NCBI GenBank assembly: GCA_028375605.1
Contig: JAONGR010000003.1
Span: forward strand, 1 to 64,000
DNA length: 64,000 nucleotides
Reading direction: 5' to 3'
From: Arcobacteraceae bacterium
Lineage (GTDB): Bacteria > Campylobacterota > Campylobacteria > Campylobacterales > Arcobacteraceae
This document shows positions 1 through 64,000 of this stretch, in pieces (the first letter of the stretch is position 1; every line of letters begins with the position of its first letter). Both the position numbers and the translations under genes were made by a program. Below the pieces are notes generated by a model. The model was not told where the DNA came from. It saw only the letters and a program-made list of their open reading frames with translations, and searched no databases.

Positions 1-7
1 TTTCTAT

Positions 8-643
8 CTATGCCCATAATTGTAAATGAGGAAGAGAAGCTACTGCTTTAACTATATCATTTCTACTAACTATACCAACTAAAATATCTAATGAATTTAC
101 CACTGGCATTGCATTTAAATTAAAATCTATCATTACTTGAGAGACTCTTCTTATATCAGAAATAGGATCAGTGGTAATTATCTTTTTTGAAGATATATCA
201 CTAATTGGTTTTGATATATTTTCATTTGATGATTCTAAATCATTTATTAAAAATTTTAAAATATCGTGTCTTGTAATAATCCCTTTTACATGTAACTTAT
301 TTTCTGCAATAATTGGAATTTGTTGAATTTTATGCTCTTTCATAAGCTCATAACACTCTGCTACAGTCTTAGTATCATCTACAGTTATAACATTATGAGA
401 CATAATTTGTTCTACATGATAAATATCTTCTCTTGTATCTAAATTTGTCATTTGTTTATATGCGTTAGTAGCTTCTTTTGTAATCTTACCCTTATAAAGA
501 GTTTCTTGAAAATTTTCTTTATTTTTATCTTCATCTTTGATGCTATTTTTAAGTTTTTGAGACCGGGCTACTTCATGAACAGAATATAGATGATCTATAT
601 TATTTCTAAAGTTTAATCCATCATCATCATACATAGAAAACAT
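8..643 (-). CDS. CBS domain pair protein
   Basis: Two CBS motifs in the ORF (MSHNVITVDDTKTVAECYELMKEHKIQQIPII; ITTDPISDIRRVSQVMIDFNLNAMPVV). Confidence 0.85.
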   Translation of the reverse strand: MFSMYDDDGLNFRNNIDHLYSVHEVARSQKLKNSIKDEDKNKENFQETLYKGKITKEATNAYKQMTNLDTREDIYHVEQIMSHNVITVDDTKTVAECYELMKEHKIQQIPIIAENKLHVKGIITRHDILKFLINDLESSNENISKPISDISSKKIITTDPISDIRRVSQVMIDFNLNAMPVVNSLDILVGIVSRNDIVKAVASLPHLQLWA

Positions 644-721
644 CGTTAGTCCTTTTTTCTTAAATTTTATAAAGTATACAGTAATTTTCTTTTAATTAAT
701 ACTTAATCGAAATTATATAAC

Positions 722-1396
722 TTATAAGTTGATATTTTTTAAAGCATCTAGTATATTTACTAAATCTTCGATATTGAGTGGATAAATAATTTGTAAAAAA
801 ACTATAGATGTATAAAGGAATATTGAACCAAAAAAATTATTTTTATCATATAACTTAAGTGCAGTTCCTAAAGATTTTTTAAAACTCATTCCAAAAGCAT
901 TTAAACTTACTATCTCATCCAAAACTAAGTGTATAATAAATCCAAATAATATAAATAATCCACATAAAAGTGAAAAAAGTGCTTCAAAATGAAAAAGATT
1001 GTGTAATAGTATACTTGTAATCTGGGCAAAGAGAATTCCCATGGGTATTGTATGTATAACACCTCTATGAACTGTTAGATGAAGTAAGACCCTAAAAAGA
1101 ATAAAATGCAGTAATATAGCAGTTACAAACCATATAAGAAGCATTTTTGATATGGATAAACTATTTAGTAGCATAAGTATTGCAAGAAGTGGAATAAAAA
1201 TAGATAATATACTGGAGGCAATTTGAATAGGTTTTGAATTATCCAAATCAATATCTGGTAAAATACCACCCAAAATACCAAAAAATAATAGTGCAAAAGC
1301 TTGGTGAATATCGATTAAAGATGATGAATATAAAGGAGCAATAGTAATTCCAGAAACTACTACAGCTATGTTTACATGTTGCGCAAAAGATGCCAT
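722..1396 (-). CDS. Membrane-bound metal-dependent hydrolase-like protein (YdjM/DUF457 type)
   Basis: Multi-TM ORF with GGILPDIDLD, HRGVIHTIP and HLVLDE motifs. Confidence 0.75.
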   Translation of the reverse strand: MASFAQHVNIAVVVSGITIAPLYSSSLIDIHQAFALLFFGILGGILPDIDLDNSKPIQIASSILSIFIPLLAILMLLNSLSISKMLLIWFVTAILLHFILFRVLLHLTVHRGVIHTIPMGILFAQITSILLHNLFHFEALFSLLCGLFILFGFIIHLVLDEIVSLNAFGMSFKKSLGTALKLYDKNNFFGSIFLYTSIVFLQIIYPLNIEDLVNILDALKNINL

Positions 1397-1411
1397 GTAC
1401 TAAAAATTAAA

Positions 1412-2737
1412 TTAGTTTTTAGATTGTTTAAAAAACTTGTGAAAGAAACCTGCTATAGTTTTTTGTTTTGTTCTACTAAGTGCTAAATCACCTGATTTAA
1501 CATCATTAGTTATTGTACTTCCTGCTGCTATCATTGCATTGTCTTCAATTGTCACAGGGGCGACTAGCTGTGTGTCGGAACCTATAAATACATTTTTGCC
1601 TATAATAGTTTTGTGTTTATTTATTCCATCATAGTTGCAAGTAATAGTACCAGCACCTACATTTGTACCTTCATCTATACAACTGTCACCTAAGTAAGCC
1701 AAATGTCCAGCTTTAACACCAGTTAGTTTTGATTTTTTTACCTCTACAAAATTTCCAATATGTGTGTCTTTTAAGATACTTAATGGTCTTATTCTTGCCA
1801 TTGGTCCAATATCACTGTTTTCTAAAATAGAATCTTCAACAATGCTATTTGTTTTAATAATAGAGTTGGAAATTTTACTATTTCCTAAAAGCGTTACCCC
1901 ATTTTCTAAGATGGTTTCACCTTCAATTAATACACCATGCTCAATATAAATTGTATCTGGTAGTTTCATGGTGATACCAGCTTTTAAAAAGTTTGTTTTT
2001 ATTCTATTTTGATGAATCACTTCTGCATTTGCTAAATCAAATTTACTATTAACGCCTTTAAAGTTTTCTTCTTTTACAACTACAGGTTTAATTGAAAGAT
2101 CTGAATCAACAGCAATCTCAACTAAGTCTGTTATATAGTATTCTGATTGTGCATTATCGTTCGATAATTTTGGTAGACTTTCCAATAAAAACTTTGTATC
2201 AAAACAATAAATACCTGCATTTGCAGTTACAATATCTAGTTCATAACTACTACAATCTTTTTGTTCAATGATTTTAGTAACTTTACCTTTTTCAATGATT
2301 ACCCTTCCATATCCATCCGCACAGTCAAGATTTAATACTGACATAGTAAGTTTTTGGTTTTGAGCTTGGTGAGTATTATCATCTTGTGTTAATTGTTTTA
2401 ATTCTTCTGCTTCAATTAAGGGCATATCCCCATTTAAAACAAGAACTTTTTCATTTTTTGGAGTAATACCCATAACGGCACCACCAGTTCCTGGATATTT
2501 CTCATGATCTTGAATATGATACTGTATATCTTGAAAGTATTTTTCCATAGAACTTTGTACAAGCTCTGCTTGGTGGTACAGAACTACATGGATATCATTT
2601 GAGAGTTTTTTTGCTTCTTCTATTGAATAATATAGCATCTCTTTACCAGACATTTTATGTAGAACTTTAGGAATTGAAGATTTCATTCTTGTTCCTTTTC
2701 CAGCAGCTAGAATTATAATAGATAGATTTGATTGCAT
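1412..2737 (-). CDS. glmU: Bifunctional UDP-N-acetylglucosamine pyrophosphorylase / glucosamine-1-phosphate N-acetyltransferase
   Basis: LAAGKGTRMKSSIPKVLHKMSGKEML plus C-terminal hexapeptide repeats (VGAGTITCNYDGINKHKT). Confidence 0.95.
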   Translation of the reverse strand: MQSNLSIIILAAGKGTRMKSSIPKVLHKMSGKEMLYYSIEEAKKLSNDIHVVLYHQAELVQSSMEKYFQDIQYHIQDHEKYPGTGGAVMGITPKNEKVLVLNGDMPLIEAEELKQLTQDDNTHQAQNQKLTMSVLNLDCADGYGRVIIEKGKVTKIIEQKDCSSYELDIVTANAGIYCFDTKFLLESLPKLSNDNAQSEYYITDLVEIAVDSDLSIKPVVVKEENFKGVNSKFDLANAEVIHQNRIKTNFLKAGITMKLPDTIYIEHGVLIEGETILENGVTLLGNSKISNSIIKTNSIVEDSILENSDIGPMARIRPLSILKDTHIGNFVEVKKSKLTGVKAGHLAYLGDSCIDEGTNVGAGTITCNYDGINKHKTIIGKNVFIGSDTQLVAPVTIEDNAMIAAGSTITNDVKSGDLALSRTKQKTIAGFFHKFFKQSKN

Positions 2738-2957
2738 TATGTACTCACTTTATATTGTATGTTTATATAATTATATCGAAAAATAGTTATTTTATCTTTA
2801 TAGATATATTGTTTCAATATATATTTTATTTTTGAATAAACTTTTTAAATAGTATTTGTATATTAAAATAGAAATAGGCATAAATAATGGATAAATACAT
2901 TATCTATCATAATAGTTTTTTTCTATACTAATATCAACGAATTAAGGAGAAAATATC

Positions 2958-3698
2958 ATGAATAAAATTGAAAATAGAGTGGCTATAATTACCGGAGCAT
3001 CAAGAGGAATAGGACTAAAAGTTGCAGAACAGTTAGCTAGTATTGGTATAATTACAGTTATTAATTATCACACAAATAAAGAAGCAGCTGAGGAGATAGT
3101 AAAGGACATTAATTTTAATGGAGGAAAAGCTGTATCTATCAAAGCTGATATAAGTAAAGTATCTGAGTTAGAAAAACTTTTTAAGGAAACAGTTGAAATT
3201 TTTGGAAGTGTAGATATTCTTGTAAATAATGCAGGAATAATGATAAATAATCCAATCCAAAATGTAAGTGAAGAGGAGTTTGATAAACATTTTTCTATTA
3301 ATGTAAAAGGAACTTATTTTGCGTGCCAATTAGCTATGAAATATATGAAAGATAATGGCAGAATTATTAACATTTCTACTTCAGTAACATCGGCAATGTT
3401 TCCTTCATATAGTGTATATGCTGCAACAAAAGGTGCAGTTGAACAAATAACTAGACAGTTAGCTAAAGAATTTGGATCAAAAGGTATAACAATAAATGCT
3501 ATTGCTCAAGGACCAGTGAAGACAGAACTATTTATGAAAGAAAAATCTGAACAACAAATTGAGATGTTGAGTAAGATGAATTCATTTGGAAGGCTTGGAG
3601 AACCTGAAGATATTGCAGATGTCATTGAACTTTTAGTGAGTGATAAATCGCATTGGATCACGGGACAGACTATAAAAATAAATGGTGGCTTTATTTAA
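2958..3698 (+). CDS. SDR family oxidoreductase
   Basis: TGASRGIG, NNAG and YAATK motifs. Confidence 0.9.
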   Translation: MNKIENRVAIITGASRGIGLKVAEQLASIGIITVINYHTNKEAAEEIVKDINFNGGKAVSIKADISKVSELEKLFKETVEIFGSVDILVNNAGIMINNPIQNVSEEEFDKHFSINVKGTYFACQLAMKYMKDNGRIINISTSVTSAMFPSYSVYAATKGAVEQITRQLAKEFGSKGITINAIAQGPVKTELFMKEKSEQQIEMLSKMNSFGRLGEPEDIADVIELLVSDKSHWITGQTIKINGGFI

Positions 3699-3740
3699 AG
3701 AAATATATCATAGAATATTTATATAAATAAAGGTTTAAAA

Positions 3741-4616
3741 ATGGATGAGTTATTAGAACTAAATCAAATTGTTGAAAAAATCTCAGTGAAGGAAGGAATA
3801 AATCAGACAAATATTCCTTTTGTCAAAATTTATAAATCTACAAATGATAGAGAGGTACTTCCTAGTATCTATGAGCCTTCATTATTTATAATTTTGCAAG
3901 GTTCAAAAATAGTAATGGTAGGAGATAAAACATTTGAATATGATAGTTCCTCTTATTTTATCTCTTCAACTTATTTGGCAGTATCAGGACAAACTACTCA
4001 AGCAAGTAAAAAAGAGCCTTTTTTATCATTACAAATTACTTTCACACAAGAAGAAATTTTTCATGCAATTGAAGAATTTTCATTAAATGTTGGAAAGAAA
4101 GATTCTTCTAATTTTAGCGCTTCTACTTACTTTTTGGATGAGAATTTAAGAGGATGTGTTTTCAGATTAGTTCAATTACTTCAAACACCAAAGGATATAG
4201 AGGTTTTATCTAAGATATATTTAAAAGAAATTCTTTATAGACTATTAATATCAAACCAAAATATAGAGCTTCTACAATTAGCTTTTATAGAGAGTACTTC
4301 TTATAAAATATCGAAAGCTATCTCTTTTATAAATCAAAATATTCATGAAACTATTTTGGTCGATGATATCGCGAAATTTGTACATATGAGTACCTCTTCT
4401 TTTCATAAACAATTTAAAACTATTATAGGAATAAGTCCTTTAAAATACTCAAAAAAATTAAAATTGCAAGAAGCAAAACGTCTAATGGTTTTTGAGAATA
4501 TGGATATAGAAGGAGCTTCTTTTTATGTGGGGTATAAAAGTACTTCTCAATTTTCTAGAGAATATTCAAGCTATTTTGGAATGCCTCCTTCTTTGCATAT
4601 TAAAAGTATTAAATAA
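3741..4616 (+). CDS. AraC family transcriptional regulator
   Basis: AraC N-terminal cupin-like region and C-terminal double HTH (MSTSSFHKQFKTIIGISPLKYSKKLKLQEAKRLM). Confidence 0.88.
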   Translation: MDELLELNQIVEKISVKEGINQTNIPFVKIYKSTNDREVLPSIYEPSLFIILQGSKIVMVGDKTFEYDSSSYFISSTYLAVSGQTTQASKKEPFLSLQITFTQEEIFHAIEEFSLNVGKKDSSNFSASTYFLDENLRGCVFRLVQLLQTPKDIEVLSKIYLKEILYRLLISNQNIELLQLAFIESTSYKISKAISFINQNIHETILVDDIAKFVHMSTSSFHKQFKTIIGISPLKYSKKLKLQEAKRLMVFENMDIEGASFYVGYKSTSQFSREYSSYFGMPPSLHIKSIK

Positions 4617-4628
4617 AGAATAAAAGAT

Positions 4629-6332
4629 TTACCTTTCTCTTCGTCGTCTTCTTCTTGGGCTTCGACTCTCATTATTTGACTCTTTTTTTTCATCTCTTGA
4701 ATCTTTATTATCAGAATCTACTTCTTTATATTTATTTCTAGCTCTATTATCTCTATCATTATAGGGTTTATTATAGCTTCTGGGTTTGTCCCCATATCTA
4801 TCTTTTTGGTATCGATTATTATTTCCATCGTTTCTATTTCTGTTTCTATTTTCCATCGGTTTTAAACGTTTATTGGACTTTAAAGAATTTTCACAAAAAT
4901 TATTTATCTCAACTCTGCATAATTCAGCTTTTTGTTTATCAGGAAATAATTCAGGAAGTTTATAAGATAACCAAAGATAAAGTGAGATTTTTTTCACTTC
5001 ATCTTCTGCTTGTAAAAGTTCAAGTTGTGTTCTAGCAATTCCTCCAATTTTAGAAGAGAGTCTAAATTTTGTAACACTATGCGTTAAAATGGCATTTACA
5101 TATTTTTTATATCCATTTAAAATTAAAGGCGATCTTGTATTTATAGGTGCATTACTTAACATATATTTATCTTCTAAACTCAAATCTTCTTTTTGATCAA
5201 GCATGACAGCAAGTTCAAGCATACCTTTTAAATTTACAGCTTCAAAAGGACCATCGTATTTCATATGTTTTGAAAAATATTTTAAAATTGTTGTTAAGTT
5301 TTTTGTCCCTAAGTGAGAGGATAATTCTTCAACTTGTATTTGTGTTGCTTTTACTTTTACAGGAGGTTTGATCGTTTTCATTGGAGAAGTGAACATGTCA
5401 CTGATATGATTTAGTACTGTACCCGATGTTCCTCCAATGTGTCCTACTTCATGATGTCCATAACGACCAGCTCGACCTGCTATTTGTATCACTTCATTTG
5501 GTGTAAGCGGACGTTTCTCTTTTCCATCAAATTTTCTATCTGTTGTAAAAAGTATATGTTTAATTGGTAAGTTCAATCCCATTGCAATAGCATCGGTTGC
5601 TACTAAAATATCACTTTTTCCTTCTCTAAATCTTTTTGCTTCCTCTTTTCTTACTTCGGGACTTAGGTTTCCATAAAGAACTGAAACAGTATGAAATTTA
5701 CTGAGTTTTGCCTTGAGTCCTAATACTTCTTTTCTACTAAAAGCGATAAGTGCAGTTGCAGGTTTAATGTCTTTTAAATTAGTATGTTTTTCATCTATTT
5801 TAAGAGGATTTTTTCTTTTGAATTTTACAACTTCTAATTCTTCATCTAAATAAGTTGCTATTTTTTTTATAATATCGAGTGCATTTACACTTCCTGTCAT
5901 GATAACTTTTTTGGCAGGACTACCCAATATAGCATTTACCCATGCCCAACCTCTATCTTCATCATCTAGCATTTGTACTTCATCGATGACACAAACATCC
6001 ACTTCAAGGTTAAAGTTTATCATCTCAATAGTTGAACAAATATGTCCAGCTTCTTCATCAAAAAGTTCCTCTTCTCCTGTGATAAGGGAAGCAGGTGTAC
6101 CATTGTTTTTAAGTGATTCATAGTTCTCTAATGCTAGAAGACGTAAAGGCGCTAAATATGTACCAGTATCAGCTTTTGTCATTTCGTTCATAGCTTGGTA
6201 TGTTTTTCCACTATTTGTAGGTCCGACATAAAAATATAATTTTCTATTTAGTTCTCGTGCAAGAGGATATAATGCTTTTATATCACAGTTTAGTAGGTCG
6301 CTTAGTTGCTCTTTAAAATTTTTATTTATCAT
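4629..6332 (-). CDS. SUV3-like DEAD/DEAH-type RNA helicase with Arg/Asn-rich C-terminal tail
   Basis: FYVGPTNSGKTYQAM, DEVQMLDDEDRGWAW and QIAGRAGRYG motifs; start moved to the internal Met (MINKNFKEQ) to avoid overlap with the divergent trmA. Confidence 0.85.
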   Translation of the reverse strand: MINKNFKEQLSDLLNCDIKALYPLARELNRKLYFYVGPTNSGKTYQAMNEMTKADTGTYLAPLRLLALENYESLKNNGTPASLITGEEELFDEEAGHICSTIEMINFNLEVDVCVIDEVQMLDDEDRGWAWVNAILGSPAKKVIMTGSVNALDIIKKIATYLDEELEVVKFKRKNPLKIDEKHTNLKDIKPATALIAFSRKEVLGLKAKLSKFHTVSVLYGNLSPEVRKEEAKRFREGKSDILVATDAIAMGLNLPIKHILFTTDRKFDGKEKRPLTPNEVIQIAGRAGRYGHHEVGHIGGTSGTVLNHISDMFTSPMKTIKPPVKVKATQIQVEELSSHLGTKNLTTILKYFSKHMKYDGPFEAVNLKGMLELAVMLDQKEDLSLEDKYMLSNAPINTRSPLILNGYKKYVNAILTHSVTKFRLSSKIGGIARTQLELLQAEDEVKKISLYLWLSYKLPELFPDKQKAELCRVEINNFCENSLKSNKRLKPMENRNRNRNDGNNNRYQKDRYGDKPRSYNKPYNDRDNRARNKYKEVDSDNKDSRDEKKESNNESRSPRRRRRRER

Positions 6333-6377
6333 TGGATATAATACCATATTAAATATAATAAAAATGTAGGATACTAA

Positions 6378-7496
6378 ATGACTTGTGAATATTTCGGTGT
6401 GTGTGGTAGTTGTAATCTTGGAGGGCTTTCTTACGAAGAGCAATTATCGAAAAAAATTGATATTGAAAAAGATAGATTTAAAAATTTATGGACTTCAGAG
6501 ATTGATATTATAAGAAGTAAAGATGGAGCATTTAGAAATAGGGCTGAGTTTAGAATATGGAAAACATTTAACGAAGATGATACTTTTAGATTAGATTATG
6601 CGATGAATGATATAGAAAAACAAACTTTGATTATTGATGCCTGTAGTATGGTATGTGATGATATATCATCTCTTATGCCCTTATTATTAAAAAGTTTAAG
6701 CTTAGATAGCGAATTAAATCAGAAGCTTTTTACTATAGAATTTTTAAGTTCTACAACTTCTGATATGTTAGTCACCTTAATCTATCATAGAAAACTTGAC
6801 GAAAATTGGAATCTAAAAGCAAAAGAGTTAGAAAATAAATTTAATATTAAAATAATCGGACGAAGTCGAAAACAAAAAGTTGTTTTGACAAATGACTGTA
6901 TAGAAGAAACTCTAAATATTAATGGTGATGATTTTAAATTTATGTATAAAGAGGGTGGGTTTACACAGCCAAATCAAAAAGTAAATATCCAAATGATTGA
7001 ATGGGTTTTAAATAATATAGATGCCAAAGATGACTTATGTGAGTTGTACTGTGGTGGAGGTAATTTTACTATTCCATTGTCAAGAAAGTTCAATAAAGTA
7101 ATAGCAACAGAGATTAGCAAAACATCTATAAAATCAGCAAAAGAAAACTGTGCTTTAAACAATGTAGAAAATATAGATTTTATAAGAATGTCAAGTGAAG
7201 AGTTTGTGGAAGCTAGAAATAAAGTGCGAGAATTTACACGTATGAAAGATGTTGATTTAGACTCATATAATTTCAGCACAATCTTTTTAGACCCACCTCG
7301 TGCAGGACTTGATGATACTACTACATTATTATCACAAAGCTTTGAAAATATAATATATATATCATGTAATCCAGAAACATTGCATAGAGATTTAGAAGAA
7401 TTAACAAAAACACATACTATAGAAAAATTCGCATTGTTTGATCAGTTTGCGTATTCAAATCATATTGAATCAGGTGTAATTTTAAAGAAAAAATAA
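6378..7496 (+). CDS. trmA: tRNA (uracil-5-)-methyltransferase
   Basis: LCELYCGGGNFTIPL and IIYISCNPETLHRDL motifs. Confidence 0.88.
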   Translation: MTCEYFGVCGSCNLGGLSYEEQLSKKIDIEKDRFKNLWTSEIDIIRSKDGAFRNRAEFRIWKTFNEDDTFRLDYAMNDIEKQTLIIDACSMVCDDISSLMPLLLKSLSLDSELNQKLFTIEFLSSTTSDMLVTLIYHRKLDENWNLKAKELENKFNIKIIGRSRKQKVVLTNDCIEETLNINGDDFKFMYKEGGFTQPNQKVNIQMIEWVLNNIDAKDDLCELYCGGGNFTIPLSRKFNKVIATEISKTSIKSAKENCALNNVENIDFIRMSSEEFVEARNKVREFTRMKDVDLDSYNFSTIFLDPPRAGLDDTTTLLSQSFENIIYISCNPETLHRDLEELTKTHTIEKFALFDQFAYSNHIESGVILKKK

Positions 7497-7533
7497 AATA
7501 TAGAGTACAATAGATAAATTTTGTAAACTTGGA

Positions 7534-8586
7534 GTGAAAATGAAAATAATTATTGCCTTAGAAGAGATGATAAAAAATAATGAAAATGTTATTAAATCAA
7601 TTAAAAAGCAGTTATCTAATCATGACTCAGGAATAAGCAAACTTACTTTTATGGGAAAAGCATCTGCGGAAACAAATTTAGAGAATGCGCAAGAACAGCT
7701 TGAAAGACATACTCAAAAGTTAAAAGAACTTATGACTCAAGATATGTCAGAACTAGAAGAAAGAGAAAGAGTACGAGATGCAATTGAGAGAAAGAATTAT
7801 TTAAAGTACCAAAAAGTTAGAATCAAAAGAGATGTTTCTAAAAAAAATGATGAAAAATTAGAAGCAATGTTAATTATAGATGAATTAAAAGAAGATTCCC
7901 TTATAGAAGATCGAGAATTATTTGAAATCGCATCCAAAGTTATCTCGCTTAATCTTTCGATTCATTGTGAATTAGAAAGTAAACTATCTGAAATCAAAAA
8001 TGATTTCGAAGGTTTATTAACAGACTTTGACGATGAAAATATAAAAGATTTAGGAATACTAAATACCCAAGCATCTATCTTAATTTTACATTTTCATGTT
8101 TTATTGACAAATATTAAAGAAAATATAGAAGAAGATAATTTACCTCCTTTTAGGGGATTCCCAAAATTTGAAGATTGGTGGATTGTTGAGTTGTGGAGTA
8201 ATCATCATGCCTATTATGCTTTATTTAAATGGAAAGGCATCATTAGTAAACAATGTATCACTGATGATCAAAAAAAAGCTTGGGAATTGGTTTTTTCAAA
8301 TTGGATATCATTTAAAAAGATATTAAGTGGAAAAGGTGTGTTGGCTTATCATTATAATTATGCATTTGACACAGTGATGAGAAAATATTCAGAGTTAGAA
8401 GAAGAACTCGCTACAAGTAGTTTAGAATCTATGTCAGAATTAACACAGAAAATTATATCCAAGGAAGATTTTTCAGTTGTACCAAAAAATCAAAAGATTA
8501 TAACAAACTATGTTTTATTTAAAAGAGAGAAACTAAACTACAAAGATGTAAAAAAAGCACATAAACTAGTAGTAAAAAAGAAGTAA
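7534..8586 (+). CDS. Hypothetical protein with N-terminal coiled coil
   Basis: Long ORF with good coding character and charged heptad-like N-terminus; family not recognised. Confidence 0.7.
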   Translation: MKMKIIIALEEMIKNNENVIKSIKKQLSNHDSGISKLTFMGKASAETNLENAQEQLERHTQKLKELMTQDMSELEERERVRDAIERKNYLKYQKVRIKRDVSKKNDEKLEAMLIIDELKEDSLIEDRELFEIASKVISLNLSIHCELESKLSEIKNDFEGLLTDFDDENIKDLGILNTQASILILHFHVLLTNIKENIEEDNLPPFRGFPKFEDWWIVELWSNHHAYYALFKWKGIISKQCITDDQKKAWELVFSNWISFKKILSGKGVLAYHYNYAFDTVMRKYSELEEELATSSLESMSELTQKIISKEDFSVVPKNQKIITNYVLFKREKLNYKDVKKAHKLVVKKK

Positions 8587-8595
8587 AAAAATGAC

Positions 8596-9792
8596 TTAAT
8601 GGACACTTTTCTCTTTTAGTTTTGCTTCTTGTTTAGAAACTAATGCTTGTAAATCAATGATTTTAGATTGGAATTTCTCTTTTTCATTAATATAATCTTG
8701 AGCTTTTTTCATAGTTTCTAATTTTTTAATTTTTTCTTCAGTATCAATTTTTTGTTTTTGTTGTGTTAGCTTTACAATTTGTTCTTCATAATGAGTAATT
8801 TGTGTATTGAGAGTGATTACTTTTTGTTTCTCTTTAGCTAATGAACTCAAAATTACTTTTGTATCTTTACTACTAATAGATGAAGCTTTGATTTTTTCTA
8901 TTTCTTCCTCTAGTTCTTTGGCATTTTTTAATAAGACTGATTCTTTTGTTCTTTGTTGAATCATATTTTTTCTAACTCTTTGCATCGTTTGCTGTTTTTC
9001 TATCTCATCATCTGTTTGGTCTAAACATATATAAATGTATCCTTCTATATTGGAAGAGTATTCATTTTTAAGAGTTATGATAGTTGAATTCATATAAAAA
9101 GTGTTTCCTAGTTTTGAAGAAAATTTTAATTTTCCATTAAATGAATCATTTGAATCAATAAGCGCCAATGTGTCATTAAAAGTTTTTAGAATAGTATCTT
9201 TATGTAATATATTATCGATATGCATACCAATAAGTTCATCATGTGTGTATTGTGATAGTTCACATAATAAATCATTAACTTCTATTATATTCCCTTGTAA
9301 GTCCACTTTAAATATCGCAGTAATACCATTTATAATATCCATGTATTGAGTAATTTGTTTTGATTTCTCTTCTAATAAAGTTTTATTTTTCTCTATCATA
9401 CAAAAATTTGATATATTATCTAACAGATTAGAAGTGTTGATTGGTTTTAAAGCATAATGGGCTATTTTTAGTTTTATAGATTCCATTAGATAATCAGATT
9501 CTCCATGTGCTGTTGTAAATATTATTGGAATATCTTTATCTAATTCTCTAATCTCTTTAACCATTTCGATACCATTTTTATTTGGCATATTTATATCACT
9601 GATTACAAGATCAATTTTACTCTTTTTTTCTTGCGTATAATGTTTAAATTGCTCGATACCATTATCTCCATCATCACAAATAATAACTTCGGCAAAAACC
9701 TTTTTTAAAATATTAGATAAAGATGTTCTAATACTTTCATCATCTTCGACATATAGTACAGTTAGGGTTTGTAAAAATTCTTTATTAAACAT
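8596..9792 (-). CDS. Response regulator receiver + PAS domain protein with coiled-coil C-terminus
   Basis: REC motifs (VLYVEDDESIR, DLVISDINMPNKNGIEM, ALKPI) then PAS-like region; no HATPase or DNA-binding domain seen. Confidence 0.85.
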   Translation of the reverse strand: MFNKEFLQTLTVLYVEDDESIRTSLSNILKKVFAEVIICDDGDNGIEQFKHYTQEKKSKIDLVISDINMPNKNGIEMVKEIRELDKDIPIIFTTAHGESDYLMESIKLKIAHYALKPINTSNLLDNISNFCMIEKNKTLLEEKSKQITQYMDIINGITAIFKVDLQGNIIEVNDLLCELSQYTHDELIGMHIDNILHKDTILKTFNDTLALIDSNDSFNGKLKFSSKLGNTFYMNSTIITLKNEYSSNIEGYIYICLDQTDDEIEKQQTMQRVRKNMIQQRTKESVLLKNAKELEEEIEKIKASSISSKDTKVILSSLAKEKQKVITLNTQITHYEEQIVKLTQQKQKIDTEEKIKKLETMKKAQDYINEKEKFQSKIIDLQALVSKQEAKLKEKSVH

Positions 9793-9923
9793 ATGTTATT
9801 ATATATTAATTTCCCTAAAAACTTTGTTTTAAAAATAAAACTTTGAAAAGCCTTAATTTAAGCTTCTTGTAAGATTATAACGCTATTATTCCGAACTTAT
9901 TTTTAAGAAAGGATATATTTCAA

Positions 9924-10343
9924 ATGAAATTTACACAAAGCTTACATCAAGTTGATGTTAAAAAAGACTGGATTGTTATTGATGCTACTGATAGAATCTT
10001 CGGTAGACTTATGACAGAAGTTGCAACTATTTTAAGAGGTAAAAACAAACCTAATTTTACTCCTAATATTGATTGTGGAGATAATGTAGTTATTATCAAT
10101 GCTAGTAAAGTTAAATTTACTGGTGCTAAATTAGCAGATAAAAACTATTATACTCACTCAGGACATTTTGGTTCTACTAAGACTCACAAGATGGCTGATA
10201 TGTTAGAAAACAACCCTGAGAGATTGTTTAAATTAGCAGCAAGAGGTATGTTACCTAAAACTAAATTAGGTGCTAAAATACTTAAAAACTTAAAAGTTTA
10301 TGATAGTGCAGAGCACCCTCATACAGCGCAAGTACAAGGATAA
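9924..10343 (+). CDS. rplM: 50S ribosomal protein L13
   Basis: WIVIDATDRIFGRLMTEVATILRGKNKPNFTP. Confidence 0.97.
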   Translation: MKFTQSLHQVDVKKDWIVIDATDRIFGRLMTEVATILRGKNKPNFTPNIDCGDNVVIINASKVKFTGAKLADKNYYTHSGHFGSTKTHKMADMLENNPERLFKLAARGMLPKTKLGAKILKNLKVYDSAEHPHTAQVQG

Positions 10344-10346
10344 TCG

Positions 10347-10736
10347 ATGGCAAAAGTATATGCAACAGGAAGAAGAAAGACAGCAATAGCTAAAGTATGG
10401 TTAGAAGTTGGAACAGGTGAAATTACAGTTAATGGTGAAGCATTAAACGTATGGCTTGGTGGACACGAAGCTCTTAAAAAAAGAGTTAGACAACCATTAG
10501 AAGTTTCTAAACAATTAGAATCTGTAAATATCGTTGCTAAAACATTAGGTGGTGGATATTCTGCTCAAGCTGATGCTTTAAGACATGGTATTTCAAGAGC
10601 TTTAGTTGCTTATGATGAGCAATTCAGAGCAATTATTAAACCTCATGGTTTACTTACTAGAGACGCGAGAGTTGTTGAAAGAAAGAAGCCAGGTCGAAGA
10701 AAAGCGAGAAGATCTCCTCAATTTTCAAAAAGATAA
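10347..10736 (+). CDS. rpsI: 30S ribosomal protein S9
   Basis: [14 protein letters not shown] and C-terminal [19 protein letters not shown]. Confidence 0.97.
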
Positions 10737-10760
10737 TCGGTACTTTTACCAATTTTCTTC

Positions 10761-10797
10761 AAAGGTCAAAAAGATTTATCTTTTTGACCTTTTTTTA
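10761..10797 (+). terminator. Rho-independent terminator of rplM-rpsI
   Basis: aaaggtcaaaaag-atttat-ctttttgacctttttt. Confidence 0.85.
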
Positions 10798-10815
10798 TGC
10801 CCAAAATTTAGTCTC

Positions 10816-10844
10816 TTGACAAATCTATATAAAACATATATAAT
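10816..10844 (+). promoter_or_regulatory. Consensus-perfect sigma70-type promoter (TTGACA-N17-TATAAT)
   Basis: TTGACA at 10816-10821 and TATAAT at 10839-10844, 17 nt apart, upstream of ORF 10894. Confidence 0.75.
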
Positions 10845-10893
10845 ACCCATATAATATTACTAAAATATAAAATTATAGTCAAAAGGAGATAAC

Positions 10894-11142
10894 ATGACTA
10901 CACAAATTTTAAATAATGAAAAAATATCAAATATTGATAAGTTGAAAAAAAAATTCAATATTTTTAGAGCAATTATCATTAAAAGTGAACAAGAGATACG
11001 CTCTGTAGAATTCATGACTAAAAACGGTGTATTTAGAGGTTTTGGAAAAAGTACAAAAGAAGCATATAAAAATGCGAAAAAAGTTATAAAGAACTATTAT
11101 AAAAATGAGAAAAATACTCAGGCTTTTAGATACGAATATTAG
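10894..11142 (+). CDS. Small basic hypothetical protein (82 aa)
   Basis: RBS (aaaggaga) and strong upstream promoter; no family recognised. Confidence 0.65.
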   Translation: MTTQILNNEKISNIDKLKKKFNIFRAIIIKSEQEIRSVEFMTKNGVFRGFGKSTKEAYKNAKKVIKNYYKNEKNTQAFRYEY

Positions 11143-11212
11143 TTAAGTTAAAAATTAAGGGATAGAGTAAGTTACAAATCTATCTCTTATATATTTTTAT
11201 ATACAATTGCCT

Positions 11213-12718
11213 ATGAAAAATATATTTTTAATATGCATGCTATTCATTAGTACATATTCTTCAACACTTAACTTAAGTTTCTCTTCAAACCCTAGTAGAA
11301 TCAATCCTATTTTATCATCCGATAGTGCAAGTAGCGAAATAGAATCATGGATTTTTAATGGTTTATTAACTTATGATAAAGATGGTAAAATTATCGTAGA
11401 TTTAGCAACTTCACATAAATTTATCGATGATGTTACGTTAGAAATAAAATTAAAAAAAAATGTTTTATGGCATGATGGAGTAGAATTTACAGCTGATGAT
11501 GTTTTATATACATATGAGGCTATTCATAATCCCAAAATATATAGTCCACGAACATCTAATTATAAAAAAGTCTTATCTATTGTGGCTAAAGATAAATATA
11601 CACTACTTATAAAATATAAAGAACCCTATTTTAAAGCTTTAGAAATATGGATGGTTGATATTATTCCAAAACATATTTTTGAAAATGAAAAAGATTTAAT
11701 GACAAGTGCGTTTAATAAAAAACCAATAGGCACTGGTCCTTATAAATTAAAAGAGCTAAAATTATCACAAGATATTGTTTTGACTGTAAATAAGAACTAT
11801 TTTGGAAAAGTTCCTAAAATAGATAAAATTAGATATAAGTTTGTCCCGGATCCTACAACATCTTTTTATATGCTCAAACAGCAACAGCTCGATATAGGCT
11901 CATTAACTCCTATACAAGTAGATAGACAACTTGATGCAGAGTTTAATAATTCGTTTAATATATATGAAAAACAAAGTTTTTCATATGGGTATTTAGGATT
12001 TAACTTAAAAAATAAAAAGTTTGAAAATAAAGAGATACGACAAGCTATAAGTCTGGCGATAGATAGACAAGAGATTATAGATATTTTATATTTTGGACAT
12101 GCAAAGATATGTAATGGTCCTTTTCTTCCTGGAACTTTTGCTTATAATAGTAATGTTCCAATACCTTTACTAGATATTGAAAAATCCAAAAAGATTCTTA
12201 AAAAACTAGGATATGATAAAAATAATCCATTTGAATTTGAAGTAATTACAAGCGCAAATAATTCGACAAGAATTTATTTAGCCCAAATTATGCAGTATCA
12301 GTTAGAAAAAGTAGATATAAAAATGAAGATTCGAGTGATGGAATGGCAAGCATTTTTAAATACTGTTGTCCATCCCCGAAACTTTGAAAGTGTGATTCTG
12401 GGTTGGTCATTGGCTTTAATGCCAAGTGCTAGATCAATTTGGCATAGTTCTAGTGACAAAAAAGGTGGTTTCAATTTTGCTGGGTATTCTAATAAAAAAG
12501 TTGATGCTTTAATTGAAAAAGGGGAAGTCACAGTAAATAGAGATGATTTAAGTAAAATTTATAAAGAAATTTATAAAGAGATATCTTCTGACTTACCATA
12601 CTTATTTTTATATATACCAAATAGTATAACGGCAGTAAATAAAAATATAAAAAATGTATCTCCAGCTTTAGTAGGGATTACTCATAATCAAGAAGAATGG
12701 ATAAAAATAAAGGAATAA
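11213..12718 (+). CDS. Peptide/oligopeptide ABC transporter substrate-binding protein (SBP family 5)
   Basis: Signal peptide, LKKNVLWHDGVEFTADDVLYTYEAI and IRQAISLAIDRQEI; start moved to second Met. Confidence 0.88.
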   Translation: MKNIFLICMLFISTYSSTLNLSFSSNPSRINPILSSDSASSEIESWIFNGLLTYDKDGKIIVDLATSHKFIDDVTLEIKLKKNVLWHDGVEFTADDVLYTYEAIHNPKIYSPRTSNYKKVLSIVAKDKYTLLIKYKEPYFKALEIWMVDIIPKHIFENEKDLMTSAFNKKPIGTGPYKLKELKLSQDIVLTVNKNYFGKVPKIDKIRYKFVPDPTTSFYMLKQQQLDIGSLTPIQVDRQLDAEFNNSFNIYEKQSFSYGYLGFNLKNKKFENKEIRQAISLAIDRQEIIDILYFGHAKICNGPFLPGTFAYNSNVPIPLLDIEKSKKILKKLGYDKNNPFEFEVITSANNSTRIYLAQIMQYQLEKVDIKMKIRVMEWQAFLNTVVHPRNFESVILGWSLALMPSARSIWHSSSDKKGGFNFAGYSNKKVDALIEKGEVTVNRDDLSKIYKEIYKEISSDLPYLFLYIPNSITAVNKNIKNVSPALVGITHNQEEWIKIKE

Positions 12719-12720
12719 AA

Positions 12721-13380
12721 GTGAAAGAAAATAAGAAGATAACGATATTATTTGATTTAGATGGGACACTAATAGATAGTACAGATGCAATAGTAGGATG
12801 TTTTTATCACTCATTTAAAGAATTAAATTTTAATTTTAAAGGCGATGTTGAGGATATTAAAAATGAGATAGGATATCCTTTGGATATTATGTATAAAACT
12901 TTAGGTGTTCCAAAAGAAAATATAAAAGATTTTGTAGCTTCATATAAAAATGAATACAGAAAAGTATCAGAAGCTAAAACAACTCTTTTACCAGATGCTT
13001 ATGAGGCTGTAAAATTGGCATCAACATTTGCACATCTTGGAATAGTGACAACAAAAACAACTTTATACACTATTCCTTTATTAAAAAACTTTAAAATATT
13101 TGATTTTTTTGAAACTATCATTGGAAGACAAGAAGTAACAAATCCGAAACCACATCCAGAACCTATACTAAAAGCGATGGAAAATCTTAACATTACATCA
13201 GATGATACTATTTATATGATAGGTGACACAAAACTAGATCTTATTGCTGCAAAAGATGCGGGAGTAGAAAGTATTGGAGTACTCTGTGGATATGGTAAAA
13301 AAGAAGATTTACAATGTTATACTGAAGATATTTTTGAAGATGCGTTAAGTTCAGTACAATTTATCCAAAATAATCATTAG
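12721..13380 (+). CDS. HAD family hydrolase (phosphoglycolate phosphatase-like)
   Basis: FDLDGTLIDSTDAI and MIGDTKLDLIAAKDAG; GTG start proposed. Confidence 0.87.
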   Translation: MKENKKITILFDLDGTLIDSTDAIVGCFYHSFKELNFNFKGDVEDIKNEIGYPLDIMYKTLGVPKENIKDFVASYKNEYRKVSEAKTTLLPDAYEAVKLASTFAHLGIVTTKTTLYTIPLLKNFKIFDFFETIIGRQEVTNPKPHPEPILKAMENLNITSDDTIYMIGDTKLDLIAAKDAGVESIGVLCGYGKKEDLQCYTEDIFEDALSSVQFIQNNH

Positions 13381-13398
13381 ACTAAAGATTTAAAAAAT

Positions 13399-14493
13399 AT
13401 GAACTATTATGAAAAAGAACTCAATATTATAGAAAAATCAAATAGATTACGACAAAGAAAGATATTTGATAAAAACCTCATTGACTTAGCTTCAAATGAT
13501 TATTTAGGCTTAAGTGTTAAAAAAAACTTATTAAAAAAAACATACAAAAGACTCAAGAAAGAAAAATCATTTTCTCCAAAATCATCCATGCTAGTGAATG
13601 GCTATTCTAAAATACATCAAAAATTTGAAATGAAACTTTGTAAACTCAATAAATTTGAATCTGGAATTACTGTCGGAAGTGGTTTTTTAGCAAATATAGC
13701 TTTGATTGAGAGTTTGATAAGAACAAAAGATGTATTATTTATAGATGAAGAGTATCATGCCAGTGGCATGCTAGCAACAAAACTTGTACAAGGTGAAGTT
13801 GTAGTCTTTAAACACAATGATACTGAAGATTTAAAAAATAAGCTTGATAGTTTATCTTATACTCCAAATAGAATCATCATAGCTATTGAAGGTGTTTATT
13901 CTATGGCTGGAGATGTAGCGCCTAAAGAATTTAATGATATTGCAACAACATATAATGCCATTTTATTAGTAGATGAAGCCCATAGTTCGGGAGTAATAGG
14001 AAAAAATCTTTTAGGTTGGTTTGATTATCATGATATACAACCACAAGCAAATCATATCAAGATGGGTACACTTGGAAAAGCATACGGAAGTTATGGTGCA
14101 TATATTTTATCTTCGCATAATATTATTTCATTTTTAGAGAATAGGGCAAAATCTATTATATACACAACGGCACCTTCATTGTTTGATATAGCATTAGCGT
14201 ATACAAATTTAAAATATCTTCAAAAACATAAAAAGAAAATAAAACAAAAAATACAAAGAAATCAAAAGATAGTAAAAAAATATCTAGATATAGATGCAAA
14301 ATCTTTAATAGTTCCTATAGAAATAGGTGACAATAAAAAAGTGATAGATATACAAAAAAAACTTATAGAAAAAGGGTATTTAGTAGGAGCGATTCGTCAG
14401 CCAACCGTAAAAAAAGCTATTATAAGAATGATTATAAAATTGGATATAAAAAAGAAAGATTTAAAAGAAGTTGTAAGATACCTAAAAAATTAG
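13399..14493 (+). CDS. Class I/II PLP-dependent aminotransferase, 8-amino-7-oxononanoate synthase-like
   Basis: ASNDYLGL, VDEAHSSGVIG and GTLGKAYGSYGAYI motifs of the AONS/KBL family. Confidence 0.85.
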   Translation: MNYYEKELNIIEKSNRLRQRKIFDKNLIDLASNDYLGLSVKKNLLKKTYKRLKKEKSFSPKSSMLVNGYSKIHQKFEMKLCKLNKFESGITVGSGFLANIALIESLIRTKDVLFIDEEYHASGMLATKLVQGEVVVFKHNDTEDLKNKLDSLSYTPNRIIIAIEGVYSMAGDVAPKEFNDIATTYNAILLVDEAHSSGVIGKNLLGWFDYHDIQPQANHIKMGTLGKAYGSYGAYILSSHNIISFLENRAKSIIYTTAPSLFDIALAYTNLKYLQKHKKKIKQKIQRNQKIVKKYLDIDAKSLIVPIEIGDNKKVIDIQKKLIEKGYLVGAIRQPTVKKAIIRMIIKLDIKKKDLKEVVRYLKN

Positions 14494-14500
14494 GTATCTT
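14475..14500. terminator. Symmetric hairpin between convergent genes, overlapping the upstream stop codon
   Basis: AAGATACCTAA-aaaa-TTAGGTATCTT followed by ttcttt. Confidence 0.75.
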
Positions 14501-14504
14501 TTCT

Positions 14505-15749
14505 TTACTCTTCTTCTTTTTTCACTTGTGGTAAAATAAGATTTAAAAAAATTCCCATAATAGCCCCAAGTCCAATACCAGAGAAAGATACAGCACCAAA
14601 ATTAAAAGTCATACCACCTATTGCAAAAACTAAAATAACAGAAACAATAACCATATTTCTAGTACACGATAGATCAACTTTTTCTTTGATCAATGTTGAC
14701 ATCCCAACAGAAGCGATGATACCAAAAAGTAATAACATAATTCCACCCATAACAGGCACTGGAATAGTAGATAAAAATCCACCAATTTTTCCAACAAATG
14801 CTAATATGATTGCAAAAATTGCAGCCCATGTCATAATTGCTGGGTTAAATGCTTTTGTAATAGACACAGCACCTGTAACTTCTGAATAAGTAGTATTAGG
14901 AGGTCCTCCAAAACAAGAAGCAATAGATGTTGCTATTCCATCACCTAGAAGAGTGTTTTTTAAACCAGGTTCTTTTAAATAATCTTTTTTAGTAACATTT
15001 GAAATAGCCAACATATCCCCTATATGTTCAATTGCAGGTGCAATTGCAATAGGTAAAATAAAGATAATAGCTTCCCAATGAAAAACAGGAGCTACAAAAT
15101 CAGGAACTGCAAACCATGCTGCTTTTTCAATAGAAGAAAAATCCACTACACCATACATAAGTGCTATTGCATAACCTCCAATAATACCAAATAAAATAGG
15201 AATCAGTTTAAAAATGCCTTTACCAAGTAGTGAAGTAAATACAGTAATAGTTAAAGCAATCATAGAGATAATTAAAGCTTGCTCTATTGGTACTAACTGA
15301 ATAGAACCATCTCCTGTTTTTCCCATTGCCATATTAACTGCAACTGGAGCTAGAATCAAACCTATAGAGATAATAACAGGACCCACTACAACTGCAGGAA
15401 GTAATTTATGTAAAAAATCACTTCCCTTAAATCGAATTATAAAACTCAATATAATATAAAAAAATCCAGCAGCTACTAGACCAGACATAGTTGCAGCCAC
15501 TCCCCATTGTGCTACACCATAAGAAATAGGTGCTATAAATGCAAAGGAAGAAGCTAAAAATATAGGGGGAACTGCTTTTTTATTTATAAACTGAAATGCC
15601 AATGTCCCAACACCTGCTGTGAATAATGCAACACTAGGATTTAATCCTGTTAAAATTGGCACTAGCACAAGTGCACCAAATGCTACAAATAAAAACTGCA
15701 GACCTACTATCGAATCTTTTAATCGAAAATTATATTGTGTTTTTTCCAT
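14505..15749 (-). CDS. uraA: Uracil permease (NCS2 family)
   Basis: VGLQFLFVAFGALVLVPILTGL, HIGDMLAISNVTKKD and GGPPNTTYSEVTGAVSITKAF. Confidence 0.92.
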   Translation of the reverse strand: MEKTQYNFRLKDSIVGLQFLFVAFGALVLVPILTGLNPSVALFTAGVGTLAFQFINKKAVPPIFLASSFAFIAPISYGVAQWGVAATMSGLVAAGFFYIILSFIIRFKGSDFLHKLLPAVVVGPVIISIGLILAPVAVNMAMGKTGDGSIQLVPIEQALIISMIALTITVFTSLLGKGIFKLIPILFGIIGGYAIALMYGVVDFSSIEKAAWFAVPDFVAPVFHWEAIIFILPIAIAPAIEHIGDMLAISNVTKKDYLKEPGLKNTLLGDGIATSIASCFGGPPNTTYSEVTGAVSITKAFNPAIMTWAAIFAIILAFVGKIGGFLSTIPVPVMGGIMLLLFGIIASVGMSTLIKEKVDLSCTRNMVIVSVILVFAIGGMTFNFGAVSFSGIGLGAIMGIFLNLILPQVKKEEE

Positions 15750-15833
15750 TGAAACCCTTTTTTACATTATACAATATCTATAAGAATATTTGGCTATATT
15801 ATACTACAATATAAAAAAGAATAGGACAAATAA

Positions 15834-16457
15834 ATGTATAAAGAAAGTACAAATGTTGTAGTAAAACATCTGATTAATAGATTAAGAGATGTTCACACAA
15901 CCTCAAATGAATTTAGAATGACAATAGAAGAGATAGCAAGGATTTTAGTATCTGAAGCATTATGTGATTATCCAACAGTAACTCAAACAGTTAAAACATG
16001 GCAAGGTTCAGTAGATGTTCAGATGTTAGAGGTACAAAAGTTAGTTTTAGTTCCAATTTTACGAGCAGGGGAGCCTATGCTTACTGGAATATTAAGAACT
16101 TTACCTTATGCAAAAAGTGGGTTTTTAGCTATGAAAAGAGATGAAGAAACTGCAGAATCAAAACTTTTTTATGAAAATATTCCAAATCTTGAAGAAAGAA
16201 CTGTATTATTACTTGATCCCATGATTGCTACTGGTGGATCACTTATTGATGGTATCGAATATTTAAAAAGTAAAGGTGCTAAAAGAATTATATCTTTAAA
16301 CCTTTTAGGTGCACCAGAGGGAATTAAAAATGTTCAAGATGCACATCCTGATGTAGATATTTTTATTGCTCAAGTTGATGAGAGACTAGATGAAAATAAT
16401 TATATACGACCAGGACTTGGTGACGCGGGAGATAGAGCATTTAATACAAATGACTAG
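15834..16457 (+). CDS. upp: Uracil phosphoribosyltransferase
   Basis: LVPILRAGEPMLTGI and LLLDPMIATGGSLIDGI. Confidence 0.95.
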   Translation: MYKESTNVVVKHLINRLRDVHTTSNEFRMTIEEIARILVSEALCDYPTVTQTVKTWQGSVDVQMLEVQKLVLVPILRAGEPMLTGILRTLPYAKSGFLAMKRDEETAESKLFYENIPNLEERTVLLLDPMIATGGSLIDGIEYLKSKGAKRIISLNLLGAPEGIKNVQDAHPDVDIFIAQVDERLDENNYIRPGLGDAGDRAFNTND

Positions 16458-16462
16458 TTAGA

Positions 16463-16499
16463 TATGGATATTTCCCAAACTACTAGGGGTATATCCATA
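16463..16499. terminator. Hairpin between convergent upp and araC-type gene
   Basis: TATGGATATtTCCC-aaactacta-GGGGtATATCCATA. Confidence 0.7.
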
Positions 16500-16506
16500 A
16501 AACTTT

Positions 16507-17199
16507 TTAAAAACTTTTATCATGTATGAGTTCTTTAGTTTTGTTTATTTTTTTGATTTGGATGTATTGATTTGGTGTTATTCCTATATATCTTTTAAAT
16601 TCTTTTAAAAAATGATATTTTGATATTCCTATTTGAGATGAAATATTTTCTAAAGATAGATTATCATTTATATCACTATCATTTATATATTCAAGCGCTC
16701 TATTTAAATCTTTTTTACTGCAAGTTATGTTTGGAGTATTGAGACTATTAAATGATGAATGATATTTTAAAATGTATTCAAAAAAACTTATAATCACTGT
16801 ATCTATTTCTAGTTTATTTATATTTTCATTTTCTAAAGTTCTAAAAAATACCTGAAACAGTTCAATTGCTTTTATATCTGTAATAGTAGACTTAAAAATG
16901 ATAGTATTTATAGTGTCATTTTGAAGTATATCTTTTGCAATACTATTTACGAGCGTAGTTGTTGGCATAATATTTAAATATGCCCAAGAACTATTTTGTG
17001 TAGTATGAAATTCGTAAGGGTTTACGACTTGGATTATTCCAGAATTGAGATTATAATTGTTTTTTTCATTTTCATACCTATGAATCCCATCGTATATTAA
17101 ACTCAAAGAATATTCTTCATGAAAATGTTTCGGGATAGAAATATTAGTAAATTTATTATTTATATAAGATACATTTTGTTTTAGTTCCAATATTTCCAT
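16507..17199 (-). CDS. AraC family transcriptional regulator
   Basis: C-terminal HTH IGISKYHFLKEFKRYIGITPNQYIQIKKINKTKELI. Confidence 0.87.
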   Translation of the reverse strand: MEILELKQNVSYINNKFTNISIPKHFHEEYSLSLIYDGIHRYENEKNNYNLNSGIIQVVNPYEFHTTQNSSWAYLNIMPTTTLVNSIAKDILQNDTINTIIFKSTITDIKAIELFQVFFRTLENENINKLEIDTVIISFFEYILKYHSSFNSLNTPNITCSKKDLNRALEYINDSDINDNLSLENISSQIGISKYHFLKEFKRYIGITPNQYIQIKKINKTKELIHDKSF

Positions 17200-17297
17200 C
17201 CTTTTTATAATATTGTTATTTCATAATTTGAAAAAGAACAATATTTTACTATATTTACTTATAAAATCAAGATACTATCTAAATAAAAAAGAGTTAC

Positions 17298-18209
17298 ATG
17301 AAAAAAAATACAGTTAAAATACTATTTATAGGTTTATTATCAGCACTATTTTTTAGTTCAACATTTATTTTAAATAGATATATTGCTATTGAGGGTGGAC
17401 ATTGGTTTTGGTCTGCAACATTGCGATATATTTATATGGTACTTATTTTGATTGTAGGGTTTACTGTATTCAAGGGGTATGATTATTTTAGAAACTTAAT
17501 GATAGATTTTTTTAGAAACTTTTTATTTTGGAGTTTTTCGGGCTCGATTGGCTTTGGGATTTTTTATGCTTTGATTTGTTATGTTTCAGATAGTTCTCCT
17601 GCTTGGGTTGTAGCAACTACTTGGCAGTTTACTATCATAGCTTCATTAATAGTATTAAGCTTTTTTGGAAGAAAAATACCCTCATCTATATATTTTTCAA
17701 TTTTGATTATATTTACAGGGATACTAGTAGTTAATTTTGCTTTTATAAATATAGAAAACTTACAAACACAAATATTAAATATATTTTTAATGATAATTGC
17801 AAGTTTTGCTTATCCTATTGGAAATCAGTTAGTATGGGAACATCAAAATGATAAAACTAGTTTTGAAAAAGTGTTTTTACTTTCTCTTGGAAGTTTTCCT
17901 TTTTGGATAATCCTATCACTGATTTTTGATGTAGGAGTTCCTTCAAGTAGTCAATATACTAGTATTTTTGTTGTAGCGATTCTATCAGGTATCATGGCTA
18001 CTTCTTTATTTTTATATGCTAGAAGTAAAGCACAAAATTCAAGTCAAATAGCACTTATAGATGCAACCCAATCAACTGAAGTTATATTTACACTAACAAT
18101 TGAGATGATTTTTTTAAGTGTTATAGTTCCAAGTTCTATGATGATGAGTGGTATTTTATGTGTTATTGTAGGTATGTTACTTTTGGCTTATTATAATAAA
18201 CTTCATTAG
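17298..18209 (+). CDS. Multidrug resistance efflux transporter family protein (DMT/EmrE-like)
   Basis: Approximately 10 TM ORF, FFSSTFILNRYIAIEGGHWFW; divergent from an AraC regulator. Confidence 0.78.
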   Translation: MKKNTVKILFIGLLSALFFSSTFILNRYIAIEGGHWFWSATLRYIYMVLILIVGFTVFKGYDYFRNLMIDFFRNFLFWSFSGSIGFGIFYALICYVSDSSPAWVVATTWQFTIIASLIVLSFFGRKIPSSIYFSILIIFTGILVVNFAFINIENLQTQILNIFLMIIASFAYPIGNQLVWEHQNDKTSFEKVFLLSLGSFPFWIILSLIFDVGVPSSSQYTSIFVVAILSGIMATSLFLYARSKAQNSSQIALIDATQSTEVIFTLTIEMIFLSVIVPSSMMMSGILCVIVGMLLLAYYNKLH

Positions 18210-18302
18210 CAAATTCTAATCCAAGATTTTGTTTACATTCTTCATAATAATCTATTGAAATATTAAATTCGATTTCAGCTTCTGGATGATATGAGTATTT
18301 TA
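18189..18302 (-). pseudogene. Relic ParE/RelE-type toxin N-terminus (truncated, start codon ATA)
   Basis: My minus-strand translation immediately after the antitoxin stop: IKYSYHPEAEIEFNISIDYYEECKQNLGLEFANEVYYNK..., resembling the ParE/RelE N-terminus; the frame runs into the 3' end of the efflux gene. Confidence 0.65.
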
Positions 18303-18303
18303 T

Positions 18304-18525
18304 CTATGAGTTTAATCGTTGAGATATTTTCTTAAAAACTTCATCTCCATCAACCAATGAAACATTACCTGATTCAATTTCATTCTTTCTCTGATTTACT
18401 TCTTTTATCCATACATCATCAATTGATTTATTTATAGGATTAATGCTAGTTAAGATTTTATCAATAATTTTCGTTTTTAAGTCTATTGGCAAAATATCTA
18501 TCTCGTCAAAAGCTGTTGTTGATGT
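18304..18525 (-). pseudogene. Relic/degenerate antitoxin (putative addiction module component family)
   Basis: AFDEIDILPIDLKTKIIDKILTSINPINKSIDDVWIKEVNQRKNEIESGNVSLVDGDEVFKKISQRLNS; no ATG at the expected start, only TTG at 18492. Confidence 0.6.
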
Positions 18526-18621
18526 AAAGCTAGCATAGTAAATTCCAATAATTTAAGCTTAAAAAATTAATTGCTAATAATATTTTTTAAAGTTTCTTCT
18601 GTATCTATAACGGCAGAACTG

Positions 18622-18719
18622 AAAAACAAGTTACCCTCAATCAGCTCGAAAACTGTTTTTTATAACCACTAAATGATAGCTTTTTAAGGCTTTAAAATTC
18701 GCTAGGGTAACTTGTTTTT
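18622..18719. repeat. Perfect 16-bp inverted repeat flanking a 66-nt spacer
   Basis: AAAAACAAGTTACCCT (18622-18637) and AGGGTAACTTGTTTTT (18704-18719); imperfect extension to TATAAC...GTTATA (about 18606-18736). Confidence 0.8.
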
Positions 18720-18743
18720 TTCCTGTCTTTTGTTATAATTTAT

Positions 18744-19187
18744 TTATTTTGTTTGTTTAATTTCATCTATTTTAATTTCTAGTTGCTCAATTTCATTTTC
18801 GATACTTTCATTTAAATCAAACTTATTATTAAGTTCATTATCTAATTTTAACATTTCTAATTTATGTAATTTTTCTTTAAATGGTCTTATTTTTTTATTA
18901 ATTAAATTAGTTTTTTCTAATGAGTTATTCATTTCATTTAAAAGTGAATTTGTTTCATTTAAAATAGTGCTACTAGCATTTCCAACAACTTGTATCGTAG
19001 ATTTTGTTGTATTTATAATTTCTTTACTTTGTTTGTTCGGTTCTGCAAATTTCATTATTAGGCCAGATAGGACAATCAATGGAATTGCAATATAGGTAAA
19101 GTAAACACCAACATAACTAACTGTTATTAATGTAACTATATATAAAACTAAAGTGGTAAAAAACACAAAACTGGCTTTTTCATACAT
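18744..19187 (-). CDS. Hypothetical protein, two N-terminal TM helices plus coiled coil
   Basis: ORF with hydrophobic N-terminus and charged coiled-coil C-terminus. Confidence 0.6.
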   Translation of the reverse strand: MYEKASFVFFTTLVLYIVTLITVSYVGVYFTYIAIPLIVLSGLIMKFAEPNKQSKEIINTTKSTIQVVGNASSTILNETNSLLNEMNNSLEKTNLINKKIRPFKEKLHKLEMLKLDNELNNKFDLNESIENEIEQLEIKIDEIKQTK

Positions 19188-19278
19188 ATAATATTTCTCC
19201 TGTAATTATAACTACTTATTAATAAACAAAAATATTGTTTTCCCTCTTATTTTAGATTAAAAACAACATTTTATATTT

Positions 19279-19944
19279 TTACTGAATATACTCAATTCTA
19301 TCAGTTATTCCTGCTAATTTAAAACCATTTAGTCTCAGTCTACAGCTATCACAAACTCCACATGCTTTATCTTCATTTGCATAACAACTCCATGTATGCT
19401 CTAAAGGTACATTTAGTTCTAGTGCTTTTGTAACGATTTGAGCTTTACTCATATGTACTAGTGGAGTGATGATTTCTAGTTTTGTTTCCTCTTTTGTACC
19501 TTGATTCATAGCAGATGACATTTTATCTATAAATGTATCTGTACAATCTGGATAGCCACTACTATCTTCTTGTACTACACCTATATATAAAGCCTCTGCA
19601 CCATGTTTTTCTGCAATTGCAGTTGCGATACTTAAAAATATTCCATTTCTAAATGGTACATAAGTTACAGGCACGCCAGCTTCTACTCCACCTGTTGGTA
19701 TCTCTATAGATTTGTCTGTCAAAGCAGATGCTCCGATCTGTGTGAAAAAGGGGATATTTATCTCATACTTTTCTTCTACATCTAGTTCTCTAGCGATATT
19801 TCTAAATGCTTCTAACTCTTTATGTTCTGTTCTTTGTCCATAATTAAAATGAACCGCTATGATTTCATAACCACTATTTTTTGCTATATATGAGGCTAGA
19901 GTTGAATCCATCCCACCACTTAATACACATACTGCTTTTTTCAT
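19279..19944 (-). CDS. queC: 7-cyano-7-deazaguanine synthase
   Basis: VLSGGMDSTLASYIA and C-terminal Cys cluster CYANEDKACGVCDSCRLR. Confidence 0.95.
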   Translation of the reverse strand: MKKAVCVLSGGMDSTLASYIAKNSGYEIIAVHFNYGQRTEHKELEAFRNIARELDVEEKYEINIPFFTQIGASALTDKSIEIPTGGVEAGVPVTYVPFRNGIFLSIATAIAEKHGAEALYIGVVQEDSSGYPDCTDTFIDKMSSAMNQGTKEETKLEIITPLVHMSKAQIVTKALELNVPLEHTWSCYANEDKACGVCDSCRLRLNGFKLAGITDRIEYIQ

Positions 19945-19959
19945 ATTTCTTAATAATCC

Positions 19960-21177
19960 TTAATTAAAATAATCTTTTTCTACATCTGTAAAAAACTTCC
20001 ATGTTATTGGTAAAATTTTCACTAATGCATCTTTCTCTAATGATTCATTTTGTTTATTTAAAACCATAATTGCATTACACTTATGTAATACACCCACCAT
20101 ACCAGCTGCTCTTTTTTCTGATGCTGTGAAAAACTCTCCATCAAAAAAACCAGGGATGATAGTAGTTCTTCCTTTTTTGTTATTTAATTTTTTACCCATT
20201 TTTGCTAAGAGAGTATTATGATAAATATTTTTACTTCCTGATAATTTTTGCATAATTATTTTTCCAAAAACTTCAAATATAAGTGCAGCTGCTAAAGGAT
20301 TACCCGGAAGATTTAAAATGTAAGTATTATTTATTTTTCCAAAAACTGTTGGTTTTCCTGGTTTGATAGTGATACCATCAAAAAGTGTTTCCATATCAAA
20401 AGAATCAAATGCTTCTTTTGTAAAGTCAGCATCTCCGACACTTATACCTCCACTTGTGATGATAAAATCAGCATATAAAGAGTTAGAGATCATCTCTTGT
20501 AGTGATGCAACACTATCTTTTGCCATCCCTACAAATGTAACGTCAGCACCTAATTCTTGCGTTCTTGCTAATAGTGTTGGAGTATTTGAATTGTAGAGCT
20601 GGTAATCTTCTATTTTTTCATAATGAAGTTTTAGTTCTTCTCCACTAGTAAAGACAGAAATTTTAGGTTTACGATATACTTTAACATGAGTGATACCTTG
20701 TGAAGCTAAGATAGTAACAGATGAAAAATTTAAATCATCACCTTGGTTTAAAAGTTTTACACCTTTTTCTATATCTTCGCCAGTAAATCGAACATGTTGA
20801 TTATTTTTAATATCACTTGGTAAAAGAATTGTATTTTCATCTATATCTTTTGTTAATTCTTTTGGTACTATAGCTTCAGTTGATGTAGGTATTCGTGCGC
20901 CAGTCATTATTTTAACGCACTGACCTTCTTCAAAATTTGTTGTCTTTTCACTTCCAGCAAATATTGTATCAATAATTTTAATTTCTTTATTTACATCGCT
21001 TAATTTTACTGCATAACCATCCATGGCAGAATTATTGAATGTAGGGAGTGATAATTTGGCATAGATATCTTCAGCTAATATTCTATCTTGAATATTTTCA
21101 ATAGGAACTATTTCACAAGAAACTTTTGCGATGTTTTTACTGATAATTCGTAATGCTTCTTTAATACAAATACTCAT
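19960..21177 (-). CDS. moeA: Molybdopterin molybdenumtransferase
   Basis: LPTFNNSAMDGYAV, TSGGISVGDADF and LPGNPLAA. Confidence 0.93.
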   Translation of the reverse strand: MSICIKEALRIISKNIAKVSCEIVPIENIQDRILAEDIYAKLSLPTFNNSAMDGYAVKLSDVNKEIKIIDTIFAGSEKTTNFEEGQCVKIMTGARIPTSTEAIVPKELTKDIDENTILLPSDIKNNQHVRFTGEDIEKGVKLLNQGDDLNFSSVTILASQGITHVKVYRKPKISVFTSGEELKLHYEKIEDYQLYNSNTPTLLARTQELGADVTFVGMAKDSVASLQEMISNSLYADFIITSGGISVGDADFTKEAFDSFDMETLFDGITIKPGKPTVFGKINNTYILNLPGNPLAAALIFEVFGKIIMQKLSGSKNIYHNTLLAKMGKKLNNKKGRTTIIPGFFDGEFFTASEKRAAGMVGVLHKCNAIMVLNKQNESLEKDALVKILPITWKFFTDVEKDYFN

Positions 21178-21239
21178 AGTACTACCCCTTAATTTTTATA
21201 TGATATAATACCAAAAAATATTAAAGAGGAATATTATAT

Positions 21240-21644
21240 ATGGATTTTGTAACTACGTCGATTACATGGCATGTTTATGCTATTGTGATATTAGTTTTAA
21301 TAATGATAAACAATCTTTTTGCAGTATTAAAAGCAAATGATTATATTACATTAGTAAAAAAGTTAAAAATTATGACACCTATTTTTCATTCAATGAATGC
21401 AGTTGTTGCTTATACTGGAGGTATTATTGCTGCTTATTCTCATGATTTGAGTATTACTATCCTTCTTATGTTATCAACCACTATTTTTGTTATGGTATTA
21501 GAGATTAAAAGATATAAAAAAATGAGGGTAATTAAACTAGCAGAAGTAGAAAAACAAGCAGAGTTTGTTAAGTTTGCTAAGAAAATTTACATGATGGAAA
21601 TAGGAGCAATAATGTTTACATATGTTGTTTCAAAAATATTTTAA
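21240..21644 (+). CDS. Hypothetical membrane protein
   Basis: ORF with approximately 4 hydrophobic segments. Confidence 0.65.
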   Translation: MDFVTTSITWHVYAIVILVLIMINNLFAVLKANDYITLVKKLKIMTPIFHSMNAVVAYTGGIIAAYSHDLSITILLMLSTTIFVMVLEIKRYKKMRVIKLAEVEKQAEFVKFAKKIYMMEIGAIMFTYVVSKIF

Positions 21645-21653
21645 TATAGAGCC

Positions 21654-22325
21654 ATGCAATACACCTATCATAAAGACTCAGGCTTTGATGTTATTGAAAT
21701 AGAAGCAGAATTACATAAGTATTTGTTTAAAGTGAGACGCCATGATATAAATGAAAATTTATATTTTAGAAATTTAGATGACAATAATATTTATACCTAT
21801 AAAGTACAAAGTATAGACAGACGAAAAACTATTTTATCTTTACAAGGTTATGAAGAAAAAATAATAGAACCTAAAAAAGAGTTACATATAGGATGGTGTA
21901 AAATAGACCCTAAATCTATTGAAAAAGTAATAGCTAGTTTAAATGAATTAGGTGTAACAAAAATCACTTTTATAAATTGTGAATTTTCGCAAAAGAAATA
22001 TACAATAAATTTTGAAAAATTAGAAAAATTACTTATTAATTCTAGTCAGCAGTCAGGTCGTAGTAATATTATCAAACTTGAAGAATGTGAGTGTTTAGAT
22101 AAATTTATAGAAAACAATCCAGATACTTATATGTTTAATTTTTCTACAAATTTGATTGATGATAAAAAAGATGATATTAAAACGATTTTAATTGGCTGTG
22201 AAGGTGGCTTTTCTTCATCTGAAATAAGTTCATTTAATAAAGAGAAAATTGTAGGAATAGATTCAAATTTAATTTTACGAAGTGAAACAGGTGTAATTAC
22301 GATTGCATCAAAAATATCCGTATAA
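21654..22325 (+). CDS. rsmE: 16S rRNA (uracil1498-N3)-methyltransferase
   Basis: SQQSGRSNIIKLEE, IGCEGGFSSSEI and LRSETGVI motifs. Confidence 0.9.
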   Translation: MQYTYHKDSGFDVIEIEAELHKYLFKVRRHDINENLYFRNLDDNNIYTYKVQSIDRRKTILSLQGYEEKIIEPKKELHIGWCKIDPKSIEKVIASLNELGVTKITFINCEFSQKKYTINFEKLEKLLINSSQQSGRSNIIKLEECECLDKFIENNPDTYMFNFSTNLIDDKKDDIKTILIGCEGGFSSSEISSFNKEKIVGIDSNLILRSETGVITIASKISV

Positions 22326-22335
22326 TTTCAAATAG

Positions 22336-22366
22336 ATAAAGTAAAACAATAATTGTCTTACTTTAT
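22336..22366. terminator. Symmetric hairpin between convergent rsmE and rhodanese genes
   Basis: ATAAAGTAAaACAAT/ATTGTcTTACTTTAT, overlapping the rhodanese stop codon. Confidence 0.65.
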
Positions 22367-22795
22367 TGTTTTAAGTCCCTTATCTATCCATCCATAGTTT
22401 ATTCCACCATCAAGCTCATAAACATTTTGATACCGTAATTGAGTACTTAAAAACTCACCAACTGTTTTTGTTCTATTCGCATGAGCACACACTAAAATAA
22501 ATTTTTGATCTTTAGTTTTTACTATTTTAATAAATTCTTCCATCCATTTATTTATATCATATTTCCCATATCCATCAAAAAAAGTTAAACGATGGCTATT
22601 TTCTATTATTCCATATTTTTTCCATTCATCTTCTCTTCTTATGTCGATAAGAATAGTTCCCTTTGAAATTTCAGTTTGTACATCTTTAGTACTCATTGTT
22701 TTAAAGTCAGCTAACATTATATTTCCAAATAATAAGATAAAAAAAATTGTTTTGTACATTTTTTTCCTTTTCAATAATAAAAAAGGGAAAAACAA
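22358..22795 (-). CDS. Rhodanese-like domain protein, exported
   Basis: ILIDIRREDEWKKYG and ILVCAHANRTKTVGEFL (active-site Cys in VCAHANRT). Confidence 0.82.
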   Translation of the reverse strand: MFFPFLLLKRKKMYKTIFFILLFGNIMLADFKTMSTKDVQTEISKGTILIDIRREDEWKKYGIIENSHRLTFFDGYGKYDINKWMEEFIKIVKTKDQKFILVCAHANRTKTVGEFLSTQLRYQNVYELDGGINYGWIDKGLKTIK

Positions 22796-22813
22796 TTGTT
22801 TCTCCCTTTTTTT
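22779..22813 (-). terminator. Terminator hairpin downstream of petABC
   Basis: aaaagggaaaaacaattgtttctccctttt flanked by T/A tracts. Confidence 0.75.
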
Positions 22814-22852
22814 ATAGTTTGATTTAAGATCAATTAAATAATAAATTATTAT

Positions 22853-23728
22853 CTAATGAACTTCTCTCCAAATTTTGATTTTCCATAACCAAGCAAAGAT
22901 TGCAAAGATTACTAAATATCCTAAAAATGGTCCACCTAATGCTTCTCGTTCAGCTTTTTTACTATCACCAGCTTCAGTCAAGTAACCAATTACTTGTTCT
23001 TCTGATTCTTGTGTTAGCCCAACTCTTGGCATAGCTGTTCCTGCTAAATGTTTTTGAGGATCATTTATGAACTCATGTAAATAATGTTCACCTCTACTTC
23101 TAATCATTTGAGATAAATCTGGTGGTACTACACCCATGTAAGATTTAATATTCTCATCAGGAGTTTTAGCTGCCATAGATCCACCATAGAAATCACCATA
23201 TTTGATACTATGACATCTTTGACAAGCGTCAGAATATACTTCTTTATTTGTCATCTCTTTTGGAGCAATTGATTGTAAGTATGCAACAATATCTGCAATC
23301 TCTTGTGGTTGCATCCAGTTATAAGCTGGCATAGGATGTGACGCATGCCCATCTTCATACTTATGAGATGTTTTTGAAGCTTTTGCAGGGTCTTTAATAA
23401 ATGCAGCTAAATAATCAGCATTATAAAGTTTACCAGCAGAACTTAAATCAGGTGGTACAACACCATAGGCTGCAGCATTAGAAGCATCATCCATAATTGC
23501 AGGAAAACCTACTGCTGTAATACTATGACACGCTGTACAATTAGCTGCAACAGTTTCTGCACCTTTAGTTGCATCACCTGTTAAACCATTTAATCCATCT
23601 ACATCTTTAAATGTATATTCAGGTGCAGGTACATGCGGATGTAATTTAGTGTGAGCAAATGGCTCAACACCCCAGTATAATAATCCAGTAAAGAATACTA
23701 CAACTGCTAATATTTTAATCTCTCTCAT
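22853..23728 (-). CDS. petC: Cytochrome bc1 complex diheme cytochrome c subunit
   Basis: Two CXXCH motifs (CTACHS, CQRCHS) and C-terminal TM; operon with petB and petA. Confidence 0.92.
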   Translation of the reverse strand: MREIKILAVVVFFTGLLYWGVEPFAHTKLHPHVPAPEYTFKDVDGLNGLTGDATKGAETVAANCTACHSITAVGFPAIMDDASNAAAYGVVPPDLSSAGKLYNADYLAAFIKDPAKASKTSHKYEDGHASHPMPAYNWMQPQEIADIVAYLQSIAPKEMTNKEVYSDACQRCHSIKYGDFYGGSMAAKTPDENIKSYMGVVPPDLSQMIRSRGEHYLHEFINDPQKHLAGTAMPRVGLTQESEEQVIGYLTEAGDSKKAEREALGGPFLGYLVIFAIFAWLWKIKIWREVH

Positions 23729-24978
23729 TATAATGCTCCTCTTGCTTTTGCATCTGCTTTAGTAACAAATGGCATAGATGCAAATAGTAGTAAGAATACT
23801 GCTGTTGCATAGAAACCTACCCAAGCATTAGCACCAGTTGGTGGTAATTTACCATAAACAGTAAGTACAAGTAAATCTACAATCATAATCCAGAACCAAA
23901 TAAAGAATCTAGGTCTTTTATGTGCAGGTAAAATATCTGGATCTCTATCAATAAAAGGAATAATTAAGAATGCTGCTTGTGCAAATCCAAAAATCATTAA
24001 TCCAATATCTCCAGCTTTTAATCCAAACATATCAAAGAAAGGTCCTCTTAATGTTTCATAAGACCATAAGAAATACCACTCAGGATAAATATGTGCTGGG
24101 GTTTTCATAGGGTTTGCAGGGTCAAAGTTAACTGGATCCATTGCAAAGTTATAGTTGAAGAAAACTAAGTAGAAATAGAATATTAAGAATATACCAAGTA
24201 CTGCAAAATCTTTAGATAAGAATACAGGCCAAAATGGGATAACTTTAGCTTCTTTTTTATTTCCAGCTAAGTATTTCTCAGCTTCTGCATCATAATCAAT
24301 ATCTTCAGAAGTTTGATTATTTACATGAGGAATTCTTAATGTATAAAAGTGAACTACAATAAGTTTTATAATTACTAATGGTAATAGGAAAACGTGTAAC
24401 ATGAAGAATCTAGTAAGCGTTGCATCATTAACAGCAAATCCACCTCTAATCCATTCAACAAGTCCCCAAGCTTCTAAAGATCCACCAGCAAATAAGTTAG
24501 TAATAACGGCTGCTGCCCAGTAAGACATTTGTCCCCATGGTAACATATAACCTGAGAAACCTTCAGCACTGAATGTTACGAATAATAACATACCAGAAAG
24601 CCAGATCATCTCTCTACCTTTTTTATAAGAACCGTAGTAAATACCAGTAAACATATGAATATATATGATTAAGAATATTACAGATGCTGCAACACCGTGC
24701 ATATGTCTAAATAACCAACCATAAGCAACATCTTGCATAATTGTATAGTTTACACTATCAAATGCTAGTGCAGTATCTGGTTTGTAATACATTAATAGAA
24801 AAATTCCACTAATAATTAAAATTGCGAAAGTTGTAGCTAGTACTACACCCATAGCCCATAAGAAGTTGATATCTTTTGGAATCCAATATTCTGTCATCAT
24901 AGTTTTCCAGAATTTTTTACCGTTTAATCTTTTTTCAAGACCTTCAGCACTGAAAAATGATTCTTTAATTTCTGCCAT
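23728..24978 (-). CDS. petB: Cytochrome b
   Basis: GWLFRHMHGVAASVIF, GYMLPWGQMSYW and PEWYFLWSYETLR. Confidence 0.95.
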   Translation of the reverse strand: MAEIKESFFSAEGLEKRLNGKKFWKTMMTEYWIPKDINFLWAMGVVLATTFAILIISGIFLLMYYKPDTALAFDSVNYTIMQDVAYGWLFRHMHGVAASVIFLIIYIHMFTGIYYGSYKKGREMIWLSGMLLFVTFSAEGFSGYMLPWGQMSYWAAAVITNLFAGGSLEAWGLVEWIRGGFAVNDATLTRFFMLHVFLLPLVIIKLIVVHFYTLRIPHVNNQTSEDIDYDAEAEKYLAGNKKEAKVIPFWPVFLSKDFAVLGIFLIFYFYLVFFNYNFAMDPVNFDPANPMKTPAHIYPEWYFLWSYETLRGPFFDMFGLKAGDIGLMIFGFAQAAFLIIPFIDRDPDILPAHKRPRFFIWFWIMIVDLLVLTVYGKLPPTGANAWVGFYATAVFLLLFASMPFVTKADAKARGAL

Positions 24979-24987
24979 TTTTTATCC

Positions 24988-25491
24988 TTATGCTCTAGCT
25001 GTCATCATAGCTTTAGATTCAGTTCCCTCTTCACCAAGAGTAAGAACAGTACCGTTAAGACTAAATGGTGGTACATTAAGTGGTTTAGGTGGTGGTCCAA
25101 ATGTTTGTTGACCATTAGGATTGAACTCACCCCCATGACATGCACATTTCCAACCAGTTTTTTTCCATGCTGGAATACATCCAAGATGTGTACAAAGACC
25201 AATAGTTACAGTATATCTTTTGTCAGCAATAACTAAATCACCGTCAAATTTTTCCATCTCTGTTGTTTTTTCAAGAACAAAAATAGGTTTTCCTCTCCAA
25301 GTAAATATTTTTGGTGTGCCTGGAACTAATTCGCTATTTGCAAGGTCTATTGTAGTAAACCCCGCTGCAAGAACTGATGGAAGTGGATCCCATGCTTGTT
25401 TCATACCAACAAGCGATGCTGCCCCTCCAACTGCTGCTACAGCTGCAAATGACATTCCAAGAAAGTCTCGTCTATTTGTTTTGTTAGACAT
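24988..25491 (-). CDS. petA: Rieske 2Fe-2S protein of cytochrome bc1
   Basis: Tat signal NRRDFLGMSFAA; Rieske boxes CTHLGC and CACHGGEF. Confidence 0.95.
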   Translation of the reverse strand: MSNKTNRRDFLGMSFAAVAAVGGAASLVGMKQAWDPLPSVLAAGFTTIDLANSELVPGTPKIFTWRGKPIFVLEKTTEMEKFDGDLVIADKRYTVTIGLCTHLGCIPAWKKTGWKCACHGGEFNPNGQQTFGPPPKPLNVPPFSLNGTVLTLGEEGTESKAMMTARA

Positions 25492-25691
25492 TATTTTTTC
25501 CTTTTAGTCGTTAATTTTTAATCGAACTAGTATAATCTTTTTTTACTTAAATTACTTATACTTGTAATCTAAATTAAGATTTATTTAAGGTAGTTGAGTT
25601 TTAGTGTATCATTTTGAACTATTTAAATTTATTTTCATATTTATAAGTAAGGATTTGTTATAATCTTAAAAATATACAATTAAGGATAAAT

Positions 25692-26186
25692 ATGAATTTT
25701 GTTTCAATTATTATGGGTAGTAAGTCTGATTATGAGGTTATGAAAAACTGTGCAAATACACTAGAGATGTTTAACGTAAAATATGAGTTAATTATATCTT
25801 CAGCACATAGATCTCCTGAGAGAACAAAAAATTATATCAAAGAAGCTGAAGCTAAAGGAGCAAAAGTATTTATTGCTGCTGCTGGTATGGCTGCGCATCT
25901 TGCTGGTGCTTTAGCTGCTGGAACAACAAAACCTGTTATTGGTGTGCCTATGAAAGGTGGAGCAATGGATGGTATGGATGCTATGCTTTCTACTGTACAA
26001 ATGCCTTCTGGTATGCCAGTTGCTACTGTTGCCTTAGGTAAAGCAGGAGCTATTAATGCAGCATATTTAGCAATGCAAATTTTATCAATTACAGATAGTG
26101 AATTAGCTGCAAAAATATTAGAGGATAGAATAGTTAAAGAAAAAAATGTTGAGAATGATTCTCGAGAGATTGAAGTTTTAATATAA
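25692..26186 (+). CDS. purE: N5-carboxyaminoimidazole ribonucleotide mutase
   Basis: [24 protein letters not shown] and [11 protein letters not shown]. Confidence 0.96.
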
Positions 26187-26188
26187 CT

Positions 26189-27082
26189 ATGAAGGATAAC
26201 AACTTTACATTTTCTCAAATTTTATTAAAACTACAACAATACTGGGCAGAACAAGGGTGTAATATTTTACAACCATATGATATCCCTGCGGGTGCTGGTA
26301 CATTTCATCCCGCAACACTTTTAAGAAGTTTAGATAGTAAACCTTGGTCGGTTGCGTATGTTGCACCAAGTAGAAGACCAACAGATGGAAGATATGGTGA
26401 AAATCCAAATAGGCTTGGATCTTATTATCAATTTCAAGCATTGATAAAACCTAGTCCTGATAATATTCAAGATTTATACCTTAAGTCTTTAGAATATTTA
26501 GGTTTAGATTTATCAAAACACGATATTAGATTTGTAGAAGACAATTGGGAATCTCCAACACTTGGTGCTTGGGGTCTTGGTTGGGAAGTATGGCTTGATG
26601 GTATGGAAGTAACTCAGTTTACATATTTTCAACAAGTAGGAGGAATCGCTTGTGATCCTGTTGCTGTTGAGATTACATATGGAACAGAAAGACTTGCAAT
26701 GTATCTTCAAGGTGTTGATAATATTTTTGATATCGTTTGGAATGAAAATGAACATGGTATTACAACATATAAAGACATCCACATGGAAAGTGAAATTGAA
26801 TTTAGTAAATATAACTTTGAAGTAGCCAATACGGATATGTTATTTAGACATTTTGATGAATTCTATGAAGAGTGTCAAAAATGTTTAGAAGCCCAACTTC
26901 CACTTCCTGCATACGATCAGTGTATGTTAGCTTCTCATGCTTTTAATACTTTGGACGCAAGAAAAGCTATTAGTGTTACTAGTAGACAAAACTATATTTT
27001 AAAAGTACGTGAATTGTCTTTAGGATGTGCTAAAATGTATAAAGAACAAGAGCCAGAAAGATTAAAAAGATTAGGTTACTAA
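26189..27082 (+). CDS. glyQ: Glycyl-tRNA synthetase alpha subunit
   Basis: [31 protein letters not shown]. Confidence 0.96.
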
Positions 27083-27093
27083 GTAGTAAGTGT

Positions 27094-27828
27094 ATGATAA
27101 TAAAAGATATTTATAATTATTTAGATTCATTATCCCCTTTTTCTCTTCAAGAAAAATGGGATAATAGTGGTCTCATAGTTGGAAATATGAATGATGAGTT
27201 TTCTAATATTTATATCTCATTGGATTTAGATTTAGATATGATAAAAAAAGTTAAAAAAAATAGCTTAATTATTACTCATCATCCACTTATCTTTTCTGCT
27301 TTAAAAACAATCAACAATGATAGTTATAGTACAAAAATATTAAAAAAACTTATTAAAAAAGACATATCTTTAATCTCTATCCATACGAATATCGATAAAA
27401 CACATTTAAATAATTATGTAGGTCGAGACATTTTAGGATTAGATTTTAAAAAAGATGAAGATTTTATTTTAAAAGCGGATATAGATTTATCCTTTGAGAG
27501 TTTTACAAAACTTCTAAAAGATAAATTAAATTTAAAAATACTAAAAGTTGTTAATGCGAAAAAAAATATTAAGAGTGTTTCTTTAACAACAGGTTCTGGT
27601 ATGTCTTTGTTATCAAGTATTACTACAGATTGTTTCCTAACTGGAGATATTAAATATCACGAAGCTATGGAAGCAAAAGCTCGTAATATTTGTCTAATAG
27701 ACATAGGACATTATGAAAGTGAGATACATTTTATGTCACTTCTTGATATGCTTCTAAAAAAATATTTGAAAACTAATGGTAAAAAAGCTATAATGCTAAA
27801 ATCACACAATCCATTTAATTATATGTAA
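27094..27828 (+). CDS. Nif3-like dinuclear metal centre protein
   Basis: PFSLQEKWDNSGLIVG, ITHHPLIF and SIHTNID motifs. Confidence 0.88.
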   Translation: MIIKDIYNYLDSLSPFSLQEKWDNSGLIVGNMNDEFSNIYISLDLDLDMIKKVKKNSLIITHHPLIFSALKTINNDSYSTKILKKLIKKDISLISIHTNIDKTHLNNYVGRDILGLDFKKDEDFILKADIDLSFESFTKLLKDKLNLKILKVVNAKKNIKSVSLTTGSGMSLLSSITTDCFLTGDIKYHEAMEAKARNICLIDIGHYESEIHFMSLLDMLLKKYLKTNGKKAIMLKSHNPFNYM

Positions 27829-27838
27829 GGAAAACAGA

Positions 27839-28555
27839 TTGAATAAACACCTAGAACAATTAGTAAAATTATCGACATTCGATAAGGACATTGTAAATTT
27901 TGATCCAAAAATCAAGAACGAAGAAGAAAAACTTAAATCATTTACACAAGTTGTAACTAAATTAACAGAAAACGTTGAAAAATTATACGTAATCATTGAT
28001 GATGCAAAAAACAAAAGAATCAAAAATGATATTCATTTAAAAGAGTTATCGGATAAATTAGAAGAGATAGCTGGAAAGCATAAATTAGCAAAAAATGAAA
28101 AAGAAGTAAAAGCATTACAACTTGAAGAAGAGATTGCTAAAGAGCAAGTTAATTTTGCAAATGAAGAGATCACTAGATTAGATTCATTAGCTGCTGTTAA
28201 AACAGAAGAACTTGATACTATTAAAGCTGAATTAGCAGAAGAAGAAGAATCTGTTAAAGAACTAAAAGAGGCAATTGACAAAAATATTGCAGAATTAGAG
28301 AAGTCTAAAAATTCTGTTTATGAAGAAAAATCTGTTTTAGTTTCTACAGTTGATTCTAAAGTTTTATCTTTTTATGAAAAAATCAAAAGATGGGCACATG
28401 AAAGTGCTGTAGTTCCTGTTAAAAAACAAGCTTGTTATGGTTGTCACATGAAATTAAATGATAGGTTTTATAGTGAATTTTCAGCTTCTAACGAAATTAT
28501 GACATGTCCTCATTGTGGTAGAATTATCTATAAAGAGAATGAGCCATCAGCATAA
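27839..28555 (+). CDS. Coiled-coil protein with C4-type zinc ribbon
   Basis: Long coiled coil then CYGCHMKLNDRF...CPHCGRIIY. Confidence 0.87.
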   Translation: MNKHLEQLVKLSTFDKDIVNFDPKIKNEEEKLKSFTQVVTKLTENVEKLYVIIDDAKNKRIKNDIHLKELSDKLEEIAGKHKLAKNEKEVKALQLEEEIAKEQVNFANEEITRLDSLAAVKTEELDTIKAELAEEEESVKELKEAIDKNIAELEKSKNSVYEEKSVLVSTVDSKVLSFYEKIKRWAHESAVVPVKKQACYGCHMKLNDRFYSEFSASNEIMTCPHCGRIIYKENEPSA

Positions 28556-28579
28556 CAATAGTTCATTAGATAATAAATA

Positions 28580-29725
28580 ATGTTTAAATTTATTTATTAT
28601 CTTTTGGCATTAGGTTTGTATCTTCTTACAATACCTTATTTACTTTTTAAATCTAGAAGTAAAAAATACTCAGTAGCAATTCCATCAAAGTTTTTTTTAT
28701 CGAATAACCCTCCATTTGAAGAAAATAAAATATGGTTTCATAGTTGCTCTCAGGGTGAAACAACAGCATTAAAGCCGATATTTGATGAACTAAATAATGA
28801 AGATATTAATTTATCTGTTATTACTAATACTGGTTTTGCACAGGGTTTAAAAATGACTAAAAATATTAGGTATTTACCTTTTGAAATATTTTTGCCATTC
28901 TGGGTTACAAAACAAAAAGTATTATTAGTAATGGAAGCAGAACTTTGGTACATGCTTTTTTTAACAGCATTTAACAAAGGTACAAAAACAGTTTTAATAA
29001 ATGCAAGAATTAATGATAAATCGTATCAAACATATAAAAGATATAGCTTTTTTTATAAACAATTATTTAAGTATGTTGGAAAAATATTTGCACAAAGCCA
29101 AACAGATAAAATTCGTTTAGAGAGCTTAGGTGCAAAAAATATTGAAGTGATTGGAAATATTAAATTAGCAAGTTTACCTAAGACGACAAAAGAATTTATA
29201 AAACCTGATGGTATAATAATCACAGCAGGTAGTACTCATAAAAATGAAGAAGAGATTATTTTAGATGCTTGGGATAAAAAACAGGGAAAACTTTTTTTAG
29301 TACCAAGGCATCCAGAACGATTTGATGAAGTTTTTGCTTTAGTTGATAATCAATATAAAAATAGTAAAGTGAGTTATCATAGATATTCTCAAAAGAATAA
29401 TTTTGATAGCGATATCGTGATAATTGACGTTATGGGAGAACTTATAAATATCTATGCTATTAGTGATGTAGTTATTTTAGGTGGAGGATTTATAAAAACA
29501 GCAGGTGGACACAATCCTATTGAACCAGCTTTTTTTAATAACACTATTATAAGTGGTGAGGTAATTTTTAACCAAAAATCGCTTTTTGAGTGTGTAAATG
29601 ATTATTATTTAATTAAAAATGATGAGTTGAAAACATATTTAGATGATATAGAAAATTTACAAAAATCAAGTTTAGGGCAAGCAGGGACTGTTGAGCCTAT
29701 ATTAAAATATATAAAGGATATATAA
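28580..29725 (+). CDS. waaA: 3-deoxy-D-manno-octulosonic acid transferase
   Basis: IWFHSCSQGETTALKPI, TAGSTHKNEEEIIL and ILGGGFIKTAGGHNPIEPA. Confidence 0.92.
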   Translation: MFKFIYYLLALGLYLLTIPYLLFKSRSKKYSVAIPSKFFLSNNPPFEENKIWFHSCSQGETTALKPIFDELNNEDINLSVITNTGFAQGLKMTKNIRYLPFEIFLPFWVTKQKVLLVMEAELWYMLFLTAFNKGTKTVLINARINDKSYQTYKRYSFFYKQLFKYVGKIFAQSQTDKIRLESLGAKNIEVIGNIKLASLPKTTKEFIKPDGIIITAGSTHKNEEEIILDAWDKKQGKLFLVPRHPERFDEVFALVDNQYKNSKVSYHRYSQKNNFDSDIVIIDVMGELINIYAISDVVILGGGFIKTAGGHNPIEPAFFNNTIISGEVIFNQKSLFECVNDYYLIKNDELKTYLDDIENLQKSSLGQAGTVEPILKYIKDI

Positions 29726-29727
29726 TT

Positions 29728-30465
29728 ATGGAAAAAGCATATAAATTATTAGCATTTCAAGAGGGTATCTCAAACGGAAAAGCAAAAGAGCTTATTGATA
29801 AAGGTGTTGTAACTGTTATGGGAAAAAAACTTCAAGTAGCCAGGGGTGAGATGAAAGAAGATACAGTATTTAAAGTAAAAGATATTGCAAATGCTAGAGT
29901 TATTTTTGAAGATGATGATATTTTAGTAGTTGATAAACCTGCTCATTTAAATTCACAAGAAGTTGAAAAAAAATTTCCACAAGCAGTATTGTTAAATCGT
30001 TTAGATAAAGAAACAAGTGGTGTGATGTTACTTGCTAAAAATGAAGATTTTAGAAAAAAAGCAATTAATGAATTTAAAAACCATAAAGTTTACAAAGAAT
30101 ATGTAGCAATCGTTGATGGTAAAATTGTTGAAGAAGAGGTTATTGATATGCCTATTTCAACTATTAAAGGAAAAACAGCTCGAAGTAGAATTGATGAAGA
30201 GCATGGAAAACCTGCAAAAACAACTGTTTATCCAAATATGATAGAGGGTAAAAAAAGTAAAATTAAAATTATTATTGAAAACGGAAGAACACACCAAATT
30301 AGAGTACATTTGCAATATGCAGGTATGCCAATCATTGGTGATTTACAGTACGGTAAAGCATCAAATCAAGTTTCAAGAGTAATGTTACATAGTAAAGTTA
30401 CAAGAATATTAGGATATGAATTTCAATCGAAAGAACCAAAAGAGTTTTTCCATTTCGGATTTTAG
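29728..30465 (+). CDS. RluA family pseudouridine synthase
   Basis: LLNRLDKETSGVMLLAKN and NGRTHQIRVHLQYAGMPIIGD. Confidence 0.9.
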   Translation: MEKAYKLLAFQEGISNGKAKELIDKGVVTVMGKKLQVARGEMKEDTVFKVKDIANARVIFEDDDILVVDKPAHLNSQEVEKKFPQAVLLNRLDKETSGVMLLAKNEDFRKKAINEFKNHKVYKEYVAIVDGKIVEEEVIDMPISTIKGKTARSRIDEEHGKPAKTTVYPNMIEGKKSKIKIIIENGRTHQIRVHLQYAGMPIIGDLQYGKASNQVSRVMLHSKVTRILGYEFQSKEPKEFFHFGF

Positions 30466-30474
30466 GAGATTAGT

Positions 30475-31650
30475 ATGACAAGTTTATATGATGACAATGT
30501 TGCAGCCTCGTTTACATCTGACTTAGAATTTAGAGTTTATACATCACGATTATTAGGTGGTGATTCATCTTTAGTTTTACATGGTGGGGGTAATACTTCT
30601 GTAAAAAGTGTTGTAGATGGAGAAGAGATTTTATACGTTAAAGGGAGTGGTTGGGATTTAGCTACTATTGAAGCAGAAGGGTTTGCTCCTGTTAAACTTG
30701 ATGTATTAAAAGAGATGGCTGCATTAGACAAACTAAGTGATACAGAGATGGTATCGCAACAAAAAGCTGCTATGATTGATAAGTCTGCACCAAATCCATC
30801 TGTAGAAGCTATTTTACATGCTATCATCCCTTTTAAATATGTGGACCATACTCACAGTGATTCGGTAGTAACAATTTCTAATAGTGAAAATGGTATAGAA
30901 AATATTAAAGAGGTGTATCCAAACTATTTGGTTATCCCTTATGTTATGCCTGGATTTATTTTAGCTCAAACTATTTATAGAGAATTAAAACATATAGATT
31001 GGGATAAATGTGAAGGTATAATTCTTCATAATCATGGTATATTTACTTTTGATAATGACCCTAAAATTTCATATGAAAAAATGATAAAAGGTGTTACTCA
31101 AGCTGAAGAATTTTTAGATAAAAAAGCAAACTTTATTATTGAAAAATATATGCCTAGAGCTGAATTGAATATTGAAAATTTAAAAGAGATTGTATCTCAA
31201 GAAAAAGGTTATGAAGTTTTTTTAAAAATAAATCAATCTCCACTTGCCTTACACTATGCTTCACAAAGAAATTTGAATGATTTTGCGAAAAGAGGGGTGT
31301 TAACTCCTGAGCATATTATACGAACTAAAAGGGATCCAATGATACTTGAAGATGAAAATATTCAAAAATCTATAGATACTTTCGAAGAGGAATATTTAGA
31401 ATATTATAATCAATTTACATCAAATGAAATTATGATTAATCCAACACCAAACTGGGTTGTTATAAAAAATTATGGTACTGTAAGTTTTGGTAAAAATGAA
31501 AAAGAAGCATCTATTATTGAAGATATCAATAATCACACAATGTTAGCTGTATTACGAGCTGATATGTTAGGTGGATATAAAAGTATCAGTTTATCTGATT
31601 GTTTTGATATGGAGTATTGGGAGTTAGAACAAGCTAAATTAAAGAAGTAG
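30475..31650 (+). CDS. Class II aldolase/adducin family protein (RhaD-fusion N-terminal-like)
   Basis: LHGGGNTSVK, DHTHSDSVV and ILHNHGIFTF. Confidence 0.82.
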   Translation: MTSLYDDNVAASFTSDLEFRVYTSRLLGGDSSLVLHGGGNTSVKSVVDGEEILYVKGSGWDLATIEAEGFAPVKLDVLKEMAALDKLSDTEMVSQQKAAMIDKSAPNPSVEAILHAIIPFKYVDHTHSDSVVTISNSENGIENIKEVYPNYLVIPYVMPGFILAQTIYRELKHIDWDKCEGIILHNHGIFTFDNDPKISYEKMIKGVTQAEEFLDKKANFIIEKYMPRAELNIENLKEIVSQEKGYEVFLKINQSPLALHYASQRNLNDFAKRGVLTPEHIIRTKRDPMILEDENIQKSIDTFEEEYLEYYNQFTSNEIMINPTPNWVVIKNYGTVSFGKNEKEASIIEDINNHTMLAVLRADMLGGYKSISLSDCFDMEYWELEQAKLKK

Positions 31651-31672
31651 AGATTTATTCTCATGACTTCTT
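31642..31672. terminator. Hairpin between convergent aldolase and glycosyltransferase genes
   Basis: AAGAAGT-a-GAG...CTC-atg-ACTTCTT, overlapping the aldolase stop codon. Confidence 0.5.
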
Positions 31673-31682
31673 CAATATCTTA

Positions 31683-32795
31683 TTACATAATATCTAGTTG
31701 ATGTGCTAAATCATTAGCAATTCTTTCATTATTTCTTATATCTAGTAACCTGTTTTGTCCATTTAGTCCTACTTGTGAAACTTCATCTTTAGTTAAGCCA
31801 ATAATTTTTTCAACTTTTTCTTTTATAGACTCTACATTAAATTTACATAACCAAGCAGAAGTATCATCTTCAAAAATTGATTCGTTGTTGTCATTTTTTG
31901 TCATTAGACATGGTACAGTTGATGTATAATAATCTAGCACTTTCATAGGTGTAGAACTATTAAATAAAACAATATCTGGTAAAGGTGCTAGTCCTACATC
32001 TGCTTTTGAGATTAAATCTAAAAGTTCAGCTTTAGAATTTGCATTGTATATTTCTATAGAACCTTGAAGGTCTGGATATTTATCCAACATTTTATTGGCA
32101 TATTCAGGATCTTTTGTAGAGATTATTAGTTTAAATTTTGTCGTATCAACTAAACTAAATGCTTCTAAAACAGTTTCAAACTCTCTTAACTTGTCTAATG
32201 TACCAGCATAGAAAAATCTTTTTTCATCTCCATCATGTTGTAAGTTTGGTTTTAAATCTTCAGGATCAATAGCTGAAGGGATTATAAAAGTTCTAGTTTT
32301 TACTGTTTTTAAGTAATCATCTCTCATTTGTCTTGATGTAGGTAAAAATATATCACATTGATTGATTAAGTTCGCTTCTGAAAATGTTTTTACTTTATTA
32401 CTAATCACATCAAAGAAACTTTTTTTATTGTTAGCTTCATCTTTTTGTAGTTTAGCAATTCTTTTTGGAAAAGATAATCTATACCCTAATATAAAATTAT
32501 AGTCTTTCTTTACACTTAAAACTTCTTTTAGTATTGCAGTGTGATTTCGTACAAATACATACTTATAATGCCCTATATATATTCTGTTTCTATCTAATTC
32601 ATCAATTATGTTATTTTTATGTTTAAGTGGCATAATAAATCTATTACCATCTTTGATTTCAAAATTTTCATTAGTTTTTGAAAAGTACATAATATCTACT
32701 TCATAGTGTTTGCCTAAATATTTTTCAAATAGTGGTCCAATAAAACTGTGTTCTTTATTTTCATTTTGGTCTGTTAAGTATAAAAATTTTTCCAT
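31683..32795 (-). CDS. Glycosyltransferase (group 1-like)
   Basis: FYAGTLDKLREFETVLEAF, ADVGLAPLPD and STPMKVLDYYTSTVPCLMT; start trimmed to MEKFLYLT. Confidence 0.8.
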   Translation of the reverse strand: MEKFLYLTDQNENKEHSFIGPLFEKYLGKHYEVDIMYFSKTNENFEIKDGNRFIMPLKHKNNIIDELDRNRIYIGHYKYVFVRNHTAILKEVLSVKKDYNFILGYRLSFPKRIAKLQKDEANNKKSFFDVISNKVKTFSEANLINQCDIFLPTSRQMRDDYLKTVKTRTFIIPSAIDPEDLKPNLQHDGDEKRFFYAGTLDKLREFETVLEAFSLVDTTKFKLIISTKDPEYANKMLDKYPDLQGSIEIYNANSKAELLDLISKADVGLAPLPDIVLFNSSTPMKVLDYYTSTVPCLMTKNDNNESIFEDDTSAWLCKFNVESIKEKVEKIIGLTKDEVSQVGLNGQNRLLDIRNNERIANDLAHQLDIM

Positions 32796-33009
32796 AATAA
32801 TTCCTTTTAATAAATTTAACATTGATAAATAGCATCTAAATAGCAAATTTTTACGTGTGAATATTTTACACATAATAAAAATATATAACAAAATATATGT
32901 ATAGAAAAGTAACACTATTTTATTTTAAAGTAAATGAATTTAATTGTATATAAATTTTGAAAACAGTTATTTTAGATATACTCTTAAACAAATAGAAAAG
33001 GATATTTAC

Positions 33010-34563
33010 TTGAAATATTTAATGGCATTAGATGCAGGTACAGGAAGTGTAAGAGCTGTTATATTTGATACTCAGGGTAATCAAATCAGTATAGGTCAAA
33101 GAGAGTGGATACATCTAGAAGAGGATGGTGTTCCATCTTCTATGAGTTTTGACTGTGATACAAACTGGACACTAACTCAAGATTGTATTACCGAAGCCTT
33201 AAGTAGTGGTAATATTGATTCTAAAGATATCTTAGCTGTGAGTAGTACGAGTATGAGAGAAGGTATTGTTTTATATGATAAAGATGGAAAAGAACTATTT
33301 GCCGTTGCAAATGTAGATGCACGAGCAGACAAAGAAGTAAAATATCTCAAAGAAAACTTTGATGGTATCGAAGAAGAGTTTTACTCACAATCTGGACAAA
33401 CTTTTGCGCTTGGTGCACTTCCTAGAATCATGTGGCTTAAAAATAACAAGCCTAATCTTTATGAAAAAGTAGCAAAAATATCTATGATAAGTGATTGGAT
33501 ACTTTATAAGTTAAGTGGTGTAATTGCAAGTGACCCAAGTAACGCTGGAACTGCAGGTGTATTTTCTCTTGAAAAAAGAGATTGGGTATCTTCTATGGCT
33601 TCTAAAGTTGGTATCAAAGATGATATTTTTCCTAAAGTTTATGAAGTAGGTGAGGTTATTGGGACAGTTACCAATACTACATGTGGTTTAGATAATAATA
33701 CCTTAGTAACTATGGGTGGTGGTGATGTTCAGTTAGGTAGTGCAGGGCTTGGTGTCGTTGAGTTAGGTGATGTTGCTATTTTAGGTGGATCATTTTGGCA
33801 ACAAGTTGTAAATATGCCATCAGATACAATTCCGCCAAAAGATATGGGCATAAGAGTAAATCCTCATGTTATTCCATTCCAGTCACAAGCAGAAGGGATT
33901 ACATTTTTTTCTGGTCTAGTGATGCGATGGTTTCGTGATGCTTTTTGTGATATAGAAAAAATAGAAGCAGAAAAACGGAACATAAATGTTTATCAAGTTT
34001 TAGAAGAAAAAGCTAAAAAAGTACCTGTTGGTTCAAATGGAATCATTCCTATATTTAGTGATAGTATGAAATATGGGAAATGGTATCATGCAGCGCCTAG
34101 TTTTTTAAATCTTAGTATCGACCCTACTGTTTGCAACAGAGCTAGTATGTTTAGAAGTCTACAAGAAAATGCCTGTATAGTAAGTGATATAAACCTCAAA
34201 AAAATAGAGGCTTTTTCTGGTATAAAAACAAAAACAATTGTATTTGCAGGAGGTTCAAGTAAAGGTGCATTATGGTGTCAAATTTTAGCCGATGTAACTG
34301 GATGTAAAATTAAGATACCAACTGTAACTGAAGCTACAGCATTAGGTACTGCTATGTCAGCTGGTGTTGGAGCAGGGATTTATAAAGATTTAAAATCTGC
34401 TGCAAAAGAGCTTGTAACTTGGGATAAAATATATACTCCAAATATGGATAATCATGAAGAATATAAACAGATAAAAGAAAATTGGCAAAAAGCCTATGAT
34501 ATACAACTACAACTAGTAGATGAAAATATAACTGATTCGATGTGGAAAGCACCGGGTCTATAA
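33010..34563 (+). CDS. lsrK: Autoinducer-2 kinase (FGGY family)
   Basis: Full-length resemblance to remembered E. coli LsrK: YLMALDAGTGSVRAVIFD, SMREGIVLYDKDG, VGGG-type GGGDVQLGSAGLGVVELGDVAILGGSFWQQVVN, MRWFRDAFC, C-terminal SMWKAPGL; TTG start proposed, upstream start at 32944 possible. Confidence 0.93.
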   Translation: MKYLMALDAGTGSVRAVIFDTQGNQISIGQREWIHLEEDGVPSSMSFDCDTNWTLTQDCITEALSSGNIDSKDILAVSSTSMREGIVLYDKDGKELFAVANVDARADKEVKYLKENFDGIEEEFYSQSGQTFALGALPRIMWLKNNKPNLYEKVAKISMISDWILYKLSGVIASDPSNAGTAGVFSLEKRDWVSSMASKVGIKDDIFPKVYEVGEVIGTVTNTTCGLDNNTLVTMGGGDVQLGSAGLGVVELGDVAILGGSFWQQVVNMPSDTIPPKDMGIRVNPHVIPFQSQAEGITFFSGLVMRWFRDAFCDIEKIEAEKRNINVYQVLEEKAKKVPVGSNGIIPIFSDSMKYGKWYHAAPSFLNLSIDPTVCNRASMFRSLQENACIVSDINLKKIEAFSGIKTKTIVFAGGSSKGALWCQILADVTGCKIKIPTVTEATALGTAMSAGVGAGIYKDLKSAAKELVTWDKIYTPNMDNHEEYKQIKENWQKAYDIQLQLVDENITDSMWKAPGL

Positions 34564-34611
34564 TTTAAAACAAATTCGATAAAATACAATATTAAATAAT
34601 AAGGGCAAAAA

Positions 34612-34899
34612 ATGACAATAACAAAAAGAGTAACATTTATAGCAAAAGAAGGTTGTGAAGAGAAAATGAAAGAGCTTTTAACAGCTATGGTTGAGCCTTC
34701 TAAAAAAGAACCAGGGATTATCTTTTATGATATTTTTCAGTGTAAAGATAATAAAAGAAAATTTTACGCTGTAGAATCTTGGGAAAATGAAAAAGCATTA
34801 GATGGACACAAAGCTACAGAACATTATGCAGTTTACAAATCAAGCTTTGAGCCATTTTGTGATGATAAATATACAGAAGATTTAGATATATTAGGATAA
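34612..34899 (+). CDS. Antibiotic biosynthesis monooxygenase (ABM) domain protein, LsrG-like
   Basis: EPGIIFYDIFQCKDNKRKFYAVESWENEKALDGHKATEHY; directly downstream of lsrK. Confidence 0.75.
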   Translation: MTITKRVTFIAKEGCEEKMKELLTAMVEPSKKEPGIIFYDIFQCKDNKRKFYAVESWENEKALDGHKATEHYAVYKSSFEPFCDDKYTEDLDILG

Positions 34900-34945
34900 T
34901 ACCTAAAAATATAAAGAATAAAAAATATAATAGAAGGAAAAATAA

Positions 34946-35233
34946 ATGGCTGAAAAAAATAACGGTTTTTTAAAAAGAGCAGATGCTCATATTGCTTTAG
35001 CAAACGAACAAATGGTAGAGGGATTAACAGCAGGAGATATTAGTGCTTCTTTTATGTATGGAGCTGCAAGATTTAACGCTTGGATTGCTGCATCTTCTTT
35101 TGATACAAGAGAAGATATGATAGAGGAAAAAGAAAAAGCAATAGAATATTTTCTAGAAGAATATAAGAAAGCTTTAACTGAACACTTAGATCATCACGCT
35201 GAACACTACGATTTTACACAAAACCAGTCATAA
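34946..35233 (+). CDS. DUF3144-like protein
   Basis: ADAHIALANEQ...ASFMYGAARFNAWIAA. Confidence 0.75.
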   Translation: MAEKNNGFLKRADAHIALANEQMVEGLTAGDISASFMYGAARFNAWIAASSFDTREDMIEEKEKAIEYFLEEYKKALTEHLDHHAEHYDFTQNQS

Positions 35234-35237
35234 CTCG

Positions 35238-35266
35238 AAAAGAGAAAATTATAAGTTTTCTCTTTT
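35238..35266. terminator. Terminator hairpin after DUF3144-like gene
   Basis: aaaagagaaaattataagttttctctttt. Confidence 0.75.
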
Positions 35267-35291
35267 AATATATAAGATCAATTCGATCTGT

Positions 35292-36104
35292 TTATTTAGA
35301 AAATACTTTCTTTAAAAGTGAAGTAGTTTGTTCAACGGGGTCTTTTCTAATTGCAGATTCTTTTTGGGCAATCATTTTAAACAGTCCTCTTATTGCTTTT
35401 TCAGTTATAAACTCATCTAAATCTTTATCTGAACTTGTTGGGATATATGAATCTACACCAAATTGAGTAGCATACTTTGAGATAGAAGAGTCTTTTGTAT
35501 ATGATTCTAAATTTGATTTATAAAAACTATTAGCAGATGTATAGTACTTTGCAACTTGATTCTCATCCATAGATTTTTTGATAATAGGGCTAATAAGTTT
35601 CTTTAAATCTGTAGTTGTATTACTTTGGAAAAAATCTGTTGCTGCTGTACTATTACCTGCAAGTATCTTTTTAGCATCTTCTAAGTTCATATTGCTAACT
35701 GCATTTAAAAGTATACTTGTAGTTTCTGGTACAGCACTAGTAGCTGCATTATTTATAGATGTTACTAAATCATCCACAACTTTATCACCTCCGGCTTTTC
35801 TGATTACCGTTTCTATTTTTGCAAGATTATCAGGTAATGGTATTTTTACTGATGCATTATTTAAGTAACCATCTTTTGTACCTAGCTCTTTTACTGCAAA
35901 ATTTACACCAGTAGATAGTGCTTCTTTTAATCCGCTAGAGATTATGTCATTACTAAGTGAGCTTGTCTCTGTTTGAGTAGTTTTATCAGTATTTACAGAC
36001 TCTTTTACTGTATCTACAACACTTTTAGTTAGACTTCCAAAATCAAATGAAAAACTTACTGTTGTAATAAGTAATATAGATGATAGAATAGATTTTTTTT
36101 TCAT
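35292..36104 (-). CDS. DUF4197-like exported protein
   Basis: Signal peptide; GLKEALSTGVNFAVKELGTKDGYLNNASVKIPLPDNLAKIE. Confidence 0.8.
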   Translation of the reverse strand: MKKKSILSSILLITTVSFSFDFGSLTKSVVDTVKESVNTDKTTQTETSSLSNDIISSGLKEALSTGVNFAVKELGTKDGYLNNASVKIPLPDNLAKIETVIRKAGGDKVVDDLVTSINNAATSAVPETTSILLNAVSNMNLEDAKKILAGNSTAATDFFQSNTTTDLKKLISPIIKKSMDENQVAKYYTSANSFYKSNLESYTKDSSISKYATQFGVDSYIPTSSDKDLDEFITEKAIRGLFKMIAQKESAIRKDPVEQTTSLLKKVFSK

Positions 36105-36126
36105 AGTTATTCCTTTTATTTTTTAA

Positions 36127-36164
36127 TAAAAAAAGGGAAAATCAAAATGACTTTCCCTTTTTTT
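36127..36164 (-). terminator. Terminator of purM transcript
   Basis: aaaaaagggaaaatcaaaatgactttcccttttttt. Confidence 0.75.
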
Positions 36165-36183
36165 AGACATGTCATGAGATAGA

Positions 36184-37179
36184 TTATACTATATCACAAC
36201 CTTTTTCACCTGCAACAATATCACCGATAACATAACCATCAGTTTTAGATAAAATTGCATCTACTTGTGAAGGGTTAGCTACTAAAATCATACCTACACC
36301 CATGTTAAATGCTCTGAACATCTCTGACTCTTCTACATGTTGACCCATAAGCTCAAAGATAGGTAAAACTTGTACTTTATCTCTTTGTACTACTGCTCGT
36401 AAGTTATCAGGAAGAACTCTTGGTAAGTTTTCAACAATACCACCACCAGTGATATGTGCCAAGGCATTGATATTTTCTTTACACGCTTTAAAATCTTTTA
36501 CATAGATTCTAGTTGGCTCTAAAAGAGTATCTATTAAAGTTCGACCATTAAAGTCATCTTCAAATTTCATACCTAATTTATCAAGTAATAGTTTTCTTAC
36601 TAGTGAAAAACCATTTGAGTGAATACCTGAACTTGGAAGTGCAATTAAAACATCACCAGCTTCTACTTTTGAAACTCTATCCATTTCAGATTTTTCTGCA
36701 ATTCCTACACAAAAACCAGCTAAATCAAAATCACCTTCTTTGTACATACCAGGCATCTCAGCCGTTTCACCACCGATTAAAGCACACTCACTTCTGATAC
36801 AACCTTCAGCGATACCTTTTACTACAGCACTTGCTTCTTCTACTTCAAGTTTAGCAGTAGCATAGTAATCTAAGAAAAATAAAGGCTCACCAAAGTTACA
36901 AATTAAATCATTTGAACACATAGCAACTAAATCTATCCCAACAGTATCAAATTTTCCAGAATCGATAGCTAATTTTAGCTTTGTACCAACACCATCAGTT
37001 CCAGCTAAAATAACTGGTTCTTTGTATCCTGTAGGAAGCTCAAATGCACCAGCAAAAGAACCGATTCCACCTAAAACACCTGGTATTTTTGTTGACTTAA
37101 CATATGGCTTAATATTTTCTACGAAACTGTTACCCGCATCTATATCTACTCCAGCATCTTTGTATGAAATTGTACTCAT
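36184..37179 (-). CDS. purM: Phosphoribosylformylglycinamidine cyclo-ligase
   Basis: [24 protein letters not shown] and [11 protein letters not shown]. Confidence 0.96.
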
Positions 37180-37385
37180 TTTTTACTTCCTATATCACAT
37201 TTTTTTGTTATCATGCAAAGAGGACAAAAGTTAGTCAATCCAGCAATAATAGGAATAACACCTAAGTACCACCATGACCAAGAAAATGTTCCATCACTTA
37301 GTAAATAACCAATAATAATAGCCATTAGTCCTATTATTATTCTAAATGGGCTACAAAAACTTCTTATTTTTTCAATTGTATTCAT
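37176..37385 (-). CDS. DUF2892-like small membrane protein
   Basis: [16 protein letters not shown]...[20 protein letters not shown]. Confidence 0.75.
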
Positions 37386-37469
37386 AATTTTCCTCTTTAG
37401 TTTTTACAAGTTATTTGCATTTAACTATTTTTTGGTATTATATCTAAAATTAATTTAAAAGGCTTATAA

Positions 37470-38018
37470 ATGGCAAGTAGTGATAATAAAAACTATGCAT
37501 ATGATGAGATGATGGTACATGTACCAATGTGTTCGCATAAAGATATTAATAAAGTTTTAGTAGTGGGTGAAGTATCTGAAGACTTCAAATCTGAACTAGC
37601 AAAACACGAATGTAAAGATATTACTTTTAGTGATGAATTAAATATTGACGATAAATTTGATATTATTCTATACAATAAAGGTATTCCATCTGAATTAGAC
37701 ATGGCAAATGTTGAAAGATGTATAGAGCCAAAACAAGGTATCTTTGTAACAAAAGCAACGTCTGCAAGTAGAGATATTGAATCAGCAAAAAAAGAACTAT
37801 CAAATGTTGGAAAAAATTTCTGGATTTGTATGCCATATAGTTTTGGACATACTACTCTTACTTTTGCTTCTAAAAAGTTTCATCCACAAGCTGAAATTGT
37901 ATTACAAGTTTCTGATTTATTAGAAGGTTGTAATTATTATAATACTGAGTTACAAAATGCTGCATTTATTTTCCCTACAAATATCACTAAAGCACTTACT
38001 GGTATAGCTAAAAGATAA
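37470..38018 (+). CDS. Short spermidine synthase (SpeE)-like protein
   Basis: YDEMMVHVPMCSH...NKVLVVG and YYNTELQNAAFIFPTNI, resembling the C-terminal part of Campylobacterota SpeE. Confidence 0.7.
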   Translation: MASSDNKNYAYDEMMVHVPMCSHKDINKVLVVGEVSEDFKSELAKHECKDITFSDELNIDDKFDIILYNKGIPSELDMANVERCIEPKQGIFVTKATSASRDIESAKKELSNVGKNFWICMPYSFGHTTLTFASKKFHPQAEIVLQVSDLLEGCNYYNTELQNAAFIFPTNITKALTGIAKR

Positions 38019-38030
38019 CACTTAAATTTA

Positions 38031-38056
38031 TACTATCTCAGCTTTGAGATAGTATA
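38031..38056. terminator. Hairpin downstream of SpeE-like gene
   Basis: ATACTATCTCA-GCTT-TGAGATAGTAT; no strong T tract. Confidence 0.5.
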
Positions 38057-38178
38057 GTATTCTTCAAATATTTACTTTTTACACACTTTAAACTTTTCAT
38101 TATTTTAAAATAATATGATTGAATTTATTCAAATAAATGTTATGCTATACTTTTGATACTAACAGAAGGTGTGAAAAA

Positions 38179-38778
38179 TTGGAAAACAAAATTGATAATA
38201 GTTTTAAACATGCGATTGCATTAACAGGTGGAATAGCTACTGGTAAAAGTACAGTTACTTCTTTATTTATGTTACATGGATTCTTAACAATTGATGCAGA
38301 TAAAATCGCGCATAAATTATTAAATGCATATAGTTCTGATATAGAAAAATTATTTGGAAATGAATATGTTGAAAATGGTATAGTACTTCGAAAAAAACTT
38401 GGTTTTTTGATTTTTAATAATGAAGAAGAAAAATTAAAATTAGAACAATTTATACATCCACTGATTAAAAAGGCTATTGTAGAAGAAGCAAAGATATTTG
38501 AGTCTCAGCAAAAGCCATATTTGATAGATATTCCATTGTTTTTTGAAAAACAAAGTTATAGTATTGAGAAATCGATAGTAGTTTATACATCAAAAGAAAC
38601 TCAAATTGAACGTTTAATGAAAAGAGATAGTTCTACAAAAGAGGAAGCATTATCACGAATCAACAATCAAATGGATATTGAAGAAAAAAAAGATCTTGCT
38701 GATTATGTTATTGACAATATGAGCGATTTAAAAAATCTTCAAAGTGAAGTAGAGCGAATTAAAAACTTATTAATATAA
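38179..38778 (+). CDS. coaE: Dephospho-CoA kinase
   Basis: ALTGGIATGKSTV, DADKIAHKLL and IDIPLFFE; TTG start proposed. Confidence 0.92.
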   Translation: MENKIDNSFKHAIALTGGIATGKSTVTSLFMLHGFLTIDADKIAHKLLNAYSSDIEKLFGNEYVENGIVLRKKLGFLIFNNEEEKLKLEQFIHPLIKKAIVEEAKIFESQQKPYLIDIPLFFEKQSYSIEKSIVVYTSKETQIERLMKRDSSTKEEALSRINNQMDIEEKKDLADYVIDNMSDLKNLQSEVERIKNLLI

Positions 38779-38786
38779 ATCTATCT

Positions 38787-39011
38787 TTATATTTTTCTTG
38801 AAAATATTTTACCAATTAATCTAGGTACACCTATTATAACATAAACAATAAGTGTAAATACTAGAGGATGAATGAGACCTGGTATTCCAAAGGCTCCACC
38901 ATTTTGTAGGTTTGACAAGTGTTCTAATGGATACTCTATTAGCTGTGAGAAATGCATCCCTATAGTTAAAAAGAGTAATAATCCTATAAAAATTCCTAAT
39001 TCTCTTTTCAT
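38787..39011 (-). CDS. Small hypothetical membrane protein
   Basis: Two hydrophobic segments; 9 bp downstream of the flavoprotein gene. Confidence 0.6.
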   Translation of the reverse strand: MKRELGIFIGLLLFLTIGMHFSQLIEYPLEHLSNLQNGGAFGIPGLIHPLVFTLIVYVIIGVPRLIGKIFSRKI

Positions 39012-39020
39012 GATTATTTA

Positions 39021-40520
39021 CTATGCCTTTCCAGATAACATACCATAAACAGTCATTGGTTTAAGTAAGTATACTTTTAACAGCCACCAAATATATCTCT
39101 CTTTTGTAGGATCAAGAAGTGATGTCATAGCTGCATTTCGACCACTTCCTGTTTTTTTAGAAGCCCAATTAAACTCTGCTAACATTACAGTTCCTATATC
39201 TGTAATTAAGGGACAAACTGTGTATCCTTCATACTTGATATTGGTTTCTGGAATCTTACCTGTTTCCATCATTGAGATAATATTATTTACTACTACTTTA
39301 TATTGCTTTCTAGCACTTCCACCTGTTTTACCCATAGGCACAGCTGCAATATCACCTAAAGCAAAAACATTGGGAAATTTTACATGTTGCATAGTCTCTT
39401 GATTAACCGGTATCCAACCTTTTCTTGACCCTAGTTTTGAGTTTCCAATTTCATCTGGTGCTTTCATTGGAGGAGTTACATGAATAAAATCAAATTCTTT
39501 TTCAACAGAAGTATGAATTGTTTCTTTTACATTTTCCTCTAAGTCTTCATCATAAACTTCTTTAAATTTACTATGATCGTCAAATACAGCTATCCCATTT
39601 TTGATTTCTGTTAAATTATGATTATAAGAGTATTTCATATTTCTTTTTTCAAACTGTTTTACAATTGCAGTATGGTAATCTTCTATACCAAACATTGTCC
39701 CACCATTTGGATAAAAATGTAAATCTGCATTCTCCCGTGCAAAAGAACCTGCTTCATTTAATTTTGCATTTGCAAGGTACATTATTTTTTTAGGAGCTCC
39801 TCCACATTTAATAGGTGTATTTGGATGAGTAAAAATTCCTTTTACTTTTTCACCTTTTGTTGCTCGTGCAATAAAAGATTCCATATTTTTCCATGTTTGT
39901 TCTGCTCCATCTGCTGTGTAGATTGAAGATACACCTTTTTGAGTAAGAAGTTTGATAGCTTCTATATTATTCCCAGCTGAATATAATTCACCAACTTCTT
40001 CTAGTCCTTTTATTCCTGCATAGTTTAATTTTAATCCAGCTGCAATCACTAAAAAGTCATAATCTAATGTAGTCCCTTTATCTGTTTTTACGCTGTTTTT
40101 TTCTGGATCAAATTCTACTGCTTTTTCTGTAATAAGTTTTGTTCCTACTGGAACAAAATCATCTCTTTGATAAAGAATATCAGATTTTTTCCATAAACCA
40201 GATGCAACTAATGTTTGTCCTGGTTGGTACGATACAGAATTTGCTTCTGGCTCTATGATTGTGATATTAGGATTTTCTAGACTATTTGTTAATCTCGCAG
40301 CTGTTGACATACCAGCAAGACCACCACCTACAATTAAAATTTTTGCATTTGCTTTACTTATTGGTGTGTCAGTTGATGCTTCTAATTGAGTACTTCCTGT
40401 TAGAAAGGCAGCACCACTTAGTCCCATCATTTTCATTGCATCTCTTCTTGAAATCCCTTGCTCTTTTAATATAACGTCTAATTGCTCTAAATCTTTTTGA
40501 ACATCCCTATTTTCAATCAT
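39021..40520 (-). CDS. FAD/NAD(P)-binding oxidoreductase, sulfide:quinone reductase-like, Tat-type N-terminus
   Basis: SRRDAMKMMGLSGAAFL, ILIVGGGLAGMSTAARL and FALGDIAAVPMGKTGGSARKQ. Confidence 0.83.
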   Translation of the reverse strand: MIENRDVQKDLEQLDVILKEQGISRRDAMKMMGLSGAAFLTGSTQLEASTDTPISKANAKILIVGGGLAGMSTAARLTNSLENPNITIIEPEANSVSYQPGQTLVASGLWKKSDILYQRDDFVPVGTKLITEKAVEFDPEKNSVKTDKGTTLDYDFLVIAAGLKLNYAGIKGLEEVGELYSAGNNIEAIKLLTQKGVSSIYTADGAEQTWKNMESFIARATKGEKVKGIFTHPNTPIKCGGAPKKIMYLANAKLNEAGSFARENADLHFYPNGGTMFGIEDYHTAIVKQFEKRNMKYSYNHNLTEIKNGIAVFDDHSKFKEVYDEDLEENVKETIHTSVEKEFDFIHVTPPMKAPDEIGNSKLGSRKGWIPVNQETMQHVKFPNVFALGDIAAVPMGKTGGSARKQYKVVVNNIISMMETGKIPETNIKYEGYTVCPLITDIGTVMLAEFNWASKKTGSGRNAAMTSLLDPTKERYIWWLLKVYLLKPMTVYGMLSGKA

Positions 40521-40616
40521 TAATATTCCTTCTTGTATACTTTACTAGAGATTAACACAAAAGAAATAATAGATAACTTAATTTTTACTAGAGTATAGTA
40601 AAAATATAATATTTAT

Positions 40617-41177
40617 TTATAATATATATTTGTTATACTCATCTTTAGTATTGATATTTGCAAATTGTTGATCATTTTCAAATAGAATTTCTTTATAATT
40701 ACTTGAAGACTTAATAAGAGTATTCATTTTATGTATATCATCATTTAATAATTTTTCTATAAGAGGTAATAGCGATTTGGAGAAAACTCCACAGAGATTA
40801 TGTGTATTATATCTATCTTTAGCAATTGTAATATCATATTCTAGGCAATAAGAAACAAGTTTTTTAAATGTATCTATCTCTATAAATGGAACATCAACTG
40901 TAGTAATAAAAACTTTTTCTTCTTGTATATTTTTTAAAATTGATTTTAATGCAATCATAGGTGAGTAAATCGATTGGGATTCATCTATTAAAAGTTGTGC
41001 ATCAAAGTTAAATTTATTGTTTTTACTAGAGATAAAAATAGTATTAAAAATTTTTGAGAGTTTGGAATGTTGATACTCAATTAAGGTATCAAACTTTTTA
41101 AATGGAAGAAGTGATTTATCTTCTCCCATTCTTCTACTAGCCCCTCCGCTTAAGATAACGCAAGGTATATTTATCAT
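40617..41177 (-). CDS. mobA: Molybdenum cofactor guanylyltransferase
   Basis: CVILSGGASRRMGEDKSLLPFKK; start trimmed to MINIPCVIL. Confidence 0.88.
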   Translation of the reverse strand: MINIPCVILSGGASRRMGEDKSLLPFKKFDTLIEYQHSKLSKIFNTIFISSKNNKFNFDAQLLIDESQSIYSPMIALKSILKNIQEEKVFITTVDVPFIEIDTFKKLVSYCLEYDITIAKDRYNTHNLCGVFSKSLLPLIEKLLNDDIHKMNTLIKSSSNYKEILFENDQQFANINTKDEYNKYIL

Positions 41178-41181
41178 TGTA

Positions 41182-42462
41182 TTATAATGAAGCTGGATCT
41201 GTAATATATCCGCTGATTGCAGATGCTGCTGCAACGGCACTATTTGAAAGATATATTTTAGAACTTCTACTTCCCATTCTTCCAACAAAGTTTCTGTTAG
41301 TAGTAGAGATACATACCTCTTCATCACCTAGGATACCCATATATCCACCTAAACAAGCACCACATGTAGGATTTGATACTACAGCACCAGCGTCAATTAA
41401 AATATCCATATATCCAAGCTTATTAGCCGTTCTTAATATTTTTTGAGTTGCAGGAGTGACAATCATTCTTGTATGTTTTGCAATTTTTTTGCCTTTTAAA
41501 ATTTCTGATGCAATTTTTAAGTCACTTAGTCTTCCATTTGTACAAGAACCTATAAATACTTGATCTACTTTGATATTGTCTTGAACAGCTACACTCATAG
41601 AGTGACCATTATCTGGTAAAAAAGGATACGCAATAACTGGCTCTAAAGCAGCAACATCAATTTCAACTACTCTTGAGTATACAGCATCTTCATCACTATA
41701 GAATTCTTTTGGAGTATCTCTTAATCCATCATTTGCTTCAGCTCTTTGGTCTAAAAATTCTCTTGTAACATCATCAACTGCAACGATACCATTTTTTGCA
41801 CCAGCTTCAATAGCCATGTTACATAATGAAAATCTATCATCCATAGTTAAGTATTGGATTGTATCACCTGTAAACTCTAAAGTTTTATATAAAGCTCCAT
41901 CAACACCTAGTATTCTAATGATTTCTAAAATTAAATCTTTTCCCGTAACAAATTCACTTGGTTTTCCTGTAAATACTACTTTAATAGCCTCAGGTACTTT
42001 AAACCAGTTTCCACCAGTAACCATAGCAAAAGCTAAATCTGTACTTCCCATACCTGTACTAAATGCACCAAGCGCTCCATGTGTACAGGTATGACTATCT
42101 GCTCCAATGATTACATCCCCCGGTATTACCAAACCTTTTTCTGGAAGTAATGCATGTTCAATACCCATATCTTTTTCATCAAAGAAGTTTTTTAAATTAT
42201 GCTCTTCTGCAAAAATTCTAGATATTTTTGCTTGGTTTGCACTTGCTATATCTTTTGCTGGAATAAAGTGATCAAGTACGATACTAAAACCATCTGGATT
42301 AGCAAGTTTAGTTGCTCCACTCTCTTTAAATGCTTTGATTGAAATTGGTGTTGTAATATCATTTCCTATAACCATATCGATAGGACTTCTTACAATTTCT
42401 CCTGCATATACATCATGTCCAACATGATTACTGAATATCTTTTCTGTTATTGTTTGTGCCAT
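41182..42462 (-). CDS. leuC: 3-isopropylmalate dehydratase large subunit
   Basis: GADSHTCTHGALGAFSTGMGSTDLA, GSCTNGRLSDL and TNRNFVGRMGS. Confidence 0.93.
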   Translation of the reverse strand: MAQTITEKIFSNHVGHDVYAGEIVRSPIDMVIGNDITTPISIKAFKESGATKLANPDGFSIVLDHFIPAKDIASANQAKISRIFAEEHNLKNFFDEKDMGIEHALLPEKGLVIPGDVIIGADSHTCTHGALGAFSTGMGSTDLAFAMVTGGNWFKVPEAIKVVFTGKPSEFVTGKDLILEIIRILGVDGALYKTLEFTGDTIQYLTMDDRFSLCNMAIEAGAKNGIVAVDDVTREFLDQRAEANDGLRDTPKEFYSDEDAVYSRVVEIDVAALEPVIAYPFLPDNGHSMSVAVQDNIKVDQVFIGSCTNGRLSDLKIASEILKGKKIAKHTRMIVTPATQKILRTANKLGYMDILIDAGAVVSNPTCGACLGGYMGILGDEEVCISTTNRNFVGRMGSRSSKIYLSNSAVAAASAISGYITDPASL

Positions 42463-42575
42463 TTGTAAATCTCTTTTTTTGTATTATTTTTGCTATTTTA
42501 TCTAAAACATCATTTTATACCACTTATAAGTAATTTGTAGTTACAATAAATTTTTATAAAATAGAAGGAATTATT

Positions 42576-43091
42576 TTGAATAATGAAAATATTATACTCA
42601 TTGGTTTTATGGGTGTTGGTAAAGGAACTATTGCTCGTGCGTTAGTAAAAAAAAGTGATTATTTTGCAGTAGATACTGATGATTTAATAGAAAGTTTGGA
42701 AAACAAAAAGATTAAAAAGATTTTTCTAGAAGATGGAGAACCATACTTTAGGTCTTTAGAAAAAAAATGTGCATTGTGGTGTGAAAAGAATATTAAAAAC
42801 TCTATAATTTCAACAGGCGGTGGTTTTTATAAGCAAGAAAATATTAAAAAAATAGGTAAAATTATTTACCTTCAATCGACATTTGAGAAAATACTTGAAG
42901 GTATCAATAGTTCTCCAAATGCAAAAAAGAAATTAAAAAAACGTCCCTTATTGAGTAATTTGGATGAAGCTAAAAAAATATATGATCAAAGAATTACAGA
43001 GTACGAAAATGTTGCAGATATCATTATAAATGTAGAAGATTGGGATGAAAATATTGCAGCTCAAAATATATTAAAAGCGTTATCAAAATAA
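42576..43091 (+). CDS. aroK: Shikimate kinase
   Basis: [16 protein letters not shown] and [11 protein letters not shown] start. Confidence 0.9.
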
Positions 43092-43160
43092 GAATAGTAA
43101 AAGATATATTAAATTTATAAAGATTAAAGAATATTTAGATATAATCCACAACTTATTTTC

Positions 43161-43183
43161 GTTTGAAGGTTTAACCCTCAAAC
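43161..43183 (+). promoter_or_regulatory. Leader hairpin upstream of rpmI
   Basis: GTTTGAAGG-tttaa-CCCTCAAAC, 36 nt before the rpmI start. Confidence 0.5.
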
Positions 43184-43218
43184 TTAATAATTCAAATTCT
43201 CGCAAAGGAGTCCTAACA

Positions 43219-43416
43219 ATGCCAAAGATGAAAACTAACAGTGGAGCTTTAAAAAGATTTAAAGTGAAAAAAAATGGTTCAATCAAAAGAGGAAGTGCTT
43301 TCAGAAGTCACATTCTTACTAAAAAAAGCCAAAAAAGAAAAGTAAATCTTAGAGGTCCACAAGTTGTAGCTGCTGCAGATGCAACAAGAGTAAAAAGAAT
43401 GTTAAATAAGGCGTAA
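43219..43416 (+). CDS. rpmI: 50S ribosomal protein L35
   Basis: [25 protein letters not shown]. Confidence 0.97.
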
Positions 43417-43548
43417 GCTTTATATTACTATCTTTTTTTAAGTCCAATAAAGAAATAGTCCCTCCGATTTAATTCGGATAAGTTCAGTACAATTAAGTAC
43501 AGACACCAAATACATATAATGTATTCTGGTAAAGATAAGGAAAACAAT

Positions 43549-43908
43549 ATGCCTAGAGTAAAAACTGGTACGACAAGAAGAGCAAGACATAAAAAAATTC
43601 TTAAACTTGCTAAAGGATTCTACAGTGGTAGAAGAAAACACTTTAGAAAAGCTAAAGAGGCTGTTGAGCATGCAATGCAGTATGCTTACAGAGATAGAAG
43701 ACAAAAGAAAAGAGATTTTAGAAGACTTTGGATTGTTAGAATCAATGCAGCTTGTAGATTAAACGGTATGAGTTATTCAACATTCATCAACGGTTTAAAC
43801 AAAGCTGGTATTACATTAGATAGAAAAATTTTAGCTGATATGGCTATGAATGATGCTACATCTTTTGCAACAGTTGTTGCAAGTGCGAAAGCAGCTTTAG
43901 AAGCGTAA
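43549..43908 (+). CDS. rplT: 50S ribosomal protein L20
   Basis: [33 protein letters not shown]. Confidence 0.97.
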
Positions 43909-43926
43909 TTTTACACTTCTATAGTT

Positions 43927-43960
43927 AAAAAGGGATACAATTTATTGTATCCCTTTTTTT
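43927..43960 (+). terminator. Rho-independent terminator of rpmI-rplT
   Basis: aaaaagggatacaa-ttta-ttgtatccctttttt. Confidence 0.88.
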
Positions 43961-43999
43961 ATGTTTAAAATAAAGTAAAGTTTGTTTACTCTATTTTAT

Positions 44000-45562
44000 T
44001 TAAAACCTATAACTTACAGATACTCTTAAGTCAGATGCTTCTTTAACGGCACTCATTGCAATAGCCGTTGCAGAATTTATATCATATGGTGTTCCATCAT
44101 CTCCAAAAAATGCTTGACTACCTGTATAATCATATTTAATTTTTGTATATCTAGCATTAAACTTTAATGATTTAGTAATGGGTTTATCATAGTAGATTTC
44201 CCATGCTGTTCCTCTAGCTGCAATTTTACTTCCAGCCATAGTATCTTCTCCATATGTTACTGATCTCCAGTATTTACTACCTTTATTCCATTCAATTCCG
44301 ATTCGTCCATCTTCTGTAAGAATACATGGAAAATTTAAACCAATCCAAGTTGAATGACCTGTTTGAGAGGAACTACTACCTAGCATAGAACCTTTAGGTC
44401 TTGTTTTTGATTGCGCCCAAGATATAAAAAGTGTTGTATCATCTAGAAAATCATTTATTCCATCTCCTAATCCATCAGCTTTAAACATTGCTGTAAATAA
44501 ATCCATATCTCCAAAATTTTCAAAATCTGGTGTTTTATAGTTCATATCATTATAGTTTGTTGCATTTGGTGTTGCATTATATGTTTGTACAGCACTTGTG
44601 TATGTATTTATATCTGATTGAGAAAAACCAATAAGGTTTTCTGCTCTTGCCCAATTTGTATGAATTGAATATTGTCCATTATCCCATGGAACAAAAATAA
44701 ATCCATACATATTAATATCATGTGTTTGTGTATCATCAGATGAGTAAGATGATCCATCACTTTGAAATCTTTGTTTGGCGTTGGTTAAGCCTCTTCCTGT
44801 ACATAGTTTCCACCACATTCCATCAACGCCTGTTAGATTATCTAAACTAAATTTTGAACTTAATCCATCAAATTCTACATTAATAGTATGTGATAATGGA
44901 GAATTATCTTTCATTCCTTCTCTTTGATTTATTCCTAGACCATCAGTTGAGGGACGACGTCCAAGGGAAATAGTCCAAGGTACTTCATTATCAAAAAGAG
45001 TATCATTTTTATATAACCAATACGCCTCTTTAACTTTTACAGTATTATCTGTTGCGTTTTCATTTGTAACCCAATCAAAATTGGCATAGCCTGGATTTGT
45101 ATTTGATTGGCTATGGTTTGCTGAATCTCCATATGCTTTGTTGTATGAAAGTTTCCCTTTAAATAAAACATTTTCGCTTGGTGCAAATGCCATACCAAGG
45201 TGTAATCGATTTGTTAATAAGTCTGGATTTGATGATTTAGTACCATCGGCGTGTTTATAATGTATCGAATCCATTGCTGTTCTAAAGTCAACATTCCATT
45301 TAATATTGTCTTTTGCATCATGTGCTTTAACTTTATTTATTTTTTTATTTAACTTTTTATTTGCTTTTGTGAGTTTTTTACTTAATGTTTGATTTTCTTT
45401 CGTAAGCTTATCATTTAATTTTTGATTTGCATCAGATAATTTTTTTTCCAATAATAAGATTTTTTTTTCCATTGCATTGAGCCTATCTTCTAAACTTGTT
45501 GTAGCAAATGATGTAGTATAAATTGCTGTAATTGCAGAAAGTACAATAATTCCTTTTTTCAT
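44000..45562 (-). CDS. DUF3373-like outer-membrane beta-barrel protein
   Basis: Signal peptide, N-terminal coiled coil, alternating strand pattern ending VSYRF. Confidence 0.75.
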   Translation of the reverse strand: MKKGIIVLSAITAIYTTSFATTSLEDRLNAMEKKILLLEKKLSDANQKLNDKLTKENQTLSKKLTKANKKLNKKINKVKAHDAKDNIKWNVDFRTAMDSIHYKHADGTKSSNPDLLTNRLHLGMAFAPSENVLFKGKLSYNKAYGDSANHSQSNTNPGYANFDWVTNENATDNTVKVKEAYWLYKNDTLFDNEVPWTISLGRRPSTDGLGINQREGMKDNSPLSHTINVEFDGLSSKFSLDNLTGVDGMWWKLCTGRGLTNAKQRFQSDGSSYSSDDTQTHDINMYGFIFVPWDNGQYSIHTNWARAENLIGFSQSDINTYTSAVQTYNATPNATNYNDMNYKTPDFENFGDMDLFTAMFKADGLGDGINDFLDDTTLFISWAQSKTRPKGSMLGSSSSQTGHSTWIGLNFPCILTEDGRIGIEWNKGSKYWRSVTYGEDTMAGSKIAARGTAWEIYYDKPITKSLKFNARYTKIKYDYTGSQAFFGDDGTPYDINSATAIAMSAVKEASDLRVSVSYRF

Positions 45563-45619
45563 TTTTTTCCTTTTTAATATAAGTGTTAGTAATAAAATTT
45601 GATTATTACATAATCAAAT

Positions 45620-45649
45620 AAAAAAGGTTGAGAATAACCCAACCTTTTT
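45620..45649 (-). terminator. Terminator between the cytochrome-like and DUF3373-like genes
   Basis: aaaaaggttg...caaccttttt. Confidence 0.7.
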
Positions 45650-45670
45650 ATTTTGTATTTAATTTAATGA

Positions 45671-45988
45671 TTAACAAGAAGGAACATTTCCTGAATCATT
45701 TGCATACTCATAAAAGAAATCAAAATAATGTGGTAAAAATTTTTCTTTTACTTTTTTAACATTTGGACAGATTATTTTGATTTCATCTGCTAATTTTCCA
45801 CTATCATTAATAGCTTCCCATTCATCTTGAGAATGTTTAGCAGCCATTTTTGCACCAGTCATATCACAAGAGCTTTTAAGCTTTTTAGTAAAAAGTTTTT
45901 GACCTTTTGCTACATCAGCACTAGCAAGAGTACTACCAATCGATAATATTAAAGCACTAGAAAATGCTAATTTAAGTAATTTATTCAT
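45671..45988 (-). CDS. Exported cytochrome c-like protein lacking a CXXCH motif
   Basis: Signal peptide then ADVAKGQKLFTKKLKSSCDMTGAKMAAKHSQDEWEAI; three Cys, none in CXXCH. Confidence 0.65.
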   Translation of the reverse strand: MNKLLKLAFSSALILSIGSTLASADVAKGQKLFTKKLKSSCDMTGAKMAAKHSQDEWEAINDSGKLADEIKIICPNVKKVKEKFLPHYFDFFYEYANDSGNVPSC

Positions 45989-46086
45989 TACTATCCTTTA
46001 TATTTAAATTTACTTCAAATTATAACATGTATAAGAATAAAAATAGATAAAATTATAAATATTATAAAAATATGATATAATTAATA

Positions 46087-47355
46087 ATGAAATATTACAT
46101 ACTAAAAAAGCTAACAGAACATTTACTAAATTATAAAAATATAAAATATATTAAACGTATAGATAATAATACTCTTAAAATAGAATTTAATCAGCAAAAT
46201 ATCTATTATTTTGATCTTTCCAAAGGTAATGGAAACATATATAAAAAAGAGAATAATGATAACATCAAAAAAGACTTTAATGCCCCATTTGATGTAATAC
46301 TAAATAAAAGATTTACCTCAAGTAATATAAAAAGTGTAAAACTACTAAATGATGATAAAATTATACATATAGTTGTACAAAGTAAAAGTGCGTATAAAAC
46401 TGAGACTACAGTACTTCAAATGGAATTTACAGGTAAAAATACAAATGTAATTATTCTTGATGAAAATAACATTATATTAGAAGCATTACGTCATATAGAT
46501 GAATGGTCTTCAGTAAGAGTAGTAAAAGTAGGATTAGAACTTGTAGCATTAGATAAACCAACTTTTGAATTTGAAAAAAAAGATATAAAAGATATAGATA
46601 GTTTTTTATTAGATGTTTATAATAAAAAAGAAACACATGAATTAGAAAATATAAAAAAACAAAAAATTGTACAATTAAACAAACAAGTGAAGAAAATAAA
46701 AAATATACTTGATAAATTAGATAATATTGATGTTTTGTCTCAAAATGCAGTAAAGTATAATGATGAAGCAACAGTTATTTTATCTGATGTGTATAGTTAT
46801 GATGGGTATATTAAAAGTTTAAAGATACAAAATTCAAATGATCTGTTTAATAAAGCAAAAAAAACAAAACAAAAAATAAAAAATCAACATATAGAAGAAA
46901 CTAATTTAAGTCAAAAGTTGGAATTTTATAAAAGACTTATTGTTGTAATTGAAAATGCAAAAACTCAAGATGAAATTGAATTTTATATGCCTAAAAAAGA
47001 TAAAAATCAAAAAAAGACAAAAAAAGCCAATCCTTATAAAAGTTTTTTTATCGATGGATATAAAATAATGCTTGGTCGTGATGAGAGAGAAAATATCTTT
47101 CTACTAGAAAATAGTAGAGCAAGTGATTTTTGGTTTCATCTACAAGGAGAGGTTTCCTCTCATGTTATAGTATCAAATACAAAAAAAACAATACCAGAAA
47201 AACTGATAATGGAAGCTGCTAAAATATGTGCTAAATTTTCTAGTGATTTTGGAGGTACATTTAATGTAGACTTTACACAAAGACGAAATGTAAAGATACA
47301 AACAAGAGCTAATGTACTCTATAATCCCTACAGTACAATTGTGGTAAAAGTTTAA
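46087..47355 (+). CDS. NFACT family protein (RqcH/FbpA-like)
   Basis: NFACT-N, coiled coil, and NFACT-R (DUF814)-like C-terminus IMLGRDERENIFLLENSRASDFWFHLQGEVSSHVIV. Confidence 0.82.
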   Translation: MKYYILKKLTEHLLNYKNIKYIKRIDNNTLKIEFNQQNIYYFDLSKGNGNIYKKENNDNIKKDFNAPFDVILNKRFTSSNIKSVKLLNDDKIIHIVVQSKSAYKTETTVLQMEFTGKNTNVIILDENNIILEALRHIDEWSSVRVVKVGLELVALDKPTFEFEKKDIKDIDSFLLDVYNKKETHELENIKKQKIVQLNKQVKKIKNILDKLDNIDVLSQNAVKYNDEATVILSDVYSYDGYIKSLKIQNSNDLFNKAKKTKQKIKNQHIEETNLSQKLEFYKRLIVVIENAKTQDEIEFYMPKKDKNQKKTKKANPYKSFFIDGYKIMLGRDERENIFLLENSRASDFWFHLQGEVSSHVIVSNTKKTIPEKLIMEAAKICAKFSSDFGGTFNVDFTQRRNVKIQTRANVLYNPYSTIVVKV

Positions 47356-47450
47356 AATATAGAATTTATTTATTTATAAAAAAATTAAGGATAATTTAAT
47401 AAAACATCCATTATAATTCCGCTATCAAACAAAAGAAACTAGCTTGATAA

Positions 47451-47527
47451 GGGTCCTTAGCTCAGCTGGTTAGAGCACTCGGCTCATAACCGAGTGGTCG
47501 AAGGTTCGAGTCCTTCAGGACCCACCA
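47451..47527 (+). tRNA. tRNA with CAU anticodon (elongator Met, or Ile2)
   Basis: Cloverleaf; acceptor GGGTCCT/AGGACCC, anticodon loop CTCATAA, encoded CCA. Confidence 0.95.
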
Positions 47528-47548
47528 CTTTTCGTTTGACACTTTTAA

Positions 47549-47625
47549 GCGGGAGTAGCTCAGTTGGCTAGAGCCTCTGCCTTCCAAGCAGATTGTCGCG
47601 AGTTCGAGTCTCGTCTCCCGCTCCA
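47549..47625 (+). tRNA. tRNA-Gly(UCC)
   Basis: Acceptor GCGGGAG/CTCCCGC, anticodon loop CTTCCAA, encoded CCA. Confidence 0.95.
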
Positions 47626-47651
47626 CTTAAAAATCAAAAAATTATAATGTT

Positions 47652-47727
47652 GCTTCAGTAGCTCAGTTGGTAGAGCAGCTGATTTGTAATCAGCAGGTCG
47701 TAGGTTCAAGTCCTATCTGAAGCTCCA
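47652..47727 (+). tRNA. tRNA-Thr(UGU)
   Basis: Acceptor GCTTCAG/CTGAAGC, anticodon loop TTTGTAA, encoded CCA. Confidence 0.95.
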
Positions 47728-47873
47728 CTACTCTTTAACAATCAAAATAAATTATCATAATTAATTCAAATTAAAACTTTTTTATAATCTTTAAACTATA
47801 ATTATTTTGCTTCAACTAAGATTTAGAAGTACAACTGTAAAATGCGAATAATATAATACTAAAAGGTAAAGAA

Positions 47874-48428
47874 TTGGAAAATTCAGTAAAAAAGATATTA
47901 GAACATATTGGGGAAGACCCTCAACGAGAAGGTTTAATAGATACTCCAAAACGTGTACAAAAAGCATGGGAATTTATGTGTGGTGGTTATAACCAAGATC
48001 CTATGGAAATCATGAAATCCGCTTTATTTACAAGTAGTAATGATGAAATGGTAATTGTAAAAGATATAGAGTTTTATTCAATGTGTGAACATCATATGTT
48101 ACCTATTATTGGAAAAGCACATGTTGCTTATATCCCAAATGGTAAAGTGATTGGTTTATCAAAAATTCCTCGTGTTGTGGATGTATTTGCTAGACGATTG
48201 CAAATTCAAGAGCAACTAACAGAGCAAATATCAGATGCTATTAATGAAGCAATTGCACCAAAAGGTGTTGCAGTAGTTATTGATGCTAGACATATGTGTA
48301 TGGAGATGAGAGGTGTACAAAAAATATCTTCTTCTACTATTACTTCTGCCTTACGAGGTATCTTCAAAAAAGAGAAAAAAACAAAAGATGAATTTTTAAG
48401 TATAATTGCATCTTCTTTTCATAAATAA
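47874..48428 (+). CDS. folE: GTP cyclohydrolase I
   Basis: [37 protein letters not shown] start. Confidence 0.95.
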
Positions 48429-48437
48429 CTGATATTA

Positions 48438-48476
48438 GTCTAATTTATATTTGTTTTATGCAGATATAAATTAGAC
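48438..48476 (+). terminator. Strong hairpin downstream of folE
   Basis: GTCTAATTTATATTTG-ttttatg-CAGATATAAATTAGAC, 16-bp stem. Confidence 0.6.
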
Positions 48477-48575
48477 ACTTATACAAAAAATTATTCACCT
48501 ATACAATAATCACAATAGTTTTCCTTTTTAAAAGGAAATAAATCGCTTATAAAAGTTATTGAACCTCCATTATTC

Positions 48576-48604
48576 TTGACATTTAAAGACTAAAAAGATA
48601 TAAT
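48576..48604 (+). promoter_or_regulatory. Consensus sigma70-type promoter of the S10 operon
   Basis: TTGACA (48576-48581), 17 nt, TATAAT (48599-48604). Confidence 0.8.
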
Positions 48605-48683
48605 CCGCGTCCATACATTGGTTAGAGTGATATAAAACACACGGTTTTGTATTAGTTCTAATGAGTTCTTTAAAGGAAAACAA

Positions 48684-48998
48684 ATGGAAAAAATTAGATT
48701 AAAGTTAAAAGCTTACGATCATAGAGTTCTTGATCGTTCTGTTGCTTCAATTATTGAGGCTGTTAAAAGAACAGGTGCTGAATTAATAGGTCCAATCCCA
48801 ATGCCTACTAAAATCAGAAAATATACTGTTCTTAAATCACCACACGTTAACAAAGATGCTAGAGAGCAATTTGAGATCAGAGTTCATTCAAGAATGATTG
48901 ATATCGTATCTGCAACACCAGATACAGTAGATAGTTTAATGAAACTTGATCTTGCGCCTGAAGTAGACGTTGAAGTTAGATCAATGGGTCAAGAGTAG
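48684..48998 (+). CDS. rpsJ: 30S ribosomal protein S10
   Basis: [19 protein letters not shown]. Confidence 0.97.
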
Positions 48999-49011
48999 AA
49001 AGGAGTTATAG

Positions 49012-49584
49012 ATGGAATTTATTGTAGAAAAAATCGGAATGAGTCGTACTGTAACTGTGCCTGCTGTACCTGTAACTCTTGTAAGAGTACTTGATACTAA
49101 AGTTTGTGAAGTTAATGATGGCGTAGCTATCGTTGCATACAACAGTGGTAAGAAATTTAACAAAACTATTGAGGGTCAACAAAAAAAATATGACTTATCA
49201 AAAGAGTTTAACAGATTTGCAACATTAAATGTAGCAAATTCAGAAGCTGGTGATATTGATACAGCTGCTTTAGTTGAAGGTGTAGTTATTAAATCTACAT
49301 TTAAAACAAAAGGTAGAGGTTTTGCTGGTGTAGTTAAAAGATATAATTTTGCTGGTGGTAGAGCATCACATGGTCATAGAATGGGTAGAAGAACTGGTTC
49401 TATTGGTAATGCAGAATGGCCAGGTAGAGTTATGCCAGGTAAGAAAATGCCAGGTCACTATGGTAACACTAATATTACACATAAAAATGATGTAGTTTCT
49501 TTTGATGCTACAACAGGTATTTTAGTACTTAAAGGTTCAGTTGCTGGTGCAAATGGTACTTTAGGTAGAGTAAGGATTGCATAA
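49012..49584 (+). CDS. rplC: 50S ribosomal protein L3
   Basis: [35 protein letters not shown]. Confidence 0.97.
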
Positions 49585-50186
49585 TGAGTAAATTATTAGT
49601 ATTAAATGAAAAATTTGAACAAGCTGGTGATATAGCTTTAGGTGAAAACTTTGAGGGAATTAATTCTCACAATTTACACTTATATGTTAAATCATACTTA
49701 TCTGGAATTAGAGCAAATACTGCTAGAGTTAAAAATAGATCTGAAGTAAGCGGTGGTGGTAAAAAACCTAAAGCTCAAAAAGGTTCTGGTGGTGCTAGAT
49801 GGGGATCAATGAGATCACCTTTATTTGTAGGTGGTGGACAAGTTTTTGGACCATCAAAAAGAAACTACAACCAAAAAATTAATAAAAAGCAAAAAGTTTT
49901 AGCTCTTAGATATGCTATCAATGCTCAAGCTGAAAAAGGATCTATATTTGTTGCTGATTCTATTAAAGTTGAGTCTGGTAAAACTAAAGATGCAAAAGCT
50001 ATTGTTAATAAATTAAACAAAAGAGATCTTTTAATTGTTGTTGAAAACTTTGATGATAAAACATACTTAGCTTTCAGAAACATCAAAAACTGTTACGTGA
50101 TTGAAAAATCAGAATTAAATGCTTATTTAATAGCTGCTTACCACTCGATTTTAATCGAAAAAGCAGTAATAGATAGCTTAGTATAA
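49584..50186 (+). CDS. rplD: 50S ribosomal protein L4
   Basis: [25 protein letters not shown]. Confidence 0.97.
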
Positions 50187-50198
50187 GAGGTATAAGAA

Positions 50199-50480
50199 AT
50201 GGCAGATATTACAGATATCAAATCAATTGTTTATACAGAAAAAACTATTGAGCTTCAAGAGAATGGTGTAATTGTTGTACAAACAAGCACTAGAATGACA
50301 AAGAATGGTTTAAAAGAAGTATTTAAAGAATATTTTGGTGTTACACCTATGAAAGTTAATTCTTTAAGACAAAGCGGTAAAGTAAAAAGATTTAAAGGAA
50401 AAGTTGGTGCAAGACCAGATTTCAAGAAATTCTATGTAACATTACCAGAGGGCGCTGAAATAGCGAACCTTTCAGCATAA
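50199..50480 (+). CDS. rplW: 50S ribosomal protein L23
   Basis: S10 operon position; [33 protein letters not shown]. Confidence 0.96.
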
Positions 50481-50491
50481 GGGAGTAGGAA

Positions 50492-51319
50492 ATGGCAATT
50501 AAAAAATTTAGACCAATAACACCTGCAAGAAGATTTATGTCTGTTATGGATACTTCTGATATTACTTCTAAAGCAACTGTTAGATCTCTATTAGTTAGAG
50601 TAAAAGCAAGTGCTGGTAGAAATAATAACGGTAGAATCACATCTAGACATAGAGAAGCAGGGGCGAAAAAACTATACAGAATCATTGATTTTAAAAGAAA
50701 TAAATTAAATGTTCCAGGTACAGTAGCTACTGTTGAGTACGATCCGTACAGAAACTGTAGAATTTGTTTAATCAACTATGCTGATGGTGAAAAAAGATAT
50801 ATTATTCAACCTTCAGGTTTAAAAGTAGGAACTACAATTACTGCTGCTGAATCAGGACTTGATATCTTACCAGGTAATGCAATGAAACTTGCTAATATCC
50901 CTGTAGGTACAATGGTTCATAATATTGAAATGAAACCAGGTAAAGGTGGACAAATCGCTAGATCTGCTGGTGGATATGCACAAGTTATGGGTAGAGAAGA
51001 TAAATATATCATTTTAAGATTACCATCTGGTGAAATGAGAAAAATTCTTGGTGTATGTATGGCAACTATTGGTATAGTAGGAAATGAAGATTTCTCTAAT
51101 ATGGTAATTGGTAAAGCTGGTAGACAAAGACATCTTGGTAGAAGACCACAAACTAGAGGATCTGCAATGAACCCTATCGATCATCCACATGGTGGTGGTG
51201 AAGGTAAGACTAATTCAGGTAGACATCCAGTTACTCCATGGGGTATGCCAACTAAAGGTTATAAAACTAGAAAGAAAAAAGCTAGTGATAAACTAATCAT
51301 TTCAAGAAAAAAGAAATAA
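50492..51319 (+). CDS. rplB: 50S ribosomal protein L2
   Basis: [25 protein letters not shown]. Confidence 0.97.
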
Positions 51320-51328
51320 GGGTATAAA

Positions 51329-51607
51329 ATGGCAAGAAGTATAAAAAAAGGTCCATTTGTTGATGCTCATTTAGCGAAAAAAGTAGCTAAAGCAATTGAG
51401 TCTGGAGACAAAAAACCAATCAAAACTTGGTCAAGAAGAAGTATGGTATTACCTGATATGATCGGTCTTACATTTACAGTACATAACGGAAGAAATTTCG
51501 TACCAGTAAATATTACAGAAAATCATATTGGATACAAATTAGGTGAATTCGCACCAACTAGAACTTTTAAAGGTCACAAAGGTTCAGTACAAAGAAAGGT
51601 AGGATAA
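51329..51607 (+). CDS. rpsS: 30S ribosomal protein S19
   Basis: [18 protein letters not shown]. Confidence 0.97.
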
Positions 51608-51936
51608 TGGGTAAAGCTATATTAAAATTCGTTAGATTATCTCCTATTAAAGCTAGATTAGTAGCTAGAGAAGTTCAAGGTATGAACGCTGAAGTTGCAA
51701 TTGCATCTTTAGAATTTACACCAAACAAAGCTGCTGGAATTATTTCTAAAGTTATTGCTTCTGCAGTTGCTAACTCAGGTTTAGAGCCAGAAGAAGCTAT
51801 TGTAACAAGTTGTAGAGTAGATAGAGGTCCAGTTCTTAAGAGATTTACACCAAGAGCTAGAGGTAGTGCTTCTCCAAAACATAAGCCAATGGCACATATA
51901 TATGTTGAAGTAAATGCTATAGAAGGAGACAAGTAA
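51607..51936 (+). CDS. rplV: 50S ribosomal protein L22
   Basis: [16 protein letters not shown] and [10 protein letters not shown]. Confidence 0.97.
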
Positions 51937-52634
51937 TGGGTCAAAAAGTTAATCCTATTGGACTTAGATTAGGTATCAATAGAAACTGGGAAAGCAGATG
52001 GTTTCCAAAAAAATCTACAATGCCTGAAAACGTTGCAGAAGATAACAAAATAAGAAAATTCGTTAAAAAAGAATTATATTATGCTGGTATTGCGCAAACA
52101 CTTATCGAAAGAACTACTAAAAAAGTTAGAGTTACTATTGTAGCTGCTAGACCTGGTATTGTTATCGGTAAAAAAGGTGCTGACGTTGAAAAACTTAAGA
52201 ATAGCCTTAAAGCATTAGTTGGTAAAGATATTGCTGTTAATATTAAAGAAGAAAGAAAACCTTTCTTATCTGGACAATTAGCTGCTGAAAATATTGCACA
52301 ACAACTTGAAAGAAGAGTTGCATTTAGAAGAGCTATGAAAAGAGTTATGCAAAATGCAATCAAAGGTGGAGCTAAAGGTATTAAAGTATCTGTTTCTGGT
52401 AGACTTGGTGGAGCTGAAATGGCTAGAACTGAGTGGTATTTAGAGGGAAGAGTTCCTTTACATACATTAAGAGCTAGAATTGATTATGGATTTGCTGAAG
52501 GTCATACAACTTATGGTTGTATTGGTATTAAAGTTTGGATTTTCAAAGGTGAAGTACTTGCAAAAGGAATTCCAGTAGAAAAATCAGATGATAATGACAA
52601 GTCTAAAAGACCATCAAAAAGAAGAGGTAACTAA
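51936..52634 (+). CDS. rpsC: 30S ribosomal protein S3
   Basis: [22 protein letters not shown]. Confidence 0.97.
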
Positions 52635-52642
52635 CAATGTTA

Positions 52643-53062
52643 ATGCCTAAAAGAACTAAATATAGAAAAGAGATGAAAGGCCGAAATAGAGGTAAGTCGT
52701 TTAATGCTAACACATTAGCTTACGGAAATATCGGTATTAAAGCTTTAGAGCATGGTAGAATTGATGGTAGACAAATTGAAGCTGCCAGAATTGCTATGAC
52801 AAGAAAAGTTAATAGAACAGGTAAAATATGGATTATGGTATTCCCTGCTAAACCACTTACTGCTAAACCACTTGAAACAAGAATGGGTAAAGGTAAAGGT
52901 TCAGTTGATAAATACGTTATGAATATTAAGCCAGGTAGAATTTGTTTTGAAATGGCTGGTGTTGATGATGATTTAGCAAGAGCTGCTTTCGCACTAGCGC
53001 AAAGTAAACTTCCTTTTAAAACAAAGATTGTAACAAAAGAGGGTGAAAATGAATTATTCTGA
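52643..53062 (+). CDS. rplP: 50S ribosomal protein L16
   Basis: [17 protein letters not shown]; start trimmed to MPKRT. Confidence 0.97.
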
Positions 53063-53234
53063 TATTAGCGCTAAAACTTTAGCTGAGTTAACTGAATTAT
53101 TAAAAGAGAAAAAGGTGCAACTTTTTGAACTTAGACTTAAGTTAAAAACTATGCAATTAACAAATACAAGTGAATTAAAAGCAGCTAAAAAAGAGATTGC
53201 TCAAATTCAAACTGCTATAACAGCAGCGAAGTAA
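53049..53234 (+). CDS. rpmC: 50S ribosomal protein L29
   Basis: S10 operon position and L29-like sequence. Confidence 0.94.
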
Positions 53235-53245
53235 GGATTAAAATT

Positions 53246-53503
53246 ATGAGTACACATAAAAGAGAAATCCAAGGTACTGTGGTAAAAATTGCTGGTGAAA
53301 AAACTGCTTCAATCTTAGTTGAAAGAAGAGTTATCCACCCAAGATACCACAAGACTGTAAGAAGATTCAAAAAATATTTAGTTCATGATGAAAAGAATGA
53401 ATTAAAAGTTGGAGATACAGCTATTGCAATAGAATGTAGACCATTATCTAAAACTAAATCTTTTAGATTAAAAACAATTCTAACAACAGGAGCTAACGTA
53501 TGA
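53246..53503 (+). CDS. rpsQ: 30S ribosomal protein S17
   Basis: [32 protein letters not shown]. Confidence 0.97.
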
Positions 53504-53868
53504 TTCAAAGTTTTTCTAGATTAAACGTTGCTGATAACACAGGTGCTAAAGAGATCATGTGTATCAAAGTTCTTGGTGGAAGTCATAGAAGATATGCTAC
53601 TGTTGGTGACGTTATCGTTGCTTCAGTTAAAAAAGCTCTTCCTGTTGGAAAAGTAAGAAAAGGTCAAGTTGTTAAAGCTGTTATCGTTAGAACTCATAAA
53701 GAAGTTCAAAGAGAAAATGGTTCATTAATTAGATTTGATGACAACGCAGCTGTAATTCTTAATGATAAAAGAGAACCTATTGGAACAAGAATTTTCGGAC
53801 CTGTTGCTAGAGAAGTTAGATACTCTGGTTTCATGAAAATTGTTTCTTTAGCTCCGGAGGTATTATAA
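53500..53868 (+). CDS. rplN: 50S ribosomal protein L14
   Basis: [27 protein letters not shown]. Confidence 0.97.
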
Positions 53869-54104
53869 TGGCAACTAAGTTAAAAATTAAAAAAGGTGAT
53901 ACTGTAAAAATTATCGCTGGTGATGACAAAGGTAAGACTGGTGAAGTTTTAGCTGTATTACCTACAAAAGGTAAAGTTATCGTTAAAGATTGTAAAATCG
54001 CTAAAAAAACAGTTAAACCATCTGAAGAAAATAAAGACGGTGGATTTGTTAATAAAGAGATGCCTATTGATATCTCTAACGTATCTAAAGTAGAAGGTGA
54101 ATAA
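53868..54104 (+). CDS. rplX: 50S ribosomal protein L24
   Basis: [23 protein letters not shown]. Confidence 0.96.
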
Positions 54105-54105
54105 A

Positions 54106-54654
54106 ATGGCTGCTAGATTACTTGAAAAATATAAAAGTGAAATTAAACCAGTTTTAGAATCTGAATTTCCTCAAAACAAAATGTTAACTGCTTCTTTAGA
54201 AAAAGTTACTATTTCTGTTGGTACAGGATTTGCTATGAAAGATAGTAAATTAATGCAAAATATTGCTGATACTATCTCTTTAATTGCTGGTCAAAAAGCT
54301 GTTACTGTTATCTCTAGAAAGTCAATTGCTGGATTTAAAGTAAGAGAAGATATGCCAGTTGGTGTAAAAGTTAACCTTAGAGGTGAAAGAATGTACGAAT
54401 TTATTGATAAATTATGTTCAATCGCACTTCCAAGAGTTAAGGATTTTAGAGGTCTTGAAAGAAATGGATTTGATGGTGCAGGTAACTTTAACTTTGGATT
54501 AGATGAGCAATTAATGTTCCCAGAAGTTGAATTTGACAATGTTATTCAAACACATGGTATGAATATCTCTATTACTACAACAACAAGTAGTGATGAAGAA
54601 TCTTACAGATTATTAGAGTTAATGGGTGTACCATTTACTAAAGGGAGAGCATAA
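54106..54654 (+). CDS. rplE: 50S ribosomal protein L5
   Basis: L5 motifs; start trimmed to MAARLLEKY. Confidence 0.97.
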
Positions 54655-54839
54655 TGGCAAAGAAGTCAATGATTGCAAAACAACAAAGAACACCTAAGTT
54701 TTCAAGTAGAGCTTATACAAGATGTTCTTCTTGTGGTAGACCAAAATCAGTTTATAGAGACTTTGGTCTTTGTAGAATTTGTTTAAGAAAAATGGCTAGC
54801 GAAGGTTTATTACCTGGTGTTAGAAAATCTAGCTGGTAA
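54654..54839 (+). CDS. rpsN: 30S ribosomal protein S14 type Z
   Basis: Zn ribbon CSSCGRP...CRIC, 61 aa. Confidence 0.97.
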
Positions 54840-54866
54840 GCTAAAAAAATTTAAGGATAAAAGCCC

Positions 54867-55268
54867 ATGATGAATGATTTAATCGCAGACGCTTTAACAA
54901 GAATAAGAAATGCATCAATGAGAAAGTTAGAAGTAACTACATTGATCCATTCTAATACTGTAGAAGCACTTTGTAAAGTGTTAAAAGAAAAAGAGTACAT
55001 TGAAGATTGTAAAGTAGTTGAAACTGAAGGTTCTCCAAAAAAGAATATTAGTGTTACACTTAAATATGACGAAAATGAAAATAGTGTAATTAACGAAGTT
55101 AAAAGAATTTCTAAGTCAGGAAGAAGAGTTTATAAAGCTGCTTCTGAACTTAAGTCTTTTAAAAACGGATACGGAACAATTATTGTTTCTACTAGTAAAG
55201 GTGTTATGAGTAATGAAGAAGCTTATAAAATCAATGCTGGTGGTGAACTATTATGTTCAATTTGGTAA
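54867..55268 (+). CDS. rpsH: 30S ribosomal protein S8
   Basis: [18 protein letters not shown]. Confidence 0.97.
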
Positions 55269-55277
55269 GGAGTTAGT

Positions 55278-55814
55278 ATGTCAAGAATTGGTAAAAAAGC
55301 TATCTCAATCCCAAGTGGAGTTGAAGTAACAGTTAATAACGGTATTGTTACAGTTAAAAAAGGTTCTAAATCTATCGACGTTGATACACATAACAGAGTT
55401 GGTGTTGAAGTTGTAGATAATAATGTTAACTTTTCTTTAGTAGGTGAAGAGTCTCAAGACAGAGCTTACTGGGGAACATACAGAGCATTAACAAACAATG
55501 CTGTAATTGGTTTAAATGAAGGTTTTAAAAAATCTTTAGAGATCAATGGTGTTGGTTATAGAGCTGCTGTTAAAGGTAAAGTCTTAGAATTACAATTAGG
55601 TTTCTCTCATCCTATTAATTTTGATATCTCTGATGATATAGAAATTAATGTTGAAAAAAATATAATTAATATTAAGGGTAGTAACAAACAAGAAGTTGGT
55701 CAAGTTGCTGCAAAAATTAGAAGTTTCAGACCACCTGAACCATATAAAGGTAAAGGTGTTAAGTATACTGACGAGCATATCGTTAGAAAAGCCGGTAAGA
55801 CAGCTAAGAAATAA
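55278..55814 (+). CDS. rplF: 50S ribosomal protein L6
   Basis: [17 protein letters not shown] and [12 protein letters not shown]. Confidence 0.97.
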
Positions 55815-55825
55815 GGTATAAAATT

Positions 55826-56185
55826 ATGAGTAGAGCAAAAGATCTAAGTAAAAAGAATTCTTTAAGATTAAGAAGAAAAAAGAGAATTAGAGGAAGTATC
55901 AGCGGTTGTGCTGAAACTCCAAGATTAAGTATTTTTAAATCGAACAAATATTTTTATGCACAAGCAATTAACGATGTAGCTGGTACAACACTAGCTGCAG
56001 TTGATTCAAGAGCACTTAAATTATCTGTTAATAAAGAAAATGTTGTAAGTGTAGCGGCTAAATTAGCTGAAACATTAAAATCTAAAAATATTGAATCAGT
56101 TGTATTTGATAGAAATGGTTACTTGTATCATGGTGTTGTAGCAACTTTTGCTGACGCACTAAGAGACAACGGAATCAAATTATAA
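55826..56185 (+). CDS. rplR: 50S ribosomal protein L18
   Basis: [14 protein letters not shown] and [26 protein letters not shown]. Confidence 0.97.
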
Positions 56186-56191
56186 GGGGCA

Positions 56192-56635
56192 ATGATGGCA
56201 ATTAATAGAGATGATTTCGAAGAAGCTATTGTTAAAATAGGTAGAGTTACAAAAGTTGCTAAAGGTGGTAGACGATTTAGATTTACTGCTTTAGTAGTTG
56301 TTGGTGATAAAAACGGTACAGTTGGTTTTGGTGTTGGTAAAGCTAAAGAAGTTCCTGATGCTATTAAAAAAGCATTAGATGACGCATTTAAATCTTTAGT
56401 TACTGTTAAACTTAATGGTTCAACAATTAACCACGATATTGAATATAAATATAACGCAAGTAGAATCTTACTTAAGCCTGCATCTGAAGGTACAGGACTT
56501 ATTGCTGGTGGAGCCGCTAGACCTGTTCTAGAGCTTGCTGGTATTACAGATATTATTGCGAAGTCATTAGGATCTAATAACCCTAATAACCTTGTTCAAG
56601 CTACTGTTGAAGCATTAGCTAAGATAAAAGGATAA
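56192..56635 (+). CDS. rpsE: 30S ribosomal protein S5
   Basis: [38 protein letters not shown]. Confidence 0.97.
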
Positions 56636-56639
56636 TAAT

Positions 56640-57041
56640 ATGTCAATTTTACAAGATTTACAACCAGCTGATGGTAGTACAAAAAATCGAAAAAGAGTAG
56701 GTAGAGGTCAAGCTTCTGGTACTGGTAAGACTTCTGGTAGAGGTCAAAAAGGGCAAAAGTCTAGATCTGGTTATAAGATCAAAAGACATTTTGAAGGTGG
56801 TCAAATGCCACTTCAAAAGAGAGCTCCAAAAATTGGATTTCACTCAAGAGTTGCTAAACCTTATTCTATTAATGTAGATAAAGTTGTTAAAGTAGCAAAT
56901 CTTGAAGAAATTACATTGGAAACAATTAAATCTGTATATAAATTATCAAAAGAAGTTACTAAAGTTAAACTAATTGGTTCAACTACTAGTGAATTAGCTT
57001 CTAAGATAAAAGACGAAAACGTTACATACACAGGTAAGTAA
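56640..57041 (+). CDS. rplO: 50S ribosomal protein L15
   Basis: [30 protein letters not shown]. Confidence 0.97.
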
Positions 57042-57046
57042 TTCTT

Positions 57047-58309
57047 ATGAATAAAGATCTATTAAATAAGATTTTAATTACATTAGGTTTTATTTTAATA
57101 TACCGAATACTGGCATATGTGCCAGTACCAGGTGTAGATTTAACAGTGGTTAAAGAATTCTTCGACACTAACTCAAACAACGCATTAGGTTTAGTAAACA
57201 TGTTCAGTGGGAACGCGGTTGAAAGACTAAGTATTATCTCATTAGGTATCATGCCTTACATTACTGCCTCAATTATTATGGAATTATTAGCTGCAACATT
57301 TCCTGCTCTTGGAAAAATGAAAAAAGAGAGAGACGGAATGCAAAAGTATATGCAAATCATTAGATATGCAACTATTGTTATTACATTTGTGCAAGCGATT
57401 GGTGTTTCTATGGGATTAAATTCTCTTACTGGAAGTTCTGGTCAAAGTGCAATTATGATTGATATGGATACTTTTGTTGCTGTTTCGACTATTTCTATGA
57501 TAGCTGGTACAATGATGTTGATGTGGATTGGTGAACAAATCACACAAAGAGGTATTGGTAACGGTATTTCATTAATCATTTTTGCTGGTATTGTTTCGGC
57601 AATTCCAAGTGCAATTGGTGGTACTATTGATTTAGTTAATAATGGTCAAATGAACTTTTTAACAGTATTAGCTATTTTAGTTGTTATTTTAGGTACTGTT
57701 GGTGCTATTATATATGTTGAATTAGGGGAAAGAAGAGTTCCTGTTTCATATAGTAGAAAAGTAATCATGCAAAATCAAAGTAAAAAAATTATGAATTATA
57801 TTCCTATTAAAGTAAATTTAAGTGGTGTTATTCCTGTAATTTTTGCAAGTGCGATTTTAATGTTTCCAGCTACTATTTTACAAGGAACACAAAACGAAAC
57901 TTTAATTGCTGTTGCTGATTATTTAAATCCTAATAGTTATACTTTTAATTTTATTACGTTTTTATTTGTTGTATTCTTTGCTTATTTTTATGCTTCTATT
58001 ACATTTAATGCAAAAGATATATCAGAAAACTTAAAAAAACAAGGTGGATTTGTACCAGGTATTTCTCCTGGAATGGGTACTCAAAAGCTTTTAAATGAAG
58101 TTGCAAGTAGATTAACTTTTTGGGGTTCAATTTATCTTGGTATGATTGCTACTGTGCCATGGCTTATTGTTAAAGCTATGGGTGTTCCATTTTTCTTCGG
58201 AGGAACGGCTGTTTTAATTGTAGTTCAAGTTGCTATTGATACTATGAGAAAAATTGAAGCACAACAATACAATGACAAATATAACACTCTTAGTGCGACT
58301 GGTCTATAA
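57047..58309 (+). CDS. secY: Preprotein translocase subunit SecY
   Basis: Multi-TM; ITQRGIGNGISLIIFAGIV. Confidence 0.97.
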   Translation: MNKDLLNKILITLGFILIYRILAYVPVPGVDLTVVKEFFDTNSNNALGLVNMFSGNAVERLSIISLGIMPYITASIIMELLAATFPALGKMKKERDGMQKYMQIIRYATIVITFVQAIGVSMGLNSLTGSSGQSAIMIDMDTFVAVSTISMIAGTMMLMWIGEQITQRGIGNGISLIIFAGIVSAIPSAIGGTIDLVNNGQMNFLTVLAILVVILGTVGAIIYVELGERRVPVSYSRKVIMQNQSKKIMNYIPIKVNLSGVIPVIFASAILMFPATILQGTQNETLIAVADYLNPNSYTFNFITFLFVVFFAYFYASITFNAKDISENLKKQGGFVPGISPGMGTQKLLNEVASRLTFWGSIYLGMIATVPWLIVKAMGVPFFFGGTAVLIVVQVAIDTMRKIEAQQYNDKYNTLSATGL

Positions 58310-58316
58310 GTAAATT

Positions 58317-59078
58317 ATGGCAATTCCATTAAGAAAAGCTACTGACATTGAGAAACTTCGCACAGCTGGTAAAGCAGTTGCTGCGACTCTAGATCATCTT
58401 GAAAAAAACGTTAAAGCAGGTATGACACTTTTAGAAGTGGATGCTATGGGTGAAAAGTATTTAAGAGCTTTAGGTGCAAGACCTGCATTTAAAGGGCTTT
58501 ATGGTTTCCCAAATGCTGTATGTACATCTTTAAATGAAGTTGTTATTCATGGTATGCCTACTGATGAAGTTTTAAAAGAAGGTGATATCCTAGGAATCGA
58601 TATAGGTAGTGAAATTGACGGTTGGTATGGTGATGCTGCTATTACAATGCCAATCGGTAAAATAAGCAAAGAAGATGAAGCTCTTATAGCTTGTAGTAAA
58701 GATGCTTTGTATCATGCGATTGATATCATAAGAGATGGTATGAGATTTAAAGAATTAAGTTTGGCACTAGAAGAGTTTATTACAGGACGTGGATACGTTC
58801 CTTTAGTAAAATTTTGTGGACATGGTATCGGGCGAGAGCCTCATTGTGATCCTGAAGTACCAAACTATCTTGATAGTCCAAATCCTAAACAAGGACCTAA
58901 AATAAAAAATGGAATGATTTTTTGTTTAGAGCCTATGATATGTCAAAAAGATGAAGAGCCTATAATTGATGAGAATGATAAATGGTCTGTACGAAGTACA
59001 GATGGTTTACGCACAAGTCATTATGAGCATCAAGTTGCTATTGTAAATGGCAAAGCTGAAATATTAACTAAACTGTAA
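58317..59078 (+). CDS. map: Type I methionine aminopeptidase
   Basis: NEVVIHGMP, GWYGDAAIT and CGHGIGREPHCDPEVPN. Confidence 0.96.
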   Translation: MAIPLRKATDIEKLRTAGKAVAATLDHLEKNVKAGMTLLEVDAMGEKYLRALGARPAFKGLYGFPNAVCTSLNEVVIHGMPTDEVLKEGDILGIDIGSEIDGWYGDAAITMPIGKISKEDEALIACSKDALYHAIDIIRDGMRFKELSLALEEFITGRGYVPLVKFCGHGIGREPHCDPEVPNYLDSPNPKQGPKIKNGMIFCLEPMICQKDEEPIIDENDKWSVRSTDGLRTSHYEHQVAIVNGKAEILTKL

Positions 59079-59095
59079 GTTAGAAGGGATAGAAA

Positions 59096-59314
59096 ATGGC
59101 AAAAGATGATGTAATTGTTGTTGATGGTAAAGTGAAAGAAGTTTTACCAAATGCAACATTTAAAGTTGAGCTTGATAATGGTCATATTGTATTATGTCAT
59201 ATATCAGGTAAAATGAGAATGCACTATATTAAAATTCTTTTAGGTGATACTGTAAAAGTTGAAATCACTCCTTATTCATTGGATAAGGGAAGAATCACAC
59301 ATAGATATAAATAA
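59096..59314 (+). CDS. infA: Translation initiation factor IF-1
   Basis: [43 protein letters not shown]. Confidence 0.97.
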
Positions 59315-59330
59315 AATATCTAAGTAATTA

Positions 59331-59365
59331 AAAAAGGGAGAAAGTGGAAACTTTCTCCCTTTTTT
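59331..59365. terminator. Terminator after infA
   Basis: aaaaagggagaaag-tggaa-actttctcccttttt. Confidence 0.88.
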
Positions 59366-59377
59366 TATGTCAAATTT

Positions 59378-59614
59378 TTAGCTTACAGGAATCTTCGTTT
59401 TTTCTTGACTAATTCTTTCTTCTAATTTTTGTTTTTGATCTATTAAAAACATTATATTTTCTTTTAATGCTTTTCTATCTTGATAAGATTCGATAATAAA
59501 TTCATACAATTTAGGTCTGTTTTTTTTCCAATTATGTAGTGTTGTTTTATTTACTTCAAGATCAATTTCCATTTTACGTAGACTGGGAGTATTTTTTACT
59601 TGCGGTGCTGTCAT
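59378..59614 (-). CDS. Small HTH protein (78 aa)
   Basis: SLRKMEIDLEVNKTTLHNWKKNRPKLYEFI resembles an HTH; C-terminal helix. Confidence 0.65.
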   Translation of the reverse strand: MTAPQVKNTPSLRKMEIDLEVNKTTLHNWKKNRPKLYEFIIESYQDRKALKENIMFLIDQKQKLEERISQEKTKIPVS

Positions 59615-59656
59615 TGTTATCCTTAAATTATTTCATACTGGATTGTACAACTATAT

Positions 59657-59707
59657 GGAACAAAAGTCAAATAAAAATTATAATTTGTTCCGTTTATTGG
59701 AACAAAT
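59657..59707. promoter_or_regulatory. Triple GGAACAAA operator-like motif
   Basis: GGAACAAA at 59657, TTTGTTCC at 59684, GGAACAAA at 59699; last two form a palindrome with 9-bp arms, 59683-59707. Confidence 0.65.
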
Positions 59708-59741
59708 AATCTCAAAAGGTTAATTTTGTATAATTTCTTTG

Positions 59742-60392
59742 ATGAATATTACAGAAAAAGTAAAAATAGAATTATTACAGATTTTAAAAATGAAAAAAAT
59801 ATTTGGTTTAGAGTATATGAATCAGCTGGATTTTCAAAACTACACAAGTATGGAAAGTAATTTACCTTCTAGCTTAGAAGTATTAAATGAGTATGTATCA
59901 AATTGTTCATTATGTGAGCTCTCAAAGGTTAAAACCTCTACCTCTTTTGTAAAAGGAAATATGAATAGTAAAATACTAATTGTTACTTTAAATGATACAT
60001 TAGATAAAGAAAAAGAGTTTACTTATGTTGAGAATACATTTCAAGAAGTATTAAAACTTAGTATTAATGATATATACATGACAAATATATTAAAATGTAA
60101 TACAGATAAATATAAAGAAAATTTTGACACAGAAGTATCAAAATGTATTCATTATCTTGAGCAACAGATTAGTTTGATTAGACCTGAAATTATTATCACA
60201 TTTGGAACATCATTTAAATATATGATGGAAAATAAGGATGTACTTACTGATATATCTGGTAATTTGTACAATTATAGAGGCATTAAACTTATCCCTTTAC
60301 TTGGCATAGATTTTATTAGTAAAAATCCATCGTATAAAAAAAGAATGTTTAATGATATAATAAAAATAAAAAATATAATGGATGAAAAATGA
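59742..60392 (+). CDS. Uracil-DNA glycosylase family protein (type 4-like)
   Basis: CSLCELSKVKT, MTNILKCNTDKYKENFDTEVSKCIHYLEQQISLIRPEIIITFG. Confidence 0.8.
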   Translation: MNITEKVKIELLQILKMKKIFGLEYMNQLDFQNYTSMESNLPSSLEVLNEYVSNCSLCELSKVKTSTSFVKGNMNSKILIVTLNDTLDKEKEFTYVENTFQEVLKLSINDIYMTNILKCNTDKYKENFDTEVSKCIHYLEQQISLIRPEIIITFGTSFKYMMENKDVLTDISGNLYNYRGIKLIPLLGIDFISKNPSYKKRMFNDIIKIKNIMDEK

Positions 60393-61492
60393 AAAATATA
60401 AGTGCTTTAATAGTTGTTTTATTGATGTTGGTAGGTTGTACTGAAGTTAAGGAAAGTATAAAGACACCGGATATTGTTGTTGCCCAGCCTAAAGCTGTAG
60501 TTGTTCCTAAAGTAGAATTTATTGAGGAAGTTAAAAGCACTCCTATATTAGTAGAAAAAGAAAAACACACAGATACTTTATCGATAATTTTCTCTTCTCA
60601 AAATATAGGTAAATACGCACTTGAGGCAACAAATAGTATTAATACTTATTTATTGGATCAAAATAAAATGTTTAATTTTAAAGTATATGATTTAGAAGTA
60701 CAAAATAAGCAAAATTTATATAAAGCTATTTTAGAAATTCAAAAAGAGAAAATAACTAAAGTAATTGCGATGATTACAAAGGAAGAATTAAAATCACTTA
60801 ATGAGATAGATAATGTGAATAATATTCAATTTTACTTTCCTTTGATTAATAAATATGATGTAAAAAATATAGAAGAGTTAAATAATATAAATTTTACATT
60901 TGGAGCAATAAGTTATAAAAAACAATTTGAGGAATTGATAAAATATTCGGCGAATACAAATTTAGTAGAATTTTATGGAAATTCAGGGATAGGTAGAACT
61001 TTGCATTCATATTTAGAAAATGTAAAAGTAAAATTTTCTAAAAAGATAGATGATAATAATGGTAGGTATAAATCTTTTTTAGAAAATAATTCAAGATTAA
61101 ATAATAGTGTTGTTTTATTAAATACACCAATCATTAAGAGTTCAATTTTGCTATCTGCAATAAATGCACAGGAATTAAGTATTGTGTCTATTTTATCAAC
61201 TCAATTAAACTATACACCTTTACTTTTCTCACTTACACAAAGACATGATCGTAAAAAATTAATTATTGCAAATTCAATTGGTAGTATTCCTACTGAATTA
61301 GATGAGTATAATAATTTAATAGGGAATAATTTAAATTATAGTTGGGTTAATTATGCAACTATTGTTGGAGTAGAATATTTAACGAATGGAAATATAGATA
61401 TTTTTAAAGATTTATCATTGGTTGATAATCAAGTAGAATATCCAGTAAATTTATATAAGGTTGGAAATAACTCTTTTAAACGAATAAAATAA
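60389..61492 (+). CDS. Hypothetical lipoprotein
   Basis: Lipobox LLMLVGC; periplasmic-binding-like remainder. Confidence 0.7.
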   Translation: MKNISALIVVLLMLVGCTEVKESIKTPDIVVAQPKAVVVPKVEFIEEVKSTPILVEKEKHTDTLSIIFSSQNIGKYALEATNSINTYLLDQNKMFNFKVYDLEVQNKQNLYKAILEIQKEKITKVIAMITKEELKSLNEIDNVNNIQFYFPLINKYDVKNIEELNNINFTFGAISYKKQFEELIKYSANTNLVEFYGNSGIGRTLHSYLENVKVKFSKKIDDNNGRYKSFLENNSRLNNSVVLLNTPIIKSSILLSAINAQELSIVSILSTQLNYTPLLFSLTQRHDRKKLIIANSIGSIPTELDEYNNLIGNNLNYSWVNYATIVGVEYLTNGNIDIFKDLSLVDNQVEYPVNLYKVGNNSFKRIK

Positions 61493-61514
61493 ATTCTTTA
61501 AGAATTTATTTTAT
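61484..61514. terminator. Perfect palindrome containing the stop codons of both convergent genes
   Basis: ATAAAATAAATTCTT-t-AAGAATTTATTTTAT. Confidence 0.7.
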
Positions 61515-62129
61515 GTGATTTAGTATTTGCGTTAAGTCTTTTGTATCGATAATAATATTTGCTTCTTTTTTAAGAATATCTTTTGCACAAAAGGCTATTC
61601 TTGTATCAGCTTGTGCAAACATACTTCTATCATTCGCTCCATCTCCTACAACTAAAGTATCTTCTCTTGATATTCCAAGAATATTTTGAAGTCTTTGAAT
61701 CATATCACCTTTACTATAATCGAACATCATATCTCCACCAACTAAACCAGTTAGAACTCCATCTTTATGATGTAAAACATTTGAGAAATCTGCATCTAGT
61801 CCTAAAATATCTTTTGCAGGACTAGTTCCTACTCTAAATCCTCCAGAAAAACAGATGACTTTATATCCTTTAGCTTGAAGTGCAGGTACTATTTCAAGAG
61901 CACCTGGCATTAAAGGTAAGTTTTTACCTATTTCTACTACTTTATCATAATTTAGACCTTTTAAGAGTTCTACTCTTGTAATTAAACTCTCAAAGAAATC
62001 TAACTTACCATTCATCGCTAAGTCAGTTATCTCTGCTACTTCTTTTTCTAAACCAAGTTCAGCTGCAAAAAAGTCTATTGTTTCACCATCCATTAATGTA
62101 GAATCAAAATCAAATACTGCTAATTTCAT
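61506..62129 (-). CDS. serB: Phosphoserine phosphatase
   Basis: AVFDFDSTLMDGETID and VVGDGANDRSMFAQA. Confidence 0.93.
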   Translation of the reverse strand: MKLAVFDFDSTLMDGETIDFFAAELGLEKEVAEITDLAMNGKLDFFESLITRVELLKGLNYDKVVEIGKNLPLMPGALEIVPALQAKGYKVICFSGGFRVGTSPAKDILGLDADFSNVLHHKDGVLTGLVGGDMMFDYSKGDMIQRLQNILGISREDTLVVGDGANDRSMFAQADTRIAFCAKDILKKEANIIIDTKDLTQILNHIK

Positions 62130-62213
62130 TATTTATACCTTTTGTGTTATAATATTAGCAATTATATCAACACTTTCGTTAGAAATTGATTTATTAATAA
62201 AGGTTAAACATAG

Positions 62214-63125
62214 ATGTTTGAAACACTTATAAAAACACTAGAAGAAGATAAATATTTGACATTGGAAACAACTCCGCCTCATGAGCCAACTATGGATAAT
62301 ATTTTAAATAAAATAGAAGAATATAACTTAGATAAAAGAGTAGATGGTTTTAGTACAACGGATAATCCATTAGCAAAATTAAAATATGGTGCAATGTTTG
62401 CTAGTGTAAAATTACAGCAAAAATTTAATAAGCCAGTAATTGCTACTATGAGTATGCGGGATAAAAATAAAATAGCATTACAAAGTGATTTAATTGGCGG
62501 AAATGATTTTGATATTAGAGCGGTATTAGCTCTAACTGGTGATCCTGCAAGTATGAGCGATCAGCCGCGAGCAAAAGGTGTTTTTGAATCAAATTCTACA
62601 ATGCTTCTAGAGATAATTAACTCTTTTAATAATGGAATGGATTATGCTGGTAAACCTTTTAAGGTAAGACCTAAACCGATTTATCCTTTTTCAGTAATGA
62701 ACTCTTATGCAAAAAATATGAAATCCTTAGAGAAAAGAATATTTAAAAAAGTCTCCAATAAAACGAGAGGAATTATTACTCAGCCAGTATATGATCTTGA
62801 TAATGCAAAACAGTTAATTGGATATATGGAAAATGTTCAGCAGGAGTTTAAAGATGAAAGACAAAAGTCACAATTAATTATAGGTGTTTTCCCTATAACA
62901 CGATTGAGAACGGCACAATTTTTATCTTCACATGTTCCAGGTATTTACGTACCTCAAGATTGGATTGAAAAATTAGCAGCTGCTTCTAAAATAAGTATAG
63001 AAGAAGAATATAAAGTTGGTATGGAGTTGAGCTCTAATGTTTTAGAATCAATACAAAAAATTCATCCAAAAATACATTTAATGACAGCAAATAAATTTGA
63101 TGTTGCGAATGAACTAATTAAATAA
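62214..63125 (+). CDS. Methylenetetrahydrofolate reductase-like protein
   Basis: ETTPPHEPTMDNIL, LALTGDPASMSDQPRAKGVFES and ITQPVYD. Confidence 0.8.
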   Translation: MFETLIKTLEEDKYLTLETTPPHEPTMDNILNKIEEYNLDKRVDGFSTTDNPLAKLKYGAMFASVKLQQKFNKPVIATMSMRDKNKIALQSDLIGGNDFDIRAVLALTGDPASMSDQPRAKGVFESNSTMLLEIINSFNNGMDYAGKPFKVRPKPIYPFSVMNSYAKNMKSLEKRIFKKVSNKTRGIITQPVYDLDNAKQLIGYMENVQQEFKDERQKSQLIIGVFPITRLRTAQFLSSHVPGIYVPQDWIEKLAAASKISIEEEYKVGMELSSNVLESIQKIHPKIHLMTANKFDVANELIK

Positions 63126-63135
63126 AAGGAAAATA

Positions 63136-64000
63136 ATGTTTACATTAAAAAAAATATGGAATGCTTTAAATCACGCTGGAAAACCATGGCAAATAGCGAT
63201 GGCAGTTGCTTTAGGTATGTTAGTAGGATTTACACCAATTCTTTCTATACATAATATTTTAGTACTATTTATTGTATTGATTTTTAATATACATTTAGCC
63301 GTATTTTTATTGGCAGTATCTTTTTTTGGTCTGATTGGGTTAGCTTTAGATCCACTGTTTGCAATATTAGGTAAAATAATTTTAACTTCAAATGGATTGG
63401 ATAGTTTATTTACATCTTGGTTTAATAATCCTTTTGGTCATTTAACATATTTTAATAATACAATTACAATGGGAAGTTTAGTTGTTTCTTTGGTATTATT
63501 TTTTATTGTATATAAAATGTCGGCTATTCTTTTAACAAAATATAGAACAGTAATTGCTGTGAAAATAAAAAATATACCATTACTTAATAAAATGAATTTT
63601 TTTAAACAAGAGGAACAGTCTGCAGTAAAAACAATAAGGTTAGCAGGTGTTGTTGTTATTATTGCTTTAGTAGGTTTAGTTAGTATTTTTAATATTGTTT
63701 TTTTAGATAATATAATAAAGAACAATATTGAAACTGTAGTTAATGAATCATCGAATAAAAATATTAAAATTGGAGGTTTATCAACTAGCTTTTTTAATTC
63801 TTCTATTAATATTCAAAATTTAGAAATAAGTGATAAAAAGAAAAAAGATGAAAATATCAATGTTAAAAATATAACATTAGATATCTCTTTGGGACAACTT
63901 ATTTTTGAAAGAGCTATTATTGATAATCTAAAAGTGGATGGTATTAGTTTCCCTTCTGATGTTGTAGTAACAGAAAAAACTGAATCTAAATCGACATCTA
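63136..64000 (+). CDS. TIGR03546-like membrane protein, 3' truncated by window end
   Basis: My translation from ATG 63136: MFTLKKIWNALNHAGKPWQIAMAVALGMLVGFTPILSIHNILVLFIVLIFNIH...; open to window end. Confidence 0.75.
   Translation, partial: MFTLKKIWNALNHAGKPWQIAMAVALGMLVGFTPILSIHNILVLFIVLIFNIHLAVFLLAVSFFGLIGLALDPLFAILGKIILTSNGLDSLFTSWFNNPFGHLTYFNNTITMGSLVVSLVLFFIVYKMSAILLTKYRTVIAVKIKNIPLLNKMNFFKQEEQSAVKTIRLAGVVVIIALVGLVSIFNIVFLDNIIKNNIETVVNESSNKNIKIGGLSTSFFNSSINIQNLEISDKKKKDENINVKNITLDISLGQLIFERAIIDNLKVDGISFPSDVVVTEKTESKSTS

Follow-up and report, generated by a model that had tools for sequence, protein, structure and literature searches.

There is a long-standing debate over whether AI-2 serves as a signal or is a by-product of metabolism. 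The lsr system of E. coli and Salmonella (lsrACDB-F-G, lsrR-lsrK) follows a logic of phosphorylation, isomerisation and cleavage to DHAP. A survey of genomes detected the LsrB receptor in none of the luxS-positive epsilonproteobacteria, and alphaproteobacteria with an lsr operon of the aldolase type were reported to be without luxS (PMC2561040); since luxS is reportedly lacking there, the alphaproteobacterial pathway must use AI-2 from outside. The known 5-deoxyribose route is composed of a kinase, an isomerase and a class II aldolase, its kinase being of the MtnK type and not of the FGGY family, and its isomerase of the MtnA type (PMC6079011). Our literature search found no paper linking LsrK with Sulfurimonas, and LsrK appeared together with a class II aldolase only in the LsrF structure paper; the primary LsrG and LsrF enzymology lay outside the search, and an earlier mention of the aldolase is possible.

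Here, we describe an LsrK locus from an Arcobacteraceae bacterium, located in a window of 64,000 nucleotides, the whole stretch of DNA analyzed, which belongs to a MAG that is 62% complete. We propose that three of its genes probably encode a cytosolic module for AI-2/DPD processing, in which a class II aldolase replaces LsrF and which would serve the salvage or detoxification of DPD released by LuxS.

Results

The initial annotation had described a kinase, an ABM protein and, across an opposite-strand glycosyltransferase, an aldolase. All four ORFs were confirmed at their places between positions 30475 and 34899:

30475 to 31650, plus strand: stand-alone class II (metal-dependent) aldolase, PRK08324 type without the SDR half, proposed replacement of LsrF (Aldolase_II, E = 4e-22; NF006197, 458 bits)
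31683 to 32915, minus strand: glycosyltransferase (group 1), outside the module (Glycos_transf_1, E = 3.5e-10)
33010 to 34563, plus strand: LsrK, autoinducer-2 kinase (FGGY family), TTG start (NF008187, 849.7 bits; 5YA0, E = 1.5e-184)
34612 to 34899, plus strand: small ABM-fold protein, conserved partner of the aldolase and candidate P-DPD isomerase for the role of LsrG (PF03992, E = 1.2e-14)

Judged by its sequence, the ORF at 33010 to 34563 is a full-length AI-2 kinase and an LsrK equivalog. The NCBIfam model NF008187 ("autoinducer-2 kinase"; cut-off, 528 bits) covered residues 1 to 517 of 517, and the closest solved structure was that of E. coli LsrK (5YA0), matched over the full length, with 54% identity between the two kinases. 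Comparison of the catalytic and ATP sites with those of E. coli LsrK showed M83-R84-E85 and D240 to be invariant, while Arg319, Arg322, Trp435 and Tyr341 of the E. coli enzyme are retained. The end-to-end match to LsrK claimed initially holds at equivalog level, and the quoted motifs are present. The HPr contact residue Glu122 is replaced by Tyr in all four Campylobacterota sequences compared, and no HPr was found in the 12 genomes searched.

The best NCBIfam models for the aldolase were those of the PRK08324 "bifunctional aldolase/SDR" set, none of which scored above cut-off because the protein is without the SDR half; the NF006197 match accordingly covers the N-terminal 410 positions of that model. 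The signature of the class II aldolase fold (His-x-His ... His plus a catalytic Glu) is present, with the metal ligands H125, H127 and H187 invariant in the alignment and the catalytic E111 kept in all aligned rows except one from a rhamnose operon. For the predicted model (pLDDT 91), the nearest solved folds were a class II aldolase domain (3M4R) and fuculose-1-P aldolases. Of the initial description of this protein as RhaD-like, the fold was borne out, but a place on the RhaD branch was not, since TIGR02632, a bifunctional model, gave 213.8 bits against a cut-off of 567.8 and the tree set the rhamnose-operon proteins apart with support of 100/99.

The ABM protein had been called LsrG-like, and this is correct for its fold and its position, as the predicted model (pLDDT 94) had a TM score of 0.90 to E. 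coli LsrG (3QMQ) and the gene is linked to LsrK. Other ABM proteins were equally close, however, and the fold comparison is thus no proof of LsrG. Membership of the LsrG family was rejected because the LsrG model scored only 36.2 bits, far under its cut-off of 135; identity to E. coli LsrG was 29% over 69 residues.

In the nearest relative (locus L100), the aldolase and LsrK genes lie no more than about 10 bp apart with no gene between them, and all three genes are contiguous. The opposite-strand glycosyltransferase is therefore an insertion that splits the aldolase from LsrK in this genome and is not a member of the module.

We then surveyed 299 Campylobacterales genomes: LsrK was present in 70, the aldolase in 69, both in 65 and neither in 225 (Fisher p ~2e-54, with genomes treated as independent and phylogeny uncorrected). 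At least 11 genera contain some species with both genes and others with neither, and the set recurs in about 30 genera of the order, indicating that it is not a broken remnant. A same-strand aldolase gene was located within 150 bp of LsrK, or fused to it, at 24 of 65 LsrK loci, and one aldolase-LsrK fusion protein of 916 aa was found; at 22 of 65 loci both the aldolase and the ABM genes were within 3 kb. The initial annotation had proposed following the kinase-ABM pair across Campylobacterota, and an ABM gene was indeed found within 7 kb of LsrK at 27 of 65 loci. At 31 of 65 loci, some of them cut by contig ends, no aldolase gene occurred within 7 kb, and nearly all of those genomes encode it elsewhere. 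The ABM gene is the immediate neighbor of 31 of 54 stand-alone aldolase genes, also where these are not next to LsrK, and the order ABM-aldolase-LsrK is seen in many other Campylobacterota. Across Campylobacterota, the aldolase, LsrK and the ABM protein form a set that is conserved although its arrangement changes; the aldolase is a core member of it and not the mere neighbor it had been taken for.

Among the frequent neighbors were the radical-SAM gene mqnC and metK, the latter directly downstream of LsrK in 5 genomes, while luxS lay 1.6 to 3 kb from LsrK in 3 genomes and a cupin gene, possibly encoding an isomerase, followed LsrK at 13 loci. No transporter gene was conserved beside the trio at the loci compared across the order. 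Aldolase genes away from LsrK had unrelated neighbors (Na/H exchanger, P-type ATPase, amidase, MFS, GatB), and no aldehyde dehydrogenase that would name the aldolase product was found beside them.

As initially noted, no lsr transporter, regulator or LsrF was in view: none of lsrACDB, lsrR and lsrF is near LsrK at its own locus. The genome search that had been suggested as a check revealed luxS, while in this 62% complete MAG there was no match for Peripla_BP_4 (the lsrB type), for the DeoC/LsrF type or for the LsrR type (PF04198, searched in this genome alone), and no MtnA. LsrB was detected in none of the 299 genomes of the order, the best similarity to E. coli LsrB being 31 bits. Peripla_BP_4 proteins, weak hits included, occurred in 28 of 70 LsrK genomes versus 31 of 229 others; a concealed LsrB among them was rejected, there being no real match to LsrB. 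DeoC-family matches were present in 56 of 299 genomes, and those from 13 LsrK-positive genomes were rejected as LsrF, with an identity that over long stretches did not exceed 29%, compared to 51% between two known LsrF proteins. The presence of luxS in LsrK genomes is weak evidence for the module: 68 of 70 carry it (p 0.03), and it is found in 90% of the order anyway.

In Campylobacterota, MtnK and MtnA are accompanied by a paralog of the aldolase, the bifunctional aldolase/SDR protein, and at one locus (L103) metK, mtnK, mtnA, aldolase/SDR, aldolase and lsrK form a single run. Neither an MtnK-like kinase nor an MtnA-like isomerase was found beside the trio, and MtnA was absent from 34 of 46 LsrK genomes, the other 12 having both systems.

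The same aldolase class is encoded in alphaproteobacterial lsr operons of Ensifer, Thalassospira, Alloyangia, Paracoccus, Sinorhizobium and Roseicitreum, where its gene mostly adjoins lsrB in the lsrF slot and an LsrG-like ABM gene is near lsrK. A single origin of the lsr-linked aldolases was ruled out (p-AU 5e-47), showing that aldolase and LsrK were joined at least two times.

Discussion

We infer the substrate and products of the module, and its role in salvage or signaling, as follows. LsrK, given its strong orthology, would use ATP to phosphorylate DPD at the C5 hydroxyl. The ABM-fold protein may isomerise P-DPD as E. coli LsrG does, as suggested by its fold, its position and its pairing with the aldolase, and the aldolase would then separate the DHAP half from the two-carbon half, so that DHAP and a C2 product such as acetate or acetaldehyde are formed. 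Co-occurrence, fusion and the paralog in an MTR/5-deoxyribose salvage operon point to the aldolase taking the role of the CoA-dependent thiolase LsrF; from the paralog, a cleavage of the same type would be expected, in a carbon skeleton that is almost identical. Textbook class II aldolases cut a beta-hydroxy ketone; since isomerised P-DPD is a beta-diketone, the model must assume hydrolytic cleavage or prior reduction. Because luxS is present but no LsrB was detected, the module would most likely salvage or detoxify DPD formed by LuxS during SAM recycling rather than serve uptake-based quorum sensing, and the Peripla_BP_4 proteins of some LsrK genomes make uptake by another carrier possible.

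The minimal AI-2 phosphorylation/processing module initially suggested is well supported, its aldolase co-occurring with, adjoining and once being fused to LsrK. The same enzymes and chemistry could instead act on AI-2 from outside, entering by another sugar carrier, so that cells scavenge or quench their neighbors' AI-2 as a carbon source or in competition. The Peripla_BP_4 counts, weak hits included, favor this, as do the alphaproteobacteria, in which LsrACDB accompanies the aldolase and luxS is reported absent (PMC2561040). We nevertheless consider it unlikely, since 42 of 70 LsrK genomes are without Peripla_BP_4, none has a recognisable LsrB, no conserved transporter flanks the trio and luxS or metK adjoins it in some genomes. 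That the aldolase and ABM protein belong to unrelated metabolism and are chance neighbors of a stand-alone AI-2 kinase is very improbable: the opposite-strand gene in this genome and the 31 of 65 loci without a nearby aldolase fit such a reading, but the co-occurrence counts (65/70/69), the adjacency found repeatedly and in varying gene order, the fusion and the independent recurrence in alphaproteobacteria speak against it, and chance proximity of the aldolase is ruled out by co-occurrence, fusion and recurrence.

The initial annotation had also offered a kinase repurposed for another linear sugar. In a DHAP-shunt type of route, LsrK would phosphorylate a 5-deoxypentose-derived or other ketose (e.g., 5-deoxyribulose) at C1, and the aldolase would yield DHAP and acetaldehyde. 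The paralog in the MtnK-MtnA-aldolase/SDR operon, the three-enzyme composition of the 5-deoxyribose route and the mqnC, metK and cupin neighbors are in line with this; however, that route has no FGGY kinase (PMC6079011), most LsrK genomes examined are without MtnA, and the 12 of 46 carrying both systems argue for different substrates. LsrK-specific conservation at equivalog level, the luxS/metK neighborhoods and the same aldolase class in genuine lsr operons further disfavor this reading, which we regard as rather doubtful.

Returning to the AI-2 processing module, we tentatively suggest, with slightly less than even confidence, that metal-dependent class II aldolases were recruited at least twice, in Campylobacterota and Alphaproteobacteria, in place of LsrF, allowing CoA-free conversion of phospho-AI-2 to DHAP and a C2 product; in Campylobacterota this would serve the LuxS methyl cycle as its disposal arm, inside AI-2 producers that have no importer and beside other SAM by-product salvage genes. 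A conserved three-gene set without an importer suggests that AI-2 is recycled as a carbon by-product and not imported as a signal, and in luxS-positive Campylobacterota it represents a concrete, testable salvage pathway. The aldolase also suggests how lsr operons without LsrF could still degrade phospho-AI-2.

Compared to the E. coli/Salmonella lsr system, the locus shares a full-length LsrK ortholog, an ABM-fold protein in the place of LsrG and a compatible reaction logic. It differs in having no importer genes near LsrK, no LsrB found in the order, no LsrR found in its own incomplete genome, a class II aldolase for LsrF, an ABM protein outside the LsrG family and, in the genomes and sequences compared, neither HPr nor its Glu122 contact. 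The alphaproteobacterial operons resemble it in the broad aldolase family, in the ABM gene adjoining lsrK and in the absence of lsrF from the operons read, whereas they keep lsrACDB and lsrR, their ABM proteins are LsrG-like (41 to 54% identity to E. coli LsrG) and their aldolases form a separate branch of the tree. With the DHAP shunt (DrdK-DrdI-DrdA; MtnK-MtnA-aldolase), the trio has in common the scheme of kinase, isomerase and class II aldolase with DHAP as the proposed product, and an aldolase paralog within the Campylobacterota MtnK-MtnA operon; unlike the shunt, it has an FGGY/LsrK kinase, is without an MtnA-like isomerase and is proposed to act on another substrate.

The aldolase, LsrK, and the ABM-fold protein

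The genes of interest all lay where the initial annotation had placed them and are, with the genes immediately downstream of the set, as follows:

30475-31650 (+), class II aldolase
31683-32915 (-), glycosyltransferase
33010-34563 (+), LsrK (AI-2 kinase)
34612-34899 (+), ABM-fold protein
34946-36104, DUF3144 and DUF4197 genes

Matched against the curated AI-2 kinase model, the ORF at 33010-34563 scored 849.7 bits over its full length (cut-off, 528), and its earlier assignment as LsrK thus holds under a strict model. Its closest solved structure is E. coli LsrK, to which it is 54% identical, and the active site is conserved; the window kinase is a further member of the known AI-2 kinase family. 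E. coli LsrK is bound and inhibited by the PTS protein HPr (PMC8016206). Glu122, which contacts HPr, is replaced by tyrosine in the Campylobacterota rows compared, and no PTS HPr was found in the 12 genomes searched, namely, the window's own and relatives.

The protein encoded 3' of LsrK had been labeled LsrG-like; it does have the ABM fold but reached 36 bits against an LsrG cut-off of 135. The aldolase upstream is of the PRK08324 type but lacks the short-chain dehydrogenase (SDR) half, and it falls in our tree outside the rhamnose-operon RhaD branch, contrary to its designation as RhaD-like. Its metal-site residues (H125, H127, H187, and E111) are present, and its confidently predicted structure is closest to a class II aldolase domain and to fuculose-1-phosphate aldolases, the matches also including the Bacillus thuringiensis 5-deoxyribose aldolase.

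In the closest relative found, an Arcobacteraceae MAG (L100) whose LsrK is 80% identical to that of the window, the order is likewise aldolase, LsrK, ABM, with only ~10 bp between aldolase and LsrK. Since the window DNA aligns to L100 on either side of the opposite-strand glycosyltransferase (31683-32915) and L100 has no counterpart in between, this gene is an insertion that split the aldolase from LsrK.

Co-occurrence and gene order in Campylobacterales

Among 299 Campylobacterales genomes, LsrK (E < 1e-70) was present in 70, the aldolase (E < 1e-40) in 69, both in 65, and neither in 225 (Fisher P = 2e-54, a descriptive value that ignores phylogeny). The genomes with LsrK only (G001, G019, G131, G142, and G225) are 79 to 95% complete. 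Within 11 genera (g16, g18, g21, g28, g41, g51, g59, g63, g67, g70, and g77), some species carry both genes and others neither, indicating that the two are gained or lost together.

The aldolase immediately adjoins LsrK on the same strand, or is fused to it, at 24 of 65 LsrK loci, and aldolase and ABM genes both lie within 3 kb at 22 of 65. Orders include ABM-aldolase-LsrK, aldolase-LsrK-ABM, ABM-metK-aldolase-LsrK, and ABM-aldolase-LsrK-metK; genome G265 (L092:7807-10554) encodes a single 916-residue aldolase-LsrK fusion, followed by a cupin. ABM and aldolase stay paired even where both are distant from LsrK. The aldolase, LsrK, and the ABM protein are thus one gene set.

A conserved cupin gene (~124 amino acids) directly follows LsrK at 13 loci (L037:10564-10938 and 12 others) in several families of the Campylobacterales and is a candidate extra isomerase of the pathway. 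metK comes directly after LsrK in five sampled genomes and in many named Sulfurimonas records, and the radical-SAM gene mqnC is nearby in 15 sampled cases. luxS, present in the window's own genome, is separated from LsrK by 1.6 to 3 kb in three genomes (L094, L095, and L096), all of genus g67, where it adjoins the aldolase and an LsrK that has diverged further (55% identical to the window's). Overall, luxS occurs in 68/70 LsrK genomes versus 203/229 others (P = 0.03), a weak association, since luxS is nearly universal in these genomes.

Proposed function

No LsrB was found in the 299 genomes (best score, 31 bits); a published survey reported that epsilonproteobacteria lack LsrB (PMC2561040). 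LsrF was not found among DeoC-family proteins from 13 LsrK-positive genomes, nor did LsrR-type regulators match in the window's own genome (62% complete), the sole genome searched.

In E. coli, LsrK produces phospho-DPD, LsrG isomerizes it, and LsrF moves the acetyl moiety onto CoA, freeing DHAP (PMC8016206). DrdA acts on 5-deoxyribulose 1-phosphate (PMC6079011), from which isomerized phospho-AI-2 differs by a ketone replacing one hydroxyl. In the set, the ABM protein would isomerize phospho-DPD, and the aldolase would hold the DHAP enediolate on its metal and cut, hydrolytically or after a reduction, the bond that LsrF cuts.

Because luxS is present and no LsrB was found, the substrate would most simply be the cell's own DPD. 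AI-2 from outside could instead enter via another carrier, a Peripla_BP_4 protein being present in 28/70 LsrK genomes. Another possibility is a deoxy-sugar pathway. Sulfurimonas-type genomes have an operon of mtnK, mtnA, and a bifunctional aldolase/SDR paralog (L187:136-4396, L188, L189, L190, and L103:1190-9563) that looks like a methylthioribose/5-deoxyribose DHAP shunt, mtnK and mtnA being 5-methylthioribose/5-deoxyribose salvage genes. In the Sulfurimonas MAG L103, one run comprises metK, mtnK, mtnA, the bifunctional aldolase, the stand-alone aldolase, lsrK, and mqnC. However, MtnA is missing from 34 of 46 LsrK genomes and the other 12 carry both systems, which makes a deoxy-sugar role for the set less likely. 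In nine LsrK genomes the bifunctional form is the sole one present and may serve both routes. Most likely, the set acts on endogenous DPD, salvaging or detoxifying it as an arm of SAM recycling.

Comparison with known lsr systems

In alphaproteobacterial lsr operons (Sinorhizobium records included), the gene after lsrACDB, in the position of E. coli lsrF, encodes a class II aldolase (L182, L183, L185, L186, L217, and L221), and lsrR-lsrK is followed by an LsrG-like ABM gene; the Lacticaseibacillus lsr locus, in contrast, has lsrF. ABM and aldolase genes are adjacent in the Roseicitreum lsr locus, next to an RbsD/FucU-family gene. Sampling beyond Campylobacterota consisted of plasmid records only. 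In the tree, the alphaproteobacterial lsr aldolases group with alphaproteobacterial bifunctional proteins, separately from those of Campylobacterota. A single grouping of lsr-linked aldolases, a clade named after the first tree was seen, was rejected (constrained tree, p-AU = 5e-47); such aldolases thus joined LsrK at least twice, independently.

The literature searched does not describe the module, and the alphaproteobacterial aldolase may already have been noted in the primary S. meliloti lsr papers, which lie outside that literature. The module is a variant on a known lsr-type system, built around an already known kinase family.
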